Numbered from the stretch's first letter, positions 1-64,000 are shown. The stretch: 64,000 nt of DNA from Desulfurococcus sp. (GCA_026626905.1 JAPNUX010000003.1:124001-188000); one strand, 5' to 3'. Made by a program: numbers and translations. The notes: generated by a model from the sequence alone, not told the origin.

Positions 1-1
1 C

Positions 2-1717
2 GTAATGGTGGGGGTTGCTCTCGCCTCAGCACTATTGGTATCCTATCTGATCGGGTTAAACCTGCTTGATATAGCTCCTCTTGCACTAGTCCTTCTTGCA
101 TCCTCTATACCAGTAGCACTCCCAGCTATGTTCACTATAAGCATGGCTCTCGGCTCAGTTGAACTCGTGAAGAAAGGGGTCTTAATAACAAGACTTAACG
201 CTATTGATGATGCTGCAGCAATGGATACACTATGTGTTGATAAAACAGGCACTATCACAATGAACAAGCTTGAAGTCGCCGACATCCTCCCAATGGAGGG
301 CTTTAAGAGAGAAGATGTCCTGCTCTACGGGGCACTAGCATCTCAGGAGGCTAACAACGACCCCATAGACCTAGCCTTCCTGAATGCAGCTAGAAGCAGT
401 AATCTACCTCTAGGAGAATACATTCAGGAGTCATTCAAGCCCTTCGACCCGAAAACAAAGCATACAGAAGCTGTCGTCAAAGGGAAGGAAGGAGCTTTCA
501 GAGCAGTGAAGGGAGCGATAAGTGCTGTAGCAGCACTAGCAGGAGTCGACGCGAAGATATTGTATGATAAGGCAGCCGGGTTCGCTGCGAAAGGCTATAG
601 AACTCTCGCTGTAGCAGTGGGAGGAGTCAACGATCCATTAAAGATAGCAGGCCTCGTAGCACTACACGATCCACCTAGAAAGGATGCAGGGAAACTCATA
701 GAAGAATTAAAGAACCTTGGTATCTCAGTGAAAATGGTTACAGGCGATGCTCTCCCCATAGCGAGAGAAGTTGCCAGCCGGGTTGGAATAGGGAGTAGAA
801 TAGTGAATATAGCTGAGCTGAGAGAGCTACTCGAAAAGAACCCTGAGCAAGCCTCAAGGCTGGCAGAAGAGAGCGATGGATTCGCAGAGGTATACCCTGA
901 AGACAAGTACACTATAGTTAAAAGCCTCCAGGCCAGAGGCCATATCGTCGGGATGACAGGGGATGGAGTAAACGATGCACCAGCACTCAAGCAGGCTGAA
1001 GTAGGGATAGCCGTCAGCACAGCAACTGATGTAGCTAAAGGTGCTGCAAGCGTTGTCTTAACATCCGAGGGATTAGTCAACATAGTTGACTTAGTGAAAG
1101 TAAGCCGTGTAATCCACCAGAGGATACTGACATGGATACTCAACAAGATAGTGAAGACATTCCAGATAGTGATATTCGTGGTAGTAGCCTTCCTAGTATT
1201 CAAGAAGTTCATTGTATCAGCATTCGACGTTATCCTCCTAATGTTCCTCGTAGACTTTGTAACCCTCTCGATCTCCACTGATAACGCTAGATGGTCTAGG
1301 AAGCCTGATGTATGGAATATGCGGAGGATAGTATTAGCCTCGGTGATACTAGGCGTGCTGGTAGTCGTAGAGTCACTAGTAGTACTCTACGTGGGGTTAA
1401 AGTACTTTGGGCTGGAAGCAGACTACAATGCTCTACGCACATACTCGTTCACAATACTATTCTACTTCGGCGTCTTCACAGTATTCGTGGTAAGGGAGAG
1501 AGGCCACTTCTGGGAGTCGAAGCCGAGTAAAACCATGTTCTACGCTATCCTTGCGGACACAGTTATCGTGGCAGCCATAGCTACAATAGGAATGCCTGGA
1601 GTAAAGCCTATACCTCCAGCATACACAGCCACTGTGATCACGCTGACACTATTCTTCTCACTCGTAGTCAACGATAACGTAAAGTACATGCTACTGAGAA
1701 GAGAAGGCGTGGAGTAG
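2..1717 (+). CDS. P3A-type H+-exporting P-type ATPase, 5'-truncated by window edge
   Basis: This is the C-terminal two thirds of a plasma-membrane proton-pumping P-type ATPase. The reading frame is already open at base 2, so the true start (actuator domain and first membrane helices) lies outside the window. Visible are the membrane motif ASSIPVALPAM, the phosphorylation motif DKTGTIT (Asp about 78 residues into the visible part), the nucleotide domain, the hinge GDGVNDAPALK and several C-terminal membrane helices. The DNARWSRKPDVW segment after the hinge resembles P3A proton pumps rather than Ca2+ or Cu+ pumps. It would use ATP to export protons and hold membrane potential. The neighbour is a convergent P3B Mg2+ ATPase. 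The family is clear; the ion is inferred from family. Confidence 0.85.
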   Translation, partial: VMVGVALASALLVSYLIGLNLLDIAPLALVLLASSIPVALPAMFTISMALGSVELVKKGVLITRLNAIDDAAAMDTLCVDKTGTITMNKLEVADILPMEGFKREDVLLYGALASQEANNDPIDLAFLNAARSSNLPLGEYIQESFKPFDPKTKHTEAVVKGKEGAFRAVKGAISAVAALAGVDAKILYDKAAGFAAKGYRTLAVAVGGVNDPLKIAGLVALHDPPRKDAGKLIEELKNLGISVKMVTGDALPIAREVASRVGIGSRIVNIAELRELLEKNPEQASRLAEESDGFAEVYPEDKYTIVKSLQARGHIVGMTGDGVNDAPALKQAEVGIAVSTATDVAKGAASVVLTSEGLVNIVDLVKVSRVIHQRILTWILNKIVKTFQIVIFVVVAFLVFKKFIVSAFDVILLMFLVDFVTLSISTDNARWSRKPDVWNMRRIVLASVILGVLVVVESLVVLYVGLKYFGLEADYNALRTYSFTILFYFGVFTVFVVRERGHFWESKPSKTMFYAILADTVIVAAIATIGMPGVKPIPPAYTATVITLTLFFSLVVNDNVKYMLLRREGVE

Positions 1718-1938
1718 CCTCAGCTAGCATTGATTACAGGCAGCCAAGCACATATGGAAACCATTTTAAACCTAGCTCTTCAACCTACACTAGCTTAATC
1801 ACCAGTGAAACTGAGGAGAAGAATAGTGTAGAACATCCATGGAAAGAGTAGTCGTCAAGTTCCTGGAATAGCTAGCGGTAAGCTGGAAGAAAAGAATTAG
1901 AGGAATACTACTCCGGGAGTACTCTCTGTGATGTCAGG
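1718..1938. other. Convergent intergenic spacer
   Basis: A 221-base gap separates the convergent 3' ends of the two P-type ATPases. Only very short reading frames occur, none with a ribosome site. I see no clear RNA gene or strong terminator here. Confidence 0.5.
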
Positions 1939-4653
1939 CTAGTAGAGGAAGCCATACCTCCTTATATATATAGTTTTTACGAACTGTGCTAAGGCTAGGT
2001 ATGCTAGTACAGCTGGAGCTAGCACTATCGCGAAGTATAATGGTGGTAGAGGAGTAAAGCCGAATACTGCTCCAAGCGGGGTGAACGGCATGATTGTTTC
2101 AAGTGTTAAGCCTACTAGCATAGCAGTGAGTAGTGGCTTCGAAGGCCTGCTCTGGATAAACGGTATCTTCTCAGTTCTCAGCATGTTTACAACCATGGTC
2201 TGTGTCCACAGGCTTTCTATAAACCAACCTGTCTGGAAGACTGAGATGAACTTCGACTTTAAGGGCTCGCTTAGAGTAAAATAGGACCCCCCGGTAGCCA
2301 GTGGGCCTACCACGAAGAACATTAAAGTATAGGTTGTTATATCGAAGATCGAGCTTAAAGGCCCAAACCAAACCATGAATCGCCCTATATTCGAGGCATT
2401 CCATCTCCTCGGCTTTCTAACGTATTCTTCATCCATTCTATCCCAGGGTATCAGTGTCATCATGAGATCGTAGGTTAAGTTGAGGAAGAGGAATTGTACT
2501 GGAGTCATTGGGAGGAATGGTAGGAAGGCGCTGGCTACGAGGACTGAGAATACATTGCCGAAGTTAGAGCTAGCAGTGATAGTAATATACTTCACGATGT
2601 TGCCGAATGCTTCACGCCCCTTAACTACTCCTTCTTTCAGCACCATTAAGCTTCTCTCTAAGAGTATCATGTCAGCTGACTCCTTAGCTATGTCGACAGC
2701 GTTTTCCACTGAGATAGATACATCAGCCTCCCTCATGGCTGGAGCATCATTCACTCCGTCCCCTATGAATCCCACTATATGCCCCTTCCCTCGTAGCGCT
2801 TTAATTATCCTCATCTTCTGTGTAGGCGTTATTCTAGCGAAGACTGTAGCCTCGCTTACTACTTTACTCAGCTCTTCATCACTCATGCCTTCTATTTCAT
2901 CGCCTACAACAACCTTCCTCACAGGTATTCCAACCTTTGCTGAAACCTTACCTGCTATTATCTCGTTGTCCCCTGTGAGAACCTTTACTTCTACACCGTG
3001 ATCTCTTAGAGTTCTAACTGCAATAGGAGCGGTATCCTTCGGGGGGTCTAGGAACGCGAGGAATCCAACTAGTATCATATCCTTCTCGTCAGCTGCACTG
3101 AACACGTTTTCCGGGGGTACATCTTCTCTCCTAGCTACAGCTAGCACTCTCATTCCATCCTCATGTAGCTTCTCCACGGTATCCATTATCTGCTTCCTCA
3201 ACTCCTCGGTTAACGGGATAACCTTCCCCTCGTACTCGACGCGGCTACATATAGAGAGAGTTTCTCTTACCGCACCCTTGGTTACAAGCTCTCTCTTCAA
3301 GCCACCGCTACTACTCTTCTCTACTACAACAGAGACCCTCCTCCTAGTGAAGTCGAATGGTATCTCGTCAATCTTCTTGTACACTTTTTCTAATTCCACT
3401 CCTTTTATTCCTCTCTCAGCACCGTACTCTAGGATTGCCAGGTCGAGCGGGTTCTTCAAGCCTGTCTGGAAGTAGCTGTTAAGGAAGGCGTATAATAGTA
3501 CTCTGTCATCCTCCTCTCCTTTAATATTCAAGTGTTTTACTAGAACCATTCTACCTGCTGTTAGAGTACCAGTTTTATCAGTGCAGAGAACATCCATTGC
3601 TCCAAAGTTCTGGATTGCGTCAAGCCTCTTCACAATGGTTTTACGTTTAGCCATTGCTACAGCGCCTTTAGCTAGGCTGACTGTGACTACGAGTGGAAGC
3701 ATCTCGGGTGTTAGCCCGACAGCTATAGCTAGGGAGAATAGGAGCGCGTCAAGCCAGTTCTTCTTTGTTATAAAGTTGAGTATAAAGACTACTGGAGCCA
3801 TTACAACCATGAATTTAATGAAGAGCTTGCTTACTTCGCTAACACCCTTCTCGAATCCTGTCACAGTCTTTAATCCCACTAGTTTCCTCGCCATGGAGCC
3901 GAGGTATGTGTGCTCGCCTGTTGCTACTACAACACCTACCGCTGTACCGCTGACTACGCTGGTTCCCATGAAGCATATGTTATCGAGATCGAATATTGTT
4001 AGATGCTTAGCCTTCCTCTCTTCTTTTAACTCAGGATACTTCTCCACGGGCTCTGATTCACCTGTCAGGATAGCCTGGTTGACGAAGAAGTCCTTGGAGG
4101 ATATAATCCTTATATCAGCTGGAATCATGTCTCCTGCTGTAAGGTACACTATGTCCCCGGGGACTATCTCCTCAACTCTAACCTCCTTTACACCAATATC
4201 TCTTCTCTTAACTGCCACAGTAGTGCTAACCATAGCTTTAAGCTTCTCGGCCTCCATGATTGAACGGTACTCTTGGAGGAATAAGATGACTCCGCTGACT
4301 ACAATCATCGCTGAGACAATGATAATAGTGCTCCAATCTCTTTCCCCAGGCGGGGCGAAGAGGACGTCGGCTAGATAGGATACGAGTATTATGAGGAGGA
4401 GTATGCCTGTGAATGGATTAATGAAAGCCTTCAGGAAGTAAATGTACCAGGGAGCTGGCTTCTCGCGGACTACCTCGTTAGCTCCATACTCCTTAAGTCT
4501 TCTCTCAGCCTCCTCAAGTGTAAGCCCTTCTCTATCACTCCCCAGTCTTACTAGTACCTCATCAATGCTCATCCTCGCGTACTCTGATAGTCTTGCTAGA
4601 GCCTCCTCGCCTCCACCACTGCTCCTTGAAACCCTTCTTATCAAAGCCTTCAT
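1939..4653 (-). CDS. mgtA: Mg2+-importing P3B-type ATPase (MgtA-like)
   Basis: A full-length (about 904 residues) magnesium-translocating P-type ATPase. It has an N-terminal cation-ATPase domain, the actuator motif TGES near residue 198, the transmembrane motif GLTPEMLP near 313-320, the phosphorylation motif DKTGTLT with Asp near 359, and the hinge GDGVNDAPAMR. The C-terminal segment RKPRRWNASNIGRFM followed by FGPLSSIFDI is characteristic of MgtA/MgtB proteins. ATG at 4653 is preferred over the TTG one codon upstream because a GGTGG ribosome site sits a few bases before it. It is convergent with the H+-ATPase, so Mg2+ uptake may be coupled to the gradient that pump makes (inference). No MgtA leader-type control region is visible. 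Confidence 0.92.
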   Translation of the reverse strand: MKALIRRVSRSSGGGEEALARLSEYARMSIDEVLVRLGSDREGLTLEEAERRLKEYGANEVVREKPAPWYIYFLKAFINPFTGILLLIILVSYLADVLFAPPGERDWSTIIIVSAMIVVSGVILFLQEYRSIMEAEKLKAMVSTTVAVKRRDIGVKEVRVEEIVPGDIVYLTAGDMIPADIRIISSKDFFVNQAILTGESEPVEKYPELKEERKAKHLTIFDLDNICFMGTSVVSGTAVGVVVATGEHTYLGSMARKLVGLKTVTGFEKGVSEVSKLFIKFMVVMAPVVFILNFITKKNWLDALLFSLAIAVGLTPEMLPLVVTVSLAKGAVAMAKRKTIVKRLDAIQNFGAMDVLCTDKTGTLTAGRMVLVKHLNIKGEEDDRVLLYAFLNSYFQTGLKNPLDLAILEYGAERGIKGVELEKVYKKIDEIPFDFTRRRVSVVVEKSSSGGLKRELVTKGAVRETLSICSRVEYEGKVIPLTEELRKQIMDTVEKLHEDGMRVLAVARREDVPPENVFSAADEKDMILVGFLAFLDPPKDTAPIAVRTLRDHGVEVKVLTGDNEIIAGKVSAKVGIPVRKVVVGDEIEGMSDEELSKVVSEATVFARITPTQKMRIIKALRGKGHIVGFIGDGVNDAPAMREADVSISVENAVDIAKESADMILLERSLMVLKEGVVKGREAFGNIVKYITITASSNFGNVFSVLVASAFLPFLPMTPVQFLFLNLTYDLMMTLIPWDRMDEEYVRKPRRWNASNIGRFMVWFGPLSSIFDITTYTLMFFVVGPLATGGSYFTLSEPLKSKFISVFQTGWFIESLWTQTMVVNMLRTEKIPFIQSRPSKPLLTAMLVGLTLETIMPFTPLGAVFGFTPLPPLYFAIVLAPAVLAYLALAQFVKTIYIRRYGFLY

Positions 4654-4744
4654 CAAAATCTACCACCATTAAGCATTGCAATCTACTCTCACCTACCCAT
4701 CCATGTATTCAGTGGTTAGACCCTAAAAAAATAACAGGTGTTAA

Positions 4745-4771
4745 GCTGAAAGTGGAGGCTTAGCTTTCAGC
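4745..4771. promoter_or_regulatory. Inverted repeat upstream of the ModE-like regulator
   Basis: Perfect 8-base arms GCTGAAAG (4745-4752) and CTTTCAGC (4764-4771) are separated by 11 bases. They lie upstream of a TATA-like TATTAATACC (4789-4798) that precedes the regulator at 4842. It could be an operator for the regulator or for divergent mgtA, or a chance hairpin. No second copy was found in the window. Confidence 0.35.
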
Positions 4772-4841
4772 AGTCTGGGAATCATCTATTAATACCCTCG
4801 TAGAGCTTACGTTTCCCTGACTGTTGAACCGGGGTTAGGCT

Positions 4842-5906
4842 TTGCTTGCAGGCTTAGAGCCCAGGGTTAAGCTCTCACTCTACTATAAGGGGGTTGAAGT
4901 CGCCGACAGGGAGCTAGCGGAGATACTCTACCTTGTCAAGGAGACAGGCTCAATGCTTTCAGCTAGCAGGATACTAGGGATACCTTACTCGCGTGTATGG
5001 GAGAGGATCGCCCGAGCGGAAAAACAGCTGGAAGTCCAGCTGGTTGAAGCCTGGCGTGGTGGAAGGGAGAGAGGCGGCGCCCGTCTCACCAAGGCTGGAT
5101 TAGAGCTACTGAGGAGGTATGAGTCAGCATATCATAGGCTTCTCGGTGCAGCCCCCTTCACTGAGCTTGCAGGTGTACGAGGGCGGCTTGAAGGCTGGAT
5201 AGCTGCTTCAAGCCACGACCTGCTTCTAAGCCATATTATCGCTTGGCTTAGAGAGAAGGGTTTAGTGATCGAAGCCTACTGGGTTGGATCCACAGCTGGA
5301 TTATACTCTGTGCTCATGGGTGAAGCCCACTTAGCCGGCTTGCACTTATACGATAAGAGGAGCAGGGAATACAATAAGCCCTTCTACGAATCCCTGGGCT
5401 TGAAGCCTATTGCAGTCCTCGTGAAAGGATACCTGAGGAGTATAGGCTTTGCTTCGAGGAGACCATTGAGTAGAGATGAAGCTATCGAGAAGCTACTCAG
5501 CGGGGAGCTGAGACTCGTGAACAGGCAGAAAGGCTCCGGCACTAGAGCTCTACTCGACAACCTGATAGAAGAAGAAGCTTTGAGAAGAGGTATACCACTA
5601 CAGGAGGCTATAGCAGGGATTAAAGGCTACGAGAGAGAAGTTAAAACTCATCTAGAGGTCGCCGAGGAAGTAGCTAACGGTAGCGCTGACATCGGAGTAG
5701 TCATAGAGCAGGCTGCCCGAGCCTACGGCTTAGAGTACACTCCAATATGGCTAGAGCACTACGATTTCATAGTAGCTAGAAGCTTCCTTGAAAAAGAAGC
5801 CGGCAGACAGTTCATTGAAGCCTTAAAGAAGCAGGCACCAGTTATAGCTGGAAGACTCCACGGCTACACTATAAGCGAGGACATCGGGGAGATTATAGCT
5901 GGCTAA
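4842..5906 (+). CDS. ModE-like winged-helix regulator fused to a binding-protein-like sensor domain
   Basis: Residues about 15-95 form a ModE/LysR-type winged helix (ETGSMLSASRILGIPYSRVW, then the wing and a linker helix). Residues about 120-345 resemble the PBP-like domain (PF12727 type) found in oxyanion-related proteins, with the segment RQKGSGTRALLDNLI typical of that fold. The usual ModE MOP/TOBE ligand domain is absent, so the binding-protein-like part probably senses tungstate or molybdate (inference). The start is TTG at 4842; an in-frame stop lies just upstream. It sits directly before tupABC, whose promoter carries a ModE-like box, so it most likely represses that operon when oxyanion is plentiful. 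Domain assignment is good; ligand and repression are inferred. Confidence 0.82.
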   Translation: MLAGLEPRVKLSLYYKGVEVADRELAEILYLVKETGSMLSASRILGIPYSRVWERIARAEKQLEVQLVEAWRGGRERGGARLTKAGLELLRRYESAYHRLLGAAPFTELAGVRGRLEGWIAASSHDLLLSHIIAWLREKGLVIEAYWVGSTAGLYSVLMGEAHLAGLHLYDKRSREYNKPFYESLGLKPIAVLVKGYLRSIGFASRRPLSRDEAIEKLLSGELRLVNRQKGSGTRALLDNLIEEEALRRGIPLQEAIAGIKGYEREVKTHLEVAEEVANGSADIGVVIEQAARAYGLEYTPIWLEHYDFIVARSFLEKEAGRQFIEALKKQAPVIAGRLHGYTISEDIGEIIAG

Positions 5907-5918
5907 GTAAGCAGAACG

Positions 5919-5932
5919 TAAAAATATAAATA
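5919..5932 (+). promoter_or_regulatory. TATA promoter of the tup operon
   Basis: AAAATATAAATACT is a strong archaeal TATA box. Transcription would begin about 25 bases downstream, inside the ModE-like box at 5940-5963, and shortly before the GTG start at 5975. Confidence 0.65.
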
Positions 5933-5939
5933 CTATTGT

Positions 5940-5963
5940 TCGTTATCGGAAAATTGGTAACGA
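5940..5963. promoter_or_regulatory. ModE-like operator (TCGTTA-N12-TAACGA)
   Basis: Perfect 6-base arms TCGTTA (5940-5945) and TAACGA (5958-5963) flank 12 bases; the next-but-one pair (C5947/G5956) also matches. The arms equal the outer part of the bacterial ModE consensus (TCGTTATATA...TATATAACGA). The site covers the predicted transcription start of tupABC, where a bound dimer would block initiation. The neighbouring ModE-like protein is the obvious ligand. Binding is inferred. Confidence 0.6.
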
Positions 5964-5974
5964 GGTGTGTGCAT

Positions 5975-6883
5975 GTGGACACCCGGACTAAACTGCTTGT
6001 AGCAGTAGCAGTCGTAGCTATCGCGGTGGTAGCAGGTGTAGCATACTATAAGTTGACTGCGGGGAGCGAGCCACTCCACATTAGAGCTACTACTACAACA
6101 AGCCTCTACCAGACAGGCCTCCTCGACGCTCTCGCAGGCGAATTCCGTAAGATAAATCCCAATGTTGTAATAGATTTCATTCCAGTGGGGACTGGGGAGG
6201 CATTGAAGAGAGCGGCTGGCGGGGATGCCTGCCTCGTCCTAGTGCATGCTCCAAGCCTTGAGCGAACATATATGAGCGACGGGGTAATCGAGTACCAGAA
6301 GATATTCGCCTACAACTACTTCATAATAGTAGGGCCCTCCAGCGATCCAGCAGGTGTGGGAAGCGCTAAGAGCGCTATTGAAGCATTCCAGAAGATATAT
6401 GCAGCCGGCGAGGCAGGGAAAGCTTTGTTCATTAGCCGCGGAGACAACTCGGGGACGCATGTGAAGGAGCTAGAGTTGTGGAGGAAAGCTGGATTAAACC
6501 CTGAGGGCAAGCAATGGTATATCGAGGCTGGTCAGGGAATGGGTCAGACCCTTGTGATGTCAGATGAGAGAGGAGCCTATACTCTCAGCGATATTGGAAC
6601 CTACCTCAAGTATAAGAAGGAGGGGAGGATACCCAGCATAAAGGAATTATTCAGCGGGGATGAAAACCTCATAAACATCTACAGTGCATACCTTGTCTCA
6701 AGCTGCGGGGGTAGGGAGAGAGATATGGCAAAGGCTTTCATAGACTTCATAGCGGGTAGTAAAGGACAGGAGCTAATAAGAAGTTTCGGTGTCCAGGAGT
6801 ACGGGGGCAGCTTATTCTACCCTGCATCAGATAAGCTTGCTGAGCTAGCTGCAACTTGGCAAAAAATAGCTGAAGGCGGCTGA
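5975..6883 (+). CDS. tupA: Tungstate ABC transporter substrate-binding protein (TupA-like)
   Basis: Captures tungstate outside the cell and delivers it to TupBC. A membrane anchor or signal helix (residues about 7-25) is followed by the TupA signature TTTTSLYQTGLL (about 39-50), the VGTGEAL loop and the GDNSGTH motif that marks TupA rather than ModA or WtpA proteins. The frame is open from a TTG at 5936, but that start lies between the TATA box and the predicted transcription start. GTG at 5975 has a GAGGTG ribosome site 7 bases upstream, giving about 302 residues. It is the first gene of tupABC. Tungsten demand fits tungstopterin oxidoreductases in such anaerobes (family knowledge). Tungstate over molybdate is by motif only. 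Confidence 0.88.
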   Translation: MDTRTKLLVAVAVVAIAVVAGVAYYKLTAGSEPLHIRATTTTSLYQTGLLDALAGEFRKINPNVVIDFIPVGTGEALKRAAGGDACLVLVHAPSLERTYMSDGVIEYQKIFAYNYFIIVGPSSDPAGVGSAKSAIEAFQKIYAAGEAGKALFISRGDNSGTHVKELELWRKAGLNPEGKQWYIEAGQGMGQTLVMSDERGAYTLSDIGTYLKYKKEGRIPSIKELFSGDENLINIYSAYLVSSCGGRERDMAKAFIDFIAGSKGQELIRSFGVQEYGGSLFYPASDKLAELAATWQKIAEGG

Positions 6884-6885
6884 GA

Positions 6886-7536
6886 ATGGAGTCTATTCTA
6901 GAGCCTCCTCTCATAGTATTTTTTAGAAGCCTATGGGTCTCAGGTCTTGCCACCCTCCTAGCGGTTTCATGGAGTATACCTTTAGCCTATATTCTAGCGG
7001 TATCAAAGCGTGAGAAGCCAGTTGTATACGTGATGGATGCTCTTGTCGGAGTACCCACAGTCCTCATAGGCCTCCTACTCTACTTCCTGCTGAGTAGAAG
7101 GGGGCCTCTAGGATTCCTCAACCTCCTCTACACGCCGTGGGCTATAGTGATAGGGCAGTCAGTGCTGGTGACTCCTCTTCTAGTCGCGGTATCCTATCGT
7201 ATACTTACCGCTGGAGTCTCAAGCTACATGGAGCTTGCGTTAAGCCTTGGCGCTACGAGTAGACAGGCTGCTCTCATAGTATTCAGGGAGTCTCTCTCAG
7301 GCCTTCTATCAGGTGTAGTGATGGCTTTCTCTAAGGCTATCGGAGAGCTTGGGGTCGCGCTAGTCGTAGGAGGCAACATTAAGGGGTCTACCAGGGTGAT
7401 CTCGACATCCATAGCGCTAGCTACATCGCTAGGTGAGTACGAGTATGCCGTACTCCTAGGTTTATCTCTAACACTCATTATAATCGGGCTCTCAATGATC
7501 AGGGTGCTGGTGGATGCTAAATGGGCGTCAAAGTAG
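6886..7536 (+). CDS. tupB: Tungstate ABC transporter permease (TupB-like)
   Basis: A 216-residue inner-membrane permease with about five or six hydrophobic helices. It carries the ATPase-coupling loop of binding-protein-dependent permeases at about residues 118-150 (ELALSLGATSRQAALIVFRE, followed by a small-residue stretch with AIGELG). The length suits TupB. ATG at 6886 follows the tupA stop by two bases, and the 3' end overlaps tupC by 16 bases, so the three genes are translationally linked. It would form the tungstate channel as a homodimer with TupC. Confidence 0.88.
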   Translation: MESILEPPLIVFFRSLWVSGLATLLAVSWSIPLAYILAVSKREKPVVYVMDALVGVPTVLIGLLLYFLLSRRGPLGFLNLLYTPWAIVIGQSVLVTPLLVAVSYRILTAGVSSYMELALSLGATSRQAALIVFRESLSGLLSGVVMAFSKAIGELGVALVVGGNIKGSTRVISTSIALATSLGEYEYAVLLGLSLTLIIIGLSMIRVLVDAKWASK

Positions 7537-8261
7537 AGATGCAAGGGGTATCATACAGCTACGAGTCTAGGGGGAAGCCGGCTCTAAGAAATATAAGCTT
7601 GAAGATGGAGCCTGGAAAATGCTATGCAGTACTAGGCCCTAATGCTTCAGGTAAGACAACACTCCTCAAAATAGCATCCCTCCTATACAAGCCGGAGCAG
7701 GGGGTAGTGCTCTACGATGGAGTAGACCCTTGGAGAACTGATACCGCTCTACATAGGAGGAGAGCTGTCTACGTGCACGAGAAACCCGTGATGCTTAAGG
7801 GTACTGTACGCGATAATATAGCGTTAGGCCTCAAGTTAAGAGGGGTTAGCGAGAAGGAAGCCGATGAGAGGATTAAAGCTATCACAGGTATCCTAGGTCT
7901 CAGCAGCCTCCTAGAGAAGAATGCTGCAGGCCTTTCAGCAGGCCAGAAGCAGCTGGTCGCTATCGCGAGAGCCATTGTAGTAGACCCAGATTTCCTCGCA
8001 CTCGATGAAGCCTTCGCGAACCTAGATGCTAGTAGAAGAATGATTCTAGCCGACCTCATAGTCGAGTTGAAGAATAGGGGTAAGACTATAGCTCTAGCAA
8101 CACACGACATAGGGGTAGCGTTGAGTATATGTGATAGCGCATTCTACCTTGAGGAAGGAGAGTTAAAGCTGGAGGGCTCAGTCGACGAGCTCCTCGAGAA
8201 GCTGTATACTCCAGTAAAGAAGGGTTTAGCCAGCACGCTGCACAGTAGAGTACAGCATTAA
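7521..8261 (+). CDS. tupC: Tungstate ABC transporter ATP-binding protein (TupC-like)
   Basis: A 246-residue ABC ATPase with Walker A GPNASGKTTLL (residues 39-49), a Q-loop region, the signature LSAGQKQLVAIARA, Walker B FLALDEAFA and the switch His in ATHD. It powers tungstate import with TupA and TupB. Its ATG at 7521 lies inside the tupB end (16-base overlap); a second in-frame ATG at 7539 is a possible alternative. No regulatory TOBE domain follows the ATPase core, unlike ModC. It ends the operon. Confidence 0.88.
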   Translation: MGVKVEMQGVSYSYESRGKPALRNISLKMEPGKCYAVLGPNASGKTTLLKIASLLYKPEQGVVLYDGVDPWRTDTALHRRRAVYVHEKPVMLKGTVRDNIALGLKLRGVSEKEADERIKAITGILGLSSLLEKNAAGLSAGQKQLVAIARAIVVDPDFLALDEAFANLDASRRMILADLIVELKNRGKTIALATHDIGVALSICDSAFYLEEGELKLEGSVDELLEKLYTPVKKGLASTLHSRVQH

Positions 8262-8302
8262 CTGTAATCCAGCAGAGTAAAAGGAGAGGACGGGCTGCTT
8301 AC

Positions 8303-8506
8303 TCACGCTGGAACCCTAATAATCCTCTTAACGCTTAAAGCCTCCTCTCCACGCGCAACTTCTATTCTCTCAGCTTCAATCTTGAAGCCGCACACCGGGC
8401 ACTTGTAGGTGAAGTAGGCTTTCACAGTTCCATCACTCAGCTTCTCGGACTCCAGGATTAACAGCATGGTGTTGCCATCTCTAGGGCATTTAACCTCTCT
8501 AGCCAT
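8303..8506 (-). CDS. Small zinc-ribbon protein of unknown function
   Basis: A 67-residue protein with CPRDG near the N terminus (Cys7) and CPVCG in the middle (Cys36, Cys39), giving a half-complete zinc ribbon between beta strands. No catalytic motif is visible. It is convergent with tupC and divergent from the M24 peptidase gene, with its own short upstream region (8507-8599). Similar short ribbons are common in Crenarchaeota as RNA- or protein-binding proteins, but I cannot assign a role here. Confidence 0.65.
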   Translation of the reverse strand: MAREVKCPRDGNTMLLILESEKLSDGTVKAYFTYKCPVCGFKIEAERIEVARGEEALSVKRIIRVPA

Positions 8507-8608
8507 TAGAGTTCACCACCCTACAGTGCCATACATGCTCTAATAGTAGTCGTAAGCTATATTATCTTTTCACTCTAAATAAAGCAGACTCTGTAGACGG
8601 TGGTAGAG

Positions 8609-9706
8609 TTGAGGCTGGAGAAGCTATTGGAAGTCCTAGAGGCACGAGGACTCCAGGATCTCCTCGTGACGTCACCCGACAACGTGGAATACTACACGGG
8701 AGTAGAGTCAATTGCTGACGCCACACTACTACTACACGTCTCTAGAGACGGCGGGATAAGACTATACACGCCGCTACTAGAATACTATAGGTATAGGAGT
8801 CTACTACCGGAAAGCGTGGAGGTATACGCTCTATCAAGAAGCTTGAAGCCTAGTGATGCTAGAATAGCTGAGAAGGAGTTGAAGGAGGTTGTAAAAGAGA
8901 TAGTTGAGTCAAGCAGCAGGATTGGAGTTGACGGAATCCGTGGCCCAGTAGCGGCTTTAACAAGTGTACCTCTAGGAGAGAGAGTAGTAGACGTCTCAGA
9001 GGATCTGTGGAGGCAGCGGATGATCAAGGATAGTGAGGAGATCAAAGCGATCAAGAGGGCGGTGGAAATAACGATCAAAGGTGTGAGAACACTACTAGAC
9101 AACATTAGTGAAGGAGTCTCAGAGACAGAGCTAGCAGGCTTCTTCGAGGAGAGAGTGAGGAGAGAAGGAGTGAAGAAGTATGCTTTTGAGCCGATAATTG
9201 CATTCAAGCCGAACAACAGCTACCCGCACACCCTCCCCGGTAGTTTAAGGCTTGGTAGAAGGGATCTAATACTAGTTGACGTAGGCGTTAAATACAATGG
9301 TAGGTGTAGTGATTTAACGAGGATGATAGTGCACGGCAGGCCGAGCCCTGAGGAGAAGAGGAGTCTTGAGGCTGTTGAAGAGGCACTCTGGGAGGCAGTA
9401 GACTACATCCAGCCGGGGGTTAAAGCAGGTGAGGTAGCAGAAGTAGCATCTAGAGTACTCGAGAAGCACGGCTTACGCGATAAGTTCATTCATGGATTAG
9501 GTCACGGTATAGGTGTAGTAGTACACGAACCCCCATACCTGAGAGAAGGGAGTACTACAGTACTCGAGCCAGGAATGGTTTTTACTGTGGAGCCAGGTGT
9601 CTACTTCAATGGTAGGTACGGGGTTAGAATGGAGGAGAACGTAGTAGTCACCAAGAAGGGTGCGAGAGTATTATCGGGGAGGCTTAAGCCGTTGCTAGTA
9701 GCTTAA
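8609..9706 (+). CDS. M24-family metallopeptidase (Xaa-Pro dipeptidase-like)
   Basis: A creatinase/prolidase-type protein of about 365 residues. An N-terminal creatinase-like domain (to about residue 130) precedes the pita-bread catalytic domain. The metal ligands are recognisable: Asp in ILVDVGVKYNGRCSD (both aspartates), His in HGLGHGIGV, Glu in TVEPGVY and Glu in RMEENVV. It likely removes N-terminal residues next to proline in cytosolic peptide turnover. The frame opens with GTG at 8600, but that codon is part of a GGTGG ribosome site (8599-8603) placed correctly for TTG at 8609, so I prefer the latter. The last 12 bases overlap the convergent phosphatase gene. Confidence 0.85.
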   Translation: MRLEKLLEVLEARGLQDLLVTSPDNVEYYTGVESIADATLLLHVSRDGGIRLYTPLLEYYRYRSLLPESVEVYALSRSLKPSDARIAEKELKEVVKEIVESSSRIGVDGIRGPVAALTSVPLGERVVDVSEDLWRQRMIKDSEEIKAIKRAVEITIKGVRTLLDNISEGVSETELAGFFEERVRREGVKKYAFEPIIAFKPNNSYPHTLPGSLRLGRRDLILVDVGVKYNGRCSDLTRMIVHGRPSPEEKRSLEAVEEALWEAVDYIQPGVKAGEVAEVASRVLEKHGLRDKFIHGLGHGIGVVVHEPPYLREGSTTVLEPGMVFTVEPGVYFNGRYGVRMEENVVVTKKGARVLSGRLKPLLVA

Positions 9707-10522
9707 CTGCCCGCCCTGAAACCCTTCACCAAGGCTTAAAGGCATGCCCTCCCTAGGGCCTATTATAAGCTTTCTAATAACTTTAACATCATCTACTCTT
9801 AACTCCTCTAGCGGCGGATACACTAGGATCCCACTATCTAGCTTAACGGCAAGGGCTATAGCTAGCGCGACATCAATGTTTCTTAAGCGGCCTGTCAGCG
9901 ATACAAAGTAGTCAATTAAACCGAGAGAAGATAGTGAGGCTTCAAGGGATGCTGAACCCATAATCCTCAGCTTTAAGCCTCCGGCAGGATCGGCTAGAGC
10001 TCTACGGAGAGCTTCTAGCTCCCCGGTGTTATTAAGGTAGGCTGAGACTACTGGAATCCTTCTCCTTTCGACCCGCTTCTCGAAGACTCTTCCATTAAGG
10101 AGTGCTTTTCCATCAACATACTCTACTCTTACATCGCTGAAAACACTCTGGACTATACCGTAGACGGCTTCATGGATTAATGGTATAGTTTCACTTGCGT
10201 TATAGGCTACTATGGATATACTTGAGAAGGGTATCTGCATAGCATAGTTGAGGCTTCCATCCAAGGGGTCTAGAAGAATAATGTAGTCTGGCTTCTCTCT
10301 CAGCCTGTACACTCCTCTCTCCTCGCTAACCACCCACAGGTTTAACCCTGACCCTCTGAATAAGTCGACAGCATACTCCTCGGCAGCAATATCTATGCGT
10401 CTTGTCTCGTCACCTGAGACTCCCTCACCAATCACCGTGCTGTAGTAGGCTTCACCATAGTACTCTAGTAGCATCCTCCTTAACTCTCCTGCAACTCTCC
10501 TAGAGGCTTCAGCTATACTCAT
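9695..10522 (-). CDS. Inositol monophosphatase / fructose-1,6-bisphosphatase family enzyme
   Basis: A Mg2+-dependent sugar phosphatase of the IMPase superfamily. The metal-binding motif LLDPLDGS and upstream acidic residues (SEERG) are present. The late motif is weaker (RNIDVALAIAL in place of the usual W-D-x-A). Archaeal members can act on inositol-1-phosphate, fructose-1,6-bisphosphate or both, and the inositol-1-phosphate synthase at 15.4 kb could make the former. ATG at 10522, with GGTGG just before it, is preferred over the GTG at 10531. The 3' end overlaps the convergent peptidase by 12 bases. Substrate is uncertain. Confidence 0.78.
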   Translation of the reverse strand: MSIAEASRRVAGELRRMLLEYYGEAYYSTVIGEGVSGDETRRIDIAAEEYAVDLFRGSGLNLWVVSEERGVYRLREKPDYIILLDPLDGSLNYAMQIPFSSISIVAYNASETIPLIHEAVYGIVQSVFSDVRVEYVDGKALLNGRVFEKRVERRRIPVVSAYLNNTGELEALRRALADPAGGLKLRIMGSASLEASLSSLGLIDYFVSLTGRLRNIDVALAIALAVKLDSGILVYPPLEELRVDDVKVIRKLIIGPREGMPLSLGEGFQGGQLSY

Positions 10523-10590
10523 CCCTGCCACCGGGGTAGCTGATTAAAAAGCTGGTTCAAGGCTTTAAATTATTCCGATCACTTATTTTA

Positions 10591-12114
10591 ATGCTGGTGG
10601 ACGTGCTTTTGACCCCCCATTTACAGATTTATAGGCGGTTGAATGAAGCGAGCGAGCTTCTCTCAGAGCCTTTGAATCTAGCACTACTAGTAAGAAAAGT
10701 AAGCATTGTAGAGCCGGAGAAACTACTCTCATGCAGTGAGATACTAGAGAGTCTTGTTGAATCCGGTACGCGGATCCTCGAGGAGAGAAAAGGGTTAACG
10801 TACTCGATTATCAGGCGGGATAGAAGAATACTATTCAGAATACTGCTAGCAGGAAGTAGGATACTAGCTATTCTAGAGGAGGCTGCCGGGCGAGTCAGTA
10901 AAGGAAGAGAAGCCTTCAGGGAGCTGCAAGCACTGGTTTCAACACCTGGATCCCTCTGCACTATGGCGGTTGGATTAGTAGCTCCCGACGACCTACCAGG
11001 TGATCTAAGAGTGCTCGCCGAGGAAGCTTTAAGCGAGAAGGCTGCAGCCCCAGAGATGTGGACGGATAGAGTTATCTACGGCTTCAAGGTGACCAGGCTA
11101 CTAGGAGAAGACGAGTTTACATTCAGCTTGGAGGCCCGCGACCAGCACGGCAACAGATTCACCCTCATAGTACCAAGGCCTGAAGCCTTCAGCGCCTTCA
11201 CAACACTACTATTAAATGCCCTAGATGCTGTAAGCTACCAGTTAATGAAGCCCAGCATGTACGGTCAGATAAGCACTGAGATAGCTGAGCCAGGTGTCGT
11301 TGAGAAGCTATCCCGGTTTACAAGGTATCTTTTGGAGAGCAGGGGAGTGATAGCGGGCCTCGGGAATGGGGGAGAATACTTTGAAAACCCCCCACTAGTG
11401 ATAGCATCATTCCTTGAAGGAGAGAGCTTACCCAGTAAAACTGATCTAGCAAGCATATTACTCGTGCTCCACAGAATGACAGGGCTCGCAGCCCACATGA
11501 ATCTAGCCGGCTTCGGCTTTAATACTCTCAGGCCAGTAGACATTGTAATCACAGAGGATCCAGGTGAACCCTTAGGCCGTAAGCCAGTGCTAGCTAACCC
11601 AACATCAATCCAGAGGCTAGACTCGCTTTACAGAGGGCTCTACAGGGGTCTTGAAACCTTGGATCCACTATCACTCGCCACCAGGAGGCTAGCTTCAACG
11701 AGCAACGCGTTCATGGTATCAATGCTCGCGTTAAATACTCTTCTAGGTAGACCTGTACCCGAATACCTCCAGCTCAACAAGCTGGTACTTAAGGTAATAC
11801 ACAATATTAAAGTAGATACATCAGTAGAACCAGGGCTAGAGGAGTACGCTGAAAACGTTGAGAGAATACTGAGAGATGCAGTACAAAGCGGTAGAGTTGA
11901 AGCCGGCTTCACAGTAATAGACAGGCTCATCTCACAACGCCTTGAATCCCATGTAGCAGCCCTCCAGAATACTGTGCCCCCCAGAATACTCGAGTATCTG
12001 CTGAGAACAGTGAGCTTAAACCCGGATAGAAGATACAGAAGCCCGCTTGAAGCATTCACAAGCCTTGAGAAAGCTCTACTAGAAGACGGGTACACTGAGA
12101 TCCTAAAGTACTGA
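10591..12114 (+). CDS. Probable pseudokinase: degenerate Ser/Thr protein-kinase fold with helical N-terminal domain
   Basis: Residues 1-155 are mostly helical and unrecognised. From about 160 the chain follows the protein-kinase order: strand and loop KVTRLLGEDEFTFSLEARD (about 166-184), a strand where the ATP lysine should be (LIVPRP), a hinge PPLVIASFLEGESL (267-280), a catalytic-loop equivalent AAHMNLAGFGFNTLRP (300-315) with HRD changed to HMN, and a DFG position reading ANP. An alpha-F-like segment ends in LNTLLGRPVPEY (381-392), and the C terminus NPDRRYRSPLEAFTSLEKAL (477-496) matches the typical kinase end. Catalytic Lys and Asp are missing, so signalling or scaffold use is likelier than phosphotransfer. 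It stands alone, divergent from the phosphatase gene. Confidence 0.6.
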   Translation: MLVDVLLTPHLQIYRRLNEASELLSEPLNLALLVRKVSIVEPEKLLSCSEILESLVESGTRILEERKGLTYSIIRRDRRILFRILLAGSRILAILEEAAGRVSKGREAFRELQALVSTPGSLCTMAVGLVAPDDLPGDLRVLAEEALSEKAAAPEMWTDRVIYGFKVTRLLGEDEFTFSLEARDQHGNRFTLIVPRPEAFSAFTTLLLNALDAVSYQLMKPSMYGQISTEIAEPGVVEKLSRFTRYLLESRGVIAGLGNGGEYFENPPLVIASFLEGESLPSKTDLASILLVLHRMTGLAAHMNLAGFGFNTLRPVDIVITEDPGEPLGRKPVLANPTSIQRLDSLYRGLYRGLETLDPLSLATRRLASTSNAFMVSMLALNTLLGRPVPEYLQLNKLVLKVIHNIKVDTSVEPGLEEYAENVERILRDAVQSGRVEAGFTVIDRLISQRLESHVAALQNTVPPRILEYLLRTVSLNPDRRYRSPLEAFTSLEKALLEDGYTEILKY

Positions 12115-12156
12115 GAAGATCGTGGAGAGGACAGAGCAGTTTAAGCATACGTGGAG

Positions 12157-12230
12157 AGCCGCCGCCGGGATTCGAACCCGGGTCCTCTGCCTTACCAGGG
12201 CAGCGCTCCACCAGGCTGAGCTACGGCGGC
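12157..12230 (-). tRNA. tRNA-Thr (anticodon GGT)
   Basis: The complement strand folds as a full cloverleaf: acceptor GCCGCCG (12230-12224) pairs with CGGCGGC (12164-12158); D-arm GCTC/GAGC; anticodon stem CTGCC/GGCAG with loop CTGGTAA, so the anticodon is GGT (Thr, ACC/ACT codons); T-arm CCGGG-TTCGAAT-CCCGG. The discriminator is U, as in many archaeal tRNA-Thr. There is no intron and CCA is not encoded. A TATA-like element on the same strand lies at about 12262-12277. Confidence 0.95.
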
Positions 12231-12391
12231 GAGCCGTAAACCATAATATCAAGCAGGGATTATATTTATACTTTACGTGAAATAAATGGCTAATAGTACA
12301 CTCGATAACAGAGTTAGATGAGTATAATGGGGATCCAGCTCCAAAACCTTATAACCCCTTAAAACATGACCTGTATACGGCGGGGCTGGCT

Positions 12392-12465
12392 AGCGGGGTA
12401 GGGCAGCCAGGTAGCCCGCGGGGCTCATAACCCCGAGGTCGGTGGTTCAAATCCACCCCCCGCTA
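12392..12465 (+). tRNA. Initiator tRNA-Met (anticodon CAT)
   Basis: A full cloverleaf: acceptor AGCGGGG pairs with CCCCGCT, giving the A1-U72 pair typical of archaeal initiators; anticodon stem CGGGG/CCCCG with loop CTCATAA includes the three G-C pairs used for P-site entry; T-arm GGTGG-TTCAAAT-CCACC. No intron, no encoded CCA. TATA-like CCTTATAACC lies about 40 bases upstream. The last three bases (CTA) are also the complement of the stop codon of the convergent gene at 12463-13332. Confidence 0.95.
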
Positions 12466-13332
12466 CTTCCTCTTTCTCCTTGCTTTCTTCGAAGAAGAAT
12501 CTCTAACTGTGCATAACCGTGCTGCTGCAAGCACAGCTACTAGAATCTCTGCTACTGCTATAAGCACGGTGTTCCCGCTTAAATCTATAGTGAGTCTTCC
12601 ATCCTCTACTGTAAGCGTTAGTGGACCCCACGATGCAAACTGCCCGGTGACCACGGGTATGCCGGTTGAATCTACTCTTAATGTTTCAGTGGAGTAAGGC
12701 TTCACTTGAATACTGTATCTCTCAGTAGCATTCAACCCGTATACATCTATGATTACTGTGTAGGCTAATCCTCCTCTATTACTTACATTAACAGCAGGGT
12801 TAACGGGGAGAATAGAGATTTCAGCGGTCACATTAAGCAGGTATGGTGAGTAGAAGGTGAGAAGCCAGCGTCCAGGGCCGGCGGACTCGACAATTAAAGG
12901 CTTGAACGGTGAATACCCTGCTAACCCTGTATTAAGCACTACACCTGTTGCAAGCGAAGTATTCTCAATACTGCCTTGATCGAAGAGTACTCCCCCCTCA
13001 TAGCTTACAATGTAGACTCCCTCCACCACCTCCACGTTCAGTGGAATGGAGGTTTTATTTACTACGAGGCTTGCATTCAAGACCCCGCTGGAGCCTACTA
13101 GATGCTGGTAGGGTGGGGTTATCAAGCCGCTTACATTAACCCATACGTAGACTCTCTCATAGCTTACAGTTACATTAGCATTGTACCCAGCTAGAGGGAT
13201 CCTTAAGCTTGCAGCTTGAAGTACAAGTAGCGTCACGAAAACCACGATAACAGTAGTAGCTGTAAGCCGCTTGAGGCACCTGCGCTTAAATCTAAGTGTC
13301 AGCTGAGCCTTCACGGTAAACCCCGGCGACAC
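12463..13332 (-). CDS. Predicted cell-surface membrane-anchored protein, unknown function
   Basis: A 289-residue protein with an N-terminal hydrophobic helix after a basic stretch (about residues 22-45), a long Thr/Val/Asn-rich beta-type region with many N-glycosylation sequons (NVTVS, NVSG, NKTS, NVSN, NATE), and a C-terminal membrane helix (about 252-273) followed by a very basic tail (KKARRKRK). It should face the outside with both ends in the membrane or cytosol. No enzyme motif is visible. Its TAG stop codon is antisense to the last three bases of the initiator tRNA gene, so the two genes converge with a 3-base overlap. Confidence 0.7.
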   Translation of the reverse strand: MSPGFTVKAQLTLRFKRRCLKRLTATTVIVVFVTLLVLQAASLRIPLAGYNANVTVSYERVYVWVNVSGLITPPYQHLVGSSGVLNASLVVNKTSIPLNVEVVEGVYIVSYEGGVLFDQGSIENTSLATGVVLNTGLAGYSPFKPLIVESAGPGRWLLTFYSPYLLNVTAEISILPVNPAVNVSNRGGLAYTVIIDVYGLNATERYSIQVKPYSTETLRVDSTGIPVVTGQFASWGPLTLTVEDGRLTIDLSGNTVLIAVAEILVAVLAAARLCTVRDSSSKKARRKRK

Positions 13333-13690
13333 CTCTGGTCATAGAAACCCAGTAATAAATACGTTCACTAATACTAACTCTAAGTCTTAAAGCATTGTAG
13401 AATGGAGTGTGGAAGAAGGCTGTAGCCTACCCCAGGGTATCCTAGCCAGGCTCAACCCACGGATACCCCTTTACGGACCCGCCTGGGCTGCGCCCAGCTA
13501 CACGATTGAAGCAATTAATCAATCATCTAGCCGGGCTGCCTGGCGGCGGAGTCCAAGGGTATCTGGCTGCCCCTAGTATAATTGATCTTAAACGATCTTA
13601 TAAACCTGATCCACTAGGTGTTCGTGGCAGGAGTGCAATCTGTGTCCCTGAAGCATTATCCATTACTAGAGACTGGATAGTATTTAGTGG
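13333..13690. other. 358-base gene-free stretch
   Basis: No convincing reading frame fits this gap between aspS and the surface-protein gene, both on the minus strand. Its middle holds strongly paired, GC-rich sequence (see the candidate RNA at 13430-13576). The right end (13577-13690) contains a minus-strand TATA-like TTTATAAG near 13596-13603, which may serve an RNA or the surface-protein gene. Confidence 0.5.
13430..13576 (+). ncRNA. Candidate structured RNA of unknown class (strand uncertain)
   Basis: Several nested pairings occur. GGATACCC (13461-13468) can pair with GGGTATCC (13436-13443) or, as GATACCC, with GGGTATC (13557-13563). GGAC/CCGCC (13475-13483) pairs with GGCGG/GTCC (13545-13554). 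Inside lie three hairpins: CTGGG-CTGCG-CCCAG (13484-13498), GATTG...CAATC (13504-13524), and GCCGGG-CTG-CCTGGC (13530-13544). The last includes a G-T pair that works as G-U only on the plus strand, which slightly favours that strand; a minus-strand TATA-like element near 13600 argues the other way. It lacks the conserved motifs of tRNA, 5S, SRP or RNase P RNA. Expression and identity are unknown. Confidence 0.4.
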
Positions 13691-14950
13691 CTATGGTACA
13701 AGCCTTGTTCTATCCCTAACGAACATTATTGCTTCCCTTATGTTCTCTAAGCCTAGCATCCTCATGAGTAGTCGTTCAACTCCTAGACCGAATCCTCCAT
13801 GGGGTGGCATACCGTACTTGAATGCCTCAAGGTAGAATTCAAAGTCTTCTGGCTTCAACCCTTTATCTCTTAAAGCTTCAACAAGCCTCTCGTACCTGTG
13901 TTCTCTCTGCCCGCCGCTTGCTACCTCTAACCCCTTGTAGTCTAAGTCAAACTTCCTGGTGTGTACTCTATCATCCTCCCTCATGTAGTAGAAGCCTGTT
14001 GAAGTCCACGGGAAGCCTACTATGAAGTATAAATCGTAACCTTTCTCAGCCATTATCTCTCCAAGTGTTCTCTCAGCTTGATCACTTAGATCCTCGTTTT
14101 CTGAGACTTCTACTCCCTCGCTGCTAAGTATATCTATAGCCTCCTTGAATCTTAATCTTTTGAAGGGTCTTGCCGGTCGCTTTAACTCTACTCCGAGAGC
14201 TTCTAGTTCCTCACGGTTGTTCCTGGACACGTATTCTATTATGTATGCTATAAGGTTCTCGAGGGTGTCGAGTACATCTTCTACGCCTCTTATGAAGCCT
14301 TGCTCCACGTCTATACCCCATGACTCGTTGAGGTGTCTTGTGGTATTGAACTTCTCTGCTCTGAAGTAGGGTGTTATCTCGTATATCCTCTCGAAGCTAG
14401 CCATGAGGATCTGCTTGTATAGCTGGGGGCTCTGGCTTAAGAAGGCTTCTCTCTCAAAGTACTGGATTTTGAAGAGGGTTGCTCCTCCTTCAGCGCCAGC
14501 GGCAACAATTTTAGGAGTATTCACCTCTATGAATCCATTTGATTCAAGGTACTCTCTCGCAGCTTTAAGCATGCTGGCTCTAATCCTGAAGACAGCTCTC
14601 TCAACAGGGTTTCTTGCTAGAAGCCACCTGTACTTTACTCTCGTGTCAAGTAGAGCTGGAACCTTGCCGACAGTATCGACGGGTAGGGGTGCTCTGGGTT
14701 CACCGTAAACCTCTAGCTTCACAGCAACGTATTCAACTCCACGCTTGCTTCTCTGAGCCTGGGATACCTCGCCTTCAAAGCATATAGCAGTCCCCACGCT
14801 AAGGGAGTCTGCGAGCTTGAACATCTCTCTATCACGATCCTCCTTGAAGACAAGGACTCTAGGCTTAACACTTCCACTCCAGCTGACTTCAACTATGAGG
14901 ACGCTTCCAACTCTAGCCTTACGTATAATCCAGCCGCACAGCCTCTCCAA
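13691..14950 (-). CDS. aspS: Aspartyl-tRNA synthetase (archaeal type, possibly non-discriminating)
   Basis: Charges tRNA-Asp, and possibly tRNA-Asn, with aspartate. An OB-fold anticodon domain (about residues 1-100) precedes a class IIb catalytic domain: motif 1 region ending EVNTPKIVAAG, the aspartate-binding SQSPQLYKQ, motif 2 FRAEKFNTTRHLNE, and motif 3 GGFGLGVERLLMRMLG. QSPQLYKQ separates it from archaeal AsnRS (QSAQLY). At 419 residues it is slightly short because the OB domain is reduced. The start is TTG at 14950. Whether it is discriminating cannot be read safely; that depends on whether the genome has AsnRS or a GatCAB/GatDE amidotransferase. It is monocistronic or first in its direction. 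Confidence 0.92.
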   Translation of the reverse strand: MERLCGWIIRKARVGSVLIVEVSWSGSVKPRVLVFKEDRDREMFKLADSLSVGTAICFEGEVSQAQRSKRGVEYVAVKLEVYGEPRAPLPVDTVGKVPALLDTRVKYRWLLARNPVERAVFRIRASMLKAAREYLESNGFIEVNTPKIVAAGAEGGATLFKIQYFEREAFLSQSPQLYKQILMASFERIYEITPYFRAEKFNTTRHLNESWGIDVEQGFIRGVEDVLDTLENLIAYIIEYVSRNNREELEALGVELKRPARPFKRLRFKEAIDILSSEGVEVSENEDLSDQAERTLGEIMAEKGYDLYFIVGFPWTSTGFYYMREDDRVHTRKFDLDYKGLEVASGGQREHRYERLVEALRDKGLKPEDFEFYLEAFKYGMPPHGGFGLGVERLLMRMLGLENIREAIMFVRDRTRLVP

Positions 14951-15050
14951 GCCTTAACCCTCTCTTGCAGGCTCTACGCTATAGATGAGGGGAAGCAGGG
15001 TTAAAATGATAGTCGCGTGATCCTGGCTGGTGAAATGCTTAATAACCAGA

Positions 15051-15070
15051 GTATTTGTGATCACAAATAC
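15051..15070. promoter_or_regulatory. 20-bp perfect palindromic operator upstream of the PadR-like gene
   Basis: GTATTTGTGATCACAAATAC is identical to its reverse complement over all 20 bases. It lies between a TATA-like CTTAATAACC (15038-15047) and the TTG start at 15084, covering the expected transcription start. This is the expected place for autorepression by the winged-helix protein encoded next. Because of this site the upstream ATG at 15030 is unlikely to be the real start. Confidence 0.65.
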
Positions 15071-15083
15071 GTGGTGCAGAATC

Positions 15084-15404
15084 TTGCCTGAGCCTAAAGC
15101 ATACTCCAGGCTGACTAGGAAGCTGACAGTCGAGAACCTCTGGCTCTACGTGGTTAAAATACTCTTAGATAAAGGTGAGCCTATGAGAGCCTACGATATA
15201 AAAATCGAGCTTAGAGAGAGATTTGGGATCAATCCTCCCGCAATAACAGTCTACACAGCTATCTACAGGATGGTTAGAGACGGAGTGCTCACCAGGAGGC
15301 AGAGAGGAGATGAAGCCGTGTACACGGTGTCCGAGAGAGGCTTAGAGGCATTCAAGAAGGCGTTAGTCTTCATGGAGGAGGTGCTGAGCAAGCTTAAGAT
15401 CTAG
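15084..15404 (+). CDS. PadR-family winged-helix transcriptional regulator
   Basis: A small (about 106 residues) DNA-binding protein. The pattern VVKILLDKGEPMRAYDIKIE, PAITVYTAIYRMVRDGVL, then a wing with EAVYTVSERGLEAF is that of PadR/PF03551-type regulators, followed by a C-terminal dimer helix (KKALVFMEEVLSKL). The frame extends upstream to ATG at 15030, but TTG at 15084 follows a GGTG ribosome site by 8 bases and lies after the 20-bp palindrome, so I chose it. It sits 13 bases before inositol-1-phosphate synthase and is likely in one operon with it. It may regulate inositol-lipid or compatible-solute synthesis and itself (inference). Confidence 0.82.
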   Translation: MPEPKAYSRLTRKLTVENLWLYVVKILLDKGEPMRAYDIKIELRERFGINPPAITVYTAIYRMVRDGVLTRRQRGDEAVYTVSERGLEAFKKALVFMEEVLSKLKI

Positions 15405-15417
15405 GGGTGAGGCAGGC

Positions 15418-16566
15418 TTGATACGTGTAGCAGTTGTAGGACAAGGCCTCGTAGCCCTTCACTTCGAGGTTGGATTAGAGAAGCTTAGAAGCAATGAGAT
15501 ACCAGACTACGGTGTCCCGTTGAGAGACTGGCTCCCCTACAAGTACAGTGACATTGAGATCGTGGCCTCCTACGACGTCGATGAATCAAAAGTAGGGAAG
15601 ACCGTCTACGAGCTAGCTAGAAGAGACTACCCGAGCTCCCAGATACCAGGTTCACTTAAAGATATAGTGGTTAGAAGAGGCATCCACCTCAACAGCTTGA
15701 AAGGGCTGCCTGTGAAGGCTAGAGGAAGGGAAGAAGGTAGGAGTGTCAGAGAGGCTGTAATGGAGCTGGTAGACGAGTGGAAGAGCCTTAACGTAGATGT
15801 AGTTGTAAACGTCATGACAACTGAGCCTGTTGAACCCGTGGGGAACCCAGCAGTAATTAAAACTACAGCTTTAAACGGTGATTTAACAGCAAGCCAGACG
15901 TACGCTTACGCTACAGCCCTATACTCCTCGATGCACAAGCCTGCAGCATTTGTAAACGCGATCCCCTCCCCGATAGCTAATGACCCGGGCTTCGTGGAGC
16001 TCTGCAGGGAGTGGAAGTGCGTTATATTCGGTGACGACGGTTCAACAGGGGCTACTCCTCTCACAGCTGACCTGCTAGAACACATGTACGAGAGGAACAG
16101 GAGGGTTATAGATATAGCTCAATTCAATATCGGAGGTAACACAGACTTCCTAGCTCTCACTCTCCCCGAGAGAAACTTGATGAAGAAGAAGACGAAGAGT
16201 GCTGTAGTCGAGGATATACTAGGCTACGAGGCACCAAACTACATTAGGCCTACAGGATACCTTGAACCTCTTGGAGACAAGAAGTTCGTTGCAATGATAG
16301 TAGAGTACTATAGTTTCGGAGAGTTCAAGGATGAAGTATACATTGTAGCGAGAATAAATGATAGTCCAGCTCTCGCAGGCCTCCTCGTAGACTTAGTAAG
16401 GCTTGGGAGAATAGCTTTAGATAGACAGGTCTACGGTACAGTATACGAGGTGAACGCATTCTACATGAAGAAGCCGGGGCCAGCCGGCTCTAAGGTCATC
16501 TCGAAATACCATGCATTCCAGAGGCTCCTCGAGTGGACTGGGATAAGAGACCCGAGATACAAGTAG
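15418..16566 (+). CDS. ino1: myo-Inositol-1-phosphate synthase
   Basis: Converts glucose-6-phosphate to L-myo-inositol-1-phosphate with NAD+. The N terminus has a Rossmann motif (VAVVGQGLVA). The family signatures GDDGSTGATPLTADLLEH (about residues 203-220) and QFNIGGNTDFLALT (about 236-249) are intact, as is the KTKSAVVEDILGY lysine-rich segment. At 382 residues it matches short archaeal enzymes. The start is TTG at 15418 with GGGGTGAGG upstream. The product feeds archaetidylinositol lipids or di-myo-inositol phosphate, a heat-stress solute in hyperthermophiles; which is used cannot be told here. Follows the PadR regulator and precedes adk. Confidence 0.93.
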   Translation: MIRVAVVGQGLVALHFEVGLEKLRSNEIPDYGVPLRDWLPYKYSDIEIVASYDVDESKVGKTVYELARRDYPSSQIPGSLKDIVVRRGIHLNSLKGLPVKARGREEGRSVREAVMELVDEWKSLNVDVVVNVMTTEPVEPVGNPAVIKTTALNGDLTASQTYAYATALYSSMHKPAAFVNAIPSPIANDPGFVELCREWKCVIFGDDGSTGATPLTADLLEHMYERNRRVIDIAQFNIGGNTDFLALTLPERNLMKKKTKSAVVEDILGYEAPNYIRPTGYLEPLGDKKFVAMIVEYYSFGEFKDEVYIVARINDSPALAGLLVDLVRLGRIALDRQVYGTVYEVNAFYMKKPGPAGSKVISKYHAFQRLLEWTGIRDPRYK

Positions 16567-16638
16567 CCTGTTTAGTTTTCATTTTAAACCTCACCGGGTA
16601 TTCAAAGACCAGAGTAAAGCGTGGAGGGGTGAAGCTAG

Positions 16639-17304
16639 TTGAGGATAGTGTTGATTGGAGCACCAGGCGCCGGGAAAGGCACTTACGCTCAGGCTCTGAG
16701 AGACAAGTACTGTATCCCCCATATATCTACAGGCGACATCTTTAGAGAGGAGATAGCTAGAGGCTCTCAGCTGGGACTCCTAGTTAAATCCTATGTTGAA
16801 AAGGGGATGCTGGTACCTGATGAAGTAGTCGTAGAGGTAGTGAAGAAGAGGCTCCAGGAAGCCGACGCCTCCAAAGGTTTCATACTAGACGGGTATCCTA
16901 GAACTCTAAAGCAGGCTAGAGCCCTCGATGAATTCACCACTATAGATGCAGCAGTACACCTAGTTGTCTCAGAGGAAGTAGCTGTGAAGAGGCTCAGCGG
17001 TAGAAGGATCTGCCCTGTCTGCGGTAGAGTATACAATATATACTACGAGCCTAAGCCGCGCGTAGACGAGAAGTGCGATTACGATGGAGCCCAGTTGATT
17101 AGAAGAGCTGACGATGACCCAGAAGTCGTCAGGAATAGATACAGAGTGTTCCATGAGACATTCAAGCCTATAATAGACTACTATAGGGAGACACGCAGGC
17201 TTATAGAAGTAAACGCTGATAGATCAATCGGGGAAGTCCTACCCCTACTCGAGGAAGTACTTAAGAGGAATGGAATACTCAAATTAAAGCCTTGTAGGGA
17301 GTAG
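16639..17304 (+). CDS. adk: Adenylate kinase with Cys3Asp zinc site
   Basis: Interconverts ATP + AMP and 2 ADP. This is the bacterial-type long-form kinase (221 residues) rather than the short archaeal trimeric AdkA. The P-loop GAPGAGKGT (residues 7-15), AMP-binding STGDIFR and DGYPRT (84-89) are present. The LID domain has a zinc finger with Cys125, Cys128, Cys146 and Asp149, a known Cys3Asp variant. The start is TTG at 16639, seven bases after a long GGAGGGGTGA ribosome site. Presence of a long-form enzyme in a crenarchaeon is usual in this order. Probably co-transcribed with the 83-residue gene downstream. Confidence 0.94.
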   Translation: MRIVLIGAPGAGKGTYAQALRDKYCIPHISTGDIFREEIARGSQLGLLVKSYVEKGMLVPDEVVVEVVKKRLQEADASKGFILDGYPRTLKQARALDEFTTIDAAVHLVVSEEVAVKRLSGRRICPVCGRVYNIYYEPKPRVDEKCDYDGAQLIRRADDDPEVVRNRYRVFHETFKPIIDYYRETRRLIEVNADRSIGEVLPLLEEVLKRNGILKLKPCRE

Positions 17305-17321
17305 CCGGGTAGGATAAGATC

Positions 17322-17573
17322 ATGGATGACAAGATAAGGGAGTACGTGGAGAGACTCATAATCAAGCTCTACGAGGAGAGAGACCTATTTTTCAGTGATG
17401 ACGAGTTGAATAGTGAAGGCTGGAAGATATTTAATGAGATAGTATACCACACCCTGAAGGCGATGCCCTGGTATAAGAGGAGGATTAGGGATTTAAGGAG
17501 GAAGCCGACTGTAGAGAGTATATTCACTTTTACATGTGAAGCGTACGGTCTACCTAGCGATTGGAGTTGTTGA
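17322..17573 (+). CDS. Conserved hypothetical protein, 83 residues
   Basis: A small acidic and basic helical protein (MDDKIREYVERL... ending in GLPSDWSC) that I do not recognise. The tail RRIRDLRRKPTVESIF looks like a helix pair. It follows adk by 17 bases and is probably co-transcribed with it. The last 20 bases overlap the end of the convergent Lrp-like gene. Nothing points to a function. Confidence 0.6.
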   Translation: MDDKIREYVERLIIKLYEERDLFFSDDELNSEGWKIFNEIVYHTLKAMPWYKRRIRDLRRKPTVESIFTFTCEAYGLPSDWSC

Positions 17574-18072
17574 CTCTATTTCTGAGTACAGGGATACAGC
17601 TACTACAGTTTAAGTGAGTGCAGCTTGGTGCAGGATTTCTTATCTGAACTTTAAACTCGGGTGGGAGCCGGCCGTACTCTATGCTGGCCTCGAAGTTGTC
17701 TGCCTCGCTCCTTAGCATTTCAATAATGAATGCTACATCCTTCTTATCTCTCCCGTAGACTACTAGAATAGCCTCATTACTGTTAACTAGCAGCCCTGTA
17801 ATCACTCGATTACACTTGTATGCTTTTGCAACTATCCTCTCGACAGCACTACTGCGTATTCTCACTACAGCTGCAGTGTAGCCTGCTAGCTCGGGTGAAA
17901 CCATTAATGCAAAGCCCACTAGCCCTTTATTAACAAGCTTCCTCAGCCTCTCCCTTAACGCTATATAGCTCACGCCTAGCTCGAGGGCAAGCCTCCTTAA
18001 GCTTACCCTCGGGTTCTCGGCTAATCTTCTAGTCAGCTCTACGTCACTGGGCTTCAAGCTGTCATCCACCAC
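17554..18072 (-). CDS. Lrp/AsnC-like regulator with C-terminal cysteine cluster
   Basis: Residues about 10-60 form an AsnC-type winged helix (NPRVSLRRLALELGVSYIALRERLRKL region). The middle (about 65-135) resembles the RAM ligand domain. The tail adds a cysteine cluster, PSCTHLNCSSCIP (C-x4-C-x2-C), which could bind a metal or Fe-S centre, like TRASH-type extensions of archaeal metal or redox sensors. It lies upstream of nothing obvious on its strand except that galK is transcribed toward it with a 26-base gap, so it may be the distal gene of a galK operon. Ligand unknown. Confidence 0.72.
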   Translation of the reverse strand: MVDDSLKPSDVELTRRLAENPRVSLRRLALELGVSYIALRERLRKLVNKGLVGFALMVSPELAGYTAAVVRIRSSAVERIVAKAYKCNRVITGLLVNSNEAILVVYGRDKKDVAFIIEMLRSEADNFEASIEYGRLPPEFKVQIRNPAPSCTHLNCSSCIPVLRNRVNNSNR

Positions 18073-18098
18073 TTGATCACTGTCTTTTAAACGCCTTA

Positions 18099-19298
18099 TT
18101 ATATGTAGCCGTCTTCAACTCTTGCTCCTTCATCGATCCTCACGATCCATCCTCTCCTAGCTCCAGCCTTCAAGGCTGCATCAAGCACTCTCTTCTTAAC
18201 CTCCTGCTCTGAGGGTACTACAGCTAGAAGGCTTCCACCCATCCCCGCTCCACTTATCTTAACACCGTATGCTCCTGCATCCAGCATAGCATTTCTTATT
18301 TTCTCGAGCTCTGGCAGGCTGACCTCGTAGAGGTCTCTTAGTAGCTCGTGCTGCTCGTTAACTATCTCGCCGAGCTTCTCCTGGAGTCTGGGCTCTCCTC
18401 TCTTAATTAAATCAATGGCTTTCATCGTGGAGGCATTCATTAGTATAGTGAACGCTATACGCTTAGCTGGAGCATCCTTAATAGCATCAAGGTACGGTTT
18501 TATCTCATGGTATTCTATTTCACTCCAGCGCGGCTCATCAAACCTGTAGCCAAGCTTCTCTTTCAGCTCCCGTGGTATAAGCGGGTTCTCCATGAGCTGC
18601 TTCAACCCCTCATTTATCTCTCGTTGTCTTACAGGGTGGATTTCAGCTACACTATGCCTTATACCGGAGTCCACGACAACCATGTCTAAGCTTTCCAGCG
18701 GGAGGACTTCTACTCTAACCGGCTCACGCGGGTAGAGTAGTATAGCACCCCCGTACGCTGACCCGTATTGATCCAGCCTCCCGCAGGGGACTCCTACATA
18801 AGTGTTCTCAGCTTTGAAGCTTACCTCGGCTAGACTGCTAGTGTTAAGCCCGAGGTTGAAGTAGGCGTCAAGGGCTTTAGCAAATGCTACTTCGAGAGCT
18901 GCACTACTAGCTAGCCCGCCGCCTATGGGGACCTCACTATATATTACTGCGTGGAAGCCTTCATTCAAGGATACCCCAGTGTAATCGCGTATAGCTGCGA
19001 CAACAGCTCTCAAGTAGTTTCCAAACCACCCCTTCCAGCTTTGAATTGGTCGTGCAGGATCGAATTCATCCTTGTAAAGCTTTCCCTCCTCCATTAGGTT
19101 AAGGCTTTCAACTATGAACCTCCTTGAAGATTCAACAACAGCTACATAGGTTCTCAGGTTGACTGCTATTGGGACTACTGGCAGACCCTTGTAGTCCTGA
19201 TGCGTATTGAGGAAGTCTACGCGCCCGGGAGCTGAAACTAGAAGCTTAATACTACGATATCTCTCTAGTATTCTCTTAACTGAGAAGCCGCCATGCAT
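18099..19298 (-). CDS. galK: Galactokinase
   Basis: Phosphorylates galactose at C1 with ATP, the first Leloir step. A GHMP kinase with the N-terminal substrate motif SAPGRVDFLNTHQDYKG (the archaeal form of the galactokinase signature), the ATP loop PIGGGLASSAAL (about residues 125-136), and the C-terminal motif KISGAGMGGSLLAVV. The length (399) fits. It is divergent from galT across a 68-88 base region containing one TTTAAA element that could serve both directions. An Lrp-like gene follows 26 bases downstream. Other GHMP sugar kinases are less likely given galT next door. Confidence 0.9.
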   Translation of the reverse strand: MHGGFSVKRILERYRSIKLLVSAPGRVDFLNTHQDYKGLPVVPIAVNLRTYVAVVESSRRFIVESLNLMEEGKLYKDEFDPARPIQSWKGWFGNYLRAVVAAIRDYTGVSLNEGFHAVIYSEVPIGGGLASSAALEVAFAKALDAYFNLGLNTSSLAEVSFKAENTYVGVPCGRLDQYGSAYGGAILLYPREPVRVEVLPLESLDMVVVDSGIRHSVAEIHPVRQREINEGLKQLMENPLIPRELKEKLGYRFDEPRWSEIEYHEIKPYLDAIKDAPAKRIAFTILMNASTMKAIDLIKRGEPRLQEKLGEIVNEQHELLRDLYEVSLPELEKIRNAMLDAGAYGVKISGAGMGGSLLAVVPSEQEVKKRVLDAALKAGARRGWIVRIDEGARVEDGYI

Positions 19299-19386
19299 TC
19301 TAGCTCAGCCCGGGTAGCTAAGTAAACCCGATGAGCACTCAGGCTTTAAACTCTAAAACTACCATATGATCCTGCCGGTGTCTAAT
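19299..19386. promoter_or_regulatory. Divergent galK/galT promoter region
   Basis: A single palindromic TTTAAA (19345-19350) is the best TATA candidate for both genes. Rightward initiation would fall near 19372, leftward near 19320. The rightward prediction excludes the ATG at 19366 as galT start. Confidence 0.4.
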
Positions 19387-20397
19387 TTGAGCAACGAGCT
19401 ACGGTGGAATCCTCTCCTTGGATGCTGGATAATAGTGTCCAGCGGCAGAGCTGGCAGGCCGTGGAGAAGTGGAGGTTGCCCGTTTTGTCCCGGTGCCCCT
19501 GAAACCGGCTACGGCTGGGATGTACTCGTCTTGGGAAACAGGTTTCCTGCACTTAGAAGAGATGCTGTTGTATCGAGAGGTAGCAGGGATATTTACAAGG
19601 TGGAGCCCGCCTACGGTGCATCTTACGTTGTAGTTGAAACCCCTGAGCATGAAGGCGACCTGGATACAGTGTTGTTCACTAGCCTCGTTAAATACATTGG
19701 AGAGTTAAAGACTGTTACAGCTCGTGAATGCAGCGATGAAAGAATAAAGCATGTTCTTCCATTCAGGAATAAAGGTGAAGTCATCGGTGTATCGCTAACC
19801 CACCCGCACAGCCAGATCTACGTCTTCCCATTCATACCCCCGCGGATCGAGCGGGAGCTAGTAATGCTCAAAGAGTACAGGGAGCAGCAGGGTGGCTGCC
19901 TGCTGTGCCGTATAATGGAGTTGGAGAGAGATGAGAAAACCAGGTTGCTCTACGAGAACAATGGCTTCCTAGTATTCCTTCCATTCTACGCCATGTGGCC
20001 CTACGAGGTTCACATAGTGTCGAAGAGGCATATTCCCAGCCTGCTGGAGCTAACGGATAGTGAAGTAGAGGATCTAGCAGACTCACTTAAAGTCGTGGTG
20101 GCAGGATACAACAGTCTCTTCGACTTCAGTCTCCCATACATGATGGCTATCCACCAGGCTCCATGTAGAGGTGAGAGAGAACTATTCCATCTCCACGTGG
20201 AATTCTACCCGGTGCACAGGGCGAGAGACAAGTTGAAGTATGCTGCAGGGGTTGAATGGGGTGGATGGGTTTTCACCTACGACGGTCTGCCCGAGGAGAG
20301 GGCTCTAGAGCTTAGAGAGGCCTTCAAGAAAGGATTAGAGAAGCTTGAGACCTCACCTGAAGGATACAAGGCTAGAGGCAGAGTACATGAAGGATGA
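19387..20397 (+). CDS. galT: Galactose-1-phosphate uridylyltransferase
   Basis: Exchanges UMP between UDP-glucose and galactose-1-phosphate. The protein carries the N-terminal zinc-type motif CPFCPG, the catalytic HIT-like motif HPHSQIYVFP (His-x-His nucleophile), a second CLLCRIME cysteine pair and the late HLHVEFYPV motif. About 336 residues, usual size. I chose TTG at 19387 because a GGTG site lies six bases upstream and the expected transcription start falls after ATG 19366; the ATG remains possible. With galK this gives two Leloir steps; no epimerase is in the window. Confidence 0.9.
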   Translation: MSNELRWNPLLGCWIIVSSGRAGRPWRSGGCPFCPGAPETGYGWDVLVLGNRFPALRRDAVVSRGSRDIYKVEPAYGASYVVVETPEHEGDLDTVLFTSLVKYIGELKTVTARECSDERIKHVLPFRNKGEVIGVSLTHPHSQIYVFPFIPPRIERELVMLKEYREQQGGCLLCRIMELERDEKTRLLYENNGFLVFLPFYAMWPYEVHIVSKRHIPSLLELTDSEVEDLADSLKVVVAGYNSLFDFSLPYMMAIHQAPCRGERELFHLHVEFYPVHRARDKLKYAAGVEWGGWVFTYDGLPEERALELREAFKKGLEKLETSPEGYKARGRVHEG

Positions 20398-20420
20398 AAG
20401 TCATGGGGGCCGGCTGAGCG

Positions 20421-21248
20421 TTAAGCCTGCCTCCTCAAGTACTCGAGATCCTCTACGCTCATCCACCAGCCGAGAGCTCCGAGAATCTCCTTTACGTGCT
20501 CAAGGCTTTCAGCCTTAGGTATTGCGATGACTCTTGCATGACTTATAAGGTAGTTTAATGCAACTTGAATAGGCGTCTTACCGTACCTTTCAGCCACCCT
20601 TCTCACTGCATTATTGAGGGCAACACCCCCTTTCTCCAGAGGCGTGTACGCCTGAAGAGTAATCTTCTTCTCAATACAGTACGGGAGGAGTTCTTTTTCA
20701 ACGTAGTGTCTATCCACAACGCTATAGTGGACTTGGTTAACCACTATTTCGTGCTTGGCTGTAGACTCCACGGCTTCTCTCAGCATTGCTGGATCAAAAT
20801 TACTTACACCAATATACCTGGTTAACCCTTTCTCAGCTAGTATCTCGAAGTTCCTCACTTGAGTGCTTACCGGTAGCTTCTCGTTAGGCCAGTGGATTAA
20901 GTAGAGGTCGACGTAGGATACTCCCAGCCTTCGCAGTGCTTCCTCAGCCGCCCTTACAATTTTCTCTTTATCGTCAAGCCTGCTTGGAAGCATCTTAGTT
21001 GTAATGAATATTCTATCCCTTCCAATATGCCTTACAACTCTTCCAACAAACTCCTCAGCTCTCCCGGCATCATACATTTCAGCTGTATCTATGAGGTTTA
21101 ATCCATGTGTTAAAGCATACGTGAATGCTTCGAAAGCCTTATCATAGCTTTTTATACCATAAGTGCCTAACCCTATTGCTGAGACACGGTCGGATCCAAT
21201 AGTCTTCCACGCCTCGAACTCGTACATGGTATTCAGCCCCATTAACAT
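20421..21248 (-). CDS. Aldo/keto reductase
   Basis: An NADPH-dependent (beta/alpha)8-barrel oxidoreductase of 275 residues. The catalytic tetrad is visible as Asp54, Tyr59, Lys85 and His119 (LIDTAEMYDAG, FITTKM, YLIHWPN). The cofactor end shows AIPKAESLEHVKE. It reduces aldehydes or ketones, with broad substrates in the family; convergence with galT hints at sugar aldehydes but this is weak. A downstream in-frame ATG at 21227 is an alternative start. It probably follows the YkgJ-like gene (34 bases upstream) in one transcript. Confidence 0.87.
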   Translation of the reverse strand: MLMGLNTMYEFEAWKTIGSDRVSAIGLGTYGIKSYDKAFEAFTYALTHGLNLIDTAEMYDAGRAEEFVGRVVRHIGRDRIFITTKMLPSRLDDKEKIVRAAEEALRRLGVSYVDLYLIHWPNEKLPVSTQVRNFEILAEKGLTRYIGVSNFDPAMLREAVESTAKHEIVVNQVHYSVVDRHYVEKELLPYCIEKKITLQAYTPLEKGGVALNNAVRRVAERYGKTPIQVALNYLISHARVIAIPKAESLEHVKEILGALGWWMSVEDLEYLRRQA

Positions 21249-21282
21249 TATAGTGCTAGCTGGGTAATTAACACTCCTCGAG

Positions 21283-21816
21283 CTATAGGGAGTGGTGCTG
21301 GGAGCAGACGAAGTCTATTACTGCCTCAAGGGCATCCAAGGGCTCGTAGCCTCTAGTAAATATGTAGTCGTAGAGAAGCTTGTAGTGGGCTTTAACCTCC
21401 TCGGAGTATCTTTCCAGTTCACTCCAGGGGGGCTCTGACTCCTCTCCTTCCCCGATCCCCGGGCAGATACTGGATACTCTCACTCTATCAGTTATAGATG
21501 GGGAGAGCGGTATGAAGGGGAATAGCCTGCACCTTCTAGGTCTTGCAGGATATATGCGGCACGAGGGAACCCCGTTAATCACCTCTAGGAAAACACATCT
21601 CCCGTTTACTCCTCTTAGAACAGGTATAGGTATGTGGTCAGCTATTACAGCGTATATGTAGCTGCCTATAAGCCTCCTCCACTCAACTCCAAGAAATCTA
21701 GCTATCCTGCAGACATCAAATGCTGTTAGAGCTACATTAGGCCCGCTTCTACAGCATACACCGCTTCTCAAGCACTTATATTTTATCTTATCCCCCTTCG
21801 AGATGACTCGCTCCAC
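21283..21816 (-). CDS. YkgJ-like CxnCC cysteine-cluster protein
   Basis: A 177-residue protein of the PF03692 (YkgJ/FliB N-like) type. The family cysteines appear as CLRSGVCC near the N terminus, then CVFL, CRIYPARPRRCRLFPF in the middle and a later SSICPG; these bind zinc or an Fe-S cluster. Enzymatic roles in the family are mostly unknown. The start is GTG at 21816. A 49-residue Cys-containing gene ends only seven bases upstream on the same strand, so the two are likely co-transcribed. Aldo/keto reductase follows. Confidence 0.75.
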   Translation of the reverse strand: MERVISKGDKIKYKCLRSGVCCRSGPNVALTAFDVCRIARFLGVEWRRLIGSYIYAVIADHIPIPVLRGVNGRCVFLEVINGVPSCRIYPARPRRCRLFPFIPLSPSITDRVRVSSICPGIGEGEESEPPWSELERYSEEVKAHYKLLYDYIFTRGYEPLDALEAVIDFVCSQHHSL

Positions 21817-21823
21817 TAGTCAA

Positions 21824-21973
21824 CTACCCGCAGATACCTCTCAGAGGACACCTGCTACACTTATCTCCTTTCGAGTAGCCTAGCACGCCGTATACTACTT
21901 CCTCGTCAGCGTCATCTAGTATTACCCCTGGTATAAACTTGTATTTATCCTTCTCTACTTTAACACTCGGCAC
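21824..21973 (-). CDS. Small Cys-containing protein, 49 residues, unknown
   Basis: A short gene: GTG at 21973-21971, ribosome site AGGTGG six bases upstream, stop TAG at 21826-21824. The product is acidic in the middle and ends with CSRCPLRGICG (Cys39, Cys42, Cys48), a likely metal-binding tail. TATA-like AAGTATATAATC lies on the same strand at about 22014-22025, about 45 bases upstream of the start. It ends seven bases before the YkgJ-like gene, which also has a cysteine cluster, so the pair may form one metal or Fe-S system. Coding is supported by the ribosome site and spacing; function is unknown. Confidence 0.6.
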   Translation of the reverse strand: MPSVKVEKDKYKFIPGVILDDADEEVVYGVLGYSKGDKCSRCPLRGICG

Positions 21974-22232
21974 GCGTAACCACCTAACTCTCTTTAAGTG
22001 TTTTGCTAGCCGTGATTATATACTTGGATGTACTCGAAGCAGCCAGATATCTTGTTAGATAGATTGAGGTAGAACTTATAAGGTGCACGTAGGAAACTTA
22101 TTCTTCCAGCTCTATGTAAGCTAGACTCCGAGTACTACCTGCTTTATGTAGCTTTAGAGAGATACCCTGCTCAGCTCTCACAGGCTCTAGATTATTTAAG
22201 CTTGATGAAGCATAATACTGCAGGGATTAGTT
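21974..22232. other. Divergent intergenic region
   Basis: Contains the minus-strand TATA for the 49-residue gene (about 22014-22025) and a plus-strand TATA-like ATTATTTAAG (22191-22200) for the aminotransferase, which would start transcription close to ATG 22233. The rest (22030-22180) holds no reading frame or clear structure. Confidence 0.45.
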
Positions 22233-23390
22233 ATGGCTGGCTACATGGATGCTGTGAGAGAAGTTGAAAGAATCCTGTGGCCTAAGCCTATGAAGTTGTT
22301 CACCGCAGGCCCTGTGGCCTGCTTCCCAGAAGTTCTTGAAGCCATGAGGATACAGCAGGTTAGCCACAGGAGCAAGGAGTACCAGGAGCTCCATAGAGAT
22401 ACGGTTAAACGGCTGGCAGACTTCATCGAGGCGCGTAAGGCTACAGTCCTCCTTGCTCCTTCAAGTGGAACTGGATTCATGGAGGCAAGCGTGAGAAACG
22501 CTATTTCCCCGAGAGGTAAGGTGCTGGTGACAGTTATAGGTGAATTCGGGAATAGGTATAGGGAGGCTGTTGAAAGAAATGGGAGGACAGCTGTAGTCCT
22601 TGAGAAGCCGCTAGGTAAGCCAGTGCTACCAGGGGAACTCGATGAAGCGTTGAAGAGGAATCCTGATGTAGAAGCTGTCACAATAACCTACAATGAGACT
22701 AGTACAGGCGTCTTAAATCCATTGAGAGACCTAGCTAAGGTTGTTAGAGAGCACGATAAACTACTCTTTGTTGATGCAGTCTCAGCAATGGGGGCAGCGG
22801 AGTTAAAAGTCGATGAGTGGGGCATAGACTTAGTCTTCGCTAGCAGCCAGAAGGCATTCGGGGTTCCCCCAGGTCTCGCCATGGCAGCTATAAGCGAGAG
22901 AGTCTTCGAGAAAGCCGCTAGAATACCTGAGAGAGGATTATACTTCGACCTCCTAGAGATGAAGGAGTTCCTTGAGAAGCAGTGGTCAACACCTACAACA
23001 CCCCCTATCCCCCAGGTAGCCGGGTTAAACGTTGCATTGAGAATAGTAGAGAAGATGGGTGGGAAGGATGCATGGCTTAGAATGTACGCTGAGAGAGCTG
23101 AGAAGATAAGAAAAGGTGTAGTAGAACTCGGCTTAGAGCTCTTCGCTGAACCCGGATACTATAGCCCTACAATAACAGTGGTTTATAATCCACCAGGTGT
23201 TAAAGGCCCTGTTATATACGAGGAGCTAAGGAAGAGGGGTATTGAGATAGCTAAAGGATACGGTAAAGTCAAGGATGTAACCTTCAGGATAGGCCACATG
23301 GGTTACATCACTGACAGCGATATCGAGGAGTTATTCAAGCACCTGAAGGAGATACTCGCTACGTTAGGCTTTAAACCCAGGTTGAGTTGA
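22233..23390 (+). CDS. Serine-pyruvate / alanine-glyoxylate-type aminotransferase (class V)
   Basis: A PLP enzyme of fold type I, 385 residues. The N-terminal TAGPVACFPEVL, the SSGTGFMEA phosphate loop (about residues 78-86), ETSTGVLNP, the FVDAVSAMGA segment with the PLP-nitrogen Asp (181), and the Schiff-base lysine in SSQKAFGVPPG (Lys207) are intact. Family members convert serine or alanine with glyoxylate or pyruvate, and in Archaea also serve serine or phosphoserine pathways. Substrate not decided here. It has its own promoter; the next gene is 142 bases away. Confidence 0.87.
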   Translation: MAGYMDAVREVERILWPKPMKLFTAGPVACFPEVLEAMRIQQVSHRSKEYQELHRDTVKRLADFIEARKATVLLAPSSGTGFMEASVRNAISPRGKVLVTVIGEFGNRYREAVERNGRTAVVLEKPLGKPVLPGELDEALKRNPDVEAVTITYNETSTGVLNPLRDLAKVVREHDKLLFVDAVSAMGAAELKVDEWGIDLVFASSQKAFGVPPGLAMAAISERVFEKAARIPERGLYFDLLEMKEFLEKQWSTPTTPPIPQVAGLNVALRIVEKMGGKDAWLRMYAERAEKIRKGVVELGLELFAEPGYYSPTITVVYNPPGVKGPVIYEELRKRGIEIAKGYGKVKDVTFRIGHMGYITDSDIEELFKHLKEILATLGFKPRLS

Positions 23391-23453
23391 ATCCCGTTTT
23401 CAAATGCCTGTATAGCTGGGTTCTCCTAGAACGAGTTGTATTATTTTAATACC

Positions 23454-23495
23454 TTCACATTAATACTTCCAGCTGATTCTCAATATTAATGTGAA
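23454..23495. promoter_or_regulatory. Spaced 12-bp inverted repeat upstream of the AEC carrier gene
   Basis: TTCACATTAATA (23454-23465) and its exact reverse complement TATTAATGTGAA (23484-23495) are separated by 18 bases, 37 bases before the gene start. The left arm abuts the TATA-like TTATTTTAATACC (23441-23453). It could be a two-site operator or, in RNA, a 5'-leader hairpin. Confidence 0.5.
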
Positions 23496-23532
23496 ATAGA
23501 GGCTGCTTTAAGCCGTAGTGGAGGGGGTCTAC

Positions 23533-24423
23533 GTGAATGAGATCACAGTGTTAATGCTGCTTATAGTTGCCGGGCTACTGGTAAGAGTATTCTTCAACAG
23601 CGTGTTAAAGCGGGCTAGCTTATTTGAGAGAGGATTAAAGCTTGCGGTTAACACTGTCTACTACTTGCTGATACCACTAGCTTTCATCAAGATTTACATT
23701 GATAGAGGGGTTGCGGCAAGTGATGCATGGATCTCTCTTTCAATCCTGTTATTAGTATTCACCGTGGCTTTCACGCTTAAATTGATCACAGCTGGTAGGC
23801 CTAGAGAATACTACAGGGCTCTCTTCCTCGTGTCAGCGTTCCCGAACTCTGTGTTCCTAGGCTTCCCAGTATCAATGGCTTTATTCGGAGTAGTCGATGT
23901 TGCTGCAACATACGGTGTTGTAACACTAGTTTTAAACGTAGTAGTGCCTGACGCGATGTCCATGGGCAGAGTATCTCTACGTAGAGTGCTCTTAATGCCG
24001 GCTCTCCTAGGGTTCACTCTCGGGTTGATTAGCCACTACACGCTTCCCGCATGGCTGTCCCAAAGGGTTTCAAGCCTCCTCTGGTGGGCTCCCAGGCTGC
24101 TAAGCTATGTTGCTACAGCTGTACTTGGTGCTAGGCTACCTCTAAGGCTCAGCGTGCTGCATGAAGAGTGGGGCTTTATAGCAGTTGCATCCCTCTACAG
24201 GTTTCTAATAGCGCCTCTACTCTCGCTTATAGTTGTCTCGGCTACAAGAGTCGACTGGTTTTACGGCGTTCAGCTTATCGTGGTTTCAGCCATGCCTCCA
24301 GCTGTCATGAATACTCTGATCGCTGAGAGATACGGGTGGCTGCCTGAGCTAGTGGCATCTACAACCTTCATTCTAACTATTATAGTGGTCTTATGCTTTC
24401 CTCTAATTACCACTATACTCTAA
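23533..24423 (+). CDS. AEC (auxin efflux carrier)-family membrane transporter
   Basis: About 296 residues with roughly ten hydrophobic helices. Family hallmarks are AFPNSVFLGFPV in the first half and SAMPPAVMNTLIAERYG in the second, the inverted-repeat core motifs of AEC/bile-acid-type carriers. Prokaryotic members carry malate, malonate or other small organic anions; the substrate here is unknown. The frame begins at GTG 23518, but a strong GGAGGGGGT (23520-23528) points to GTG at 23533. A 12-bp inverted repeat lies upstream. It is a single gene convergent with the Lrp gene. Confidence 0.8.
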   Translation: MNEITVLMLLIVAGLLVRVFFNSVLKRASLFERGLKLAVNTVYYLLIPLAFIKIYIDRGVAASDAWISLSILLLVFTVAFTLKLITAGRPREYYRALFLVSAFPNSVFLGFPVSMALFGVVDVAATYGVVTLVLNVVVPDAMSMGRVSLRRVLLMPALLGFTLGLISHYTLPAWLSQRVSSLLWWAPRLLSYVATAVLGARLPLRLSVLHEEWGFIAVASLYRFLIAPLLSLIVVSATRVDWFYGVQLIVVSAMPPAVMNTLIAERYGWLPELVASTTFILTIIVVLCFPLITTIL

Positions 24424-24496
24424 TAGCTGGTTCAGCGGAAACCATTATATAAGCCTACCGGTGCCCTTGAACTGTAAGTCCTGGATTTCACTGTAG

Positions 24497-24934
24497 CTAG
24501 ATGTATGCTTCAGCTTTAACTATGTCTGTAAGTATTGCTGGGTACACTTCTACTACTCCATCAATACCCCTGATTTCATCGTGTATTCTCTGGAGCTCAT
24601 CGCTCTCCCTCGCCCATATAACTGCTAATATCTCGTGGTCGCCTGATGTTATCGCAAGGTACTTCACATACTCCTTTTCCTTTAGCTTTGAGACTACCTC
24701 GAAGAGTTTTTCAGGCTTAACGTTTACGCCGGTATAGCTTACCTTATTGTAGCCTAGACTGGCTGGATTTACTATGGGAACATACCTTCTGATAACACCC
24801 TGAGCCTCTAGCTTCCTCACTCTCTTGATGACGGCTACATCACTTAAACCCAGCTTTAACGCTATCTGCCTGAACGGCTTCCTAGCGTTCTCCGTGAGCT
24901 CCTTGATTATCTTCAAGTCTATTTCATCAAGCAT
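24497..24934 (-). CDS. Lrp/AsnC-family transcriptional regulator
   Basis: A complete 145-residue Lrp protein: an N-terminal HTH (IDLKIIKELTENARKPFRQ, then ALKLGLSDVAVIKRVRKLE) and a C-terminal RAM domain with the EYVKYLAITSGDHEILAVIW pattern. Likely an octameric DNA-binding protein responding to an amino acid or metabolite. ATG at 24934 follows GAGGTGG. It is the last gene of a three-gene set after superoxide reductase and a CLTC protein, so it may control oxidative-stress genes or itself (inference). Confidence 0.88.
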   Translation of the reverse strand: MLDEIDLKIIKELTENARKPFRQIALKLGLSDVAVIKRVRKLEAQGVIRRYVPIVNPASLGYNKVSYTGVNVKPEKLFEVVSKLKEKEYVKYLAITSGDHEILAVIWARESDELQRIHDEIRGIDGVVEVYPAILTDIVKAEAYI

Positions 24935-24954
24935 GGGATTCCACCTCTAAGCAC

Positions 24955-25248
24955 CTAGACGGATTTAACCTTGAATACACCCACCCTTTTATATTCTTCT
25001 CCTTCCGGCTCCAGGTAGTCTATGAGCTCAGCCTCGTAACCCATAGATATTAACACGTACTTATAGTCTTCAACCCAGTCTCTAACACCACATGTAAGGC
25101 AGAAAGAGCCCTGGAATTCGATGACTGCTAGCCCTTCATCATCTCTAACATCCACTAACCGGGCTGTAGCCTCCGGTGACCTAACCTTATTGTAGGCTTC
25201 AACCGCGGAGAGAGCTATATCTTTCAGAGAATACTTCTCTACCTTCAA
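24955..25248 (-). CDS. Conserved hypothetical with CLTC motif, in the SOR operon
   Basis: A 97-residue mixed alpha/beta protein I do not recognise. The pattern AVIEFQGSFCLTCGVRDWVEDY places a CxxC pair (Cys50, Cys53) at the end of a strand, suggesting redox or metal binding. It begins with TTG at 25248, preceded by GGGTGAAG, four bases after the superoxide reductase stop, and ends 20 bases before the Lrp gene. The tight linkage suggests a role with superoxide reductase, for example electron or metal handling; this is inference. Confidence 0.65.
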   Translation of the reverse strand: MKVEKYSLKDIALSAVEAYNKVRSPEATARLVDVRDDEGLAVIEFQGSFCLTCGVRDWVEDYKYVLISMGYEAELIDYLEPEGEEYKRVGVFKVKSV

Positions 25249-25252
25249 GACT

Positions 25253-25630
25253 TCACCCTTTAACCTTTATCTCCTTATAGCTCTCCCATAATCCATGCAG
25301 GTTGCAGTATTCGAGTGCTATTAGCCTGCCGGGTTTTGACACCTTCAAGTAGACTTCTATCGTGGGCTCACTGTAGACTGGCGTCAGCTCGTACCTACCC
25401 ACTAGGATCGGGTTGAATGCCCTCCCCTCCTCCTCGAAGTACAGCTCGATCCATCTGATAGAGTGCTCCAGGGTGTTCGGGTGGGGGCCCACGGTAACCT
25501 TAACTTTAAATACTTCGCCTGGCTTAACTTCATCTGGTGCTTCAATTCTAGGTGTATGAGTTTCAACTTTGCTTATAGCTTCCCCTTTAGCTGCTTGAGG
25601 CGTGTATATGAGATCCCTTAACCCGGGCAT
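25253..25630 (-). CDS. sor: Superoxide reductase (neelaredoxin type)
   Basis: Reduces superoxide to peroxide without making oxygen, protecting an anaerobe. The 125-residue chain has all ligands of the Fe(His)4Cys centre: His25 (with the sixth ligand Glu23) in VETHTP, His50 and His56 in PHPNTLEHS, Cys109 and His112 in CNLHGLWE. It lacks the N-terminal desulforedoxin domain, so it is the one-iron class. The start is ATG at 25630 with GGTGAG upstream. First gene of a three-gene operon with a CLTC protein and an Lrp regulator. Electrons normally come from rubredoxin, not encoded here. Confidence 0.93.
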   Translation of the reverse strand: MPGLRDLIYTPQAAKGEAISKVETHTPRIEAPDEVKPGEVFKVKVTVGPHPNTLEHSIRWIELYFEEEGRAFNPILVGRYELTPVYSEPTIEVYLKVSKPGRLIALEYCNLHGLWESYKEIKVKG

Positions 25631-25662
25631 TCTCTCACCAAACCACTATGATTGGAAAACGA

Positions 25663-25680
25663 GGTTATAAAAATATAACC
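25663..25680. promoter_or_regulatory. Palindromic TATA element between SOR and thioredoxin-like genes
   Basis: GGTTATA (25663-25669) and TATAACC (25674-25680) are exact inverted repeats around AAAA. On the minus strand this holds the superoxide reductase TATA box, placed about 35-45 bases before its start codon. Its symmetry suggests either two-way promotion or an operator that overlaps the TATA box. Confidence 0.5.
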
Positions 25681-25824
25681 CTAATTTCCAGGTAAGATTT
25701 ACGTAGAGATGGCTTTGTAAGCTTAGCTAGCCTGCAATTCTTAAGGTTAATTTAGTGCCACTATAATAAGACTTTCTTTATGATTAGTTCAGTACCACGT
25801 CTGCTTAGAGTTGGAGGGGTTTCT

Positions 25825-26352
25825 ATGAGTATTGATAACGAGGTGCTCGAACTGCTTAGAAAGCTTCTAGCAAAACCCGAGAAGAAGCCTGGTGGAGGTG
25901 TAGGCTTAGAGGTAGACTCTATTGGACCCGAGCAGCCGCATGGAGTCTACGTTTACGATGCAGCGAGAAGCAAGTGGGTGTTAAAGCATGTGGAGGGCGA
26001 CTACTTTAAGCCGTGGGAGGATGGTGTATACGTAGTGTACTTTGATAACACTAAGTGCCCTGCCTGCAGAGTACAAGACTTATACTGGTATCCCTTCGTG
26101 AAGATCTTCGGGTCGACATTCAAGAGCTCACACTACATTGTCATCTTATGCGGCTGGTTCACGAGAGAGTGTGATTCAAGCATAGCTAAAGGTAGCTTCC
26201 AATACTACGATATTCACGCATCCCCGACAATCCTGTTAATGCATGTAAAGGATGGTAGTGTGAAGGCTACCAGTAAGCTTGAAGGAGTAAAGAAGATCGA
26301 CGAGCTTGCTGGAGAATTAGCGAAGTTTACCGAGGAAGCCGGACTAAAGTAG
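25825..26352 (+). CDS. Thioredoxin-like protein with CPAC motif
   Basis: About 175 residues. A thioredoxin-type core from about residue 65 includes the strand VYVVYFDN, then the redox pair in CPACRVQDLYWYPF (Cys78, Cys81), and a cis-Pro loop in HASPTILLMH. The N-terminal 50 residues are a helix plus a Gly-rich linker. It likely reduces disulfides in the cytosol; no signal peptide is present. ATG at 25825 has GGAGGGGT just upstream, so the longer frame from 25780 is not needed. It is divergent from the superoxide reductase operon and lies 20 bases before mptA. Confidence 0.8.
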   Translation: MSIDNEVLELLRKLLAKPEKKPGGGVGLEVDSIGPEQPHGVYVYDAARSKWVLKHVEGDYFKPWEDGVYVVYFDNTKCPACRVQDLYWYPFVKIFGSTFKSSHYIVILCGWFTRECDSSIAKGSFQYYDIHASPTILLMHVKDGSVKATSKLEGVKKIDELAGELAKFTEEAGLK

Positions 26353-26372
26353 CTGCTTCAAGGTGTACCAGC

Positions 26373-27212
26373 TTGGAGATCCCAGACGTACATTCAGAGC
26401 GTCCTTCAATTGAAGTACGCGTTAACAACGTGGGCTTGGGGAGACTGCGGTCGCCGCCGCTGTTAGCTGGTGAATACATTGTTACACCAGTATTCAAGAT
26501 CTCAGTGGATCTGCCAGGACACTTAAAGGGAGCCCATCTTTCACGTATATACGAAGCTTTCACCAGTGTCATGAAGCCTTTCAACAGGCTGGATTTAAGC
26601 GTGCTGAGAAGGCTTGCTCTAAGACTACTCGAAGCCAACGACTACTCAAGTAGAGCTGTAGTTACAGTTAAGGGGAGACTCTACTACTCACAATCGCAGC
26701 ACGAGTACTCTAGCAACGGCTTTCTCTACGCCCGCATCTCGGTTGAACGTGAGGGGGGCTCGATAACCCCGGTAGCCGAGTACAGTGGGGGAGGATTCTA
26801 TACTCTAACCACCTGCCCCTGTGCGATGGCGGTCTCCGAGTACCTCTACGGTAAGCCCTTCACTCACATGCAGAAGGTAAGAGTTAACGCTTACATTAAA
26901 TCTAGGGGTGTCAGCGTAGAGCCGTTAGAGGTATTCGAGCTATTAAAGAACATGCTTCAAGCCCCACGCAACTATCTGAAGAGAGCTGAGGAAGCCGAGC
27001 TTGTTAGAGCTGTACACGAGAAGCCGTTTTTCACAGAGGATATAGCGAGGCTGGTATCCGCTAGCCTAGCAGAGCTCTTAGCTAGGAAAAACACTCTAGA
27101 CCCCCAGAGCCTGGTGTATGTGACTGTAAAATCCTTTGAAACTATACACGAGTATACTGTTGAATCAGTGGTTAAAGCGAGAGCTATAGATCTATTGAAG
27201 GATAGGGGTTAA
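26373..27212 (+). CDS. mptA: GTP cyclohydrolase MptA (FolE2 family)
   Basis: First step of archaeal pterin synthesis: GTP to 7,8-dihydroneopterin 2',3'-cyclic phosphate, using Fe2+. The family motif DLPGHLKGAHLSRIYEAF (residues 46-63), a central SQSQHEY, the conserved TTCPCAMAVSEYLYG (146-160) and FTHMQKVRV (163-171) are present. The length of 279 is close to Methanocaldococcus MptA. TTG at 26373 follows AGGTG by eight bases. It heads a five-gene cluster with mptE, mptD, a DmrX-like gene and a dihydropteroate-synthase-related gene, which supports methanopterin-type rather than queuosine-type use. Confidence 0.88.
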   Translation: MEIPDVHSERPSIEVRVNNVGLGRLRSPPLLAGEYIVTPVFKISVDLPGHLKGAHLSRIYEAFTSVMKPFNRLDLSVLRRLALRLLEANDYSSRAVVTVKGRLYYSQSQHEYSSNGFLYARISVEREGGSITPVAEYSGGGFYTLTTCPCAMAVSEYLYGKPFTHMQKVRVNAYIKSRGVSVEPLEVFELLKNMLQAPRNYLKRAEEAELVRAVHEKPFFTEDIARLVSASLAELLARKNTLDPQSLVYVTVKSFETIHEYTVESVVKARAIDLLKDRG

Positions 27213-27220
27213 AGGAAGAT

Positions 27221-27955
27221 ATGAGCTGGATTATTCCTCGGAGGGAATGGGAGCCCCTCTACCAATATATTAGGTCGGTAGTAAAGCTCTCATTCGATAG
27301 AGATCAGGAGGCAGCAGACCTCTTAAGCTCCATTCTAAGTGGGCTCCCAAATACGATCGAATTCGACGACTTGAAGAGATTACAGGGTGGCTTTAAGAGA
27401 GCAGTAGTATTCGGCTGTGGAGGCAATCTTCTTAGAGATATAGAAACTGCCAGGGAGCTCAGCCTGCTCGAGGATTCACTACTCGTGGCGTCAGATGGCT
27501 CTACAAGCATCCTGCTCTTAAATAGTTTAACCCCTAGTATTGTTGTCACAGATCTCGATGGGTTAGCCGTGGATTTATGGAGGGCCTCTAGTACTGGGTC
27601 AGTTACAGTAATACACGCTCATGGAGACAACATACCTAGGATTAAAGAGTACACGAAAGGCTTTAAGGGCCCCTTAATTGGCTCTACGCAGGTTGAGCCA
27701 AGGCCCCACGTCTATAATTTCGGCGGCTTCACGGATGGGGATAGAGGAGTCTTCGTAGCAGTCGCGTTAGGTGTTAGAGAAGTCTACCTAGCAGGCTTTG
27801 ATCTCCATGGCGAGCCCACTCCGTGCCCGGGTAAAACAGCCTCATTTAATAGAGAGTTGAAGAGAGCCAAGTTGAAGATAGCTTCAAGAATGCTAGAGTA
27901 CATTAGTAGCAGGAAGAACGTCACCATAAGACGTGTGGGTGATGTATACGAGTAG
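27221..27955 (+). CDS. mptE: 6-Hydroxymethyl-7,8-dihydropterin pyrophosphokinase MptE
   Basis: Transfers pyrophosphate from ATP to 6-hydroxymethyl-dihydropterin in the archaeal tetrahydromethanopterin pathway. It belongs to the DUF115/MptE family, not bacterial FolK. Signature segments are VFGCGGNLLRDIE (about 65-77), VTDLDG (about 107-112), VIHAHGDNIPRI (about 126-137) and the acidic-basic loop FGGFTDGDRG (about 167-176), then YLAGFDL. It starts 8 bases after mptA and its 3' end overlaps mptD by about 14 bases, so expression is coupled. Confidence 0.87.
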   Translation: MSWIIPRREWEPLYQYIRSVVKLSFDRDQEAADLLSSILSGLPNTIEFDDLKRLQGGFKRAVVFGCGGNLLRDIETARELSLLEDSLLVASDGSTSILLLNSLTPSIVVTDLDGLAVDLWRASSTGSVTVIHAHGDNIPRIKEYTKGFKGPLIGSTQVEPRPHVYNFGGFTDGDRGVFVAVALGVREVYLAGFDLHGEPTPCPGKTASFNRELKRAKLKIASRMLEYISSRKNVTIRRVGDVYE

Positions 27956-28340
27956 TGATAGGGCTAGCAAGTACTTCTCGGAGAAGGTGACACCGAGGGA
28001 TAGAGCTGTCTTTGAAGCAGGTATAGCAGTAGGCATGGTTGTACACCAGTTCACCGGTATACCAGTGAAAAGCGAGGAAGATGCCAGGCTACTTGAAAAA
28101 ATCATTGAGAACGCTATTAAAGCTCAGCCGTTTAGAGAGGATGCTAAAGTTAAAATTAGAATTGATAGCCCGGGAGACCCCAGCGACCCTTACTCTTATA
28201 CCACGCTGAAAACAAGGAACATGGATGTTAGTATTACAGTCAAGTACAAAGGAGTCCGCGTTAAAGCTAGATTAAAGTATATACCTGAACTAGACTACAA
28301 TCTAGCATTCATCGAGGATATAGAGGAAGCTGGCGGATAA
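27942..28340 (+). CDS. mptD: Archaeal dihydroneopterin aldolase MptD
   Basis: Cleaves 7,8-dihydroneopterin to 6-hydroxymethyl-dihydropterin and glycolaldehyde. It matches the small archaeal MptD family (DUF372), about 130 residues, with the N-terminal pattern TPRDRAVFEAGIAVGMVVHQFTG and a C-terminal beta region (VSITVKYKGVRVKARLKY). ATG at 27942 is chosen; a GTG nine bases upstream is also open. It overlaps mptE by 14 bases and is followed after two bases by the DmrX-like gene. The overlap order is the pathway order minus MptB, which is not in the window. Confidence 0.83.
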   Translation: MYTSSDRASKYFSEKVTPRDRAVFEAGIAVGMVVHQFTGIPVKSEEDARLLEKIIENAIKAQPFREDAKVKIRIDSPGDPSDPYSYTTLKTRNMDVSITVKYKGVRVKARLKYIPELDYNLAFIEDIEEAGG

Positions 28341-28342
28341 GC

Positions 28343-29089
28343 GTGGCTGAAAGCATTGCATGGGGTATTACTGGTGCAGGAGCCTTCATGAAGGAGAGCA
28401 TTGAGGCTATTAAGAACCTCGTGGAGGCTGGTGTAGCTGTCACAGCATTCGTGTCTAGGGCTGGTAGAAGCATCCTAGCAATGTACGGGCTTCTCGGGGA
28501 ACTAGAGAGCATTTTGAAAGGCCCGTATCCTACTGGAGTAGTCTTCGAGGATGAAGAAGCCCCAGGATACCCTTCGACAGGCAGGTTCTATAAGGGCGTG
28601 TACAGTATTGCAGTCGTATCCCCGGCCTCAATGAATACGGTAGCTAAGATAGTTAACGGTATAGCTGACTCCCTAGTCTCAAACATGGTTATGCACGCTC
28701 TCAAGAATAACATTGAAGTCCTAGTTCTACCCGTGGATCTGTACGAGACGAGAAGCCTCATACCAATACTCGTTGAGAGGGAGAAGTGCTCTAAATGCAC
28801 TGAGTGTACTGCAGCAGACTCCTGTCCTACAGGAGCTCTCCGAAAGGATGTGCTTCATAAGGTGAAGGTAGATCCTTCGAAGTGCACTAGATGCTATATC
28901 TGTATTAATGCATGCCCCTTCAACGCTATACTATTCGATGTAGAAGTAGTGGTTAAACCACACCCATTCTACACTAGTATAATCGAGAGGCTTAGAGGCG
29001 TACCCGGTATTAGAGTAATAGATCATCCTCGGAGAATCCTCGAGTACACTAGGTGGCGGAGGATTGAAGATAGCACTCATCACAGGTAG
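28343..29089 (+). CDS. dmrX: DmrX-like archaeoflavoprotein with two [4Fe-4S] sites (probable dihydropterin reductase)
   Basis: Residues 1-145 form an FMN-binding flavoprotein domain (AWGITGAGAFMKE, later VSPASMNTVAKI) like archaeal dihydromethanopterin reductase. Residues 148-195 add two ferredoxin clusters: C149-x2-C152-x2-C155-x5-C161-P and C181-x2-C184-x2-C187-x3-C191-P. DmrX-type enzymes reduce dihydromethanopterin to the tetrahydro form using electrons from iron-sulfur carriers. GTG at 28343 starts it, and the 3' end overlaps the next gene by 26 bases. Family fit is good, and the cofactor setting strengthens it. The electron donor is probably ferredoxin (inference). Confidence 0.82.
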   Translation: MAESIAWGITGAGAFMKESIEAIKNLVEAGVAVTAFVSRAGRSILAMYGLLGELESILKGPYPTGVVFEDEEAPGYPSTGRFYKGVYSIAVVSPASMNTVAKIVNGIADSLVSNMVMHALKNNIEVLVLPVDLYETRSLIPILVEREKCSKCTECTAADSCPTGALRKDVLHKVKVDPSKCTRCYICINACPFNAILFDVEVVVKPHPFYTSIIERLRGVPGIRVIDHPRRILEYTRWRRIEDSTHHR

Positions 29090-30605
29090 GCTTGCAGGCA
29101 GCGAGGTGCGAAGACTAGCTGCTGAGCTGAGCAGGCCGGGTCTAGAGATAGTAGTTGTCGAGCTGCCTATTCCCGTTGCTGCAATGATGACTAGCAGCTA
29201 CCTTGAGAAAGAACTCCCAAGGCATCTAGAGGAGCTTAAAGATGTTGATTTAATCATAGTGCCTGGATTCACAAGCGGAGATCTCACAAGAGTCTCAGAG
29301 ATAATGGGTAAGCCTGTGGTCAAGGGCGTTAGATACCTACATGATATACCCTTAATGATCGACGCGGTGGCCAGGGGCGTGGAGCTCTCGAGAGTAGAGC
29401 CGGCTGACGAATTAATAGCAGCGCAGAGAGCGGAGAGAGATCTAGCGATCCTCGAGGAGCTGAAGAAGGAGGCTTCAAGAAACTACTATTTCACTATAGG
29501 CGTGGAGGGCAAGGTCTACGTGAGCCCTCTCTACCCTATAATACTACATGAAGTCTACGTGCCCCGTGAATCCCGTGTAGAAGACGTAGTAAGGAGTGCA
29601 GTTAAAGCTTCTGGCAGCGGAGCTGACGTAATAGTACTCGGGTTCCCACTACACTATAATCCCAGAGGTCTCAGGGAACTCGTGGATAGTGTAAGAGAGT
29701 CTACAGGCAGGCCTGTAGGCGTTGACTCCCCTGATACATTGGTTTTAAAGGAGGCTTTAGATGCCGGTGTAGACTTGCTCATGAGCTTTACTCTCAGTAG
29801 GCTCAGAGAATTCATGGATATTGATGGCTTGAAAGATAAAGCCGTAGTGTTAATACCGGGTGAGGAGGCACAAGGACAGGAGGTCCTCGACAGCTTAGCT
29901 CACACCTACAGTACTGCTGTTGAGCACGGGTTTTCAAAGATTATCCTTGACCCTATTCTAGATATACCACTAGCCGGGTTAACCCGCTCACTAGAGAGGT
30001 ACGTGAAGGCTAGAGAGATGTTCCCAAAAACCCCTCTCCTTATGGGTGCCGGGAACATCACGGAAATGATTGACGCGGATAGCGTAGGGGTTAACGCCTT
30101 GATAGCATCAATGGGAGTTGAGATTGGAGTTGAAGTATATCTTACAACAGAGGCTAGCGTGAAGACGCGGGGCTCTACAAGAGAGCTTAGAAGAGCTTTA
30201 GATATGTGCTTGATAGCGCGGAGGGAGAAGAGGCCTCCTAAAGACCTCTCAATAAACCTTCTTGTTCTCAAAGATAAGAGGAGGAAGACTACTCCACTGC
30301 AGCTCCAGGGTATTGTAGTTGAAGCCGGGGAGAGACTAGGGTTTAAAGCCGACCCAAAGGGATTCTTTAGAATCCACGTCGACCATGACTCTAGTAGAAT
30401 AGTGGTTGAGCATTATAAGCCAGGGGAGGCTGCACCAGACTACACAATTATAGGTGTGGATCCTAAAGCTATTCTAGCAGAGATCACTAGGATGCAGCTT
30501 GCAAGCCTGCCAGACCACTTCTTCTACTTAGGCTACGAGCTTAGTAAAGCCTCCATAGCCTTAAGGATTGGTAAGGAGTACGTTCAGGATGAAGATTTAT
30601 TCTAG
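29064..30605 (+). CDS. Dihydropteroate synthase-related protein (methanopterin pathway)
   Basis: A 513-residue archaeal protein of the DHPS-related family (TIGR00284 type). The N-terminal part (to about 130) is Rossmann-like, the middle (about 175-400) is a pterin-binding TIM barrel with VIVLGFPLHYNPRGL, GVDSPDT, SKIILDPILDIPL and LLMGAGNITEM, and the C-terminal 110 residues resemble the DUF4346-type domain that accompanies it. It would couple a pterin pyrophosphate to an aromatic acceptor. TTG at 29064 lies inside the end of the previous gene. Its place at the end of mptA-mptE-mptD-dmrX supports a role in methanopterin-like cofactor synthesis; the exact reaction is unproven. Confidence 0.82.
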   Translation: MKIALITGRLAGSEVRRLAAELSRPGLEIVVVELPIPVAAMMTSSYLEKELPRHLEELKDVDLIIVPGFTSGDLTRVSEIMGKPVVKGVRYLHDIPLMIDAVARGVELSRVEPADELIAAQRAERDLAILEELKKEASRNYYFTIGVEGKVYVSPLYPIILHEVYVPRESRVEDVVRSAVKASGSGADVIVLGFPLHYNPRGLRELVDSVRESTGRPVGVDSPDTLVLKEALDAGVDLLMSFTLSRLREFMDIDGLKDKAVVLIPGEEAQGQEVLDSLAHTYSTAVEHGFSKIILDPILDIPLAGLTRSLERYVKAREMFPKTPLLMGAGNITEMIDADSVGVNALIASMGVEIGVEVYLTTEASVKTRGSTRELRRALDMCLIARREKRPPKDLSINLLVLKDKRRKTTPLQLQGIVVEAGERLGFKADPKGFFRIHVDHDSSRIVVEHYKPGEAAPDYTIIGVDPKAILAEITRMQLASLPDHFFYLGYELSKASIALRIGKEYVQDEDLF

Positions 30606-30651
30606 GATCGCGTTAACCGCTTAGCGTTTACCTGAAGGCGTGGTGGCAGTC

Positions 30652-32955
30652 TTGAAGGCTTTCAGAGTAGTTATCGCAGGCCTAGTGCAGGGAGTGGGGT
30701 TCAGGCCATTCATAGACAGAATTGTGCGGAGCCTAGGGCTGAAAGGCTACGTGAGAAACGTGGGGGGAAGTGAAGTCGAGGTATGGGTTGAAGGCTCTGA
30801 AGAACAACTCTACGAGTTTCTAGCCCTCCTAGTATACGAGAAGCCTCCTCCGGCTGTAGTAGAAGAAGTATTCGTGGAGGAAGAAGCCCCTGCATACTAC
30901 CATGAGTTCACTATACTGAAGAGCAGTGAAGTGAAACTGCTTAGATCCAATATACCACCAGACCTAGCTGTGTGCAAGCATTGCTTAATGGAGGTACTAG
31001 ACCCCTCTAACAGGAGATACATGTACCCATTTAACTCCTGCGCTTGGTGTGGCCCCCGCTTCTCCATGATGTACAAGTCTCCATACGACCGTGAAAACAC
31101 GAGTATGGCTAAGTACCTGCTCTGCGATGAATGCATGAGAGAGTATAGGGATCCAAGTAATGAGAGAAGGTATCATGCTCAAGGTATAAGCTGCCCTAGG
31201 GACGGGCCGAAGCTAGCCTTGTACGATAGCGAGTTTAATCTACTGGATTCAAAAGACCCTATAGGCGATGCAGCTAAGCTAGTAGATGAAGGATACATTA
31301 TAGCTGTTAAAGGAGTAGGCGGCTACCATATAGCGGCTCTCGCTACAAGCGATGATGTAGTCTACCGCTTGAGGCTGCGGAAAAAGAGGCCTAGGAAGCC
31401 TTTTGCTGTAATGGGGCTTGATACCAGCGTGCTCAAGCTACTAGTATACATGAGCGAGGAGGATGAGGCGCTTTTAAACTCCCCTCAAGCACCCATACTC
31501 CTGCTACCTAAGCGCGAGGACTCACCGGTTTCAAAGCTGGTTTCACCGGGGTTAAGCCACGAAGGGGTTTTCACAGCTTACACGCCACTCCACTTCATAC
31601 TACTAATGAATACACGCGACAAGTTCCTCATTATGACCAGCGGGAATGTAAGCGGGGAACCCATGTGTACCAGCGAGGAGTGCGCTAGAAGAAAGCTTAA
31701 AGGCATAGTGGACTTCTACCTCGTGCATGATAGAGAGATAGTTAACAGGGTTGACGATAGCGTTCTACGTAAAACTGGGGAAGAATACGTTCAGCTTAGA
31801 AGATCCCGCGGGTACGCTCCAGCCTGGATTAGAATACCATTCGAGTTATCCAGGAGTGTTATAGCTTTTGGAGGAGACCTCAATAGTACAGGAGCAGTGG
31901 GCTTTGAAGACAAAATTGTTGTATCACAGTACATAGGGGATTTAGACAGCTTCAACGCTCAACTGGACCTCTTAAAGGCCCTGGACTACCTGGTTAGAAA
32001 CTACGGTTTAAACGAGAACAGCCTCATCGTAGTTGTCGACAAGCATCCACTCTACCATTCAAGAACCCTGGGATTAGAGTACGCGAGGAGACATGGGGCT
32101 CAAGTATTAGAGGTCCAGCATCACTACGCGCACGTTTATGGTGCAGCAGTAGATAGAGGACTGAAGGGTAGAGTAGCCGGGCTAGCTGTCGACGGTGTCG
32201 GTTGGGGTGACGACTCAACGATATGGGGTGGTGAGGTAATAATCTTCAATGTAGAGGAGCCAGGAGTATACAAGAGAGTAGCCTCCATAGACCAGGTACC
32301 CTTGACCAGCGATAGAGATACTCTTAAGCCCATCAGACTACTCTACGGCTACCTAGCTAGGAAGGGTTGGAGTGTAAGCGAGATAGAAAAGACTCTACCA
32401 GGTGCTACTGGAGGAGCACGCGTGGAGGGGCGTGTAGCATTCAGGCTTGTCGAGTTAGGCAGGTATACTCTAGCCTCTAGCACCGGCCGCCTACTGGATA
32501 TGGTGGCCTCTATTCTGGATCCAAGTGTTGAGAGAAGCTTTGAGGGGGAGCCAGCTATTCTCCTCGAAGCTCTTGCTAGTAGAGGAGCCCCCAGGCTGAT
32601 AGAAGGATTTAAGCTCAGCCAGGAGAACAGGCTGCTTAGACTAGACTACTATGAAGCCGTTGTCAGGCTTCTCGAGGATGCTGGGAGAGCTAGCCATGGT
32701 AGTATAGCCGCCTCATTCCTCTACAGCCTAGGCTACTACTACGGCGAGCTGATCATAGAGTCCACTAAAGGCGAGAGCATTGATGGTGTCGTCATCTCGG
32801 GTGGAGCAGCTGTAAACGACTATATATACAGGGGTCTTAGAGACAGTCTGAGGGCTGCTGGATTGAAACCCCTACTCCCGCAGAGAATCCCACCTAACGA
32901 TGGAGGCCTGTCTTTTGGTCAAGCAGTTATAGGTGGGCTTGTTAGCCTTACCTAA
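30652..32955 (+). CDS. hypF: [NiFe] hydrogenase maturation protein HypF
   Basis: Makes the carbamoyl/thiocyanate group for the Fe(CN)2CO centre of [NiFe] hydrogenase. Domains in order: acylphosphatase (VQGVGFRPF, residues about 12-20), two zinc fingers (about 107-190), YrdC-like carbamoyl-AMP domain (to about 370, with the RRSRGYAPAW segment), and a Kae1/TobZ-like carbamoyltransferase domain (VQHHYAHVYG, AVDGVGWG, SGGAAVN). The second zinc finger ends CPRDGP, so Asp replaces its fourth Cys. TTG at 30652 follows GGTGG by five bases; GTG at 30640 is the alternative. The stop codon is part of the mbh operator that follows, directly before the hydrogenase operon it serves. Confidence 0.92.
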   Translation: MKAFRVVIAGLVQGVGFRPFIDRIVRSLGLKGYVRNVGGSEVEVWVEGSEEQLYEFLALLVYEKPPPAVVEEVFVEEEAPAYYHEFTILKSSEVKLLRSNIPPDLAVCKHCLMEVLDPSNRRYMYPFNSCAWCGPRFSMMYKSPYDRENTSMAKYLLCDECMREYRDPSNERRYHAQGISCPRDGPKLALYDSEFNLLDSKDPIGDAAKLVDEGYIIAVKGVGGYHIAALATSDDVVYRLRLRKKRPRKPFAVMGLDTSVLKLLVYMSEEDEALLNSPQAPILLLPKREDSPVSKLVSPGLSHEGVFTAYTPLHFILLMNTRDKFLIMTSGNVSGEPMCTSEECARRKLKGIVDFYLVHDREIVNRVDDSVLRKTGEEYVQLRRSRGYAPAWIRIPFELSRSVIAFGGDLNSTGAVGFEDKIVVSQYIGDLDSFNAQLDLLKALDYLVRNYGLNENSLIVVVDKHPLYHSRTLGLEYARRHGAQVLEVQHHYAHVYGAAVDRGLKGRVAGLAVDGVGWGDDSTIWGGEVIIFNVEEPGVYKRVASIDQVPLTSDRDTLKPIRLLYGYLARKGWSVSEIEKTLPGATGGARVEGRVAFRLVELGRYTLASSTGRLLDMVASILDPSVERSFEGEPAILLEALASRGAPRLIEGFKLSQENRLLRLDYYEAVVRLLEDAGRASHGSIAASFLYSLGYYYGELIIESTKGESIDGVVISGGAAVNDYIYRGLRDSLRAAGLKPLLPQRIPPNDGGLSFGQAVIGGLVSLT

Positions 32956-32980
32956 CATTTCATGTTAGGATATCCTAACA
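32951..32980. promoter_or_regulatory. Triple CCTAACA operator of the mbh operon
   Basis: Three half-sites alternate: CCTAACA (32951-32957), TGTTAGG (32963-32969) and CCTAACA (32974-32980). The last two form an 18-bp perfect palindrome TGTTAGGATATCCTAACA; the first two form CCTAACAT-TTC-ATGTTAGG. The array ends right before the TATA box and starts inside the hypF stop codon. A site just upstream of BRE/TATA more often activates than represses in Archaea (inference). Confidence 0.65.
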
Positions 32981-32999
32981 CAATATTTATTAGTATAAA
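32981..32999 (+). promoter_or_regulatory. TATA promoter of the mbh operon
   Basis: CAATATTTATTAGTATAAA holds the likely TATA box, right after the CCTAACA operator. Transcription would start near 33012, about 25 bases before ATG 33037. Confidence 0.6.
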
Positions 33000-33036
33000 C
33001 TATCCTTGATCTCCATTGAAGTTCACAGGTGCTTAC

Positions 33037-33525
33037 ATGTCAGCTAGTACCCGTAAGCAGGCTACTGAAGCTGGCAGGGAGTACAGGATTATACGCTACA
33101 GCCCTTGGCTAGTGCACTTCAACACTGGGGCTTGTAATGGATGCGATATAGAGGTTCTAGCAGCAATAACACCACTCTACGACCCGGAGAGGTTTGGTGT
33201 CAAGCTGGCTCCTAGTATAAGACACGGGGATATACTGGTAGTGACGGGGGCTCTAACAAAGAAGTCAGCTGTAAGATTAAAGAGGCTATACAACCAGATG
33301 CCCTGCCCTAAGTTTGTTATAGCTGTCGGTGCATGCGCGTGCAGTGGGGGCGTCTTCCACAAGTCGTACTCTGTTCTAGCCGGAGCCGATAAAGCTGTCC
33401 CCGTTTCAATCTGTGTGCCAGGCTGTCCTCCCCGGCCGGAAGCCATTCTAGACGGTATCGTGAAGCTCCTTGATAGAATAAGAAGAGGGGAGGCTGTTGA
33501 TGACGGGTGTAGAGGAGAAGCTTAA
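33037..33525 (+). CDS. mbhJ: Membrane-bound hydrogenase small subunit MbhJ (NuoB-like)
   Basis: Holds the proximal [4Fe-4S] cluster next to the NiFe site. Ligand motifs are GACNGCDIEV (Cys33, Cys36), VGACACSGG (Cys100 region) and CVPGCPPRPE (Cys130), as in complex-I NuoB and group 4 hydrogenases. The frame opens at TTG 33016, but ATG at 33037 has AGGTG five bases upstream and leaves about 162 residues, matching the family. First gene of the operon; it overlaps mbhK by about 26 bases. Works on the cytosolic face. Confidence 0.9.
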   Translation: MSASTRKQATEAGREYRIIRYSPWLVHFNTGACNGCDIEVLAAITPLYDPERFGVKLAPSIRHGDILVVTGALTKKSAVRLKRLYNQMPCPKFVIAVGACACSGGVFHKSYSVLAGADKAVPVSICVPGCPPRPEAILDGIVKLLDRIRRGEAVDDGCRGEA

Positions 33526-33952
33526 CTTAATTGAGAAGTATGCCGTGGAGAAAGGTATCGTAAAGCCGGGGAGAAAGCTCTATGTGGTTAAACCAGGAGA
33601 CTTGAGGAGTGTTTTCACAGGTTTACTCGAGAAGACTGGTAGAGAAGGATTCTACGTGTCAACTATTGCTGGCACCGACTTAGCTGGCGAGGGTAAAATA
33701 AGACTAGACTACTATATCGTATTGCTCCCGGAGGAAGAGACCATTGTTATTAGAACGTTCCTGCCCCGCGATAACCCTGTTATAGACTCACTAGTAGACT
33801 TGATTCCCGGCGTTCTCTCCGGTGAATGCGAGACTCACGATCTACTCGGCGTAGTATTCAAGGGTAACCCATTCCTGAAGCGCGGCTTCTTCGTACCCTC
33901 AGATCTAGCCGAGAGAAACGTCTACCCGTTGAGAAAGGATAGCGGGGTGTAA
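33500..33952 (+). CDS. mbhK: Membrane-bound hydrogenase subunit MbhK (NuoC-like)
   Basis: The 30-kDa-type subunit of complex I and group 4 hydrogenases that binds the large subunit. The C-terminal hallmark is CETHDLLGVVFKGNPFLKRGF with later YPLRKD, corresponding to the NuoC signature E-R-E-x-x-D-x-x-G. It contains no cofactor. At 150 residues it is compact. ATG at 33500 lies within the end of mbhJ, and mbhL starts 8 bases after its stop. It should sit on the cytosolic arm with J, L and N. Confidence 0.87.
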   Translation: MTGVEEKLNLIEKYAVEKGIVKPGRKLYVVKPGDLRSVFTGLLEKTGREGFYVSTIAGTDLAGEGKIRLDYYIVLLPEEETIVIRTFLPRDNPVIDSLVDLIPGVLSGECETHDLLGVVFKGNPFLKRGFFVPSDLAERNVYPLRKDSGV

Positions 33953-33960
33953 GCTACAGC

Positions 33961-35181
33961 ATGGGTGTATCGAAGATCATCGAGATACCCTACACGCTTG
34001 AAATACCTGTTGGACCCCAGCACCCAGCACTCCACGAGCCACTATTATTGAAAGCCTATGCTGACGGCGAGGAGATAGTTAAAGTTGAAGTAAACACAGG
34101 ATACAATCACCGTGGTATAGAGAAGCTCGCTGAGAAGAACACGTTCTACCGTGACATCTTCGTTGTTGGGAGAGTATGCGGGATCTGCAACGCAGTACAT
34201 GCAAACTGCTATGTGAGAGCACTTGAAGCCCTGCTAGACGTAGAGCCCTGCAGTAGAGCCAAGTATCTCAGGGTTCTCGCAATGGAGCTGGAGCGTATAC
34301 ACAGCCACATGCTGATAAACGCAGTTATGGCGGAGAACATAGGCTTCGATAACCTCTTCATGAATATCATGCTGGATCGTGAGAGAGTTATGAAGGCTAA
34401 AGAGATACTGACTGGGAATAGAGTTCTAGCAGACTACATGATGGTCGGCGGGGTTAGAAGAGACATCAGCGAGGAGAAGAAGGATAGAATCCGCAGGCTC
34501 CTACTAGAGTTGAAGCCGAGAGTAGAGTACTACAAGAAGGTGTTTGAGGAGGATGAAACGATCCTGAAGAGACTAGTTGATGTCGGAAGACTTAAGCCCG
34601 TTGATGTGACAATGCACGGGCTCCTAGGCCCGGTAGCCAGGGGATCCGGGGTGAGAATTGATGCTAGAGCCAGCGATAGGTACGATGCATACAGTGAAAT
34701 ACCCTTCAATGTCGTAACAAGGAGTGAAGGAGATTCCTGGGCTAGAATGATGGTTAGATGGGATGAAACCCTAGAATCCATTAACATATCCCTCTACATC
34801 CTCGAGAAGCTGCCGAGCGACGGTAACCCTGTACCCGATGAGAGAAAACTCCCCAGGAAGTTCCCGCCTGGGGAAGCATATACGAGGGTTGAAGCTCAGA
34901 GAGGAGAGCTTACATACTACGTTATGAGCGATGGGAGAAGCCTTAACCCCTATAGAGTGAAGATTAGGACTCCAAGCTTCAATAACATTATTAACACAGG
35001 CTTCCTCTATGTTGGCTACACGATACCCGACCTCCCAGTCATACTCACGTCACTAGACCCTTGTATCTCCTGCATGGAGAGAGTGACAGTTGTAGACTTA
35101 GAGAGGAATACTGTGCTTAAAGTATCAATGAAGGAGTTGAGTGGTGGTAGAAGATGGGTAAGCCGAAGATACTCCCTCTAG
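33961..35181 (+). CDS. mbhL: [NiFe] hydrogenase large subunit MbhL (NuoD-like)
   Basis: Catalytic subunit that reduces protons to H2. Both NiFe ligand pairs are present: RVCGICNAVH (Cys73, Cys76) and DPCISCMERV (Cys368, Cys371). This separates it from the sulfur-reducing MbxL, which lacks a full set, and from NuoD. The C-terminal tail runs 35 residues past the last Cys. The 3' end overlaps the ferredoxin-like gene by 28 bases. HypF upstream supplies active-site ligands. The other Hyp genes and the maturation protease are outside the window. Confidence 0.93.
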   Translation: MGVSKIIEIPYTLEIPVGPQHPALHEPLLLKAYADGEEIVKVEVNTGYNHRGIEKLAEKNTFYRDIFVVGRVCGICNAVHANCYVRALEALLDVEPCSRAKYLRVLAMELERIHSHMLINAVMAENIGFDNLFMNIMLDRERVMKAKEILTGNRVLADYMMVGGVRRDISEEKKDRIRRLLLELKPRVEYYKKVFEEDETILKRLVDVGRLKPVDVTMHGLLGPVARGSGVRIDARASDRYDAYSEIPFNVVTRSEGDSWARMMVRWDETLESINISLYILEKLPSDGNPVPDERKLPRKFPPGEAYTRVEAQRGELTYYVMSDGRSLNPYRVKIRTPSFNNIINTGFLYVGYTIPDLPVILTSLDPCISCMERVTVVDLERNTVLKVSMKELSGGRRWVSRRYSL

Positions 35182-35555
35182 CCTTAAAGAATATTGTAAG
35201 CAAGCCAGCGACGATCCAGTATCCTAGGGAGCCGACTCCCGTTGAAAAAGACATCAGGGGGATGCACTACGCGGATTTAAACAAGTGTACTGGGTGCTCT
35301 CTCTGCGCGATAGAGTGCCCTGCAGACGCTATAAGAATGACGCCTATACCGGAAGGCTATGAAGCCCCGAAGATTAATCCGAGAAGAATATACCCTATAG
35401 TAAGCTACAGTCTCTGCGTTTTCTGCTATCGCTGCGTGACAGCATGCCCCTTTAACGCTTACGTTTCAACAAGCGAGTACAGGCTGGCAGGCCATGTTGT
35501 CGGGGATTCATCTCCTCTAAGTCTTTCAACACTTAGAAGGGTGGGCTCACAATGA
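35154..35555 (+). CDS. mbhN: Membrane-bound hydrogenase ferredoxin-like subunit MbhN (NuoI-like)
   Basis: A 133-residue 8Fe ferredoxin-type subunit that takes electrons from soluble ferredoxin to MbhJ. Two complete clusters are seen: CTGCSLCAIECPADAI (around residue 43) and CVFCYRCVTACPFNAY (around 85). ATG at 35154 overlaps mbhL by 28 bases, and its stop overlaps the next start (ATGA). In Pyrococcus mbhN is the last gene, while here it directly follows mbhL. Confidence 0.9.
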   Translation: MGKPKILPLALKNIVSKPATIQYPREPTPVEKDIRGMHYADLNKCTGCSLCAIECPADAIRMTPIPEGYEAPKINPRRIYPIVSYSLCVFCYRCVTACPFNAYVSTSEYRLAGHVVGDSSPLSLSTLRRVGSQ

Positions 35556-35827
35556 TCGCGGATTCCTTCATTCCTGTAATACTACTAGTTTACATTACAT
35601 CAACACTAATAGTATTCATTAGAGTTCTGAAAGGACCAACTATAGGCGATCAAGTTCTAGCTGTCGATGTAATGACGTACATGCTTGCCGTGCTGGTTGT
35701 ATTAACAGCAGTATACCTGAGGGAGGCGATCCTAGTAGTAGTCGCCATACCCTTAGCTCTATGGATTTACGCTCTAGACATCTACATTGCTAAATACCTT
35801 GAGAGAAGAGAGGAGATGGGTGGTTAG
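35552..35827 (+). CDS. mbhB: MbhB (MrpF-like) antiporter-module subunit
   Basis: A 91-residue protein with three membrane helices and the MrpF pattern RVLKGPTIGDQVLAVDVMTY. It corresponds to Mrp antiporter subunit F, MbhB in the Pyrococcus complex, part of the ion-translocating membrane arm. It starts by ATGA overlap with mbhN and is followed two bases later by the MrpG-like gene. Confidence 0.85.
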   Translation: MIADSFIPVILLVYITSTLIVFIRVLKGPTIGDQVLAVDVMTYMLAVLVVLTAVYLREAILVVVAIPLALWIYALDIYIAKYLERREEMGG

Positions 35828-35829
35828 AA

Positions 35830-36216
35830 GTGACTGTACTCAGAGTAGTATTAGAGTATCTTGGCACAGCCCTGTTATGCCTAGGCGCGGTATCCTCGAT
35901 AATAGGTGCGGTAGGCATGCATAGATTCAAGAACTTCTATCTAAGACTGCATGCTGCGACAGTATCGACTATATGGGGTGGAGTATACCCTATAGTTGGG
36001 GCGTCACTACTAGCCATAACCATCGATGAACTAGGAGTCTACAAGTGGTTTATGGCTGGAGCAGGCTTTGTAACAGCCTTCATAATACTAATACTCGCTC
36101 CGGCAGGCTCCCACGCTCTCGCACGCGCAGTTCACAAGGCAGGTGTAGCGAGAGTAGAACCATGCATTCACGACGCGCTTAACGAGGAGATGTGTGTGAA
36201 GGGTGGTGTCGAGTGA
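35830..36216 (+). CDS. mbhC: MbhC (MrpG-like) antiporter-module subunit
   Basis: A 128-residue protein with three membrane helices and the MrpG motif IGAVGMHRFKNFYLRLHAATV. It corresponds to Mrp subunit G (MbhC). The C-terminal cytosolic tail of about 30 residues contains two Cys (PCIHDALNEEMCVKG) and is longer than in most MrpG proteins. GTG at 35830 follows GGGTGG. Its stop overlaps the mbhD start as GTGA. Confidence 0.85.
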   Translation: MTVLRVVLEYLGTALLCLGAVSSIIGAVGMHRFKNFYLRLHAATVSTIWGGVYPIVGASLLAITIDELGVYKWFMAGAGFVTAFIILILAPAGSHALARAVHKAGVARVEPCIHDALNEEMCVKGGVE

Positions 36217-36479
36217 CCACGCTAGCCGAGCTAGCAGTCTACTTGCTAATGGCTCTCTCAGGTGTCGCTTCAACAATAGCAACATACTTCGCTATAACTG
36301 AACGAGACCTCGTTAAAGCAACAATATTCAGTGCAGCTCAAAGCGGCTTCTACGCTTTAATCTTCTACATTCTAATGGCACCAGACATAGTTCTAGTATA
36401 CCTTCCAGTCTCAGTGGGACTGATACCTGGTGTTCTACTCCTACTGATCAGTAGAACTGAGAGGTGGGAGAAGGAATGA
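36213..36479 (+). CDS. mbhD: MbhD antiporter-module subunit
   Basis: About 88 residues, three membrane helices, matching the MbhD/DUF4040 type that equals a C-terminal piece of MrpA. The ERDLVKATIFSAAQSGFYAL segment is typical. GTG at 36213 overlaps the mbhC stop (GTGA); the longer frame from 36192 has no ribosome site and would run through mbhC. Its stop overlaps the next start as ATGA. Confidence 0.8.
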   Translation: MTTLAELAVYLLMALSGVASTIATYFAITERDLVKATIFSAAQSGFYALIFYILMAPDIVLVYLPVSVGLIPGVLLLLISRTERWEKE

Positions 36480-37291
36480 GAAGCCTGGTCAGGCTGACTG
36501 TGATCCTAGCTCTACTAGCAGGGTTAAGCCTTCTAGCTACAATAGCATGGGAGTGGGTTACACCAGGCGAGTGGTTTAAGTGCCCTGTACCAAGCCTATG
36601 CCTCCCTGAGTTCTACCTGTTGACCACGTATAATCCAATGCTACCCGACTACACCGTCAACTCCCCTGAGGCTGTGACAGCAATAGTCTGGGATTACCGT
36701 GGCCTCGACACTCTATTTGAGACAAGCGTGTTCTATCTAGCCTTAATAGCTGGGTTAGCACTAGCTAGGGGAGTATCCTACAAGCTTCCCTCTGGCAGTG
36801 AGCTAGGACTATCCAAGATAGTTAAGACTGTGACAAAGCTGACACTACCAATGATTATAACTGTCGGGGCATCCATAGCTCTCCACGGTCACTTGACACC
36901 TGGAGGAGGCTTCCAGGGTGGTGCTACAGCAGCTGTAGCACCAATGGTAGTGATCATAGTGTTCTCAATAGCCTTTCTCGTTGAGAGAGGAGTGAGCAGT
37001 GGGAACATGGTAATTTTAAGAAGCTTTGGGTTAACAGGGATAGGTGTTACCAGCATACTACTATCTATTGTAGGCCTCCTGCTGGGAGTCAACACCTACG
37101 TATTCCAGAACATGGCTAAGCCGGATTCACCTTTAAGCTTCCCATGGGAGGTGAATGGGGCGTTAATTAGCGGCACGCTCTGGTTCTTCAATCTATTCGA
37201 GTTCTTTGCTGTTGCAGCCGGGTTCACTATAGCCTTTATGCTTCTAGCTATGCCTGAAGCTGGATCCCAGGGAGGTGGTGGACGTGAGTAG
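36476..37291 (+). CDS. Fused MbhE-MbhF (MrpA C-terminus plus MrpB) antiporter-module subunit
   Basis: One 271-residue chain covers two Pyrococcus proteins. The first part (to about 110) has SPEAVTAIVWDYRGLDTLFE, the MbhE pattern. The second (from about 115) has LPMIITVGASIALHGHLTPG and GGFQGGATAAV, the MbhF/MrpB pattern. It has about seven helices. ATG at 36476 overlaps the mbhD stop; the GTG at 36464 is less likely. Its end overlaps the mbhG start by eight bases. The fusion keeps 1:1 stoichiometry of E and F. Confidence 0.82.
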   Translation: MRSLVRLTVILALLAGLSLLATIAWEWVTPGEWFKCPVPSLCLPEFYLLTTYNPMLPDYTVNSPEAVTAIVWDYRGLDTLFETSVFYLALIAGLALARGVSYKLPSGSELGLSKIVKTVTKLTLPMIITVGASIALHGHLTPGGGFQGGATAAVAPMVVIIVFSIAFLVERGVSSGNMVILRSFGLTGIGVTSILLSIVGLLLGVNTYVFQNMAKPDSPLSFPWEVNGALISGTLWFFNLFEFFAVAAGFTIAFMLLAMPEAGSQGGGGRE

Positions 37292-37688
37292 TCCTCTCGT
37301 AAGCTACTTGTTCACTCTTACACTATTCTCCTTGATATTCAACTTCGCTATATCGATATACGGGCTTTTCTTCAGGCCGCACTACGTTAAGAAGCTGATA
37401 GCTCTAACCATATTCTCGGATACACTTAACGCTTTCGCAGTATACATCGGCTACAGGAGGTGGGTTAACGGGGTTAGCCCGCGTCCACCAGTACTCGTCA
37501 CCGAGCCGGCTCCAAGCAACCTCCAGGAGTTTGTTCAAAGGGCTGTAGACCCGTTACCCCAGGCACTCGTGTTAACTGCTGTAGTCATAGGTTTAGCTGT
37601 CACGTTATTCCTAGTCTTCCTAGGCTACCAGCTCTACAAGCACTACCATACACTTGATATGAGGGGGATAAGAAGGCTCAAGGGGTGA
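37284..37688 (+). CDS. mbhG: MbhG (MrpC/NuoK-like) antiporter-module subunit
   Basis: A NuoK/MrpC-type protein of about 134 residues with three membrane helices (LFSLIFNFAISIYGLFF, then the SDTLNAFAVYIGY segment, then QALVLTAVVIGLAVTLFLVF). The loop between helices 2 and 3 is longer than in MrpC. GTG at 37284 follows GGAGGTGG (37271-37278). It forms the interface between antiporter-like MbhH and the MrpB part. Its stop overlaps the mbhA start. Confidence 0.83.
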   Translation: MSSPLVSYLFTLTLFSLIFNFAISIYGLFFRPHYVKKLIALTIFSDTLNAFAVYIGYRRWVNGVSPRPPVLVTEPAPSNLQEFVQRAVDPLPQALVLTAVVIGLAVTLFLVFLGYQLYKHYHTLDMRGIRRLKG

Positions 37689-38200
37689 TTCAAGTGGGGA
37701 GGTTCACTAGGGCACTCGTGGTTGCTGCACTCTCATATGTAACCTACATAGTGTTCTCGGGTAGTATTCAACCCTACGACCTCATCACTGGAGCAGTAGT
37801 TGCATGCGTTGTAGGAGTCTTATTCTCTAATATAACCATCTCGAATCCATGGAAGATTGCTCAGCCCTCCAGGTGGTTCTGGCTGGTTTTCTACGCAGTA
37901 AAATACTTCACTCTCTACGAGGCATTAGCTCATATAGATGTCATTAAGAGGATACTTCACCCTAAGACACCAGTGAGGCCAGCGATAGTTAAAGTCCCCT
38001 ACGAGGTTTCCTCAGACTATGCTATAACAGCGACAGCCAACTCTATAACGAATACCCCGGGAACCGTTGTCGTTGAGATTAGAGAGGATGAGAAAGCCTT
38101 CTACGTTCACTGGATTTACGCTCCAACCGTGGAGCCGGAGGAGGCTAGGAAGGGGATATCCCTTGCATTCGAGGAGTACTCGAAGCGTATATTCGAGTGA
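37685..38200 (+). CDS. mbhA: MbhA (MrpE-like) antiporter-module subunit
   Basis: A 171-residue MrpE-type protein: two N-terminal membrane helices, then a cytosolic domain with LITGAVVACVVGVLF and the motif ITATANSITNTPGTVVVEI that is diagnostic of MrpE. In Pyrococcus it is the first gene (mbhA), while here it sits between mbhG and mbhH. GTG at 37685 overlaps the mbhG stop and its own stop overlaps the mbhH start. Confidence 0.85.
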   Translation: MIQVGRFTRALVVAALSYVTYIVFSGSIQPYDLITGAVVACVVGVLFSNITISNPWKIAQPSRWFWLVFYAVKYFTLYEALAHIDVIKRILHPKTPVRPAIVKVPYEVSSDYAITATANSITNTPGTVVVEIREDEKAFYVHWIYAPTVEPEEARKGISLAFEEYSKRIFE

Positions 38201-39813
38201 GGTGGAAGGGAATGCTTGAAGCTCTAGCCTACAATTTAACCGGGCTGCTCATCCCGTTGCTAGCTCTCACAGCATTCATAACGCCGCTGCTAGATAAGCT
38301 GGCTCCTGGTGGAAGAACTCCGAGTATACTAGCGTTGATAGGCTCCTCTATAGCAGCTATTTCATCGCTTATAATACTTGCTGAAGTCTACAGGTCGGGC
38401 CAGCCAATCCTATACAAGTTCGGCGGGTGGCCTCCACACTTCGGCATCGTCTACGAGGTGGATGAGCTGAACGCTTTAATTGGAGCTTGTAGTGCTCTAA
38501 TAATGCTTGCTGTCACAGTCTACTCAACCTGGTACAGCCGCCACCTCGATGAACCCTTATGGTACTATATCCTACTCGTAGGCTTGGAGATAGGGATACT
38601 AGGATGCATATACACAGGCGACGTATTCAATCTCTTCGTAATGCTCGAGGTTCTAAGCGTCTCCGCCTACGGTCTTGTAGCATACCATAAGAATAGAGCT
38701 GAAGCTGTTGAAGCAGCAGCAAAGTACGCGTTGATAGGTGCAGTAGCAACAAACCTCTACTTTGGAGCCCTCGTCATACTCTACGCTACACACGGCTCTC
38801 TTAACATGGGGGTTCTCTCCAGGATTGCAGAGGAGTATGTTGCCGCTAGAGACGCCTTAAAGTACGCTGGAATGATAGTGGTCGCATTCTCGCTGTGGGT
38901 ATTCACCTACAAGTCAGCTCTCTTCCCCAATCACTTCTGGCTACCCGATGCCCATCCTGAGGCACCAACACCTGTATCAGCAGCTCTCTCAGGCCTAGTA
39001 GTCAATGTCGGTATCTACGCTACCATGAGGTTCCTCTACACGATCTTCGGTCCCAGCAGCTATTTAGCCGGGTACCGTGAAGCCGTGCTGGCAGCATTAT
39101 TCATTCTTGGCTCAATAAGCGGCTTAATAGGCGCTTTAATGATGATGAATCAGAGGGACGTGAAGAGGCTGCTCGCCTACAGCACGATAAGCCATGTTGG
39201 CATAATATACATAGGGCTTACAGCAGGCTTTCAAGCCGGGGATACCAGTGCAGTCGAGATAGCTGTAGCAGGTGCTATAGCACACATAATCTCCCACAGT
39301 ATAGCTAAGTCAATGCTCTTCATGGCTAGCGGCGTCTTCATTGATTCAGCTGGATCAAGAAACATGGATGAAATGAAGGGTGTTGGAAGACTCCACCCTC
39401 TCGCAAGCTTCGCTTGGATTACAGGGTTCCTCAGTCTCGCAGGCCTGCCACCACTACTAGGCTTCTACTCCAAGCTGCTAATATACTACGGGTATACATC
39501 CATGGGCTTCCTGCTTGGAAGCATGCTGGTAATAGTAGTATCAGCTCTCTCCCTGCCAGGCTACTTTAAAGCAATATACTCCGTGGTCTTCGGGGTAGGA
39601 AGACGGCAGTTCGAGAAGGTTGAAGCAGGAAGAGTTGAAATTCTCCTTGCAGTCATGGCGTTATCACTCCTCGCTCTAGGAGCAGTATTCCCGTTCATAG
39701 AGTGGGTTTTCAAGGATGCCTCCTCATCTATTGTGACAGTAGAGGGGGTTGCAAGGTATAGTAGTAGAGCTATAGAGGAGATTACTATTAGAGTGCTTGG
39801 AGGTGGTGGGTGA
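38197..39813 (+). CDS. mbhH: MbhH (MrpD/NuoN-like) antiporter subunit
   Basis: The 538-residue proton/sodium channel subunit, about 14 helices. The core lysine-containing helices are recognisable: MLEVLSVSAYGLVAYHKNR with its Glu, FTYKSALFPNHFWLPDAHPE (Lys and His line), NQRDVKRLLAYSTISHVG, and AHIISHSIAKSMLFM. It couples hydrogen formation to ion pumping. GTG at 38197 overlaps the mbhA stop. The next gene, mbhI, follows three bases later. Confidence 0.9.
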   Translation: MRWKGMLEALAYNLTGLLIPLLALTAFITPLLDKLAPGGRTPSILALIGSSIAAISSLIILAEVYRSGQPILYKFGGWPPHFGIVYEVDELNALIGACSALIMLAVTVYSTWYSRHLDEPLWYYILLVGLEIGILGCIYTGDVFNLFVMLEVLSVSAYGLVAYHKNRAEAVEAAAKYALIGAVATNLYFGALVILYATHGSLNMGVLSRIAEEYVAARDALKYAGMIVVAFSLWVFTYKSALFPNHFWLPDAHPEAPTPVSAALSGLVVNVGIYATMRFLYTIFGPSSYLAGYREAVLAALFILGSISGLIGALMMMNQRDVKRLLAYSTISHVGIIYIGLTAGFQAGDTSAVEIAVAGAIAHIISHSIAKSMLFMASGVFIDSAGSRNMDEMKGVGRLHPLASFAWITGFLSLAGLPPLLGFYSKLLIYYGYTSMGFLLGSMLVIVVSALSLPGYFKAIYSVVFGVGRRQFEKVEAGRVEILLAVMALSLLALGAVFPFIEWVFKDASSSIVTVEGVARYSSRAIEEITIRVLGGGG

Positions 39814-39816
39814 GCA

Positions 39817-40170
39817 ATGATACTGTACCTCGAGGATCCATCTCTTGCAGCCACGCTAGTCATGGCTGGAAGCGGCGTTATCCTGCTAGTATTGAGCATT
39901 CTCTACTATACATTGAAGTCTAGGAGGGTGAGGGTTAGTGAAGCCTACTTGTCTGGTGAAGGAGAAGATGTTGTAGGTGAGTTGTCCCCAGGAGTTGGTA
40001 GCCTCTACTTCAGCTTTATGAAGAGGTTTGCAGGCAGCTTGTACAAGGTGCTCACAGAGAGAGTTCAAACCGGTAGCTTACACGACTGGTTCAACTTCAT
40101 CTCCTCGTGGCTAGGGCTCCTCGTGCTCCTCGCTATAGTAGCCCTCATACTCATGCTTACAGGGTGGTAG
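39817..40170 (+). CDS. mbhI: MbhI membrane subunit
   Basis: A 117-residue protein with one helix at each end (GSGVILLVLSILYYTL and WLGLLVLLAIVALILMLTG) joined by a cytosolic loop. This matches MbhI, which links MbhH and MbhM like the lateral helix of MrpA/NuoL. ATG at 39817. It is followed by the NuoH-like gene after one base. Assignment rests on topology and position more than motifs. Confidence 0.75.
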   Translation: MILYLEDPSLAATLVMAGSGVILLVLSILYYTLKSRRVRVSEAYLSGEGEDVVGELSPGVGSLYFSFMKRFAGSLYKVLTERVQTGSLHDWFNFISSWLGLLVLLAIVALILMLTGW

Positions 40171-40171
40171 C

Positions 40172-41170
40172 ATGGACGCCTTAATCACGCTGCAACTCGT
40201 GTTATCCACGCTAGTATACCCAGGGCTACTGTTTTTAATGATGCTTGCATTCCTCACTCAGTACCTTGTCAGGAAGATCAGTGCTAGATACCAGAGGAGG
40301 ATGGGGCCAGCGTATGTTGGACCCTACGGTATCCTGCAGCCGCTCGCAGACTTCTGGAAGCTATTGAGGGCTAAAGAAGTAGTTAAATCGAGGTACAGCA
40401 TGCAGAGGGTAGCAGAGGTCTCACTGTTAATCGGGGTAGCCAGTATTACTGCATCAATGCTGATACTCCCCTTAGGGTTCCTCAGTATTCAGAGCCCGAT
40501 GGACTTCCTCGTATTCTTCTACATGTCTAGTGTTATGCCTATACTCATGCTCACTATAGCATCGCTATCCATGCCAGGCCCCTATACTAGTCTAGGTGTC
40601 TCAAGACTCCTCAGTATTCTAACAATCAGTGAGCCAGTCTACTTTACAGGTCTCTTCATACCATGCTATATAGCGACGTTCAAGGAGCCAGCTGTACTCT
40701 CAGTCGCTGAGGCGTCAATGCTGATCCCCAGGCTATGGGTTAACCCTGCTACAATACTAATCCTGGTATTCTCGCTGATAGCTCTACTAGCATCTATTCA
40801 AGCTAAAGCCATGTACCCGCCATTCAATATACCTGAAGCCGAGCAGGAGATAATAGCCGGCTTTGAAACAGAGTTCTCAGGTCCTCTTCTAGCACTAGCC
40901 ACGCTCCTCCATGATATGGATTTAACAGTCTCACTACTAGCGGTAACCTTTATAGTTCTCGGAGGACCAGCTCCATTTAATGCTGAATCACTAGGTGGGG
41001 TTGTAGCCGTAGTATTAAAGTATGTAGCACTCCTCACGGTTGTAGCAACAATTAAAAACATATACGGGAGGTATAGGCTCGAGCAAGCCCTCCACCAGCT
41101 AGTGAAGTACGGTGGGATCCCGGCAATCCTATCCCTGCTACTCACAGTGATCTGGATTCTTACCCCGTAG
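40172..41170 (+). CDS. mbhM: MbhM (NuoH-like) membrane subunit
   Basis: Anchors the hydrogenase module to the membrane arm. A 332-residue protein with about eight helices and the NuoH patterns RYQRRMGPAYVGPYGILQPL, ADFWKLLRAKE and YPPFNIPEAEQEIIAGFETE, the conserved acidic loop next to the proximal cluster. In Pyrococcus it sits between mbhL and mbhN; here it is the final gene, about five kilobases after mbhL. Confidence 0.9.
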   Translation: MDALITLQLVLSTLVYPGLLFLMMLAFLTQYLVRKISARYQRRMGPAYVGPYGILQPLADFWKLLRAKEVVKSRYSMQRVAEVSLLIGVASITASMLILPLGFLSIQSPMDFLVFFYMSSVMPILMLTIASLSMPGPYTSLGVSRLLSILTISEPVYFTGLFIPCYIATFKEPAVLSVAEASMLIPRLWVNPATILILVFSLIALLASIQAKAMYPPFNIPEAEQEIIAGFETEFSGPLLALATLLHDMDLTVSLLAVTFIVLGGPAPFNAESLGGVVAVVLKYVALLTVVATIKNIYGRYRLEQALHQLVKYGGIPAILSLLLTVIWILTP

Positions 41171-41192
41171 CCGTGGAATGGGAAACCAGGAG

Positions 41193-41705
41193 TTAGGAAC
41201 CAGGAGTTGCTGAAGCCTTAGAAGCCCTCCCCAAGGATTTCTCAAGTATCCACGCGTACACTGAGATAGCTGAGATAACAGTTCCAGCAATAAATGCTAT
41301 CAGTGATAGAATAGATAAAGCTATGAAGGGCATCTTAAAACCTCTAAGAGTCAGCGAGAGCCTTGCACCACCACTCGACTTAATATAGTAGAATATGTGG
41401 TTTAACGTGAAGTTAACTGTTTCACCCGGCTGCACTACTCCACCAAGTGGAGCCGACTCGTTGAATACTGAGAACACCTCAATGTATACTGCCTGCTCAC
41501 CTATATTAGTTGCTGAAAGCACGGGTTCAAGAATACTTTCACCCCCTGGGATTCCCAGGACAGCTGGTACTTCAACCCCGCTAGTAGACACGTAGACATC
41601 CTGCGAGGTATACTCTACAGGGTAGGCTGTCATGGAGATCAATGAGATGACTATCGATAAAGCGAGTAGCATTAAGCCGAGGGTAAGCAGCAACCTGAAC
41701 CTCAA
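41193..41705 (-). CDS. Hypothetical membrane protein with outside beta domain
   Basis: A 170-residue protein I do not recognise. One N-terminal helix (about 5-27), an outside region of about 85 residues rich in beta and Ser/Thr (with the PGETVNFTLNHIF segment), and a C-terminal helix (about 128-152) before a short basic tail. It is convergent with mbhM (22-base gap). The region 41706-41803 separates it from the divergent binding-protein gene. It could be an accessory to that transporter; evidence is only position. Confidence 0.55.
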   Translation of the reverse strand: MRFRLLLTLGLMLLALSIVISLISMTAYPVEYTSQDVYVSTSGVEVPAVLGIPGGESILEPVLSATNIGEQAVYIEVFSVFNESAPLGGVVQPGETVNFTLNHIFYYIKSSGGARLSLTLRGFKMPFIALSILSLIAFIAGTVISAISVYAWILEKSLGRASKASATPGS

Positions 41706-41755
41706 ACCCCTACACCACGTGTTAACCTAGAGGCTATTGAAATTATGATATTAAA

Positions 41756-41766
41756 GATTTATATAC
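41756..41766 (+). promoter_or_regulatory. TATA promoter of the large binding-protein gene
   Basis: GATTTATATAC is a strong TATA box. Transcription would start near 41783, giving a short leader with GGGTGAG before TTG 41804. Confidence 0.6.
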
Positions 41767-41803
41767 CAGGAGAAGCTCACTAAATATAAACGGGTGAGTG
41801 TAG

Positions 41804-44797
41804 TTGTCTAGGTATATACCACTATTAGCGTTAGCCATGATACTAGCCTCAATAGTATTCATACCCCTTCTAACAGTAGTAGAAGCCCAGGAGGTTAAAC
41901 CCGGGCCGGCATCCGATAAAATAATAGCGGTGAGAAAGACTATAGAGGAGGTACCTGACGCCCTATCAACTGGCGATATATACGCGTACCTATTCTCCGT
42001 GAGGCCTGTTCAAGCAGCAGTACTCCAGGGTATGCCGGGCATAAAACTCTACACAGCTCCAGCCGGCTTAATAGAGCTCACGCTAAACCCCGCCCCAGTG
42101 CACGTAGAAGTCTTTAAAGGTAACCTCACGTTAAGTGAGGCTGCAGCTAGACTAGGAGTACCAGAGGTAGCGATAGTCAACATATACTATAGTGATGGCA
42201 ATACTATAGTAGAGCTGGGAGCATACCCAGGTAAAGGTGTTAACCCATTAGCATTCAAGCAGATAAGATTCGCCCTCAACTACTTGATTGATAGAGCCAC
42301 TGTAACCAGCACTATAATGAGAGGGTTCGCAGTCCCAATGTACACATTCCTAAGCCAGTACGACCCTGACTACGCTTTAATAGCCGATATAGTAGCAAAA
42401 TACGAGTTCACGTACAACCCTGACTACGTTAACGCTGTTGTAACAGACATCCTAACTAAGATTGGCGCAGTAAAGGTGGGTGGGAAGTGGACTTACGAGG
42501 GTTCACCTATAACATTAAAATTCATAATAAGGCCTGAAGACGAAAGGAGGGATATAGGCTACCTGTTCTCAGCAGAGCTCAAGAAGCTAGGCTTCACTGT
42601 AGATGACATAGAGATGCCTTTCGCTCAGGCTATAGACGTAATCTATGGAACAGACCCAGCTGAATTCCAGTGGCACATATATACTGCTGGATGGGGTAAA
42701 GGCGGCATAAACCGCTACGACTCAGCTGCAATAGCCCAGTTCTGTGCTCCATGGTTCGGAAACATGCCTGGATGGCAGGAGCCAGCATTCTGGAACTACA
42801 GGAATGATAAGATAGATGACTTAACCCTGAGGATTTACAACGGCAACTATACTAGTAAAGCAGAGAGGGATGAACTATACAGGAATGCAACAGAGCTCTG
42901 TATAGATGATTCTATTAGAATATGGGTTGCCACTAGGCTAGACGCCTGGCCTGTAAGAACAGACGTCAAGGGTGTAACCTTAGATTTAGGTGCTGGGTTA
43001 AGAGGTATATGGAACCTCCGTGAGATGTACGTTGAAGGCAAGAGCGAGCTGAAAGTAGGCCACCTCTACGTCTGGACTGCATCTAGCGCTTGGAACTGGT
43101 GGGGTGGATTCTCAGACGTCTACAGTGCTGACTTCGCTGGAGTAACATACGATCCCTCGGTGTGGGCTCACCCATTCAACGGTGAGCCAATACCATTTAG
43201 GACACCCTATGCTGTAGAGACAGCTGGCCCTAAGGGAGAACTAGACGTCCCCTCGAATGCAGTAATATGGGATGTCAACGCCAAGAAGTGGGTTAACGTG
43301 GCTCCTGGAACCAAGGCTAAAAGCCGTGTTGTCTTCGACTTCAGTAAGCTCGTAGGCACAAAGTTCCACAACGGGATAACTATAACATTCGCTGATGTAG
43401 TAGGTTACCTAGCATTCCTATTCGACTTAGTATACGATCCAGTCTACAGCTCGCTGGAGCCACGGTTATCCAGCCAGGCTAAGCCGTGGGCTGACACGGT
43501 CAAAGGCTTCGTATTCGATCCTGAGAAGAAGAGGGTGACAGTGTATGTAGACTACTGGCACTTCGATGAGAACTATATTGCTTCATGGGCATCCTTCAGC
43601 CCGGTTAACCCGGTTGAAATACACGCGGTAACATTCGATCTAGCCCTTAACAGGAGAGCTGAAACAAACTACGTGCTATACCAGAGGAAGGGGTACTCTT
43701 GGTTCAGCCTTGTATGGCCAGAGCATGTGACCAAAGTAAACGAGACCTTAAAGAACTGGCGGAATAATGAGACAGCATTCAACTGGGTGAACAAGTATGC
43801 TAATGGACTACTATCATGGGATGAATGGCAGGCTAGAATAAACGCTGATATACAATGGATTGCCAAGTATAACCTCGCGTGGATAAGCTACGGTCCATTC
43901 ATGCTGACAACACTAGATACCCAGAACCAGATACTAGTGCTCGAGGCGTTCAGAGATCCATCATATCCGTTCAAGAAGGGAGACTGGTACTTCGGTGAGC
44001 CCGTCTTAACATCAATAGTATCAGTATCACTTGAGACACCAGCACCAGAGGTGCCCGGTAAGATAGTGCCAGGCCTGCCAGCAAATATAACTGTTAAACT
44101 ATCAGGTATTCCACCGTTCTCGCTGAAGTACATTGTAAAAGACCCAGCGGGTGCTATAATAGCTACTGGAAGCGGCGTAAAAGTATCTGAAGACACATTC
44201 AGCGTATCATTGAGCCCCGAGCTAACTAAGAACATGGTTTATGGAGGCAGGTACACGCTGCTACTCATAGGTACATCTGAAGAAATAGCTGTACCAACAA
44301 TCTCCAAGCAGGTTATCAGTGTAGCTTCAATATCAGAGGCTGCGAGAATTGAAGCTAAGCAGAAGCCTCTAAGCGAGGTGCTAGGTGAGGTCAGGAACGC
44401 CACGCTCCGCCAGATAGACTACATATTATCACAGCTTGAAGGACAGTTAACACCCGACTTAGATACGCTGAGGAAGCAGTTAGGGTCTGCTCTAGCAGAC
44501 ACTGCTACAGCTCTAGTAGAGCTCATTACAACATATAATAGTATAACATCAGACCAGTACAGTACATCACTCCAGAATGCCGTCTCAACTATAACAGGGC
44601 AGGTATCAACACAGCTGCAAAGCGTCCGCGGTGATGTAGCAACACTTTCACAGGAGGTAGCAAGCCTCAAGAGTAGTGTCAGCGATACACAGAATGCTGT
44701 CAGCACTCTCCAGACCTACGTTATAGTGAACATAGTGTTAACACTGGTAGCAATAATACTAGCAATAGTAGCATTAATTAGAAAGCCTAAGGCTTAA
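41804..44797 (+). CDS. ABC transporter substrate-binding protein (family 5, peptide/sugar type) with C-terminal stalk
   Basis: A 997-residue extracytoplasmic binding protein. A signal or anchor helix (about 4-28) precedes an SBP_bac_5-type fold (about 140-790), with WNYRNDKIDDLTLRIYNG typical of the C-lobe. A beta domain (about 745-850, IPPFSLKYIVKDPAGAI) follows. Then comes a heptad stalk (about 870-965, with repeated LQNAVSTI, QLQSV, LSQEVASLKS) and a C-terminal membrane helix plus KPKA tail. Two-ended anchoring with a stalk fits archaeal S-layer space. Family 5 carries peptides, cellobiose or other oligosaccharides. It precedes the dppB/dppC-like genes. Confidence 0.85.
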   Translation: MSRYIPLLALAMILASIVFIPLLTVVEAQEVKPGPASDKIIAVRKTIEEVPDALSTGDIYAYLFSVRPVQAAVLQGMPGIKLYTAPAGLIELTLNPAPVHVEVFKGNLTLSEAAARLGVPEVAIVNIYYSDGNTIVELGAYPGKGVNPLAFKQIRFALNYLIDRATVTSTIMRGFAVPMYTFLSQYDPDYALIADIVAKYEFTYNPDYVNAVVTDILTKIGAVKVGGKWTYEGSPITLKFIIRPEDERRDIGYLFSAELKKLGFTVDDIEMPFAQAIDVIYGTDPAEFQWHIYTAGWGKGGINRYDSAAIAQFCAPWFGNMPGWQEPAFWNYRNDKIDDLTLRIYNGNYTSKAERDELYRNATELCIDDSIRIWVATRLDAWPVRTDVKGVTLDLGAGLRGIWNLREMYVEGKSELKVGHLYVWTASSAWNWWGGFSDVYSADFAGVTYDPSVWAHPFNGEPIPFRTPYAVETAGPKGELDVPSNAVIWDVNAKKWVNVAPGTKAKSRVVFDFSKLVGTKFHNGITITFADVVGYLAFLFDLVYDPVYSSLEPRLSSQAKPWADTVKGFVFDPEKKRVTVYVDYWHFDENYIASWASFSPVNPVEIHAVTFDLALNRRAETNYVLYQRKGYSWFSLVWPEHVTKVNETLKNWRNNETAFNWVNKYANGLLSWDEWQARINADIQWIAKYNLAWISYGPFMLTTLDTQNQILVLEAFRDPSYPFKKGDWYFGEPVLTSIVSVSLETPAPEVPGKIVPGLPANITVKLSGIPPFSLKYIVKDPAGAIIATGSGVKVSEDTFSVSLSPELTKNMVYGGRYTLLLIGTSEEIAVPTISKQVISVASISEAARIEAKQKPLSEVLGEVRNATLRQIDYILSQLEGQLTPDLDTLRKQLGSALADTATALVELITTYNSITSDQYSTSLQNAVSTITGQVSTQLQSVRGDVATLSQEVASLKSSVSDTQNAVSTLQTYVIVNIVLTLVAIILAIVALIRKPKA

Positions 44798-44950
44798 CCC
44801 TCTAAAACTTATTTTTCCTCTTAAACCTTAAAACTTTTCTCGGAGAGCACCTCAATCCTCTAGGATTAGACTTGAGTTAATCCCGGGCTACATCAAATTT
44901 AATAAGATATTTATAGGTGTCCAATTAGTTTAAGGTTTAATGGTGGTTTA
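44798..44950. other. Spacer between binding-protein and permease genes
   Basis: Contains T-runs ATTTTT (44811-44816) and CTTTTC (about 44834-44839), likely archaeal terminators, then the hairpin AATCC-TCTA-GGATT (44854-44867), then a TATA box AGATATTTATAGG (about 44902-44914) for the permease operon. The binding protein may therefore be made in excess from its own transcript. Confidence 0.5.
44809..44816 (+). terminator. T-rich terminator after the binding-protein gene
   Basis: TTATTTTT lies 12 bases after the stop codon. Runs of T are sufficient for termination in Archaea. A second T-run follows near 44835. Confidence 0.45.
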
Positions 44951-46039
44951 ATGCCTGGTGCCGGCCGCTATATAGCTAGGCGTGGACTAATACTTCTAGC
45001 CTCATATATTGCTATAATTATTGTTATAGCAGCTATACTAGAGCTCTCAGGGTATGCTTCAGACATATACCAGGCAATGATTAGAGAGCAGGTTAGAGCT
45101 GAGGTGGAAGCACTAGTAAGAAGTGGTGGCGGTAAAATCGACCCAGCCTACGTGCAGCAGTTCAAGGAGAACCGGACCCTCCAGCTCATGAAGGAGTACG
45201 GGCTGGATAAACCAGCATACGAGCGCATGTGGCTGCTCGTGTGGAGAGCGCTAACACTGAACTTTGGTAAGACAACAGATAACATGGTTGCAGGAGTTGT
45301 ACCCACTATGCCGCCTGCCGACATAGCATACATTATCTCGATGGTTCTACCAAGAACCATCATAGTTGTCACAGTCGGTGAGCTAATAGTTATAGCCATA
45401 GCATTAGTACTAGGCCCTCGGATAGCGTACAGGCATGGAACTCTCATTGATAGAAGTATAGTAGCCTACGCAGCTTTATCAAGTGCTGTACCATTATGGT
45501 GGCTTGCAATGCTATTTATAAGAGTATTCGGCTACCAGCTTGGATGGTTCCCGACAAGCCTTAGAGGGGTGACAACGTACCTAAACAACTTCTGGTCTAA
45601 TCCATCCCAGAACTTCCTTATGGTATTATGGTATATCACGCCCCCTCTCATAGTATTCATAATAATAGCCTTAGGTAGCTGGCTCTACGGGATTAGAGCT
45701 ATGCTTCTAAGGGTGGTAAGAGAGGATTACGTGATGGTTGCAAAAGCAAAGGGGTTATCCGAGAAGGATATAACGAGGAAGTATGTTATGAGGCCTTCTC
45801 TTGTACCGATACTAACAAACGTGATCCTAGCATTAGCAGGGACGCTCGGCGGCATGATAATCACTGAGTCAGTCTTCGATTGGCCGGGGATGGGCACGCT
45901 ATACTATGCTGCAATAATATCAGGTGACGCCCTCACTATTACAGCATTGTTCGTCGTCTACGTAGGTGTATACTTAATAGCTAGATTCATCCTCGAAATA
46001 CTATACATACTGGTAGACCCCAGGGTCAGAGTAAGGTAG
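44951..46039 (+). CDS. ABC transporter permease (DppB/OppB-like)
   Basis: A 362-residue peptide/sugar-type permease. N-terminal helix, a long outside loop with YGLDKPAYERMWLLVWRALT and LNFGKT, then five helices. The coupling loop is YVMVAKAKGLSEKDITRKYV (about 260-279), followed by ALAGTLGGMIITESVFDWPG, both typical of OppB. ATG at 44951 follows GGTGG. It pairs with the larger OppC-like permease that follows after nine bases. Confidence 0.9.
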   Translation: MPGAGRYIARRGLILLASYIAIIIVIAAILELSGYASDIYQAMIREQVRAEVEALVRSGGGKIDPAYVQQFKENRTLQLMKEYGLDKPAYERMWLLVWRALTLNFGKTTDNMVAGVVPTMPPADIAYIISMVLPRTIIVVTVGELIVIAIALVLGPRIAYRHGTLIDRSIVAYAALSSAVPLWWLAMLFIRVFGYQLGWFPTSLRGVTTYLNNFWSNPSQNFLMVLWYITPPLIVFIIIALGSWLYGIRAMLLRVVREDYVMVAKAKGLSEKDITRKYVMRPSLVPILTNVILALAGTLGGMIITESVFDWPGMGTLYYAAIISGDALTITALFVVYVGVYLIARFILEILYILVDPRVRVR

Positions 46040-46048
46040 GTGAGAGGC

Positions 46049-47986
46049 ATGAAGAGCGCTAGAGAGTTGTCAACAATGGATAAAATTCGCTTGAAGATCC
46101 TAAAACCCTTTAAGAACGTGTTGAAAGAGATATGGAGCATGACCACTGGTAAGATAGCGTTAATACTAATCATCGTCTTAACCTTAATATCGATATCAGC
46201 AGCACTCACAATGCCACCAGGCTTCCTAGAGTCATGGCAGAGCGCGGCATACTGGGAGGATAACCCGATTATAGCACCGCCTTCATGGGTTAAATACCTT
46301 GGTGAGAAGATAGCTCCAAGTGTTATAGACGTGAAAACAAAGCCTGATATAAGACCGCAGTGGGATCCATCTACCGGAATACTAGTACTAACCTATAGAT
46401 TCCAGTACACACTTGATAACCCAGTACTCCCCCAAGACTACTATCTTGCTGTTGAAGCAAAGACCCTAGAGGGTAGGGCACCACAGGTTACAGTAGGCGT
46501 TAAGAGACCCGACGGTATAAACGTGGTTTTATGGGATGTACAGCTGGCTGCTCAGAGCAATGAGACTCTAGTCTCCTATAAGACTAATCCAGCAGATATA
46601 GTAAGCCAGAAATTCAATGCATTTGTAATTAAGCTTCTAGAAGAATACAATGTGACAGTATCCGAGAGCATAACAGGTGAAAATGAAGAGATAATCGCTC
46701 TCTCTAATTCAAAGCTGCTGGATGCTGTCAGCAAGAAGATAGTGCAACCCACGATAGTCCTCTCAGTATTCCAGGAGCCAGTTGATATTAGTAGATGGGT
46801 GAGCAGAAATACTGGCGCGGTAAATGAAACCCTTGGAACAATTCTAAACGGAGTTATAGCTCTTAGAAAATACCTTGAAGGCATTAATGCTCCAAGCAAA
46901 GTTCTACAGCCGGTAGCTTACGTGGAGTCTAATATAACCTACCTGGTAAGCAATATTGATAAGGTAACGTTTAGTGAAGTCTACGAGACGCTGAGAAACA
47001 GTATTCAACTTCTCAAAGAAGCATACAAGTATTCCATGCTAGAGGATGTTCCCCCTGAGGCGTCAGCTAGAATAAACGACTTACTGAGCTACGTGGATAA
47101 ACAGGTCTCTAACATGAAGACAACTGTCTCCTTTATAAACGTGGATCCAGTATTCGGAGTACTAACTGGGAATTACGTCTTTGAATTAAATGTGACTTAC
47201 ACGAATGTTACAGAGCTCCCATTGAACGCTGAATCACTTGTAAAGCAAGCTAAGTTTGTTGTGAAAGGCACAGCTTCAGGTATTCTAGGCACAATAAACA
47301 ACGGTATGGATCTAGCTACACTACTATACTATGGCTTCCCGATAGCCCTGCTAATAGGCTTAGTAGCTTCTGTCTCCTCAACGCTTATAGGGGTTATAGC
47401 TGGCATCACTAGTGGCTACTACGGTGGATGGATTGATGAAGCAATCCAGAGAACAGTTGACGTGCTGAATAATATTCCATTCCTACCGTTAATGATAATT
47501 ATTGGGAGTACAGCTCAGAAGACACTGCCTCCTGGAGCCCAGAAGTCATTCTACATAATAATGCTCTACGTCATAATACTGATAATATTCAGCTGGACTG
47601 GCCTTGCAATAGTAGTACGCTCAATGACCCTCAGCATAAAGGAGGAACCCTATGTTGAAGCTGCTAGAGCAATGGGGGCTTCCAACAAGCGGATAATATT
47701 CCACCACATATTCCCGCAGGTAATGATGTACGCTGTAGCTACACTAGTATTTAACGTTCCAGGCGCTATACTCACTGAAGCAGGGTTAAGTGTATTAGGG
47801 CTCAGGCACGGCTGGCCAACATGGGGTGCAGTGCTAGCTGAAGCCAGGACTGCAGGTATAGCCGGGTACTCAGCGTGGTGGTGGATAATACCACCAGGCT
47901 TACTATTATCAATAACATCCCTTACATTCGTGCTACTCGGTCTAGCTGTTGAGAGAATCGTAGAGCCGCGCTTGAGAACCATGTAG
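46049..47986 (+). CDS. ABC transporter permease (DppC/OppC-like) with a very large outside domain
   Basis: A 645-residue permease; usual OppC proteins have about 280-310. The first membrane helix (about 37-58) is followed by about 350 residues of outside domain (about 62-410) with beta segments, N-x-S/T sites and a helical part (ISRWVSRNTGAVNETL). Then come the regular permease helices (from about 420) with the coupling loop EEPYVEAARAMGASNKRIIF (about 530-550) and GLSVLGLRHGWPTWG. ATG at 46049 has AGGTGA upstream. The added domain may dock the stalked binding protein or form a gate (inference). Ends at the T-rich terminator at 47993. Confidence 0.87.
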   Translation: MKSARELSTMDKIRLKILKPFKNVLKEIWSMTTGKIALILIIVLTLISISAALTMPPGFLESWQSAAYWEDNPIIAPPSWVKYLGEKIAPSVIDVKTKPDIRPQWDPSTGILVLTYRFQYTLDNPVLPQDYYLAVEAKTLEGRAPQVTVGVKRPDGINVVLWDVQLAAQSNETLVSYKTNPADIVSQKFNAFVIKLLEEYNVTVSESITGENEEIIALSNSKLLDAVSKKIVQPTIVLSVFQEPVDISRWVSRNTGAVNETLGTILNGVIALRKYLEGINAPSKVLQPVAYVESNITYLVSNIDKVTFSEVYETLRNSIQLLKEAYKYSMLEDVPPEASARINDLLSYVDKQVSNMKTTVSFINVDPVFGVLTGNYVFELNVTYTNVTELPLNAESLVKQAKFVVKGTASGILGTINNGMDLATLLYYGFPIALLIGLVASVSSTLIGVIAGITSGYYGGWIDEAIQRTVDVLNNIPFLPLMIIIGSTAQKTLPPGAQKSFYIIMLYVIILIIFSWTGLAIVVRSMTLSIKEEPYVEAARAMGASNKRIIFHHIFPQVMMYAVATLVFNVPGAILTEAGLSVLGLRHGWPTWGAVLAEARTAGIAGYSAWWWIIPPGLLLSITSLTFVLLGLAVERIVEPRLRTM

Positions 47987-47992
47987 AGTAAT

Positions 47993-48014
47993 CTTTTCAT
48001 TTTTTCCATTTATT
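47993..48014 (+). terminator. T-rich terminator after the permease operon
   Basis: CTTTTCATTTTTTCCATTTATT, a T-rich stretch seven bases after the dppC-like stop codon, at the junction with the convergent radical SAM gene. Typical archaeal terminator composition. Confidence 0.55.
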
Positions 48015-48027
48015 TAACAATCATATT

Positions 48028-49107
48028 TTAATCGTTGAGAGCCCTTCCTGTTATCAGCCCATCTCTATCCTCGATTACCTCTACAGTCACCATGCTTCCA
48101 GGTTTTAACAGCCGTCTTCCAGGGAACACTGCTACGAGAAAACTCGTACCCTTCTTCTCGGCTACTCCAAGATACTCTCCTTTAAAAAGCCCTCTACCCG
48201 CGACCTCCACGGTAATCCTGTCTCCTCTTCTAGCTGGAAGAGCCAGGCGCTTTGTATACCTCATCCCCCACTCCTCCATCGTCCAGTGGAGCTTTAAGCC
48301 TGTCTCCTCTTCAACTCTGCTAATCCACGCCCAGAACTCCCTCCATGATACCTCTCTAACACCCTCTAGCTTCCTCCCTCTCTTATGCCTCACATACTTT
48401 TGAATAGTGACGGGAGGCCACTTCTTCCCTGCACCAATTTGCACAGCCCATTTTACGAGCTCGGTTACATCATCGTCGTTAACGCCAGGTAGCCATAAGG
48501 GGGTCACGTGGAGGTCTATACTTGTTTCCCTTGCAATGTATTCAGCGAGCTTCATGATCCTGCTGACACTATAGTATCTTGTACCATACAAGTAGTAGGC
48601 TTTCTCATCGCTCACCGTGTCTATACTCAAGTTTATTCTATCTAGTCCAGCATTATTCAGTCTATCTATAAGCGTCTTTGAGAGAAGCAGGCCGTGGGTC
48701 TCTAGTGCTACACTCGATACCCCAGGAACTCCTTTTAACTCCTCTACTAGGTTAACAAGCCAGGGATATGTTAACACGTCGCCCATGGAGTCTAAGAGTA
48801 CTTCAATACCTCCTCCTTTAACTCTTACAGCCTCCTCCACTCCTCTAACAATAAGCTCCGGCTCGACAAGGAACTCTGCCCACCTGCTGGATGATTCAAG
48901 TCCTGCATCAACACTGCAGAAAGCACACCTCTGGGGGCAGAGTGTCGTAGGCCTGGCCTGCAGGACATTAGTGCCTCTATCTATTACACCAAAAGCTATG
49001 TAGCCGAATGCAGGGAAACTCCCGGGAACCATGTAGATTACTCTTCCATCAGGGAACCGCCCAATTACACTTAAAACTCCTCTCACCTGGAGCCACCAGG
49101 GCTTCAA
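48028..49107 (-). CDS. Radical SAM protein with C-terminal TRAM-like domain
   Basis: A 359-residue radical SAM enzyme. The cluster motif CPQRCAFC (Cys57, Cys61, Cys64) follows an N-terminal strand. The SAM-binding GGIEVLLDSMGD and the ETHG strand follow. The last about 60 residues (VEVAGRGLFKGEYLGV, then VTVEVIEDRDGLITGRAL) look like a TRAM RNA-binding domain, found in tRNA-modifying methylthiotransferases and RumA-type enzymes. So RNA modification is plausible, but the substrate is unknown. It sits inside the transporter locus, on the opposite strand. Confidence 0.8.
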   Translation of the reverse strand: MKPWWLQVRGVLSVIGRFPDGRVIYMVPGSFPAFGYIAFGVIDRGTNVLQARPTTLCPQRCAFCSVDAGLESSSRWAEFLVEPELIVRGVEEAVRVKGGGIEVLLDSMGDVLTYPWLVNLVEELKGVPGVSSVALETHGLLLSKTLIDRLNNAGLDRINLSIDTVSDEKAYYLYGTRYYSVSRIMKLAEYIARETSIDLHVTPLWLPGVNDDDVTELVKWAVQIGAGKKWPPVTIQKYVRHKRGRKLEGVREVSWREFWAWISRVEEETGLKLHWTMEEWGMRYTKRLALPARRGDRITVEVAGRGLFKGEYLGVAEKKGTSFLVAVFPGRRLLKPGSMVTVEVIEDRDGLITGRALND

Positions 49108-49197
49108 AAACTCTACTACTCGTAATTTATTTTAATACCTGAAGCAAAGTATATACATTAACGCCCGAGAATCAGGCGTACTGCAGGTGCATGATGG

Positions 49198-50163
49198 TTG
49201 AGCGAACTGGTATTAGATGTAAAAGGCTTGAAAACGTATTTTTACACTGGTAGAGGCGTAGTAAGAGCTGTCGACGATGTATCATTCACGCTGGGTAAGG
49301 GTGAAAGCTTAGGAATAGCTGGTGAATCAGGCTGCGGGAAGAGTACTCTAGCATACTCGTTGATCAGGCTGGTGCCTCCCCCAGGAAGAATAGTTGGAGG
49401 CCAGGTATTCTTCAGAGGTAAGAATATCCTCGAGATGAGTGAAGAAGAGTTTAGACGAGATGTTAGATGGAAGGGTATATCCATGATATTCCAGGGTGCA
49501 ATGAACGCTTTAAACCCAGTCTACACGATAGGCGATCAAATGGCTGAAGTCCTAATGATACACCAGGGTTACACTAAGAGTGAAGCATTAGAGGCAGCCG
49601 GTAAGATGCTCGAGCTGGTTGGCATAGACCGTAGAAGACTGAAGAGCTATCCTCACGAGTTAAGCGGCGGCATGAAGCAGCGTATTGTAATAGCCATGGC
49701 TCTCCTACTGAATCCACCTGTAGTGATCGCAGACGAGCCTACAACAGCCCTTGACGTAGTTGTCCAAGCCCAGATAATAAACCTCTTGAAGAGGCTTAAG
49801 AAAGAGCTAGGTATCTCCATAATATTCATATCGCACGACTTAAGCATTATAGCAGAGGTAGCTGATAAGATAGCAGTAATGTATGGAGGGGAAATCGTGG
49901 AGTACGGGCCGAGTGAAGCTGTATTCAACAACCCGTTACACCCCTACACTATAGGATTACTGGGCAGTATACCCAGGCTACGCGGAGAGCTGAAGGATTT
50001 AACGTGGATTCCAGGCTTCCCACCAGACTTAGCTAACCCGCCACCCGGCTGCAGGTTTGCTCCTAGATGCCCGAGGGTTTTCGAGAAGTGTGGTGAGAAG
50101 CCTCCTGTAATCGAGGTGGAGCCAGGCCACTACGTTAAATGCTGGCTCTACGCTAAGAGGTGA
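49198..50163 (+). CDS. ABC transporter ATP-binding protein (DppD/OppD-like)
   Basis: A 321-residue ATPase of the peptide/sugar ABC family. Walker A GESGCGKST, signature LSGGMKQRIVIAMAL, Walker B VIADEPTTALD, switch ISHDLS. The C-terminal oligopeptide-transporter domain has the Fe-S-type Cys pattern CRFAPRCPRVFEKC, ending HYVKCWLY. TTG at 49198 follows AGGTG. TATA-like AAGTATATACATT lies about 50 bases upstream, so this operon half has its own promoter. It works with the OppF-like ATPase and the permeases 1-4 kb upstream. Confidence 0.91.
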   Translation: MSELVLDVKGLKTYFYTGRGVVRAVDDVSFTLGKGESLGIAGESGCGKSTLAYSLIRLVPPPGRIVGGQVFFRGKNILEMSEEEFRRDVRWKGISMIFQGAMNALNPVYTIGDQMAEVLMIHQGYTKSEALEAAGKMLELVGIDRRRLKSYPHELSGGMKQRIVIAMALLLNPPVVIADEPTTALDVVVQAQIINLLKRLKKELGISIIFISHDLSIIAEVADKIAVMYGGEIVEYGPSEAVFNNPLHPYTIGLLGSIPRLRGELKDLTWIPGFPPDLANPPPGCRFAPRCPRVFEKCGEKPPVIEVEPGHYVKCWLYAKR

Positions 50164-50169
50164 TAGACT

Positions 50170-51285
50170 ATGAGTCAAGGTGGATACGAGCCTGTAATAT
50201 CCCCGCAAACTATTCTCTTCGTTAAAAACTTGAAAGTATACTTCCCAGTGAGGAGAGGCTTAACAGATGTACTGTTTAGAAGACCCCCACTATACGTTAA
50301 AGCTGTAGATGGAGTATCCTTCGAGGTGCGTAAGGGAGAAGTTTTCACGCTAGCCGGTGAATCAGGATGTGGTAAGACGACAACCGGTAAAGCTATATTA
50401 AGACTCGTAGACCCTACAGAGGGAGTAATAGGGTATCTACCCTCAAAGAGTGTGATCGAGGAGTTAGAAAAAACAGGTTCAATAAAAACTGTAAGCGAGC
50501 ATGGCCATATAGATATTGCATCCCTCGATGAGAAGTCGCTGAAGCCTCTCAGGAAAGACATGCAGATGATATGGCAGGATCCATACGGAAGCCTTAACCC
50601 GAGGAGAACTATATATGAGATTCTAGAGGAGCCTCTAGCAATACACAACATAGGTTTAAGCCGCGAGGATAGATACGATATTGTTGCAAAAGCTCTCGAA
50701 TCAGTCAAGCTAACCCCGCCCGAAGACTACGTTGATAGATACCCGCACATGCTGTCAGGCGGTCAGAGGCAGAGGGTAGTGATAGCGAGAGCCCTCATAT
50801 TAAACCCGAGTTTCGTTGTAGCAGACGAGCCTGTCTCAATGCTGGATGTCTCTATTAGAGCCGAGATACTCCAGTTGATGCTTGAATTGAAGGAGAAGCT
50901 TGGGTTAACATACTTATTCATAACCCACGATCTAGCTATAGCAAGATACATATCCAATAAGCTAGCAGTAATGTACCTCGGGCAGATCGTAGAGTTCGGT
51001 GACACCGAGAAAGTCATCAGGAACCCGCTGCACCCCTACACTAAAGCTCTGCTTGAAGCTGTCCCAGAACCCGATCCATCTCGAAGACTAGTAATCAAGG
51101 AGATCCCCATCAAAGGTGAAGTACCCTCTCCAATAAACGTTCCAAAAGGGTGTAGATTCCACCCGAGATGCGTTGCACTGGACGGGAAGCCCGAGCTAAG
51201 AGAGTACTGTACAGTGAAGGAGCCGCCTATGGTTGAAGTAGAGCCAGGCCACTACGTTAAATGCTGGCTCTACGCTAGAAAATAG
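50170..51285 (+). CDS. ABC transporter ATP-binding protein (DppF/OppF-like)
   Basis: A 371-residue partner ATPase. Walker A GESGCGKTTTGKAI, an insertion (about 95-130) carrying SVIEELEKTGSIKTVSEHGH that is longer than in most OppF, signature LSGGQRQRVVIARAL, Walker B VVADEPVSMLD, and the C-terminal CRFHPRCVALDG...CTVKEPP plus HYVKCWLYARK, the same Fe-S-type tail as DppD. Starts six bases after the dppD-like stop. The tails of both ATPases end in near-identical VEVEPGHYVKCWLYA segments. Confidence 0.91.
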   Translation: MSQGGYEPVISPQTILFVKNLKVYFPVRRGLTDVLFRRPPLYVKAVDGVSFEVRKGEVFTLAGESGCGKTTTGKAILRLVDPTEGVIGYLPSKSVIEELEKTGSIKTVSEHGHIDIASLDEKSLKPLRKDMQMIWQDPYGSLNPRRTIYEILEEPLAIHNIGLSREDRYDIVAKALESVKLTPPEDYVDRYPHMLSGGQRQRVVIARALILNPSFVVADEPVSMLDVSIRAEILQLMLELKEKLGLTYLFITHDLAIARYISNKLAVMYLGQIVEFGDTEKVIRNPLHPYTKALLEAVPEPDPSRRLVIKEIPIKGEVPSPINVPKGCRFHPRCVALDGKPELREYCTVKEPPMVEVEPGHYVKCWLYARK

Positions 51286-51341
51286 CATAGGAAAGCATTT
51301 TAGCTCGAAGACACCTTAATTCACAGGCTAGGTGTTTCAGC

Positions 51342-52817
51342 ATGCTACCCGAGGAGAAGGTCGGCATTATTGGATGGGGCTCCTACATACCCAGGTGGAG
51401 AATGTCGGTGAGCGAGATAGTCAGAGTATGGGGCTTCAACCCTCATGAGCCGGAGTCCCTAGCTGTATCAGAGAAGAGTGTTGCAGGCCCTGATGAAGAC
51501 TCCGTCACCATGGGGTGGGAGGCTGCCAGAAACGCTTTGAGAAGAGCTGGCGTGGATCCTAGTAGAATAGGAGCAGTGTGGTTTGGAACCGAGAGTAAGC
51601 CGTATGCTGTCAAGCCTTCAGCAACTATTATAGCTGAAGCACTAGGCATAACACCCAATACAATGGCATCAGACCTAGAGTTCGCCTGCAGAGCGGCTAG
51701 CGAAGCTCTCAGGATAAGCATTGGCTCGATCGCCTCAGGGTTAATAAAGTATGCTCTAATTATAGGTAGCGATACAGCTCAAGCCAACCCCGGCGACGTC
51801 TTAGAGTTCACTGCATCATCCGCTGCTACAGCAATAGTGACGGGGCCTCGAGAGGAGGCAGCAGCATACTTCGAGGCGAGTACCTCGTTCGTTACAGACA
51901 CCCCTGACTTCTGGCGGAGGGATACCAAGCGCTTCCCGCTTCACGGTGAAGCCTTCACAGGTGAGCCAGCATACTTCCACCACATAGTGGGAGCTGTAAA
52001 AGCCCTCTTCGAGAAGACTGGTTTAAAGCCAGGGGACTTCGATTACGCGATATTTCACCAGCCTAACGGTACATTCCCTATTAGAGTAGCTAGAGTCCTC
52101 GGGATACCTAAGGAGAAGGTTCTACCAGGCCTTGTAACCCCTTACATAGGCAACAGCTATAATTCGTCAGCTCTAATAGGTCTCTCAAGAGTACTTGATA
52201 AAGCGAAGCCAGGGGAGAGAATACTACTAGCACCATTCGGTAGCGGTGCTGGAAGCGACGCGTACAGCATAGTAGTAACAGATAGAGTAGTTGAGAAGCA
52301 GAGTCTAGCGCCAACAGTAGACGACTACCTCTCGAGAAAAAGCTATGTGGACTACGCAGTATACGCTAGGTTCAGGAGGCTCATCGAGAGAATAAATACA
52401 GGTGCATCAGAGCCTAGAATCCCGCCTTCATGGAGAACCAGGATCGAGAGGTATAGGCTTAAAGCCACCAGGTGCAGGGACTGCGGGAGAGTAGGCTATC
52501 CAGCCTCAAGCACGTGTAGATTCTGCGGGTCAGAAAACATCGAGTACGTAGAACTAATAAACGAGAAGGCTAGACTGGTGACATGGACTGTAATATACAG
52601 TACGATGGATGGCTTCGAGGAGAAGAAGCCAGTAGTAATAGGCATCGTGGAGACTATTAACAGTAAAGCTAGAATAACTGCCCCGCTCACCGATATACTA
52701 TTAGACGAGTTAAAGCCGGGACTACTACTTGAACCAGTCTTAAGGAGGATATCTGAGGGAGGAAACGCCGGGCTCATACACTACGGTGTATCAATGAGGC
52801 CGGCACTAAAACAGTAG
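51342..52817 (+). CDS. Hydroxymethylglutaryl-CoA synthase fused to a DUF35 zinc-ribbon/OB domain
   Basis: Condenses acetyl-CoA with acetoacetyl-CoA in the mevalonate pathway for archaeal lipids. Residues 1-350 are a thiolase-fold HMG-CoA synthase with Glu84 (FGTESKPYAVKPSA), Cys116 (DLEFACRAASEAL) and His239 (IFHQPNG). Residues about 365-490 are a DUF35 unit: zinc ribbon Cys378/381/392/395 (CRDCG, CRFCG) and an OB fold. In most Archaea these are separate proteins bridging HMG-CoA synthase and acetoacetyl-CoA thiolase. No thiolase gene lies nearby. ATG at 51342. Single gene, convergent with the next. Confidence 0.88.
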   Translation: MLPEEKVGIIGWGSYIPRWRMSVSEIVRVWGFNPHEPESLAVSEKSVAGPDEDSVTMGWEAARNALRRAGVDPSRIGAVWFGTESKPYAVKPSATIIAEALGITPNTMASDLEFACRAASEALRISIGSIASGLIKYALIIGSDTAQANPGDVLEFTASSAATAIVTGPREEAAAYFEASTSFVTDTPDFWRRDTKRFPLHGEAFTGEPAYFHHIVGAVKALFEKTGLKPGDFDYAIFHQPNGTFPIRVARVLGIPKEKVLPGLVTPYIGNSYNSSALIGLSRVLDKAKPGERILLAPFGSGAGSDAYSIVVTDRVVEKQSLAPTVDDYLSRKSYVDYAVYARFRRLIERINTGASEPRIPPSWRTRIERYRLKATRCRDCGRVGYPASSTCRFCGSENIEYVELINEKARLVTWTVIYSTMDGFEEKKPVVIGIVETINSKARITAPLTDILLDELKPGLLLEPVLRRISEGGNAGLIHYGVSMRPALKQ

Positions 52818-52909
52818 TTTAAGCCTCCACATGGCAGTGTAATAAAAGTCGCTTAACCATAAATCCTTGCTTTCCTTATTCTCTAGTTATACCTAGGAGC
52901 TACTGGAAT
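52818..52909. other. Convergent spacer
   Basis: A 92-base gap between the HMG-CoA synthase gene and the convergent B12/radical SAM gene. It has short T-rich tracts (about 52868-52882) that could end the rightward transcript. No gene seen. Confidence 0.4.
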
Positions 52910-54490
52910 TTACTGGAGAGGACGGCTGTCATTACTCAGCTTTAAGTAGACTTCGTACTGGCTTTCAGCAATTCTTCTAGAGATACCATCGAGTACTATG
53001 AAATCCCATGGTAGTCTACCACCGAACTCGTAGCCTTCTAACACTCGGGTGTAATCCTCTCGTGCTTCACGTAGAGCCCTCCTCCAGGATGCAAGCCCCC
53101 CTCCCCTGAAAGCTACCTTTAGTATTAGATCATCGAGAGGCTTGCCCGATAAAGCTATGAGAGCTTGAATAAATCCCCACTCTATATCATATGGCCTGGA
53201 TTCGATGAGCCCCTTTAACTCTCTCCTATACAAGCCTAACACGCTTTTAAGTCTCTCAGTTCTCTCCATGCCAATCCACTGGAATATTGTGTGAGGCTTC
53301 GGTATCAAAGGATTTAAGGATACAGCAAGACTCCTATTATGCTTTCTAGCGAAGCCCCCTAGCTCCCTTAAAATCTTGATGTTAGCCTGCACCTCCTCGA
53401 GGCGCTCACCTTTAACCCCGTATATCAAGTAGAGCTTGACGTTAAACCCCTTCTCCAGTACACGCTTAACTACATCTACAATCCTTGATCCTAGATCAGG
53501 GTACTTGAAGAATACTCTCTGAAGCCTCAGCGAGAAGGTTTCGGGGGCTAATGTAAGCGTCCGCTGGCCGATCTCGCGTGCCAGCTCTAAGACTTCATCA
53601 CTCAGCGCTGAGAGCCTCATTGAAGGTAGTGAGGCCTTCACGCCTTCATCTCTAAGATACTCAAGGAGCTTCACGTGAGTTCGCGAGACAGGGAAGGATA
53701 GGCTATATAAGACAACTCTCTTCCCCCATATACTCTCTGAAACCCCCTTGCTCACAATACTTTTGAGCACGGGGAGACTTCGCTCCCTGAAAGGCTGGAA
53801 GACCCTGGTTTCCATGCAGAAGCTACACCAGTACCTGCAGCCTCTGCTAACTTCAAGCTTGAATCCACCACCATACACGGGTTCAACCTCTGGGTTTTCA
53901 ACCTGGTGTATAGGGTGGGGTGCATCATCGAGGTTCTCCACGTATCTTCTAAATACTCTATCACCGTCATTTAATCCAGGTACGTAGACGTATGGAAGCT
54001 CGGAGATAGCTTCGAGGAAGCTTTTCTTCTCCATGGTTTCAAGCCACTTGGATAAGACAGCTTCAAGAGTTGCCTCGGCTTCACCTATTATGAAGGCATC
54101 GATTACCCCGCTATAGGGGACTGGGTTCTCCATGACTACTGGTCCTCCAGCAATCACAGGTATATTGCGCTCTAGCCTTCTCACTGGTACTCCTCCAGCT
54201 GCAAGTAGTCTTACTAAGTTGACTATATCAGGCTCGTAGTGCAGCGTGGTCACAATTAGATTAAAGTTCTTTAAGGGTGTGCCTGTTTCAAGACTCCTAG
54301 GCTCCGGCTCCATGCCGCTAAGCTTCTTGCACGTAAATCTCTCCATGTAAACTTCATCCATGCTATTAGAGATCATATATATTATGTCGGCTGCCAGACT
54401 TGAAATCATCACTCTATAAGTACTCGGGTAGACGTAGGCTACTCTAGCTTTAACCTTAAGTGGATTCTTATATACAGTATTATACTCCAA
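52910..54490 (-). CDS. B12-binding-domain radical SAM protein
   Basis: A 526-residue enzyme. The N-terminal part (about 15-160) resembles a cobalamin-binding-like Rossmann domain (VAYVYPSTY, FNLIVTTLHYEPD, VIAGGPVVMENP). The radical SAM core has VSRGCRYWCSFCME (Cys218, Cys222, Cys225), then APETFSLRL and LYLIYGVKGE. The canonical B12 ligand motif D-x-H-x-x-G is not obvious, so cobalamin may not bind. Function is unknown; related archaeal proteins are annotated as Fe-S oxidoreductases. TTG at 54490 follows GGTGAAGG. Divergent from the aminotransferase gene. Confidence 0.82.
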   Translation of the reverse strand: MEYNTVYKNPLKVKARVAYVYPSTYRVMISSLAADIIYMISNSMDEVYMERFTCKKLSGMEPEPRSLETGTPLKNFNLIVTTLHYEPDIVNLVRLLAAGGVPVRRLERNIPVIAGGPVVMENPVPYSGVIDAFIIGEAEATLEAVLSKWLETMEKKSFLEAISELPYVYVPGLNDGDRVFRRYVENLDDAPHPIHQVENPEVEPVYGGGFKLEVSRGCRYWCSFCMETRVFQPFRERSLPVLKSIVSKGVSESIWGKRVVLYSLSFPVSRTHVKLLEYLRDEGVKASLPSMRLSALSDEVLELAREIGQRTLTLAPETFSLRLQRVFFKYPDLGSRIVDVVKRVLEKGFNVKLYLIYGVKGERLEEVQANIKILRELGGFARKHNRSLAVSLNPLIPKPHTIFQWIGMERTERLKSVLGLYRRELKGLIESRPYDIEWGFIQALIALSGKPLDDLILKVAFRGGGLASWRRALREAREDYTRVLEGYEFGGRLPWDFIVLDGISRRIAESQYEVYLKLSNDSRPLQ

Positions 54491-54562
54491 TGCGAGCCTT
54501 CACCTATATATAAAGCTTTATATACCGTATATACATATACACGTTACCCCGGGTGGAACATA
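54491..54562. promoter_or_regulatory. Divergent promoter region with overlapping TATA boxes
   Basis: Between the radical SAM gene and the aminotransferase lie several TATA-like elements: TATATATAAAG (about 54506-54516), TTTATATAC (about 54518-54526) and TATATACATATA (about 54528-54539). AAGCTTTATATA reads as TATA on both strands, so the two genes may compete for TBP. Confidence 0.5.
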
Positions 54563-55774
54563 GTGGACTACTCCCGGTTCTTAAGTAATACAGCTAAGAG
54601 CATTAAAGCCTCCGAGATACGCGAGCTACTAGCATTAATCAGAGGAAGAAAGGATGTTATAAGCTTAGCTGGAGGAATACCCGACCCAGTTCTCTTTCCC
54701 CGTGAAGAGCTAGCTAGGATTGCAAGCATGGTTATCGAGAAGTATGGTGATTATGCTTTACAGTACAGTGAGACAAAAGGGATTATAGAGGTTCGCGAGA
54801 CTCTAAGTGATTTTCTAGCGAGGAAGAGAGGTATTATAGCAGACGCTGAGAACATTATTATAACAGCTGGCAGCCAGTCAGGCCTGGATATCATATCAAG
54901 GACTCTCCTCAACCCAGGCGACATAGTTATAACAGAGAGCCCCTCATATCTGGCAGCACTAGGAGCATTTAAAGCGAATGGAGCAAGGCTAATGGGTGTT
55001 AAAATAGATGAGCACGGCATGAGAACAGATATACTTGAAGAGAAGCTGAGAGCTCTAGGTGATGAGGCAAGGAGAGTCAAGTTCGTGTACGTGATTCCCG
55101 TTGGGCAGAACCCAGCTGGTACAACTATGACTAAGGATAGAAAAAAGCATCTACTAGAAATAGCGTCGAAATACGACTTGCTAATCGTGGAGGACGACCC
55201 CTACAGCTATATAATATACGAGGAGGGAGCTGAAACCTCATCTCTTAAAAGCATGGATGCCGAGGGGAGAGTAATATATTTGAGTACTGTAAGCAAGATA
55301 CTAGCCCCCGGCTTGAGAATCGGGTGGATAGTAGCTGAAGGAGAGCTCACGAGGAAATTAGAGATCGTTAAGCAGTACGTGGATTTACACTCTCCAACCC
55401 TAAACCAGTTCATAGTAGCTGAGGCTATCAAGACAGGTATAGTAGAGAGAGTAATAGCCAGGGCAGTACCACACTACAAGGCTAAAAGAGATACAATGCT
55501 GAAGGCAATTGAAGAAAACTTCCCTGATTACACGTGGTATAGTAGGCCCATAGGAGGACTCTTCATCTTCACATACGTCTACAAGGATAGATTCGATGCC
55601 GGCTTACTTCTAGAGAAAGCTGTAAGAGAATACAAGATTGCATATGTCCCAGGAGGAAGCTTCCACCCTGAGGGTGATGGAGTAAACAGTATGAGGCTCA
55701 ACTTCAGCTACCCTTCACATGAGCAGATTAGAGAGGGGATTGAAAGACTAGCTAGGTTGATCAAGGAGGCCTAA
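54563..55774 (+). CDS. PLP-dependent aminotransferase (class I, 2-aminoadipate/aromatic type)
   Basis: A 403-residue fold-type-I aminotransferase. The features are SLAGGIPDP (about 34-42), the phosphate loop TAGSQSGLD, PVGQNPAGTTMT (about 179-190), EDDPYSYI, the Schiff-base Lys245 in STVSKILAPG and Arg252 (LRIGW). SLAGGIPDP and this Lys context are typical of LysN/KAT-type enzymes that use 2-aminoadipate, aromatic or branched-chain amino acids. Which is unclear. The start is GTG at 54563. It is divergent from a radical SAM gene and ends 24 bases before the convergent MDR-like gene. Confidence 0.88.
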   Translation: MDYSRFLSNTAKSIKASEIRELLALIRGRKDVISLAGGIPDPVLFPREELARIASMVIEKYGDYALQYSETKGIIEVRETLSDFLARKRGIIADAENIIITAGSQSGLDIISRTLLNPGDIVITESPSYLAALGAFKANGARLMGVKIDEHGMRTDILEEKLRALGDEARRVKFVYVIPVGQNPAGTTMTKDRKKHLLEIASKYDLLIVEDDPYSYIIYEEGAETSSLKSMDAEGRVIYLSTVSKILAPGLRIGWIVAEGELTRKLEIVKQYVDLHSPTLNQFIVAEAIKTGIVERVIARAVPHYKAKRDTMLKAIEENFPDYTWYSRPIGGLFIFTYVYKDRFDAGLLLEKAVREYKIAYVPGGSFHPEGDGVNSMRLNFSYPSHEQIREGIERLARLIKEA

Positions 55775-55798
55775 AGCCTAGACTATTAATCTAGCCTG

Positions 55799-56674
55799 TT
55801 ATTCGAGTGAGACTATGAATCCAAGTCCACGAGGAGGTAGTAGTCCAATAGCTTTTTCTACATCATCAATTTTAACGACTCTTATATTTCTCGCTATCTC
55901 ACGCACCAGTACTTCAGTTAGCTGAGGTTTTACAACTCTAACTCTATCCTTGTAGACTACTTCAATTTTCTCGACTCCGGGGTCTACTGGGATCCATGCA
56001 GTGAATGAGAGAGGAGAGACTACTATCCTACGTGGATGGAGGAGTTTTAATAGCTTATAGTTAACGCTAACGCCGGGTTCAGTGAGCACGAGGACATCAA
56101 CTCTCTCAGGGAGATTGCTTACATGCTTAACTGTGTTTAAGCCTAGCTGGAGAGCTGGTTTAGAATACCCCTCACAGTATAGGATTGGTTCTCCTAAACC
56201 CTCCCTGAGAACAGTTAGCGCTGAGGAGAGAGCTGTAACACCACAGCCTGAAACCACTACTACTCCACCGGCCTCGGAACCCAGTTCCACACCGTGCGCG
56301 ACGAGAGGCTTAATAGCCATGAAGGGATTGGCTTCTAAGTGCTCTTCTAGAATGTACTCGGGTTTAATCGCTGTGTAGCTGGTTAGTAGTCCATCCGCAT
56401 TATATGCTAACACGTTATGACGGCTTATAGGTGACACAATAAGATAGCTTCCCACGAAGCCTTCGACACCAATGGATTCAATAGCTTTAACAACACCTGT
56501 AGAACCTAAGACTACTCTTCCAGGTAGTGGTAGGGTATTATTGAGAATACTCTCCTCCAGCTGGCCTATGTAAACGTATACAGTCTTCGCTAGAATACTA
56601 CCTTGCTCAATCTTCACGAACGGGGTGTCAACAATCCTCACGCCGCCATCAAACACTAGGCTGCGCTGCCTCAA
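55799..56674 (-). CDS. Degenerate MDR/alcohol-dehydrogenase-like protein
   Basis: A 291-residue protein with the layout of a medium-chain dehydrogenase. The GroES-like half has RVVLGSTGVVKAIESIG and YLIVSPISRHN (matching the usual G-H-E-x-x-G-x-V and G-D-x-V segments without the zinc-ligand Cys and His). The Rossmann half has VVVVSGCGVTALSSALTVLR in the position of the GxGxxG motif, then a second Rossmann part. Zinc ligands are absent, and it is shorter than usual (340). It may be a non-catalytic or zinc-free reductase. It is convergent with the aminotransferase. Confidence 0.55.
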   Translation of the reverse strand: MRQRSLVFDGGVRIVDTPFVKIEQGSILAKTVYVYIGQLEESILNNTLPLPGRVVLGSTGVVKAIESIGVEGFVGSYLIVSPISRHNVLAYNADGLLTSYTAIKPEYILEEHLEANPFMAIKPLVAHGVELGSEAGGVVVVSGCGVTALSSALTVLREGLGEPILYCEGYSKPALQLGLNTVKHVSNLPERVDVLVLTEPGVSVNYKLLKLLHPRRIVVSPLSFTAWIPVDPGVEKIEVVYKDRVRVVKPQLTEVLVREIARNIRVVKIDDVEKAIGLLPPRGLGFIVSLE

Positions 56675-56758
56675 CTAGAACACCTAAACCTTTTATACTG
56701 CTACTACATTATATTCGGCTCAGCTGAGTTTTATGCATGTTTACACGGGGTGTTACTG

Positions 56759-57112
56759 ATGCACTCAGACACCACTGGATCCACGAGAATCTGGGATATA
56801 AACTTACACTGGGTCAGTAAGGATACGCGTGCTAGGCTAATAGAGCTAATGCTGTCAACTAGGAGTGTAACAGAGCTATCAAGGGATCTAGGTATATCTC
56901 CAACAGCTATAAGAAAGTACGTTAAGAAAGTAGCTTACCCCAGCGACGAGGTTCTCCAGAGAGTCCTCGAAAACCTAGCACCCTACGAGATGGATGAAGC
57001 TATAAGAATGCTCATAAGTGATCTATTCGAATCAATTAGAGCACTCTACAATGCTCTTGATGGAAAGCACAGAGACTACTTTAAGAATCTTCTAGCAAGC
57101 CTGGTAACCTAA
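56759..57112 (+). CDS. HTH DNA-binding protein, first gene of an unknown four-gene cassette
   Basis: About 117 residues. A helix-turn-helix is seen at about 38-62 (RSVTELSRDLGISPTAIRKY), then a helical C-terminal region (PYEMDEAIRMLISDLFESIR). ATG at 56759 follows GGGGTG by eight bases; the GTG at 56750 is part of that site. Similar short HTH proteins head clusters in many Crenarchaeota, but I cannot name a regulon. Three uncharacterised genes follow within 10 bases or with overlap, so a polycistronic transcript is likely. Confidence 0.7.
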   Translation: MHSDTTGSTRIWDINLHWVSKDTRARLIELMLSTRSVTELSRDLGISPTAIRKYVKKVAYPSDEVLQRVLENLAPYEMDEAIRMLISDLFESIRALYNALDGKHRDYFKNLLASLVT

Positions 57113-57122
57113 GGATGGTAAA

Positions 57123-57509
57123 TTGAGAGAGAAACCTTTTCTAGCGAGTGGTAAAATACTGGGTGGATACCCCCTCCTAGTTAAATACTTCGAGATCTGC
57201 AGCTCCGAGAAGAAAAGTCCAGAGTGCGCTGAGCTCCTCCCTACAAGAGGGATCCTAGAGGAAATCAGCGTGCTTGTAAGCAGGGATTCAAAAACCTTCA
57301 TCGAGATACTTGAGAAGCTAGAGGAGAGCTTAGCAGGGAAAGTAGACTGCACGATAGCGGTGAAAGCATACGACTCGGTATATGGTGTTAAACCCGCTTG
57401 CAGTGAAGCTGTTAAAGCTCTCCTAAGAGAGGTGGTCGCCTGGTACCTTGAGATAGCTGAAGCGTTAGGGCTCGTAAAGCTTAGTAAATCATGGGAGAGG
57501 AGGGAGTAG
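57123..57509 (+). CDS. Hypothetical protein, cassette gene 2
   Basis: A 128-residue protein I do not recognise. It has four Cys (CSSEKKSPEC about 27-36, then DCTIAV and PACSEA later) and a long C-terminal helix region (AVKALLREVVAWYLEIAEAL). TTG at 57123 starts 10 bases after gene 1 and it ends three bases before gene 3. The paired Cys are spaced too widely for a classic zinc finger, yet could form disulfides. No function assigned. Confidence 0.6.
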   Translation: MREKPFLASGKILGGYPLLVKYFEICSSEKKSPECAELLPTRGILEEISVLVSRDSKTFIEILEKLEESLAGKVDCTIAVKAYDSVYGVKPACSEAVKALLREVVAWYLEIAEALGLVKLSKSWERRE

Positions 57510-57512
57510 CTT

Positions 57513-57806
57513 TTGCTGACGAGAAAAGATATCGCGGAGATCCTAGTAAAGCTTGCAAGCATATTAAAGCGAGATCTAGGGGAAGTTAGAGTTAAGGAGA
57601 TAAGAGAAGGGAGAAGCGAGTTTCAAGTCTACATTAACTTAGGTAGTAATCCTTCAGGTGTATCCCGCGTAAAGATTATTATCAAAAAAGATTATAGCAG
57701 GGTGAGAGTATACTCGGGTATAGCAAGCCTGGATATCAGGGTCAAAAGGCTTCTACTCAGAGAGCTATCACGCATACAAGGTGAGAAGCGTGAGACAGCC
57801 ACATAA
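57513..57806 (+). CDS. Hypothetical protein, cassette gene 3
   Basis: A 97-residue basic protein. A helix (DIAEILVKLASILKRDLG) is followed by three or four beta strands (EFQVYINLG, VKIIIKKDYSRVRVYSG) and a C-terminal basic helix (DIRVKRLLLRELSRIQ). The alpha-beta-alpha layout with basic strands could suit nucleic acid or protein binding (weak inference). TTG at 57513; its end overlaps gene 4 by 17-26 bases. Confidence 0.6.
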   Translation: MLTRKDIAEILVKLASILKRDLGEVRVKEIREGRSEFQVYINLGSNPSGVSRVKIIIKKDYSRVRVYSGIASLDIRVKRLLLRELSRIQGEKRETAT

Positions 57807-58515
57807 GAAGAGGATTCAGGTAGCCATCTCAATTCTAAGTGAAGCAGTGAAAAAGCCTGGTGAATTAAATAGGAGTGAATTAGTAGAACTCTTAAGGCGT
57901 GCATACGAGAAAGCTGGATTAAATCCCATTAGAGGCACAGCCCTGCCCCCTGACATATACGATAAGGAGCTTACTACACTCTACGTGATCAGCAAATATG
58001 GGCTAGGCGTTCTAAACGACTACCCCTCGCTCTCCACGAAAGTATTCTACATTGAGGAGACACTGGAGGAAGCCCTGAACCTCATCCTGCAGAATAGGTT
58101 TGATGAAGCTAGAGAGAAAATTAAATCTATTTCACCCTCAGGTGTTATCGATAGCAACATGATAGCAAGACTCTTGAGGATACCGATGACCAAGCTAGTT
58201 CTCGGGTTTATAGGTGAAGATGAATTCTCGAGAATACTTCATAAAGCTCTGGAAACTTTCCCTGAAGATGAGAAGACCATAAGAAACTATGCGAGATTCT
58301 TCGTAGGCTTCAAGGTGGCTGAAGCCATATACAAAGGGGAAGTTAAGTCTAGAGAGTATAAGGAGGCCCTTAAGAGAGCCCTCGCCCTTAGAATAGGGTT
58401 CCCTAAAGCCACTCCAAGCGATGCTTACATTAAAGCGATAGCTGAAGCAGTCTTTAACATGCGTGAGGAGGAACTAGGAAAGATATTGAAGGTTACCGAG
58501 AAGGCAGATAAGTAA
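57790..58515 (+). CDS. Crenarchaeal conserved protein, cassette gene 4 (possibly DUF2192)
   Basis: A 241-residue mostly helical protein. The N-terminal half has ILSEAVKKPGELNRSELVEL and a Gly/Pro turn GTALPPDIYDKELTTLY. The C-terminal half has DEFSRILHKALETFPEDEKT and YARFFVGFKVAEAIYKGEV. It recalls a crenarchaeal domain family that I tentatively equate with DUF2192; this needs a profile search. GTG at 57790 has AGGTGAG four bases upstream, and GTG 57781 lies in the same site. Its stop codon is followed at once by a palindrome. Function unknown. Confidence 0.65.
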   Translation: MRQPHKKRIQVAISILSEAVKKPGELNRSELVELLRRAYEKAGLNPIRGTALPPDIYDKELTTLYVISKYGLGVLNDYPSLSTKVFYIEETLEEALNLILQNRFDEAREKIKSISPSGVIDSNMIARLLRIPMTKLVLGFIGEDEFSRILHKALETFPEDEKTIRNYARFFVGFKVAEAIYKGEVKSREYKEALKRALALRIGFPKATPSDAYIKAIAEAVFNMREEELGKILKVTEKADK

Positions 58516-58536
58516 AGGTGACATGTCACCATTTAC
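58512..58536. repeat. Palindromic hairpin at the end of the cassette
   Basis: GGTGACATGTCACC (58517-58530) is a perfect 14-bp palindrome. With flanking GTAAA (58512-58516) and TTTAC (58532-58536) it extends to a 24-base hairpin with one bulged A. It begins at the TAA stop of the cassette's last gene. It has no T-run, so it may protect mRNA ends or mark processing rather than terminate. Confidence 0.45.
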
Positions 58537-58570
58537 CTGCAAGCTTAGAGAGCAGATCTAGGTAAGGGAG

Positions 58571-59368
58571 CTAGCCTGGTGAAAACCCGGGTTTACATTT
58601 AACCCCTTGTCTTCTGCACTCAGATAATACGGTTTCTTCAATCCTATACTGCTCCCTGTAAACTCTACTAAGGAGGCTGTAAAGGGGGTGTGATGGCGTC
58701 TTCATAAACTCCTTTACGTGGAGTACATCATAATATAGTATAGCATTCAGCTCCCTTGCTAACTCTACCAGGCTTCTAATTGTATCATGATCACTGTTTA
58801 AACCCGGGATTATCGGCCCGTAGAAAACCCATACTGGAATACCCTTCTCGGAGAGAGCTCTAAGTGCTCTCACCCTAGCACTTGGAGGTGGAGCATTAGG
58901 CTCTATTATGGCTGAGACCTCTTCATCTAGTGTTGTTATAGTGAATCCAACATCCACGAGCTTATTGTAGTCGGCTAGTAAGCCTGCGTCTCTTAGAATC
59001 AACGGGTTCTTAGTTTGAATACTTACATGGAAGCCGTGGGGGAGCAGGAGTTCCAGCGACCTGCGGCTTAACTTGTATACAGCTTCAATAGGCTGGTAGC
59101 CGTCTGTTATAGTGCCGAGCCCTACTGTCCCTTTAGGGTACCTTCTCACCTCTCTTTTCAGTGAGTCTATTAAATCCTTCTTGACAACTACAATCTCCCC
59201 CCAGTTACCGCTGACAGCTTTATTCTTAGTGTAAAGTCTAGCGTAGCAGTATATGCATGCATGAGAGCAACCAACATAAGGGTTTAAAGCGTAGTCGAGT
59301 CCTGGTAGCCTGCTCTTAGAGAGAGCTTTCCCGTATCTGGCTTCAACTACTCTGAAACTCCACTTCAA
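58571..59368 (-). CDS. Radical SAM protein of the spore-photoproduct-lyase-like (SPL) family
   Basis: A 265-residue member of the SplB/Rv2578c-type radical SAM family. The motif YVGCSHACIYCYAR (Cys34, Cys38, Cys41), preceded by LNPYVGC, is diagnostic of this group. The rest includes GLGTITDGYQPIE, SIQTKNPLILRD and VFYGPIIPGLN. Family members are linked to DNA photoproduct repair only in spore-formers; archaeal roles are unknown. It starts two bases before the nre stop in the same direction, so the pair is probably co-transcribed. A DNA-repair link through Nre is inference. Confidence 0.82.
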   Translation of the reverse strand: MKWSFRVVEARYGKALSKSRLPGLDYALNPYVGCSHACIYCYARLYTKNKAVSGNWGEIVVVKKDLIDSLKREVRRYPKGTVGLGTITDGYQPIEAVYKLSRRSLELLLPHGFHVSIQTKNPLILRDAGLLADYNKLVDVGFTITTLDEEVSAIIEPNAPPPSARVRALRALSEKGIPVWVFYGPIIPGLNSDHDTIRSLVELARELNAILYYDVLHVKEFMKTPSHPLYSLLSRVYREQYRIEETVLSECRRQGVKCKPGFSPG

Positions 59369-59369
59369 T

Positions 59370-60611
59370 TTAGCCCCCCTTCACGAAGAAATCTCGTATG
59401 CTCTTCGACTTCAATATCCTCTGGAGGAGCCTTGACGATCTAAACCACTTCTCAGCCCCCAGCCTCGATACTCTATCCAAGTACTCTACTACATCACGCA
59501 GGCTATTGGTCTTCAATACAGGTCCACGCTTATACATCTCTCTCACAGACTCCCTAACGAACCAGACACCTATAGGTAGGTTGAAGCCAGGGTAGATCTC
59601 TCTAAGCAGGATTGCAGTAGCCTGCTTCTTCCTTTTTGATAGGTGCTCGAGTGTAGCAAGCATGCTAGCGTAATAACAGCCCCCGATCTCCGGGTAGCTT
59701 GTTCTCCCATGGTAGTCTTCGTAGTCTCCTTCTACAACCACTTCGAGTGAACCCGGGTTCCACGTTGACCCAGGCCACCAGGCCTCCATCCACTCGAAGC
59801 TCCATTTAGCTGGGTAGAGTACAGCAGTAAAGAAGTTGTCGTGGTGGCTGAGAGAGTATACTTCAATCTCGTTAACCTCACTGTAGGCTTTAACCTCCTT
59901 TAACAGCTCTCTCGAGATAATGCTGTCGACTGCTGTAATACTCCACCTGGTTGGTACTAGTCTTCTCTCTTTTCCGACGCCCAGGGCTCCTACGCTAAAT
60001 ATCTTCTGTATATGGGATACGGGGACTCCATGCCTATATAAGTAGACTACCGCGTTATAAGCGAGTAGATCAATATCACTGTAGACCTTCTCAACAGGCC
60101 TGGGTACTGAGGGGTTACCTAGAACCCGGAGCTTCTCGAGAGGCGAGCGGGGTCCTTGAGGCGGCTCTTCATCACTGAATGATATGATAGGTGCAGGAGG
60201 CTTTGCCAGCTCCATTACAACGTCAACAGGCTTACTACTGAGAACTATTAGTCTTGCATCCTCGATAAGCTTATCAAAGGGCTTTTTAACATCGATCAGC
60301 GTATACCCTGTGATAAGACTCCACCTGTAGTCGAGTATCTCCTCTATCCTTCTTGTAATCCAGGATTCAGGGTGATCATATATTACTGTATCCCCGCTGA
60401 GAGGCGGGGCACTAATCCCGGCTCTAACGTAGGGGTATCCATGCCTCCCCACGAATACTGAGGGGGGAGATGAACCCTCTATGACACGTGAGAGGGAAAC
60501 TTTAGCCAGCTTAACTACAGCTCTACTCCTAGCTATTATCGGGCAGTATGCTAGCCCGCAGAAACCCCTACCCCTGCAAATAGCACAGAGACGTGGATCC
60601 ATTCTACTCAT
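59370..60611 (-). CDS. Nre-family DNA repair protein
   Basis: A 413-residue archaeal Nre protein. The N-terminal zinc-type cluster CAICRGRGFCGLAYCPI (Cys9, Cys12, Cys18, Cys23), the FVGRHGYPYVRAG motif, SVGALGVGKERRLVPTRWSI and SLSHHDNFF are the known family signatures. Haloferax NreA takes part in repair of DNA crosslink damage and binds PCNA. The C terminus here is SKSIRDFFVK, which resembles a PCNA-interacting PIP box with Ser in place of Gln. The SPL-like radical SAM gene follows immediately. Confidence 0.87.
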   Translation of the reverse strand: MSRMDPRLCAICRGRGFCGLAYCPIIARSRAVVKLAKVSLSRVIEGSSPPSVFVGRHGYPYVRAGISAPPLSGDTVIYDHPESWITRRIEEILDYRWSLITGYTLIDVKKPFDKLIEDARLIVLSSKPVDVVMELAKPPAPIISFSDEEPPQGPRSPLEKLRVLGNPSVPRPVEKVYSDIDLLAYNAVVYLYRHGVPVSHIQKIFSVGALGVGKERRLVPTRWSITAVDSIISRELLKEVKAYSEVNEIEVYSLSHHDNFFTAVLYPAKWSFEWMEAWWPGSTWNPGSLEVVVEGDYEDYHGRTSYPEIGGCYYASMLATLEHLSKRKKQATAILLREIYPGFNLPIGVWFVRESVREMYKRGPVLKTNSLRDVVEYLDRVSRLGAEKWFRSSRLLQRILKSKSIRDFFVKGG

Positions 60612-60695
60612 ACATCTAAACCCATGTCAACAGGGATCCCACTTGAAGCAAATACACTACAGCTATCTTAAGTTAGATTAGAGCATCTTATACTT

Positions 60696-61535
60696 TCACC
60701 TAAGGGTAGATAAAACTCCATGATCGGGTACAAGGTATAAGCCACTACCCCTCGCCTCCAGCCTACCCTGACGGACAACATACTCACCGGGTTCTAGCTC
60801 AGAGTATACTTCCCTAAAAGTCTCTAGGATCACGTTTACACCGTTATCCAGCCTCGCTGAGTACCTTGAAGGCGTGATGTGAATCATTAAAGGCTCATTA
60901 ATCCTTACTACCCCGTTGTAGCTTGAGGCTTCTACAACAGGATCCAGGCAGCCCTGGATGCCAGCAGTATAGGCGACTAGCCTGAGGTTAACGTGGAAGC
61001 CCAGTATATCGAGGTGTAGTATAGTATTTCTCTTGAAGAACAAGTAGTCTGAGAGGGTGAGCCTTCTGGAGTGCTTACTCGCGTACTCGTTGATTAAAGC
61101 CCACTTGCCTGCACGCTTTAAAACACCCTTCTCTACGAGCTTCTTTAAATCCCATACTAAATCCTCTCTTACCCCATAGACAACTAGATCTACATCCCTG
61201 TAGTCTAATGTAATCCTCGAGGATCCACTAGCGTAGATATCTCTCTCACTAACCCCTAGAATACTGGAGAGGTATCTAGCAATCCATTCAGATACCCCTG
61301 CCAGCCTGGCTTGAAGCGGGTGGCTACTTGATAATGGTATCACTGGTACATTAAGCTTCAAGCACTCCCATCTAATAATATTAATGTACTTATCAACTAG
61401 CCATTCATCTATTCTCCGAGGCCCGTGTAGATCATACCTCGGGAAAGCTATCAGCCAGCCTTCCGGGTGCTGGAAGCCTTTAACAATATATGCAATTCCA
61501 TTATGCACCCATATTTCTCCTTCAAGCATCCTCAA
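60696..61535 (-). CDS. Predicted nucleotidyltransferase-like protein
   Basis: A 279-residue protein with a nucleotidyltransferase core: the Gly-Ser motif GSSRITLDYRDVDLVVYG (G104-S105, Asp114 and Asp116) is the classic minimal NTase signature. An N-terminal beta domain (about 1-60) and C-terminal region (about 160-279, HVNLRLV, VNVILETFREVYSEL) are archaeal-specific. The related archaeal proteins are uncharacterised. The reaction could be nucleotidyl transfer or RNA-linked. It lies 16 bases downstream of the metal transporter ATPase in the same direction, so it is probably the distal gene of that operon. TTG at 61535. Confidence 0.65.
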   Translation of the reverse strand: MRMLEGEIWVHNGIAYIVKGFQHPEGWLIAFPRYDLHGPRRIDEWLVDKYINIIRWECLKLNVPVIPLSSSHPLQARLAGVSEWIARYLSSILGVSERDIYASGSSRITLDYRDVDLVVYGVREDLVWDLKKLVEKGVLKRAGKWALINEYASKHSRRLTLSDYLFFKRNTILHLDILGFHVNLRLVAYTAGIQGCLDPVVEASSYNGVVRINEPLMIHITPSRYSARLDNGVNVILETFREVYSELEPGEYVVRQGRLEARGSGLYLVPDHGVLSTLR

Positions 61536-61551
61536 AACTAGTCTCGCCTGC

Positions 61552-62313
61552 TTAATGCCAGTCTGAGATATGCGGGTGCTTCTCTAATACTATGATGCAC
61601 CCTCTATATATATTAGATAATACCTCCTGAGTGAGTATCTCCTCGGGATCCCCGTACCTGTAAACTCCGTATCCCAGCACCATTATCTTACTCGTGTATG
61701 GGAGGAGGAGTATTGGATCATGGCTTGAAGCTATCACTAGCTTGCTACGCGAGAGCCCGCCTATAATATCCGCGAGAACTCTTCTCCCCTCGGGATCTAT
61801 GTTCGAGAGAGGCTCATCCATTACAATTATATCGGAATCTGTTGAAAGAGCTCTAGCTATAAGTGCTCTTTGAAGCTGCCCCCCGCTCAGCTCGCTCAGC
61901 CTCTTACTCCACATGTCCTCGCTGAGTCCAGCTGATTTAAGAGCTGATGCAACCTTGTCTTTAATCTCTAGTGGTGTTCTAAACCCCCTTACACCCTTGT
62001 AAGCTTTAGCATAGTCCTCTACGAACTCCCAGATCGAGATCGGAGCCTCTCTTGGAACATGGAATTCCTGAGGGATGTAAGATATATGCTCGCGGATCCT
62101 ATTAGGGGATCCATTAACGATAACACCGTTGACTCTGACAGAGCCTTTCACAGGCTTCAGTATACCCAGTATTGTGAGGAAGAGCGTGGTTTTACCAGCT
62201 CCGTTAGGCCCGATCACCTGGATGAGACCTGGACCCTCGAATGTAGCATTCACGTCTTTAAGCACTAAAGTGCCGCCGCGGGCAACAGATAAGTCTACTA
62301 GCTCTACAATCAT
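61552..62313 (-). CDS. Metal (Zn/Mn-type) ABC transporter ATP-binding protein
   Basis: A 253-residue ATPase of the ZnuC/TroB/MntB class. Walker A VIGPNGAGKTTLF, signature LSGGQLQRALIARAL, Walker B IIVMDEPLSNIDPEG, switch His in SSHDPI. Subfamily traits include the SYIPQEFHVPREAPISIWEF segment typical of metal transporters. ATG at 62313 with GGGAG upstream is preferred; the longer frame to 62337 would run through a palindromic operator. It is divergent from the metal-binding protein gene and both share one regulatory region. Confidence 0.87.
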   Translation of the reverse strand: MIVELVDLSVARGGTLVLKDVNATFEGPGLIQVIGPNGAGKTTLFLTILGILKPVKGSVRVNGVIVNGSPNRIREHISYIPQEFHVPREAPISIWEFVEDYAKAYKGVRGFRTPLEIKDKVASALKSAGLSEDMWSKRLSELSGGQLQRALIARALSTDSDIIVMDEPLSNIDPEGRRVLADIIGGLSRSKLVIASSHDPILLLPYTSKIMVLGYGVYRYGDPEEILTQEVLSNIYRGCIIVLEKHPHISDWH

Positions 62314-62322
62314 GACTACTCC

Positions 62323-62334
62323 CTTGTGCACAAG
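62323..62334. promoter_or_regulatory. Operator 1 (CTTGTGCACAAG) at the metal transporter ATPase promoter
   Basis: A perfect 12-bp palindrome. It lies between the minus-strand TATA (about 62336-62345) and the ATPase start codon at 62313, covering the expected transcription start. A bound repressor would block leftward transcription. Confidence 0.65.
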
Positions 62335-62335
62335 C

Positions 62336-62358
62336 ATATAAAAGGGGTCTTATAAATC
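62336..62358. promoter_or_regulatory. Divergent TATA boxes of the metal uptake locus
   Basis: CATATAAAAG (62335-62344) reads as CTTTTATATG on the minus strand and serves the ATPase gene. CTTATAAATC (62349-62358) serves the rightward binding-protein gene, whose transcript would start near 62380, at or next to ATG 62382. Confidence 0.55.
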
Positions 62359-62368
62359 TGTGCACAAG
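62359..62368. promoter_or_regulatory. Operator 2 (TGTGCACA) at the metal-binding protein promoter
   Basis: TGTGCACAAG repeats the core of operator 1, with TGTGCACA (62359-62366) palindromic. It sits just after the rightward TATA box and before the ATG at 62382, the mirror image of operator 1. Confidence 0.6.
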
Positions 62369-62381
62369 TGGTGAGGCCACC

Positions 62382-63416
62382 ATGACATCCCGGAGGGTAA
62401 TATTAGCTCTATCACTTACCGCAGTATTCTTCATACTGATGGTTCAGGTACCTGTAATCCATGCGGAAAGATCTATTCACGTGGTCACCGTCTTCCCGAG
62501 CCTAGTTGAAGATATTAGGCAGCTACTATGTAGTGGTGACACCGTAGACTACCTAGTACCTCCTGGAGTAGACCCCCACGAATACCAGTTGACCACTAGC
62601 GATTTAGACAAGCTGGCGGGAGCTGACATAGTGGTTTCAACAGGCCATACAGGAGTTGAAGTGAAGATAGAGGAGCTAGCTGCTTCAGGCGAGCTGAAGG
62701 CTATTGTAGTGAACATCATGGAGATCCCGGGGCTTAGAATCACTGTGAACCCTTCTACAGGTCAAGCTAACATGCACATGCCTATCTACGATCCATTGAA
62801 CTACATGCTCTTCGTAGAGAACTTGACAGCAGTCATTGCGGGCATCAACCCCTCTAAGGCAGACTGCTACAGGGAGAAAGCACTCGAGGTTATAAGCACT
62901 GTTACACAGCTTGCTGCAGATAACTATAGAAGATACCTGGGGGTTCCAGCAGTAGTAGATTCACCGGGAGTACAGTATGCTGTTGAATGGATGGGGTTCA
63001 AAGTCTTGAGATCCCTACAGCCCGAGCATGAAGTTGAGCCACAGCCAACAGACTTGAAGACTGTAGAAGACTTAATGAGAAGCGGGAGCGTGAAGATAGC
63101 ATTCGTATCATCTCCTGTGACTGGAACTCCAGGCAGGATGCTTGTAGAGATGGCTGAGAGATACAGGGTGCCAGTAGTTGAAGTTCCATCACCGTTAACA
63201 TTAAACTCAACTATAGTGAAGCTCAAGCTAGTGGCGAGTAGAGTAGAGGAGGCCGGCATAAAGCCTGAAACAGCCCAGGAGGCTTGTAGTGTAAGCGTGG
63301 ACTACAGGAGAGAACAAGAGGTTCAGTACGCGCTCATAGCTGCTTACACTATTATAGGCTTCACGCTGGGTGTACTTGCATCGAGATGGGCTAGTAGAAG
63401 AGGGTTGAAGAGGTGA
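62382..63416 (+). CDS. Metal ABC transporter substrate-binding protein (ZnuA/TroA family)
   Basis: A 344-residue outside metal-binding protein. The signal helix (about 5-27) ends in HAER. Family motifs: VPPGVDPHEYQLTTSDL (ligand His66), VVSTGHTGVE, NMHMPIYDPLNYML (His132) and QPEHEVEPQPTD (about residue 215). It lacks the His-rich loop usual in zinc-specific ZnuA, so manganese or iron are possible. The C-terminal helix (about 318-337) and basic tail anchor it to the membrane. ATG at 62382. Its end overlaps the permease gene by four bases. Likely repressed by metal through the TGTGCACA sites. Confidence 0.87.
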   Translation: MTSRRVILALSLTAVFFILMVQVPVIHAERSIHVVTVFPSLVEDIRQLLCSGDTVDYLVPPGVDPHEYQLTTSDLDKLAGADIVVSTGHTGVEVKIEELAASGELKAIVVNIMEIPGLRITVNPSTGQANMHMPIYDPLNYMLFVENLTAVIAGINPSKADCYREKALEVISTVTQLAADNYRRYLGVPAVVDSPGVQYAVEWMGFKVLRSLQPEHEVEPQPTDLKTVEDLMRSGSVKIAFVSSPVTGTPGRMLVEMAERYRVPVVEVPSPLTLNSTIVKLKLVASRVEEAGIKPETAQEACSVSVDYRREQEVQYALIAAYTIIGFTLGVLASRWASRRGLKR

Positions 63417-64000
63417 AATACTTGAAGGGGATTGAACCACTAGTTTTCCTAGCCGCCGTTCTCCTCACATCCCCTATGCTACTGCTCGAAGGCTCTGAGA
63501 CTGTTGGAGTAGAGAGAATCACCGCCTACATACTAACCAGCCTGGCTTTCAGCAGCGTGGGTATACTAGCATACTACAGGGGGCTGGAGTTCCTCACAGC
63601 CGGGTCAACACATGCGAGCTTCCTAGCGGTTACAGTAGGCTACCTGATTTCAGCTATGCATGGATTAAACCTCTATTACTCAGCTCTCCCCGTGGGATTA
63701 ATACTAGTGTACACTGCAGGCTACCTGGTTTACAGGGGTATGGATCCAGTTAAAGTTTCATCTTTCTTCGTATCCTTTACTACAGCTCTGGGCGTGCTGG
63801 TAGCATACTACACGCTAACTAGATTCCCAGCTCAGTATAGTTTATCAAGTATTATGCTAGGCGACCCAGTACTAATGACGAGACAGGATGCAGTCTTCGC
63901 CATGGTGCTCTCAGTAATAATAGTAGCTGTAGCAATCGCTGTCTACAGGCCAATAGTATTCATTAGCGTGGATCCTGTGTCAGCTAGAGTCTCCGGCTTG
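63413..64000 (+). CDS. Metal ABC transporter permease (ABC-3 family), 3'-truncated by window end
   Basis: GTG at 63413 overlaps the binding-protein stop (GTGA). The frame stays open to the last base, giving 196 residues before the window edge. The product has five or more hydrophobic helices, with HASFLAVTVGYLISAMHG (about 70-87) like the ZnuB/TroC core motif S-H-A-x-L-x-G, and MLGDPVLMTRQDA later. It would form the metal channel with the divergent ATPase. Metal identity is not decided. Confidence 0.82.
   Translation, partial: MKYLKGIEPLVFLAAVLLTSPMLLLEGSETVGVERITAYILTSLAFSSVGILAYYRGLEFLTAGSTHASFLAVTVGYLISAMHGLNLYYSALPVGLILVYTAGYLVYRGMDPVKVSSFFVSFTTALGVLVAYYTLTRFPAQYSLSSIMLGDPVLMTRQDAVFAMVLSVIIVAVAIAVYRPIVFISVDPVSARVSGL

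Follow-up and report, generated by a model that had tools for sequence, protein, structure and literature searches.

At least six modified C1 carriers are in use in archaea (PMC9931769). Many archaea which are not methanogens use modified folates. In the Sulfolobales a folate analogue intermediate between folate and methanopterin is found (PMC3261824), and the SHMT of S. solfataricus is selective for sulfopterin, the modified folate of this organism (PMC3697235). In haloarchaea, MptA, RFAPS and Mch homologs are retained, but the carrier is thought to be plain tetrahydrofolate, and the RFAPS homolog of Haloferax, present together with MptA, was judged unable to make RFAP; homologs alone are therefore insufficient to prove the cofactor (PMC8305020). 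In the papers searched no cofactor chemistry was found for the genus Desulfurococcus.

The locus described here was analysed in a window of 64,000 nucleotides, the whole stretch of DNA under study, from Desulfurococcus sp. (GCA_026626905.1, JAPNUX010000003.1:124001-188000), a member of the Desulfurococcaceae with a 1.27 Mb genome in 8 contigs which is 99.9% complete. Five genes at 26373-30605 on the plus strand, mptA, mptE, mptD, a dmrX-like gene and a TIGR00284 DHPS-like gene, are separated by successive gaps of 8, -23, 2 and -26 bp, so that the single operon of overlapping or closely spaced genes (within 8 bp) given in an earlier note on this DNA is confirmed. A thioredoxin-like gene upstream of mptA belongs to the same tight gene run, its role in the pathway being only a candidate one. 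The genes of the run are:

25780..26352, plus strand, CPAC-motif small protein, thioredoxin-like, separated from mptA by 20 bp
26373..27212, plus strand, mptA, archaeal GTP cyclohydrolase (GCYH-IB/FolE2 family), TTG start (PF02649, 122.8 bits, cut-off 25)
27221..27955, plus strand, mptE, 6-hydroxymethylpterin diphosphokinase-like (PF01973, 61 bits, cut-off 34.6)
27933..28340, plus strand, mptD, archaeal dihydroneopterin aldolase (PF04038, 121.2 bits, cut-off 25)
28343..29089, plus strand, dmrX-like gene for a candidate dihydropterin reductase, a flavoprotein which has two 4Fe-4S motifs (Flavoprotein, PF02441, and Fer4 domains)
29064..30605, plus strand, TIGR00284 DHPS-like protein with an N-terminal DUF6513, a pterin-binding TIM barrel and a C-terminal PterinBD-DUF4346 (TIGR00284, 354.4 bits)

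The position of the CPAC-motif protein (family c8) upstream of mptA is kept in five genomes; a Pfam search with it returned no match. For this gene run the earlier note was right that mptB is missing: it was found neither within the operon nor as a recurrent neighbour in the clusters of relatives.

The pterin branch, mptA, mptD and mptE, exceeds the gathering cut-offs of PF02649, PF04038 and PF01973. The best NCBIfam match of MptA is TIGR00294 (MptA), with a score of 107 which is below the cut-off of 220, and its TCPC and H-x-Q motifs align with those of relatives. In relatives mptE recurs together with mptA. As mptD (PF04038) is present in only 12 of 41 sampled genomes, it was rejected as a universal member of the set; in four clusters without it a PTPS-family gene adjoins mptA (L048:5842-6324, L049:12106-12564, L057:4566-4979 and L058:9309-9782) and is likely to be the MptD stand-in. 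A search of the open literature for MptD with MptE, for MJ0301/MJ0107 and for COG2098/COG1634 found nothing. The DmrX-like protein matches TIGR02700 (MJ0208 dihydromethanopterin reductase) over its full length and by far better than any other model, at 191.4 bits and thus under the cut-off of 251.35. It carries the cysteine motifs CX2CX2CX5CP and CX2CX2CX3CP, and the top PDB match of its profile is 3wis, a putative dihydromethanopterin reductase. DmrX itself has been described as an iron-sulfur flavoprotein which works with FMN (PMC6193120).

The TIGR00284 protein matches its model over the full length and above the curated cut-off of 256.65. Its predicted structure (pLDDT 91.8) has a fold matching the barrels of MetH and DHPS, with a TM of about 0.73 to DHPS when normalised by DHPS length, and the top Foldseek match is the folate half of MetH. 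The barrel, at profile positions of about 166-332, aligns both to DHPS (E 2.8e-14) and to MeTr (E 1.3e-13). The Ser-Arg-Lys motif has a functional role in DHPS; at its site TIGR00284 has a conserved Gly-Asn-Val which aligns with MeTr, the invariant Asn331 occupying the place of the motif. The protein thus shares the pterin-binding barrel of FolP, MeTr and MetH, but differs from FolP by this Asn and by its extra N- and C-terminal domains, the latter resembling part of MtrA. A Pfam search gave no PF00809 match, so that neither of the two marks of a canonical FolP, this match and the Ser-Arg-Lys motif, is found in the window protein. The label "dihydropteroate synthase-like" describes a barrel with a methyltransferase-like pocket and should be used with caution; the protein is a candidate for joining the pterin to an arylamine. 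The contig scan for TIGR00284 was done with a profile of a closer set, the alignment of 31 TIGR00284 proteins being too diverse. Divergent paralogs are present at L062:5291-6745 (G023), L081:6402-7865 (G017) and L083:5923-7416 (G015), where they adjoin aldehyde-ferredoxin-oxidoreductase-like, MoaA-like and MoaC-like genes (named by the look of their sequences), hinting at a possible tungstopterin role. In two further genomes a 290-aa protein with a weak DHPS-like profile match adjoins RFAPS (L201:6624 in G101 and L202:8020 in G166).

The operon had been called complete-looking. It is not, as the following three genes of an overlapping run lie on another contig and the cluster has no mptB; users of a C1 carrier are found on the same other contig:

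contig 6, 12205-13131, minus strand, RFAPS-like (RFAP-synthase-like) gene (TIGR00144, NF040726)
contig 6, 13116-13763, minus strand, DUF447 gene, overlapping run with the RFAPS-like gene
contig 6, 13717-14946, minus strand, DUF1464 gene, overlapping run with the RFAPS-like and DUF447 genes
contig 6, 25206-26321, GcvT
contig 6, 26360-27706, SHMT

The RFAPS-like protein, a homolog of the enzyme for the arylamine step which is diagnostic of methanopterin, scores below the curated cut-offs, with 96 against 113.5 bits for TIGR00144 and 129 against 328 for NF040726; in the RFAPS tree it groups with those of G001, G007 and G019 (clade support 100/99). About 6 kb beyond DUF1464 lies a glycine-cleavage cluster (Lpd-like, gcvPB, gcvPA, gcvT, SHMT and gcvH), whose genes, with SHMT, are likely the users of the carrier. 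The searches proposed in the earlier note, for RFAP synthase and for C1-carrier enzymes, thus yield an RFAPS-like gene, whose copy in relatives is in the same cluster as the mpt genes, and SHMT, but not Mch (PF02289), which had no match in this genome and is present in 5 of the 41 sampled genomes.

Homologs of the MptA, MptD, MptE, RFAPS, TIGR00284 and DmrX proteins of methanogen H4MPT biosynthesis are all present in this genome, and RFAPS and DUF447 both match here as they do in the methanogen controls M. jannaschii and Methanosarcina. Unlike in methanogens, MptB is absent from the cluster, Mch is lacking, the genes are spread over two contigs, and DUF1464, absent from the methanogen controls, is present. 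Heterotrophic Sulfolobales and other hyperthermophiles with sulfopterin or other modified folates are organisms of the same type and put the carrier to a like use, as the preference of the S. solfataricus SHMT shows; the S. acidocaldarius control shares the RFAPS, DUF447 and DUF1464 matches, but has none for PF02649 (MptA) or PF04038 (MptD). Haloarchaea resemble the present genome in having MptA, an RFAPS homolog and DUF447 (PMC8305020), whereas the Haloferax control gave no match to TIGR00284, which stands in the operon here together with the DmrX-like gene.

Three or more of these genes are clustered in 16 of the 41 sampled genomes, the present one included. Since they recur together in 15 relatives from several families, in varying order and orientation, clustering by chance was rejected. 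Desulfurococcaceae and Thermogladius are among the names of related loci. RFAPS, DUF447 and DUF1464 are found within the mptA/mptE/dmrX/TIGR00284 cluster of relatives: RFAPS is inside the mpt cluster in G004, G005, G008, G014, G015, G016, G026 and G036, in G007 and G019 a few kb separate the trio from mptA-mptE-mptD-dmrX-TIGR00284, and loci of Bathyarchaeota, Thermofilaceae and Hermodarchaeota hold the same gene mix. Among the good genomes of the relatives TIGR00284 is present in 33/33 (some as divergent paralogs), SHMT in 32/33 and GcvT in 28/33. The set is not surprising in a non-methanogen: it is ordinary for the group and widespread in Thermoproteota, where modified folates are already published (PMC3697235, PMC3261824, PMC9931769), and the operon itself is to be expected.

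What is new comes from co-occurrence. In a sample of 250 Thermoproteota genomes, with a threshold for RFAPS-like proteins of E about 1e-12 or better, 102 had an RFAPS-like gene, 87 DUF447, 81 TIGR00284 and 68 DUF1464. All 68 genomes with DUF1464, 86 of the 87 with DUF447 and 78 of the 81 with TIGR00284 also had an RFAPS-like gene, counts which ignore shared ancestry; two very weak DUF1464 matches, both in genomes with RFAPS (G030 and G040), are outside the 68, and 24 RFAPS genomes are without a strong TIGR00284 match. Within 6 kb of RFAPS are found DUF1464 in 27 genomes, DUF447 in 42 and TIGR00284 in 31. G015 and G023, which we take to be two species of one genus, differ in the whole set, as RFAPS, DUF447, DUF1464 and the main TIGR00284 are present in the first and missing from the second, which retains the divergent TIGR00284 paralog only. 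To judge by gene content, these patterns tie DUF1464 and DUF447 to the making of a methanopterin-like carrier, and the two appear to be better guides to its last steps than the DHPS-related protein, to which that part had been given previously.

The RFAPS tree also contains a clade of 12 RFAPS-like proteins (support 100/100), nearly all of which adjoin DUF1464 and not mpt genes; several of the host genomes have a second RFAPS. The steady partner of DUF1464 is thus an RFAPS-type protein, which may point to a second related transfer step. RFAPS-like paralogs beside DUF1464 and within one clade are those of L223, L224, L215-L217, L219, L221, L225, L227 and L229. At other loci, including those of Bathyarchaeota and Hermodarchaeota, DUF1464 is found together with mpt genes. 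A structure predicted for the DUF1464 protein of a Candidatus Scotarchaeum relative, about 47% identical to the one studied here, has a pLDDT of 84.9 and matches butyrate and acetate kinases, so the protein models as a butyrate-kinase-like phosphotransferase; no open paper on DUF1464 was found. DUF447 matches structural-genomics entries which are themselves without assigned function, and proteins of this type presumably bind FMN. Among the DUF447 papers found one concerned archaea, in which DUF58/DUF447 proteins were suggested, without test, to be linked to the cannulae of Pyrodictiaceae (PMC13140500). The co-occurrence with RFAPS does not favour this link.

The gene identities, clustering, co-occurrence and folds described above are what is shown. 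From them the cluster in this hyperthermophilic heterotroph, which gives no indication of producing methane, is very probably the pterin half of a pathway leading to a C1 carrier of methanopterin type, a modified folate, for glycine and serine metabolism and not for methanogenesis. Gene context lends good support to membership in such biosynthesis, curated scores less. The substrates, the final tail and the sequence of the late reactions are inferred. MptA would open GTP, and a putative phosphodiesterase in the role of MptB would, with MptD, lead to 6-hydroxymethyl-dihydropterin, which MptE would convert to the diphosphate. From pABA and PRPP the RFAPS homolog of contig 6 would make ribofuranosyl-aminobenzene phosphate, and the TIGR00284 protein would couple the pterin diphosphate to the arylamine. 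The DmrX-like protein, with FMN and two Fe-S clusters, would reduce the dihydropterin to the tetrahydro form, while DUF447, of the FMN split-barrel type, and the kinase-like DUF1464 would catalyse additional reactions, probably acting on the arylamine or the tail. The finished carrier would take methylene groups from glycine through GcvT and supply SHMT. The earlier proposal of a methanopterin- or sulfopterin-like C1 carrier thus gains from the RFAPS-like gene, SHMT and GcvT; since Mch, as an enzyme strictly specific for H4MPT, is missing, the exact cofactor is a presumed one.

The step given to TIGR00284 has its own alternative, compatible with this explanation of the operon, namely that the protein is a pterin-binding methyltransferase or carrier protein and that another enzyme performs the condensation. 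The MeTr-like Gly-Asn-Val in place of the Ser-Arg-Lys of DHPS, the MetH folate half as top structural match, the MtrA-like C-terminal domain, the 24 RFAPS genomes without a strong match and the paralog beside AOR-like and MoaA/MoaC-like genes all point this way. We nevertheless consider it unlikely, given the adjacency of TIGR00284 to RFAPS in 31 genomes and the M. jannaschii homolog, which reportedly has DHPS activity; on the same side is counted the 290-aa weak profile match beside RFAPS, as if a DHPS-size enzyme, in two genomes which both also hold TIGR00284 pieces.

Less probable still is an ordinary tetrahydrofolate with pABA, as proposed for haloarchaea, with the RFAPS homolog employed elsewhere and the DHPS-like protein using pABA directly. 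The example of Haloferax, where MptA is accompanied by the RFAPS homolog thought incapable of forming RFAP (PMC8305020), argues for it, and so do the scores of the present RFAPS homolog below the curated cut-offs and the fact that GcvT and SHMT are common to folate users. Against a methanopterin-type carrier as such weigh also the MptA and DmrX homologs below the curated equivalog cut-offs, the lack of an Mch in the genome and of an mptB in the cluster, and the 24 RFAPS genomes without a strong TIGR00284 match. The tetrahydrofolate reading accounts poorly for RFAPS lying within the TIGR00284/mptA/mptE/dmrX cluster of relatives and alongside TIGR00284 in 78 of 81 genomes, for a DHPS-like protein without the canonical DHPS signature, and for the preference of the S. 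solfataricus SHMT for sulfopterin (PMC3697235). A service of these genes in queuosine/archaeosine, biopterin or molybdopterin synthesis, which share the early pterin steps and, for molybdopterin, could claim the relatives' divergent TIGR00284 paralog beside AOR-like and MoaA/MoaC-like genes, is highly improbable and was rejected, because mptA has mptE, mptD, the dmrX-like gene and TIGR00284 as neighbours, because mptE, mptD, dmrX-like and RFAPS genes are foreign to those pathways, and because the window TIGR00284 belongs to the main group clustering with RFAPS and not to the molybdopterin-linked paralogs.

Within the preferred methanopterin-type pathway we tentatively propose, at slightly less than even chances, that in Thermoproteota and part of the Asgard archaea DUF1464 is an enzyme dedicated to the branch which provides the arylamine or the tail, in partnership with RFAPS or with the distinct RFAPS-like paralog, perhaps in a second PRPP-dependent ribosylation, and that DUF447 acts as a flavin enzyme in this branch. 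If true, DUF1464 and DUF447 would explain how the carriers of non-methanogens differ from H4MPT. For the missing steps the comparison thus supplies a few candidates open to experiment: DUF1464, DUF447 and the RFAPS-like paralog, whose genes occur also in cultivated genera.

In six genomes of the sample (G003, G006, G009, G017, G018 and G023, with G009 and G017 incomplete) SHMT and GcvT are present, while RFAPS, DUF1464 and MptD gave no match; judged on this gene content, these organisms must import their C1 carrier or make it in another way. Around the operon in the window, HypF begins 34 bp downstream of the DHPS-like gene and is followed by hydrogenase-like and ferredoxin genes (30640-35555); a second hydrogenase-like set resembling this one is present on contig 6 (L006:1205-3669). 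On the other side and divergent from the operon are a Lrp-like regulator, a small gene and a desulfoferrodoxin-domain gene (24497-25630), a trio which adjoins the operon with its order kept in five genomes.
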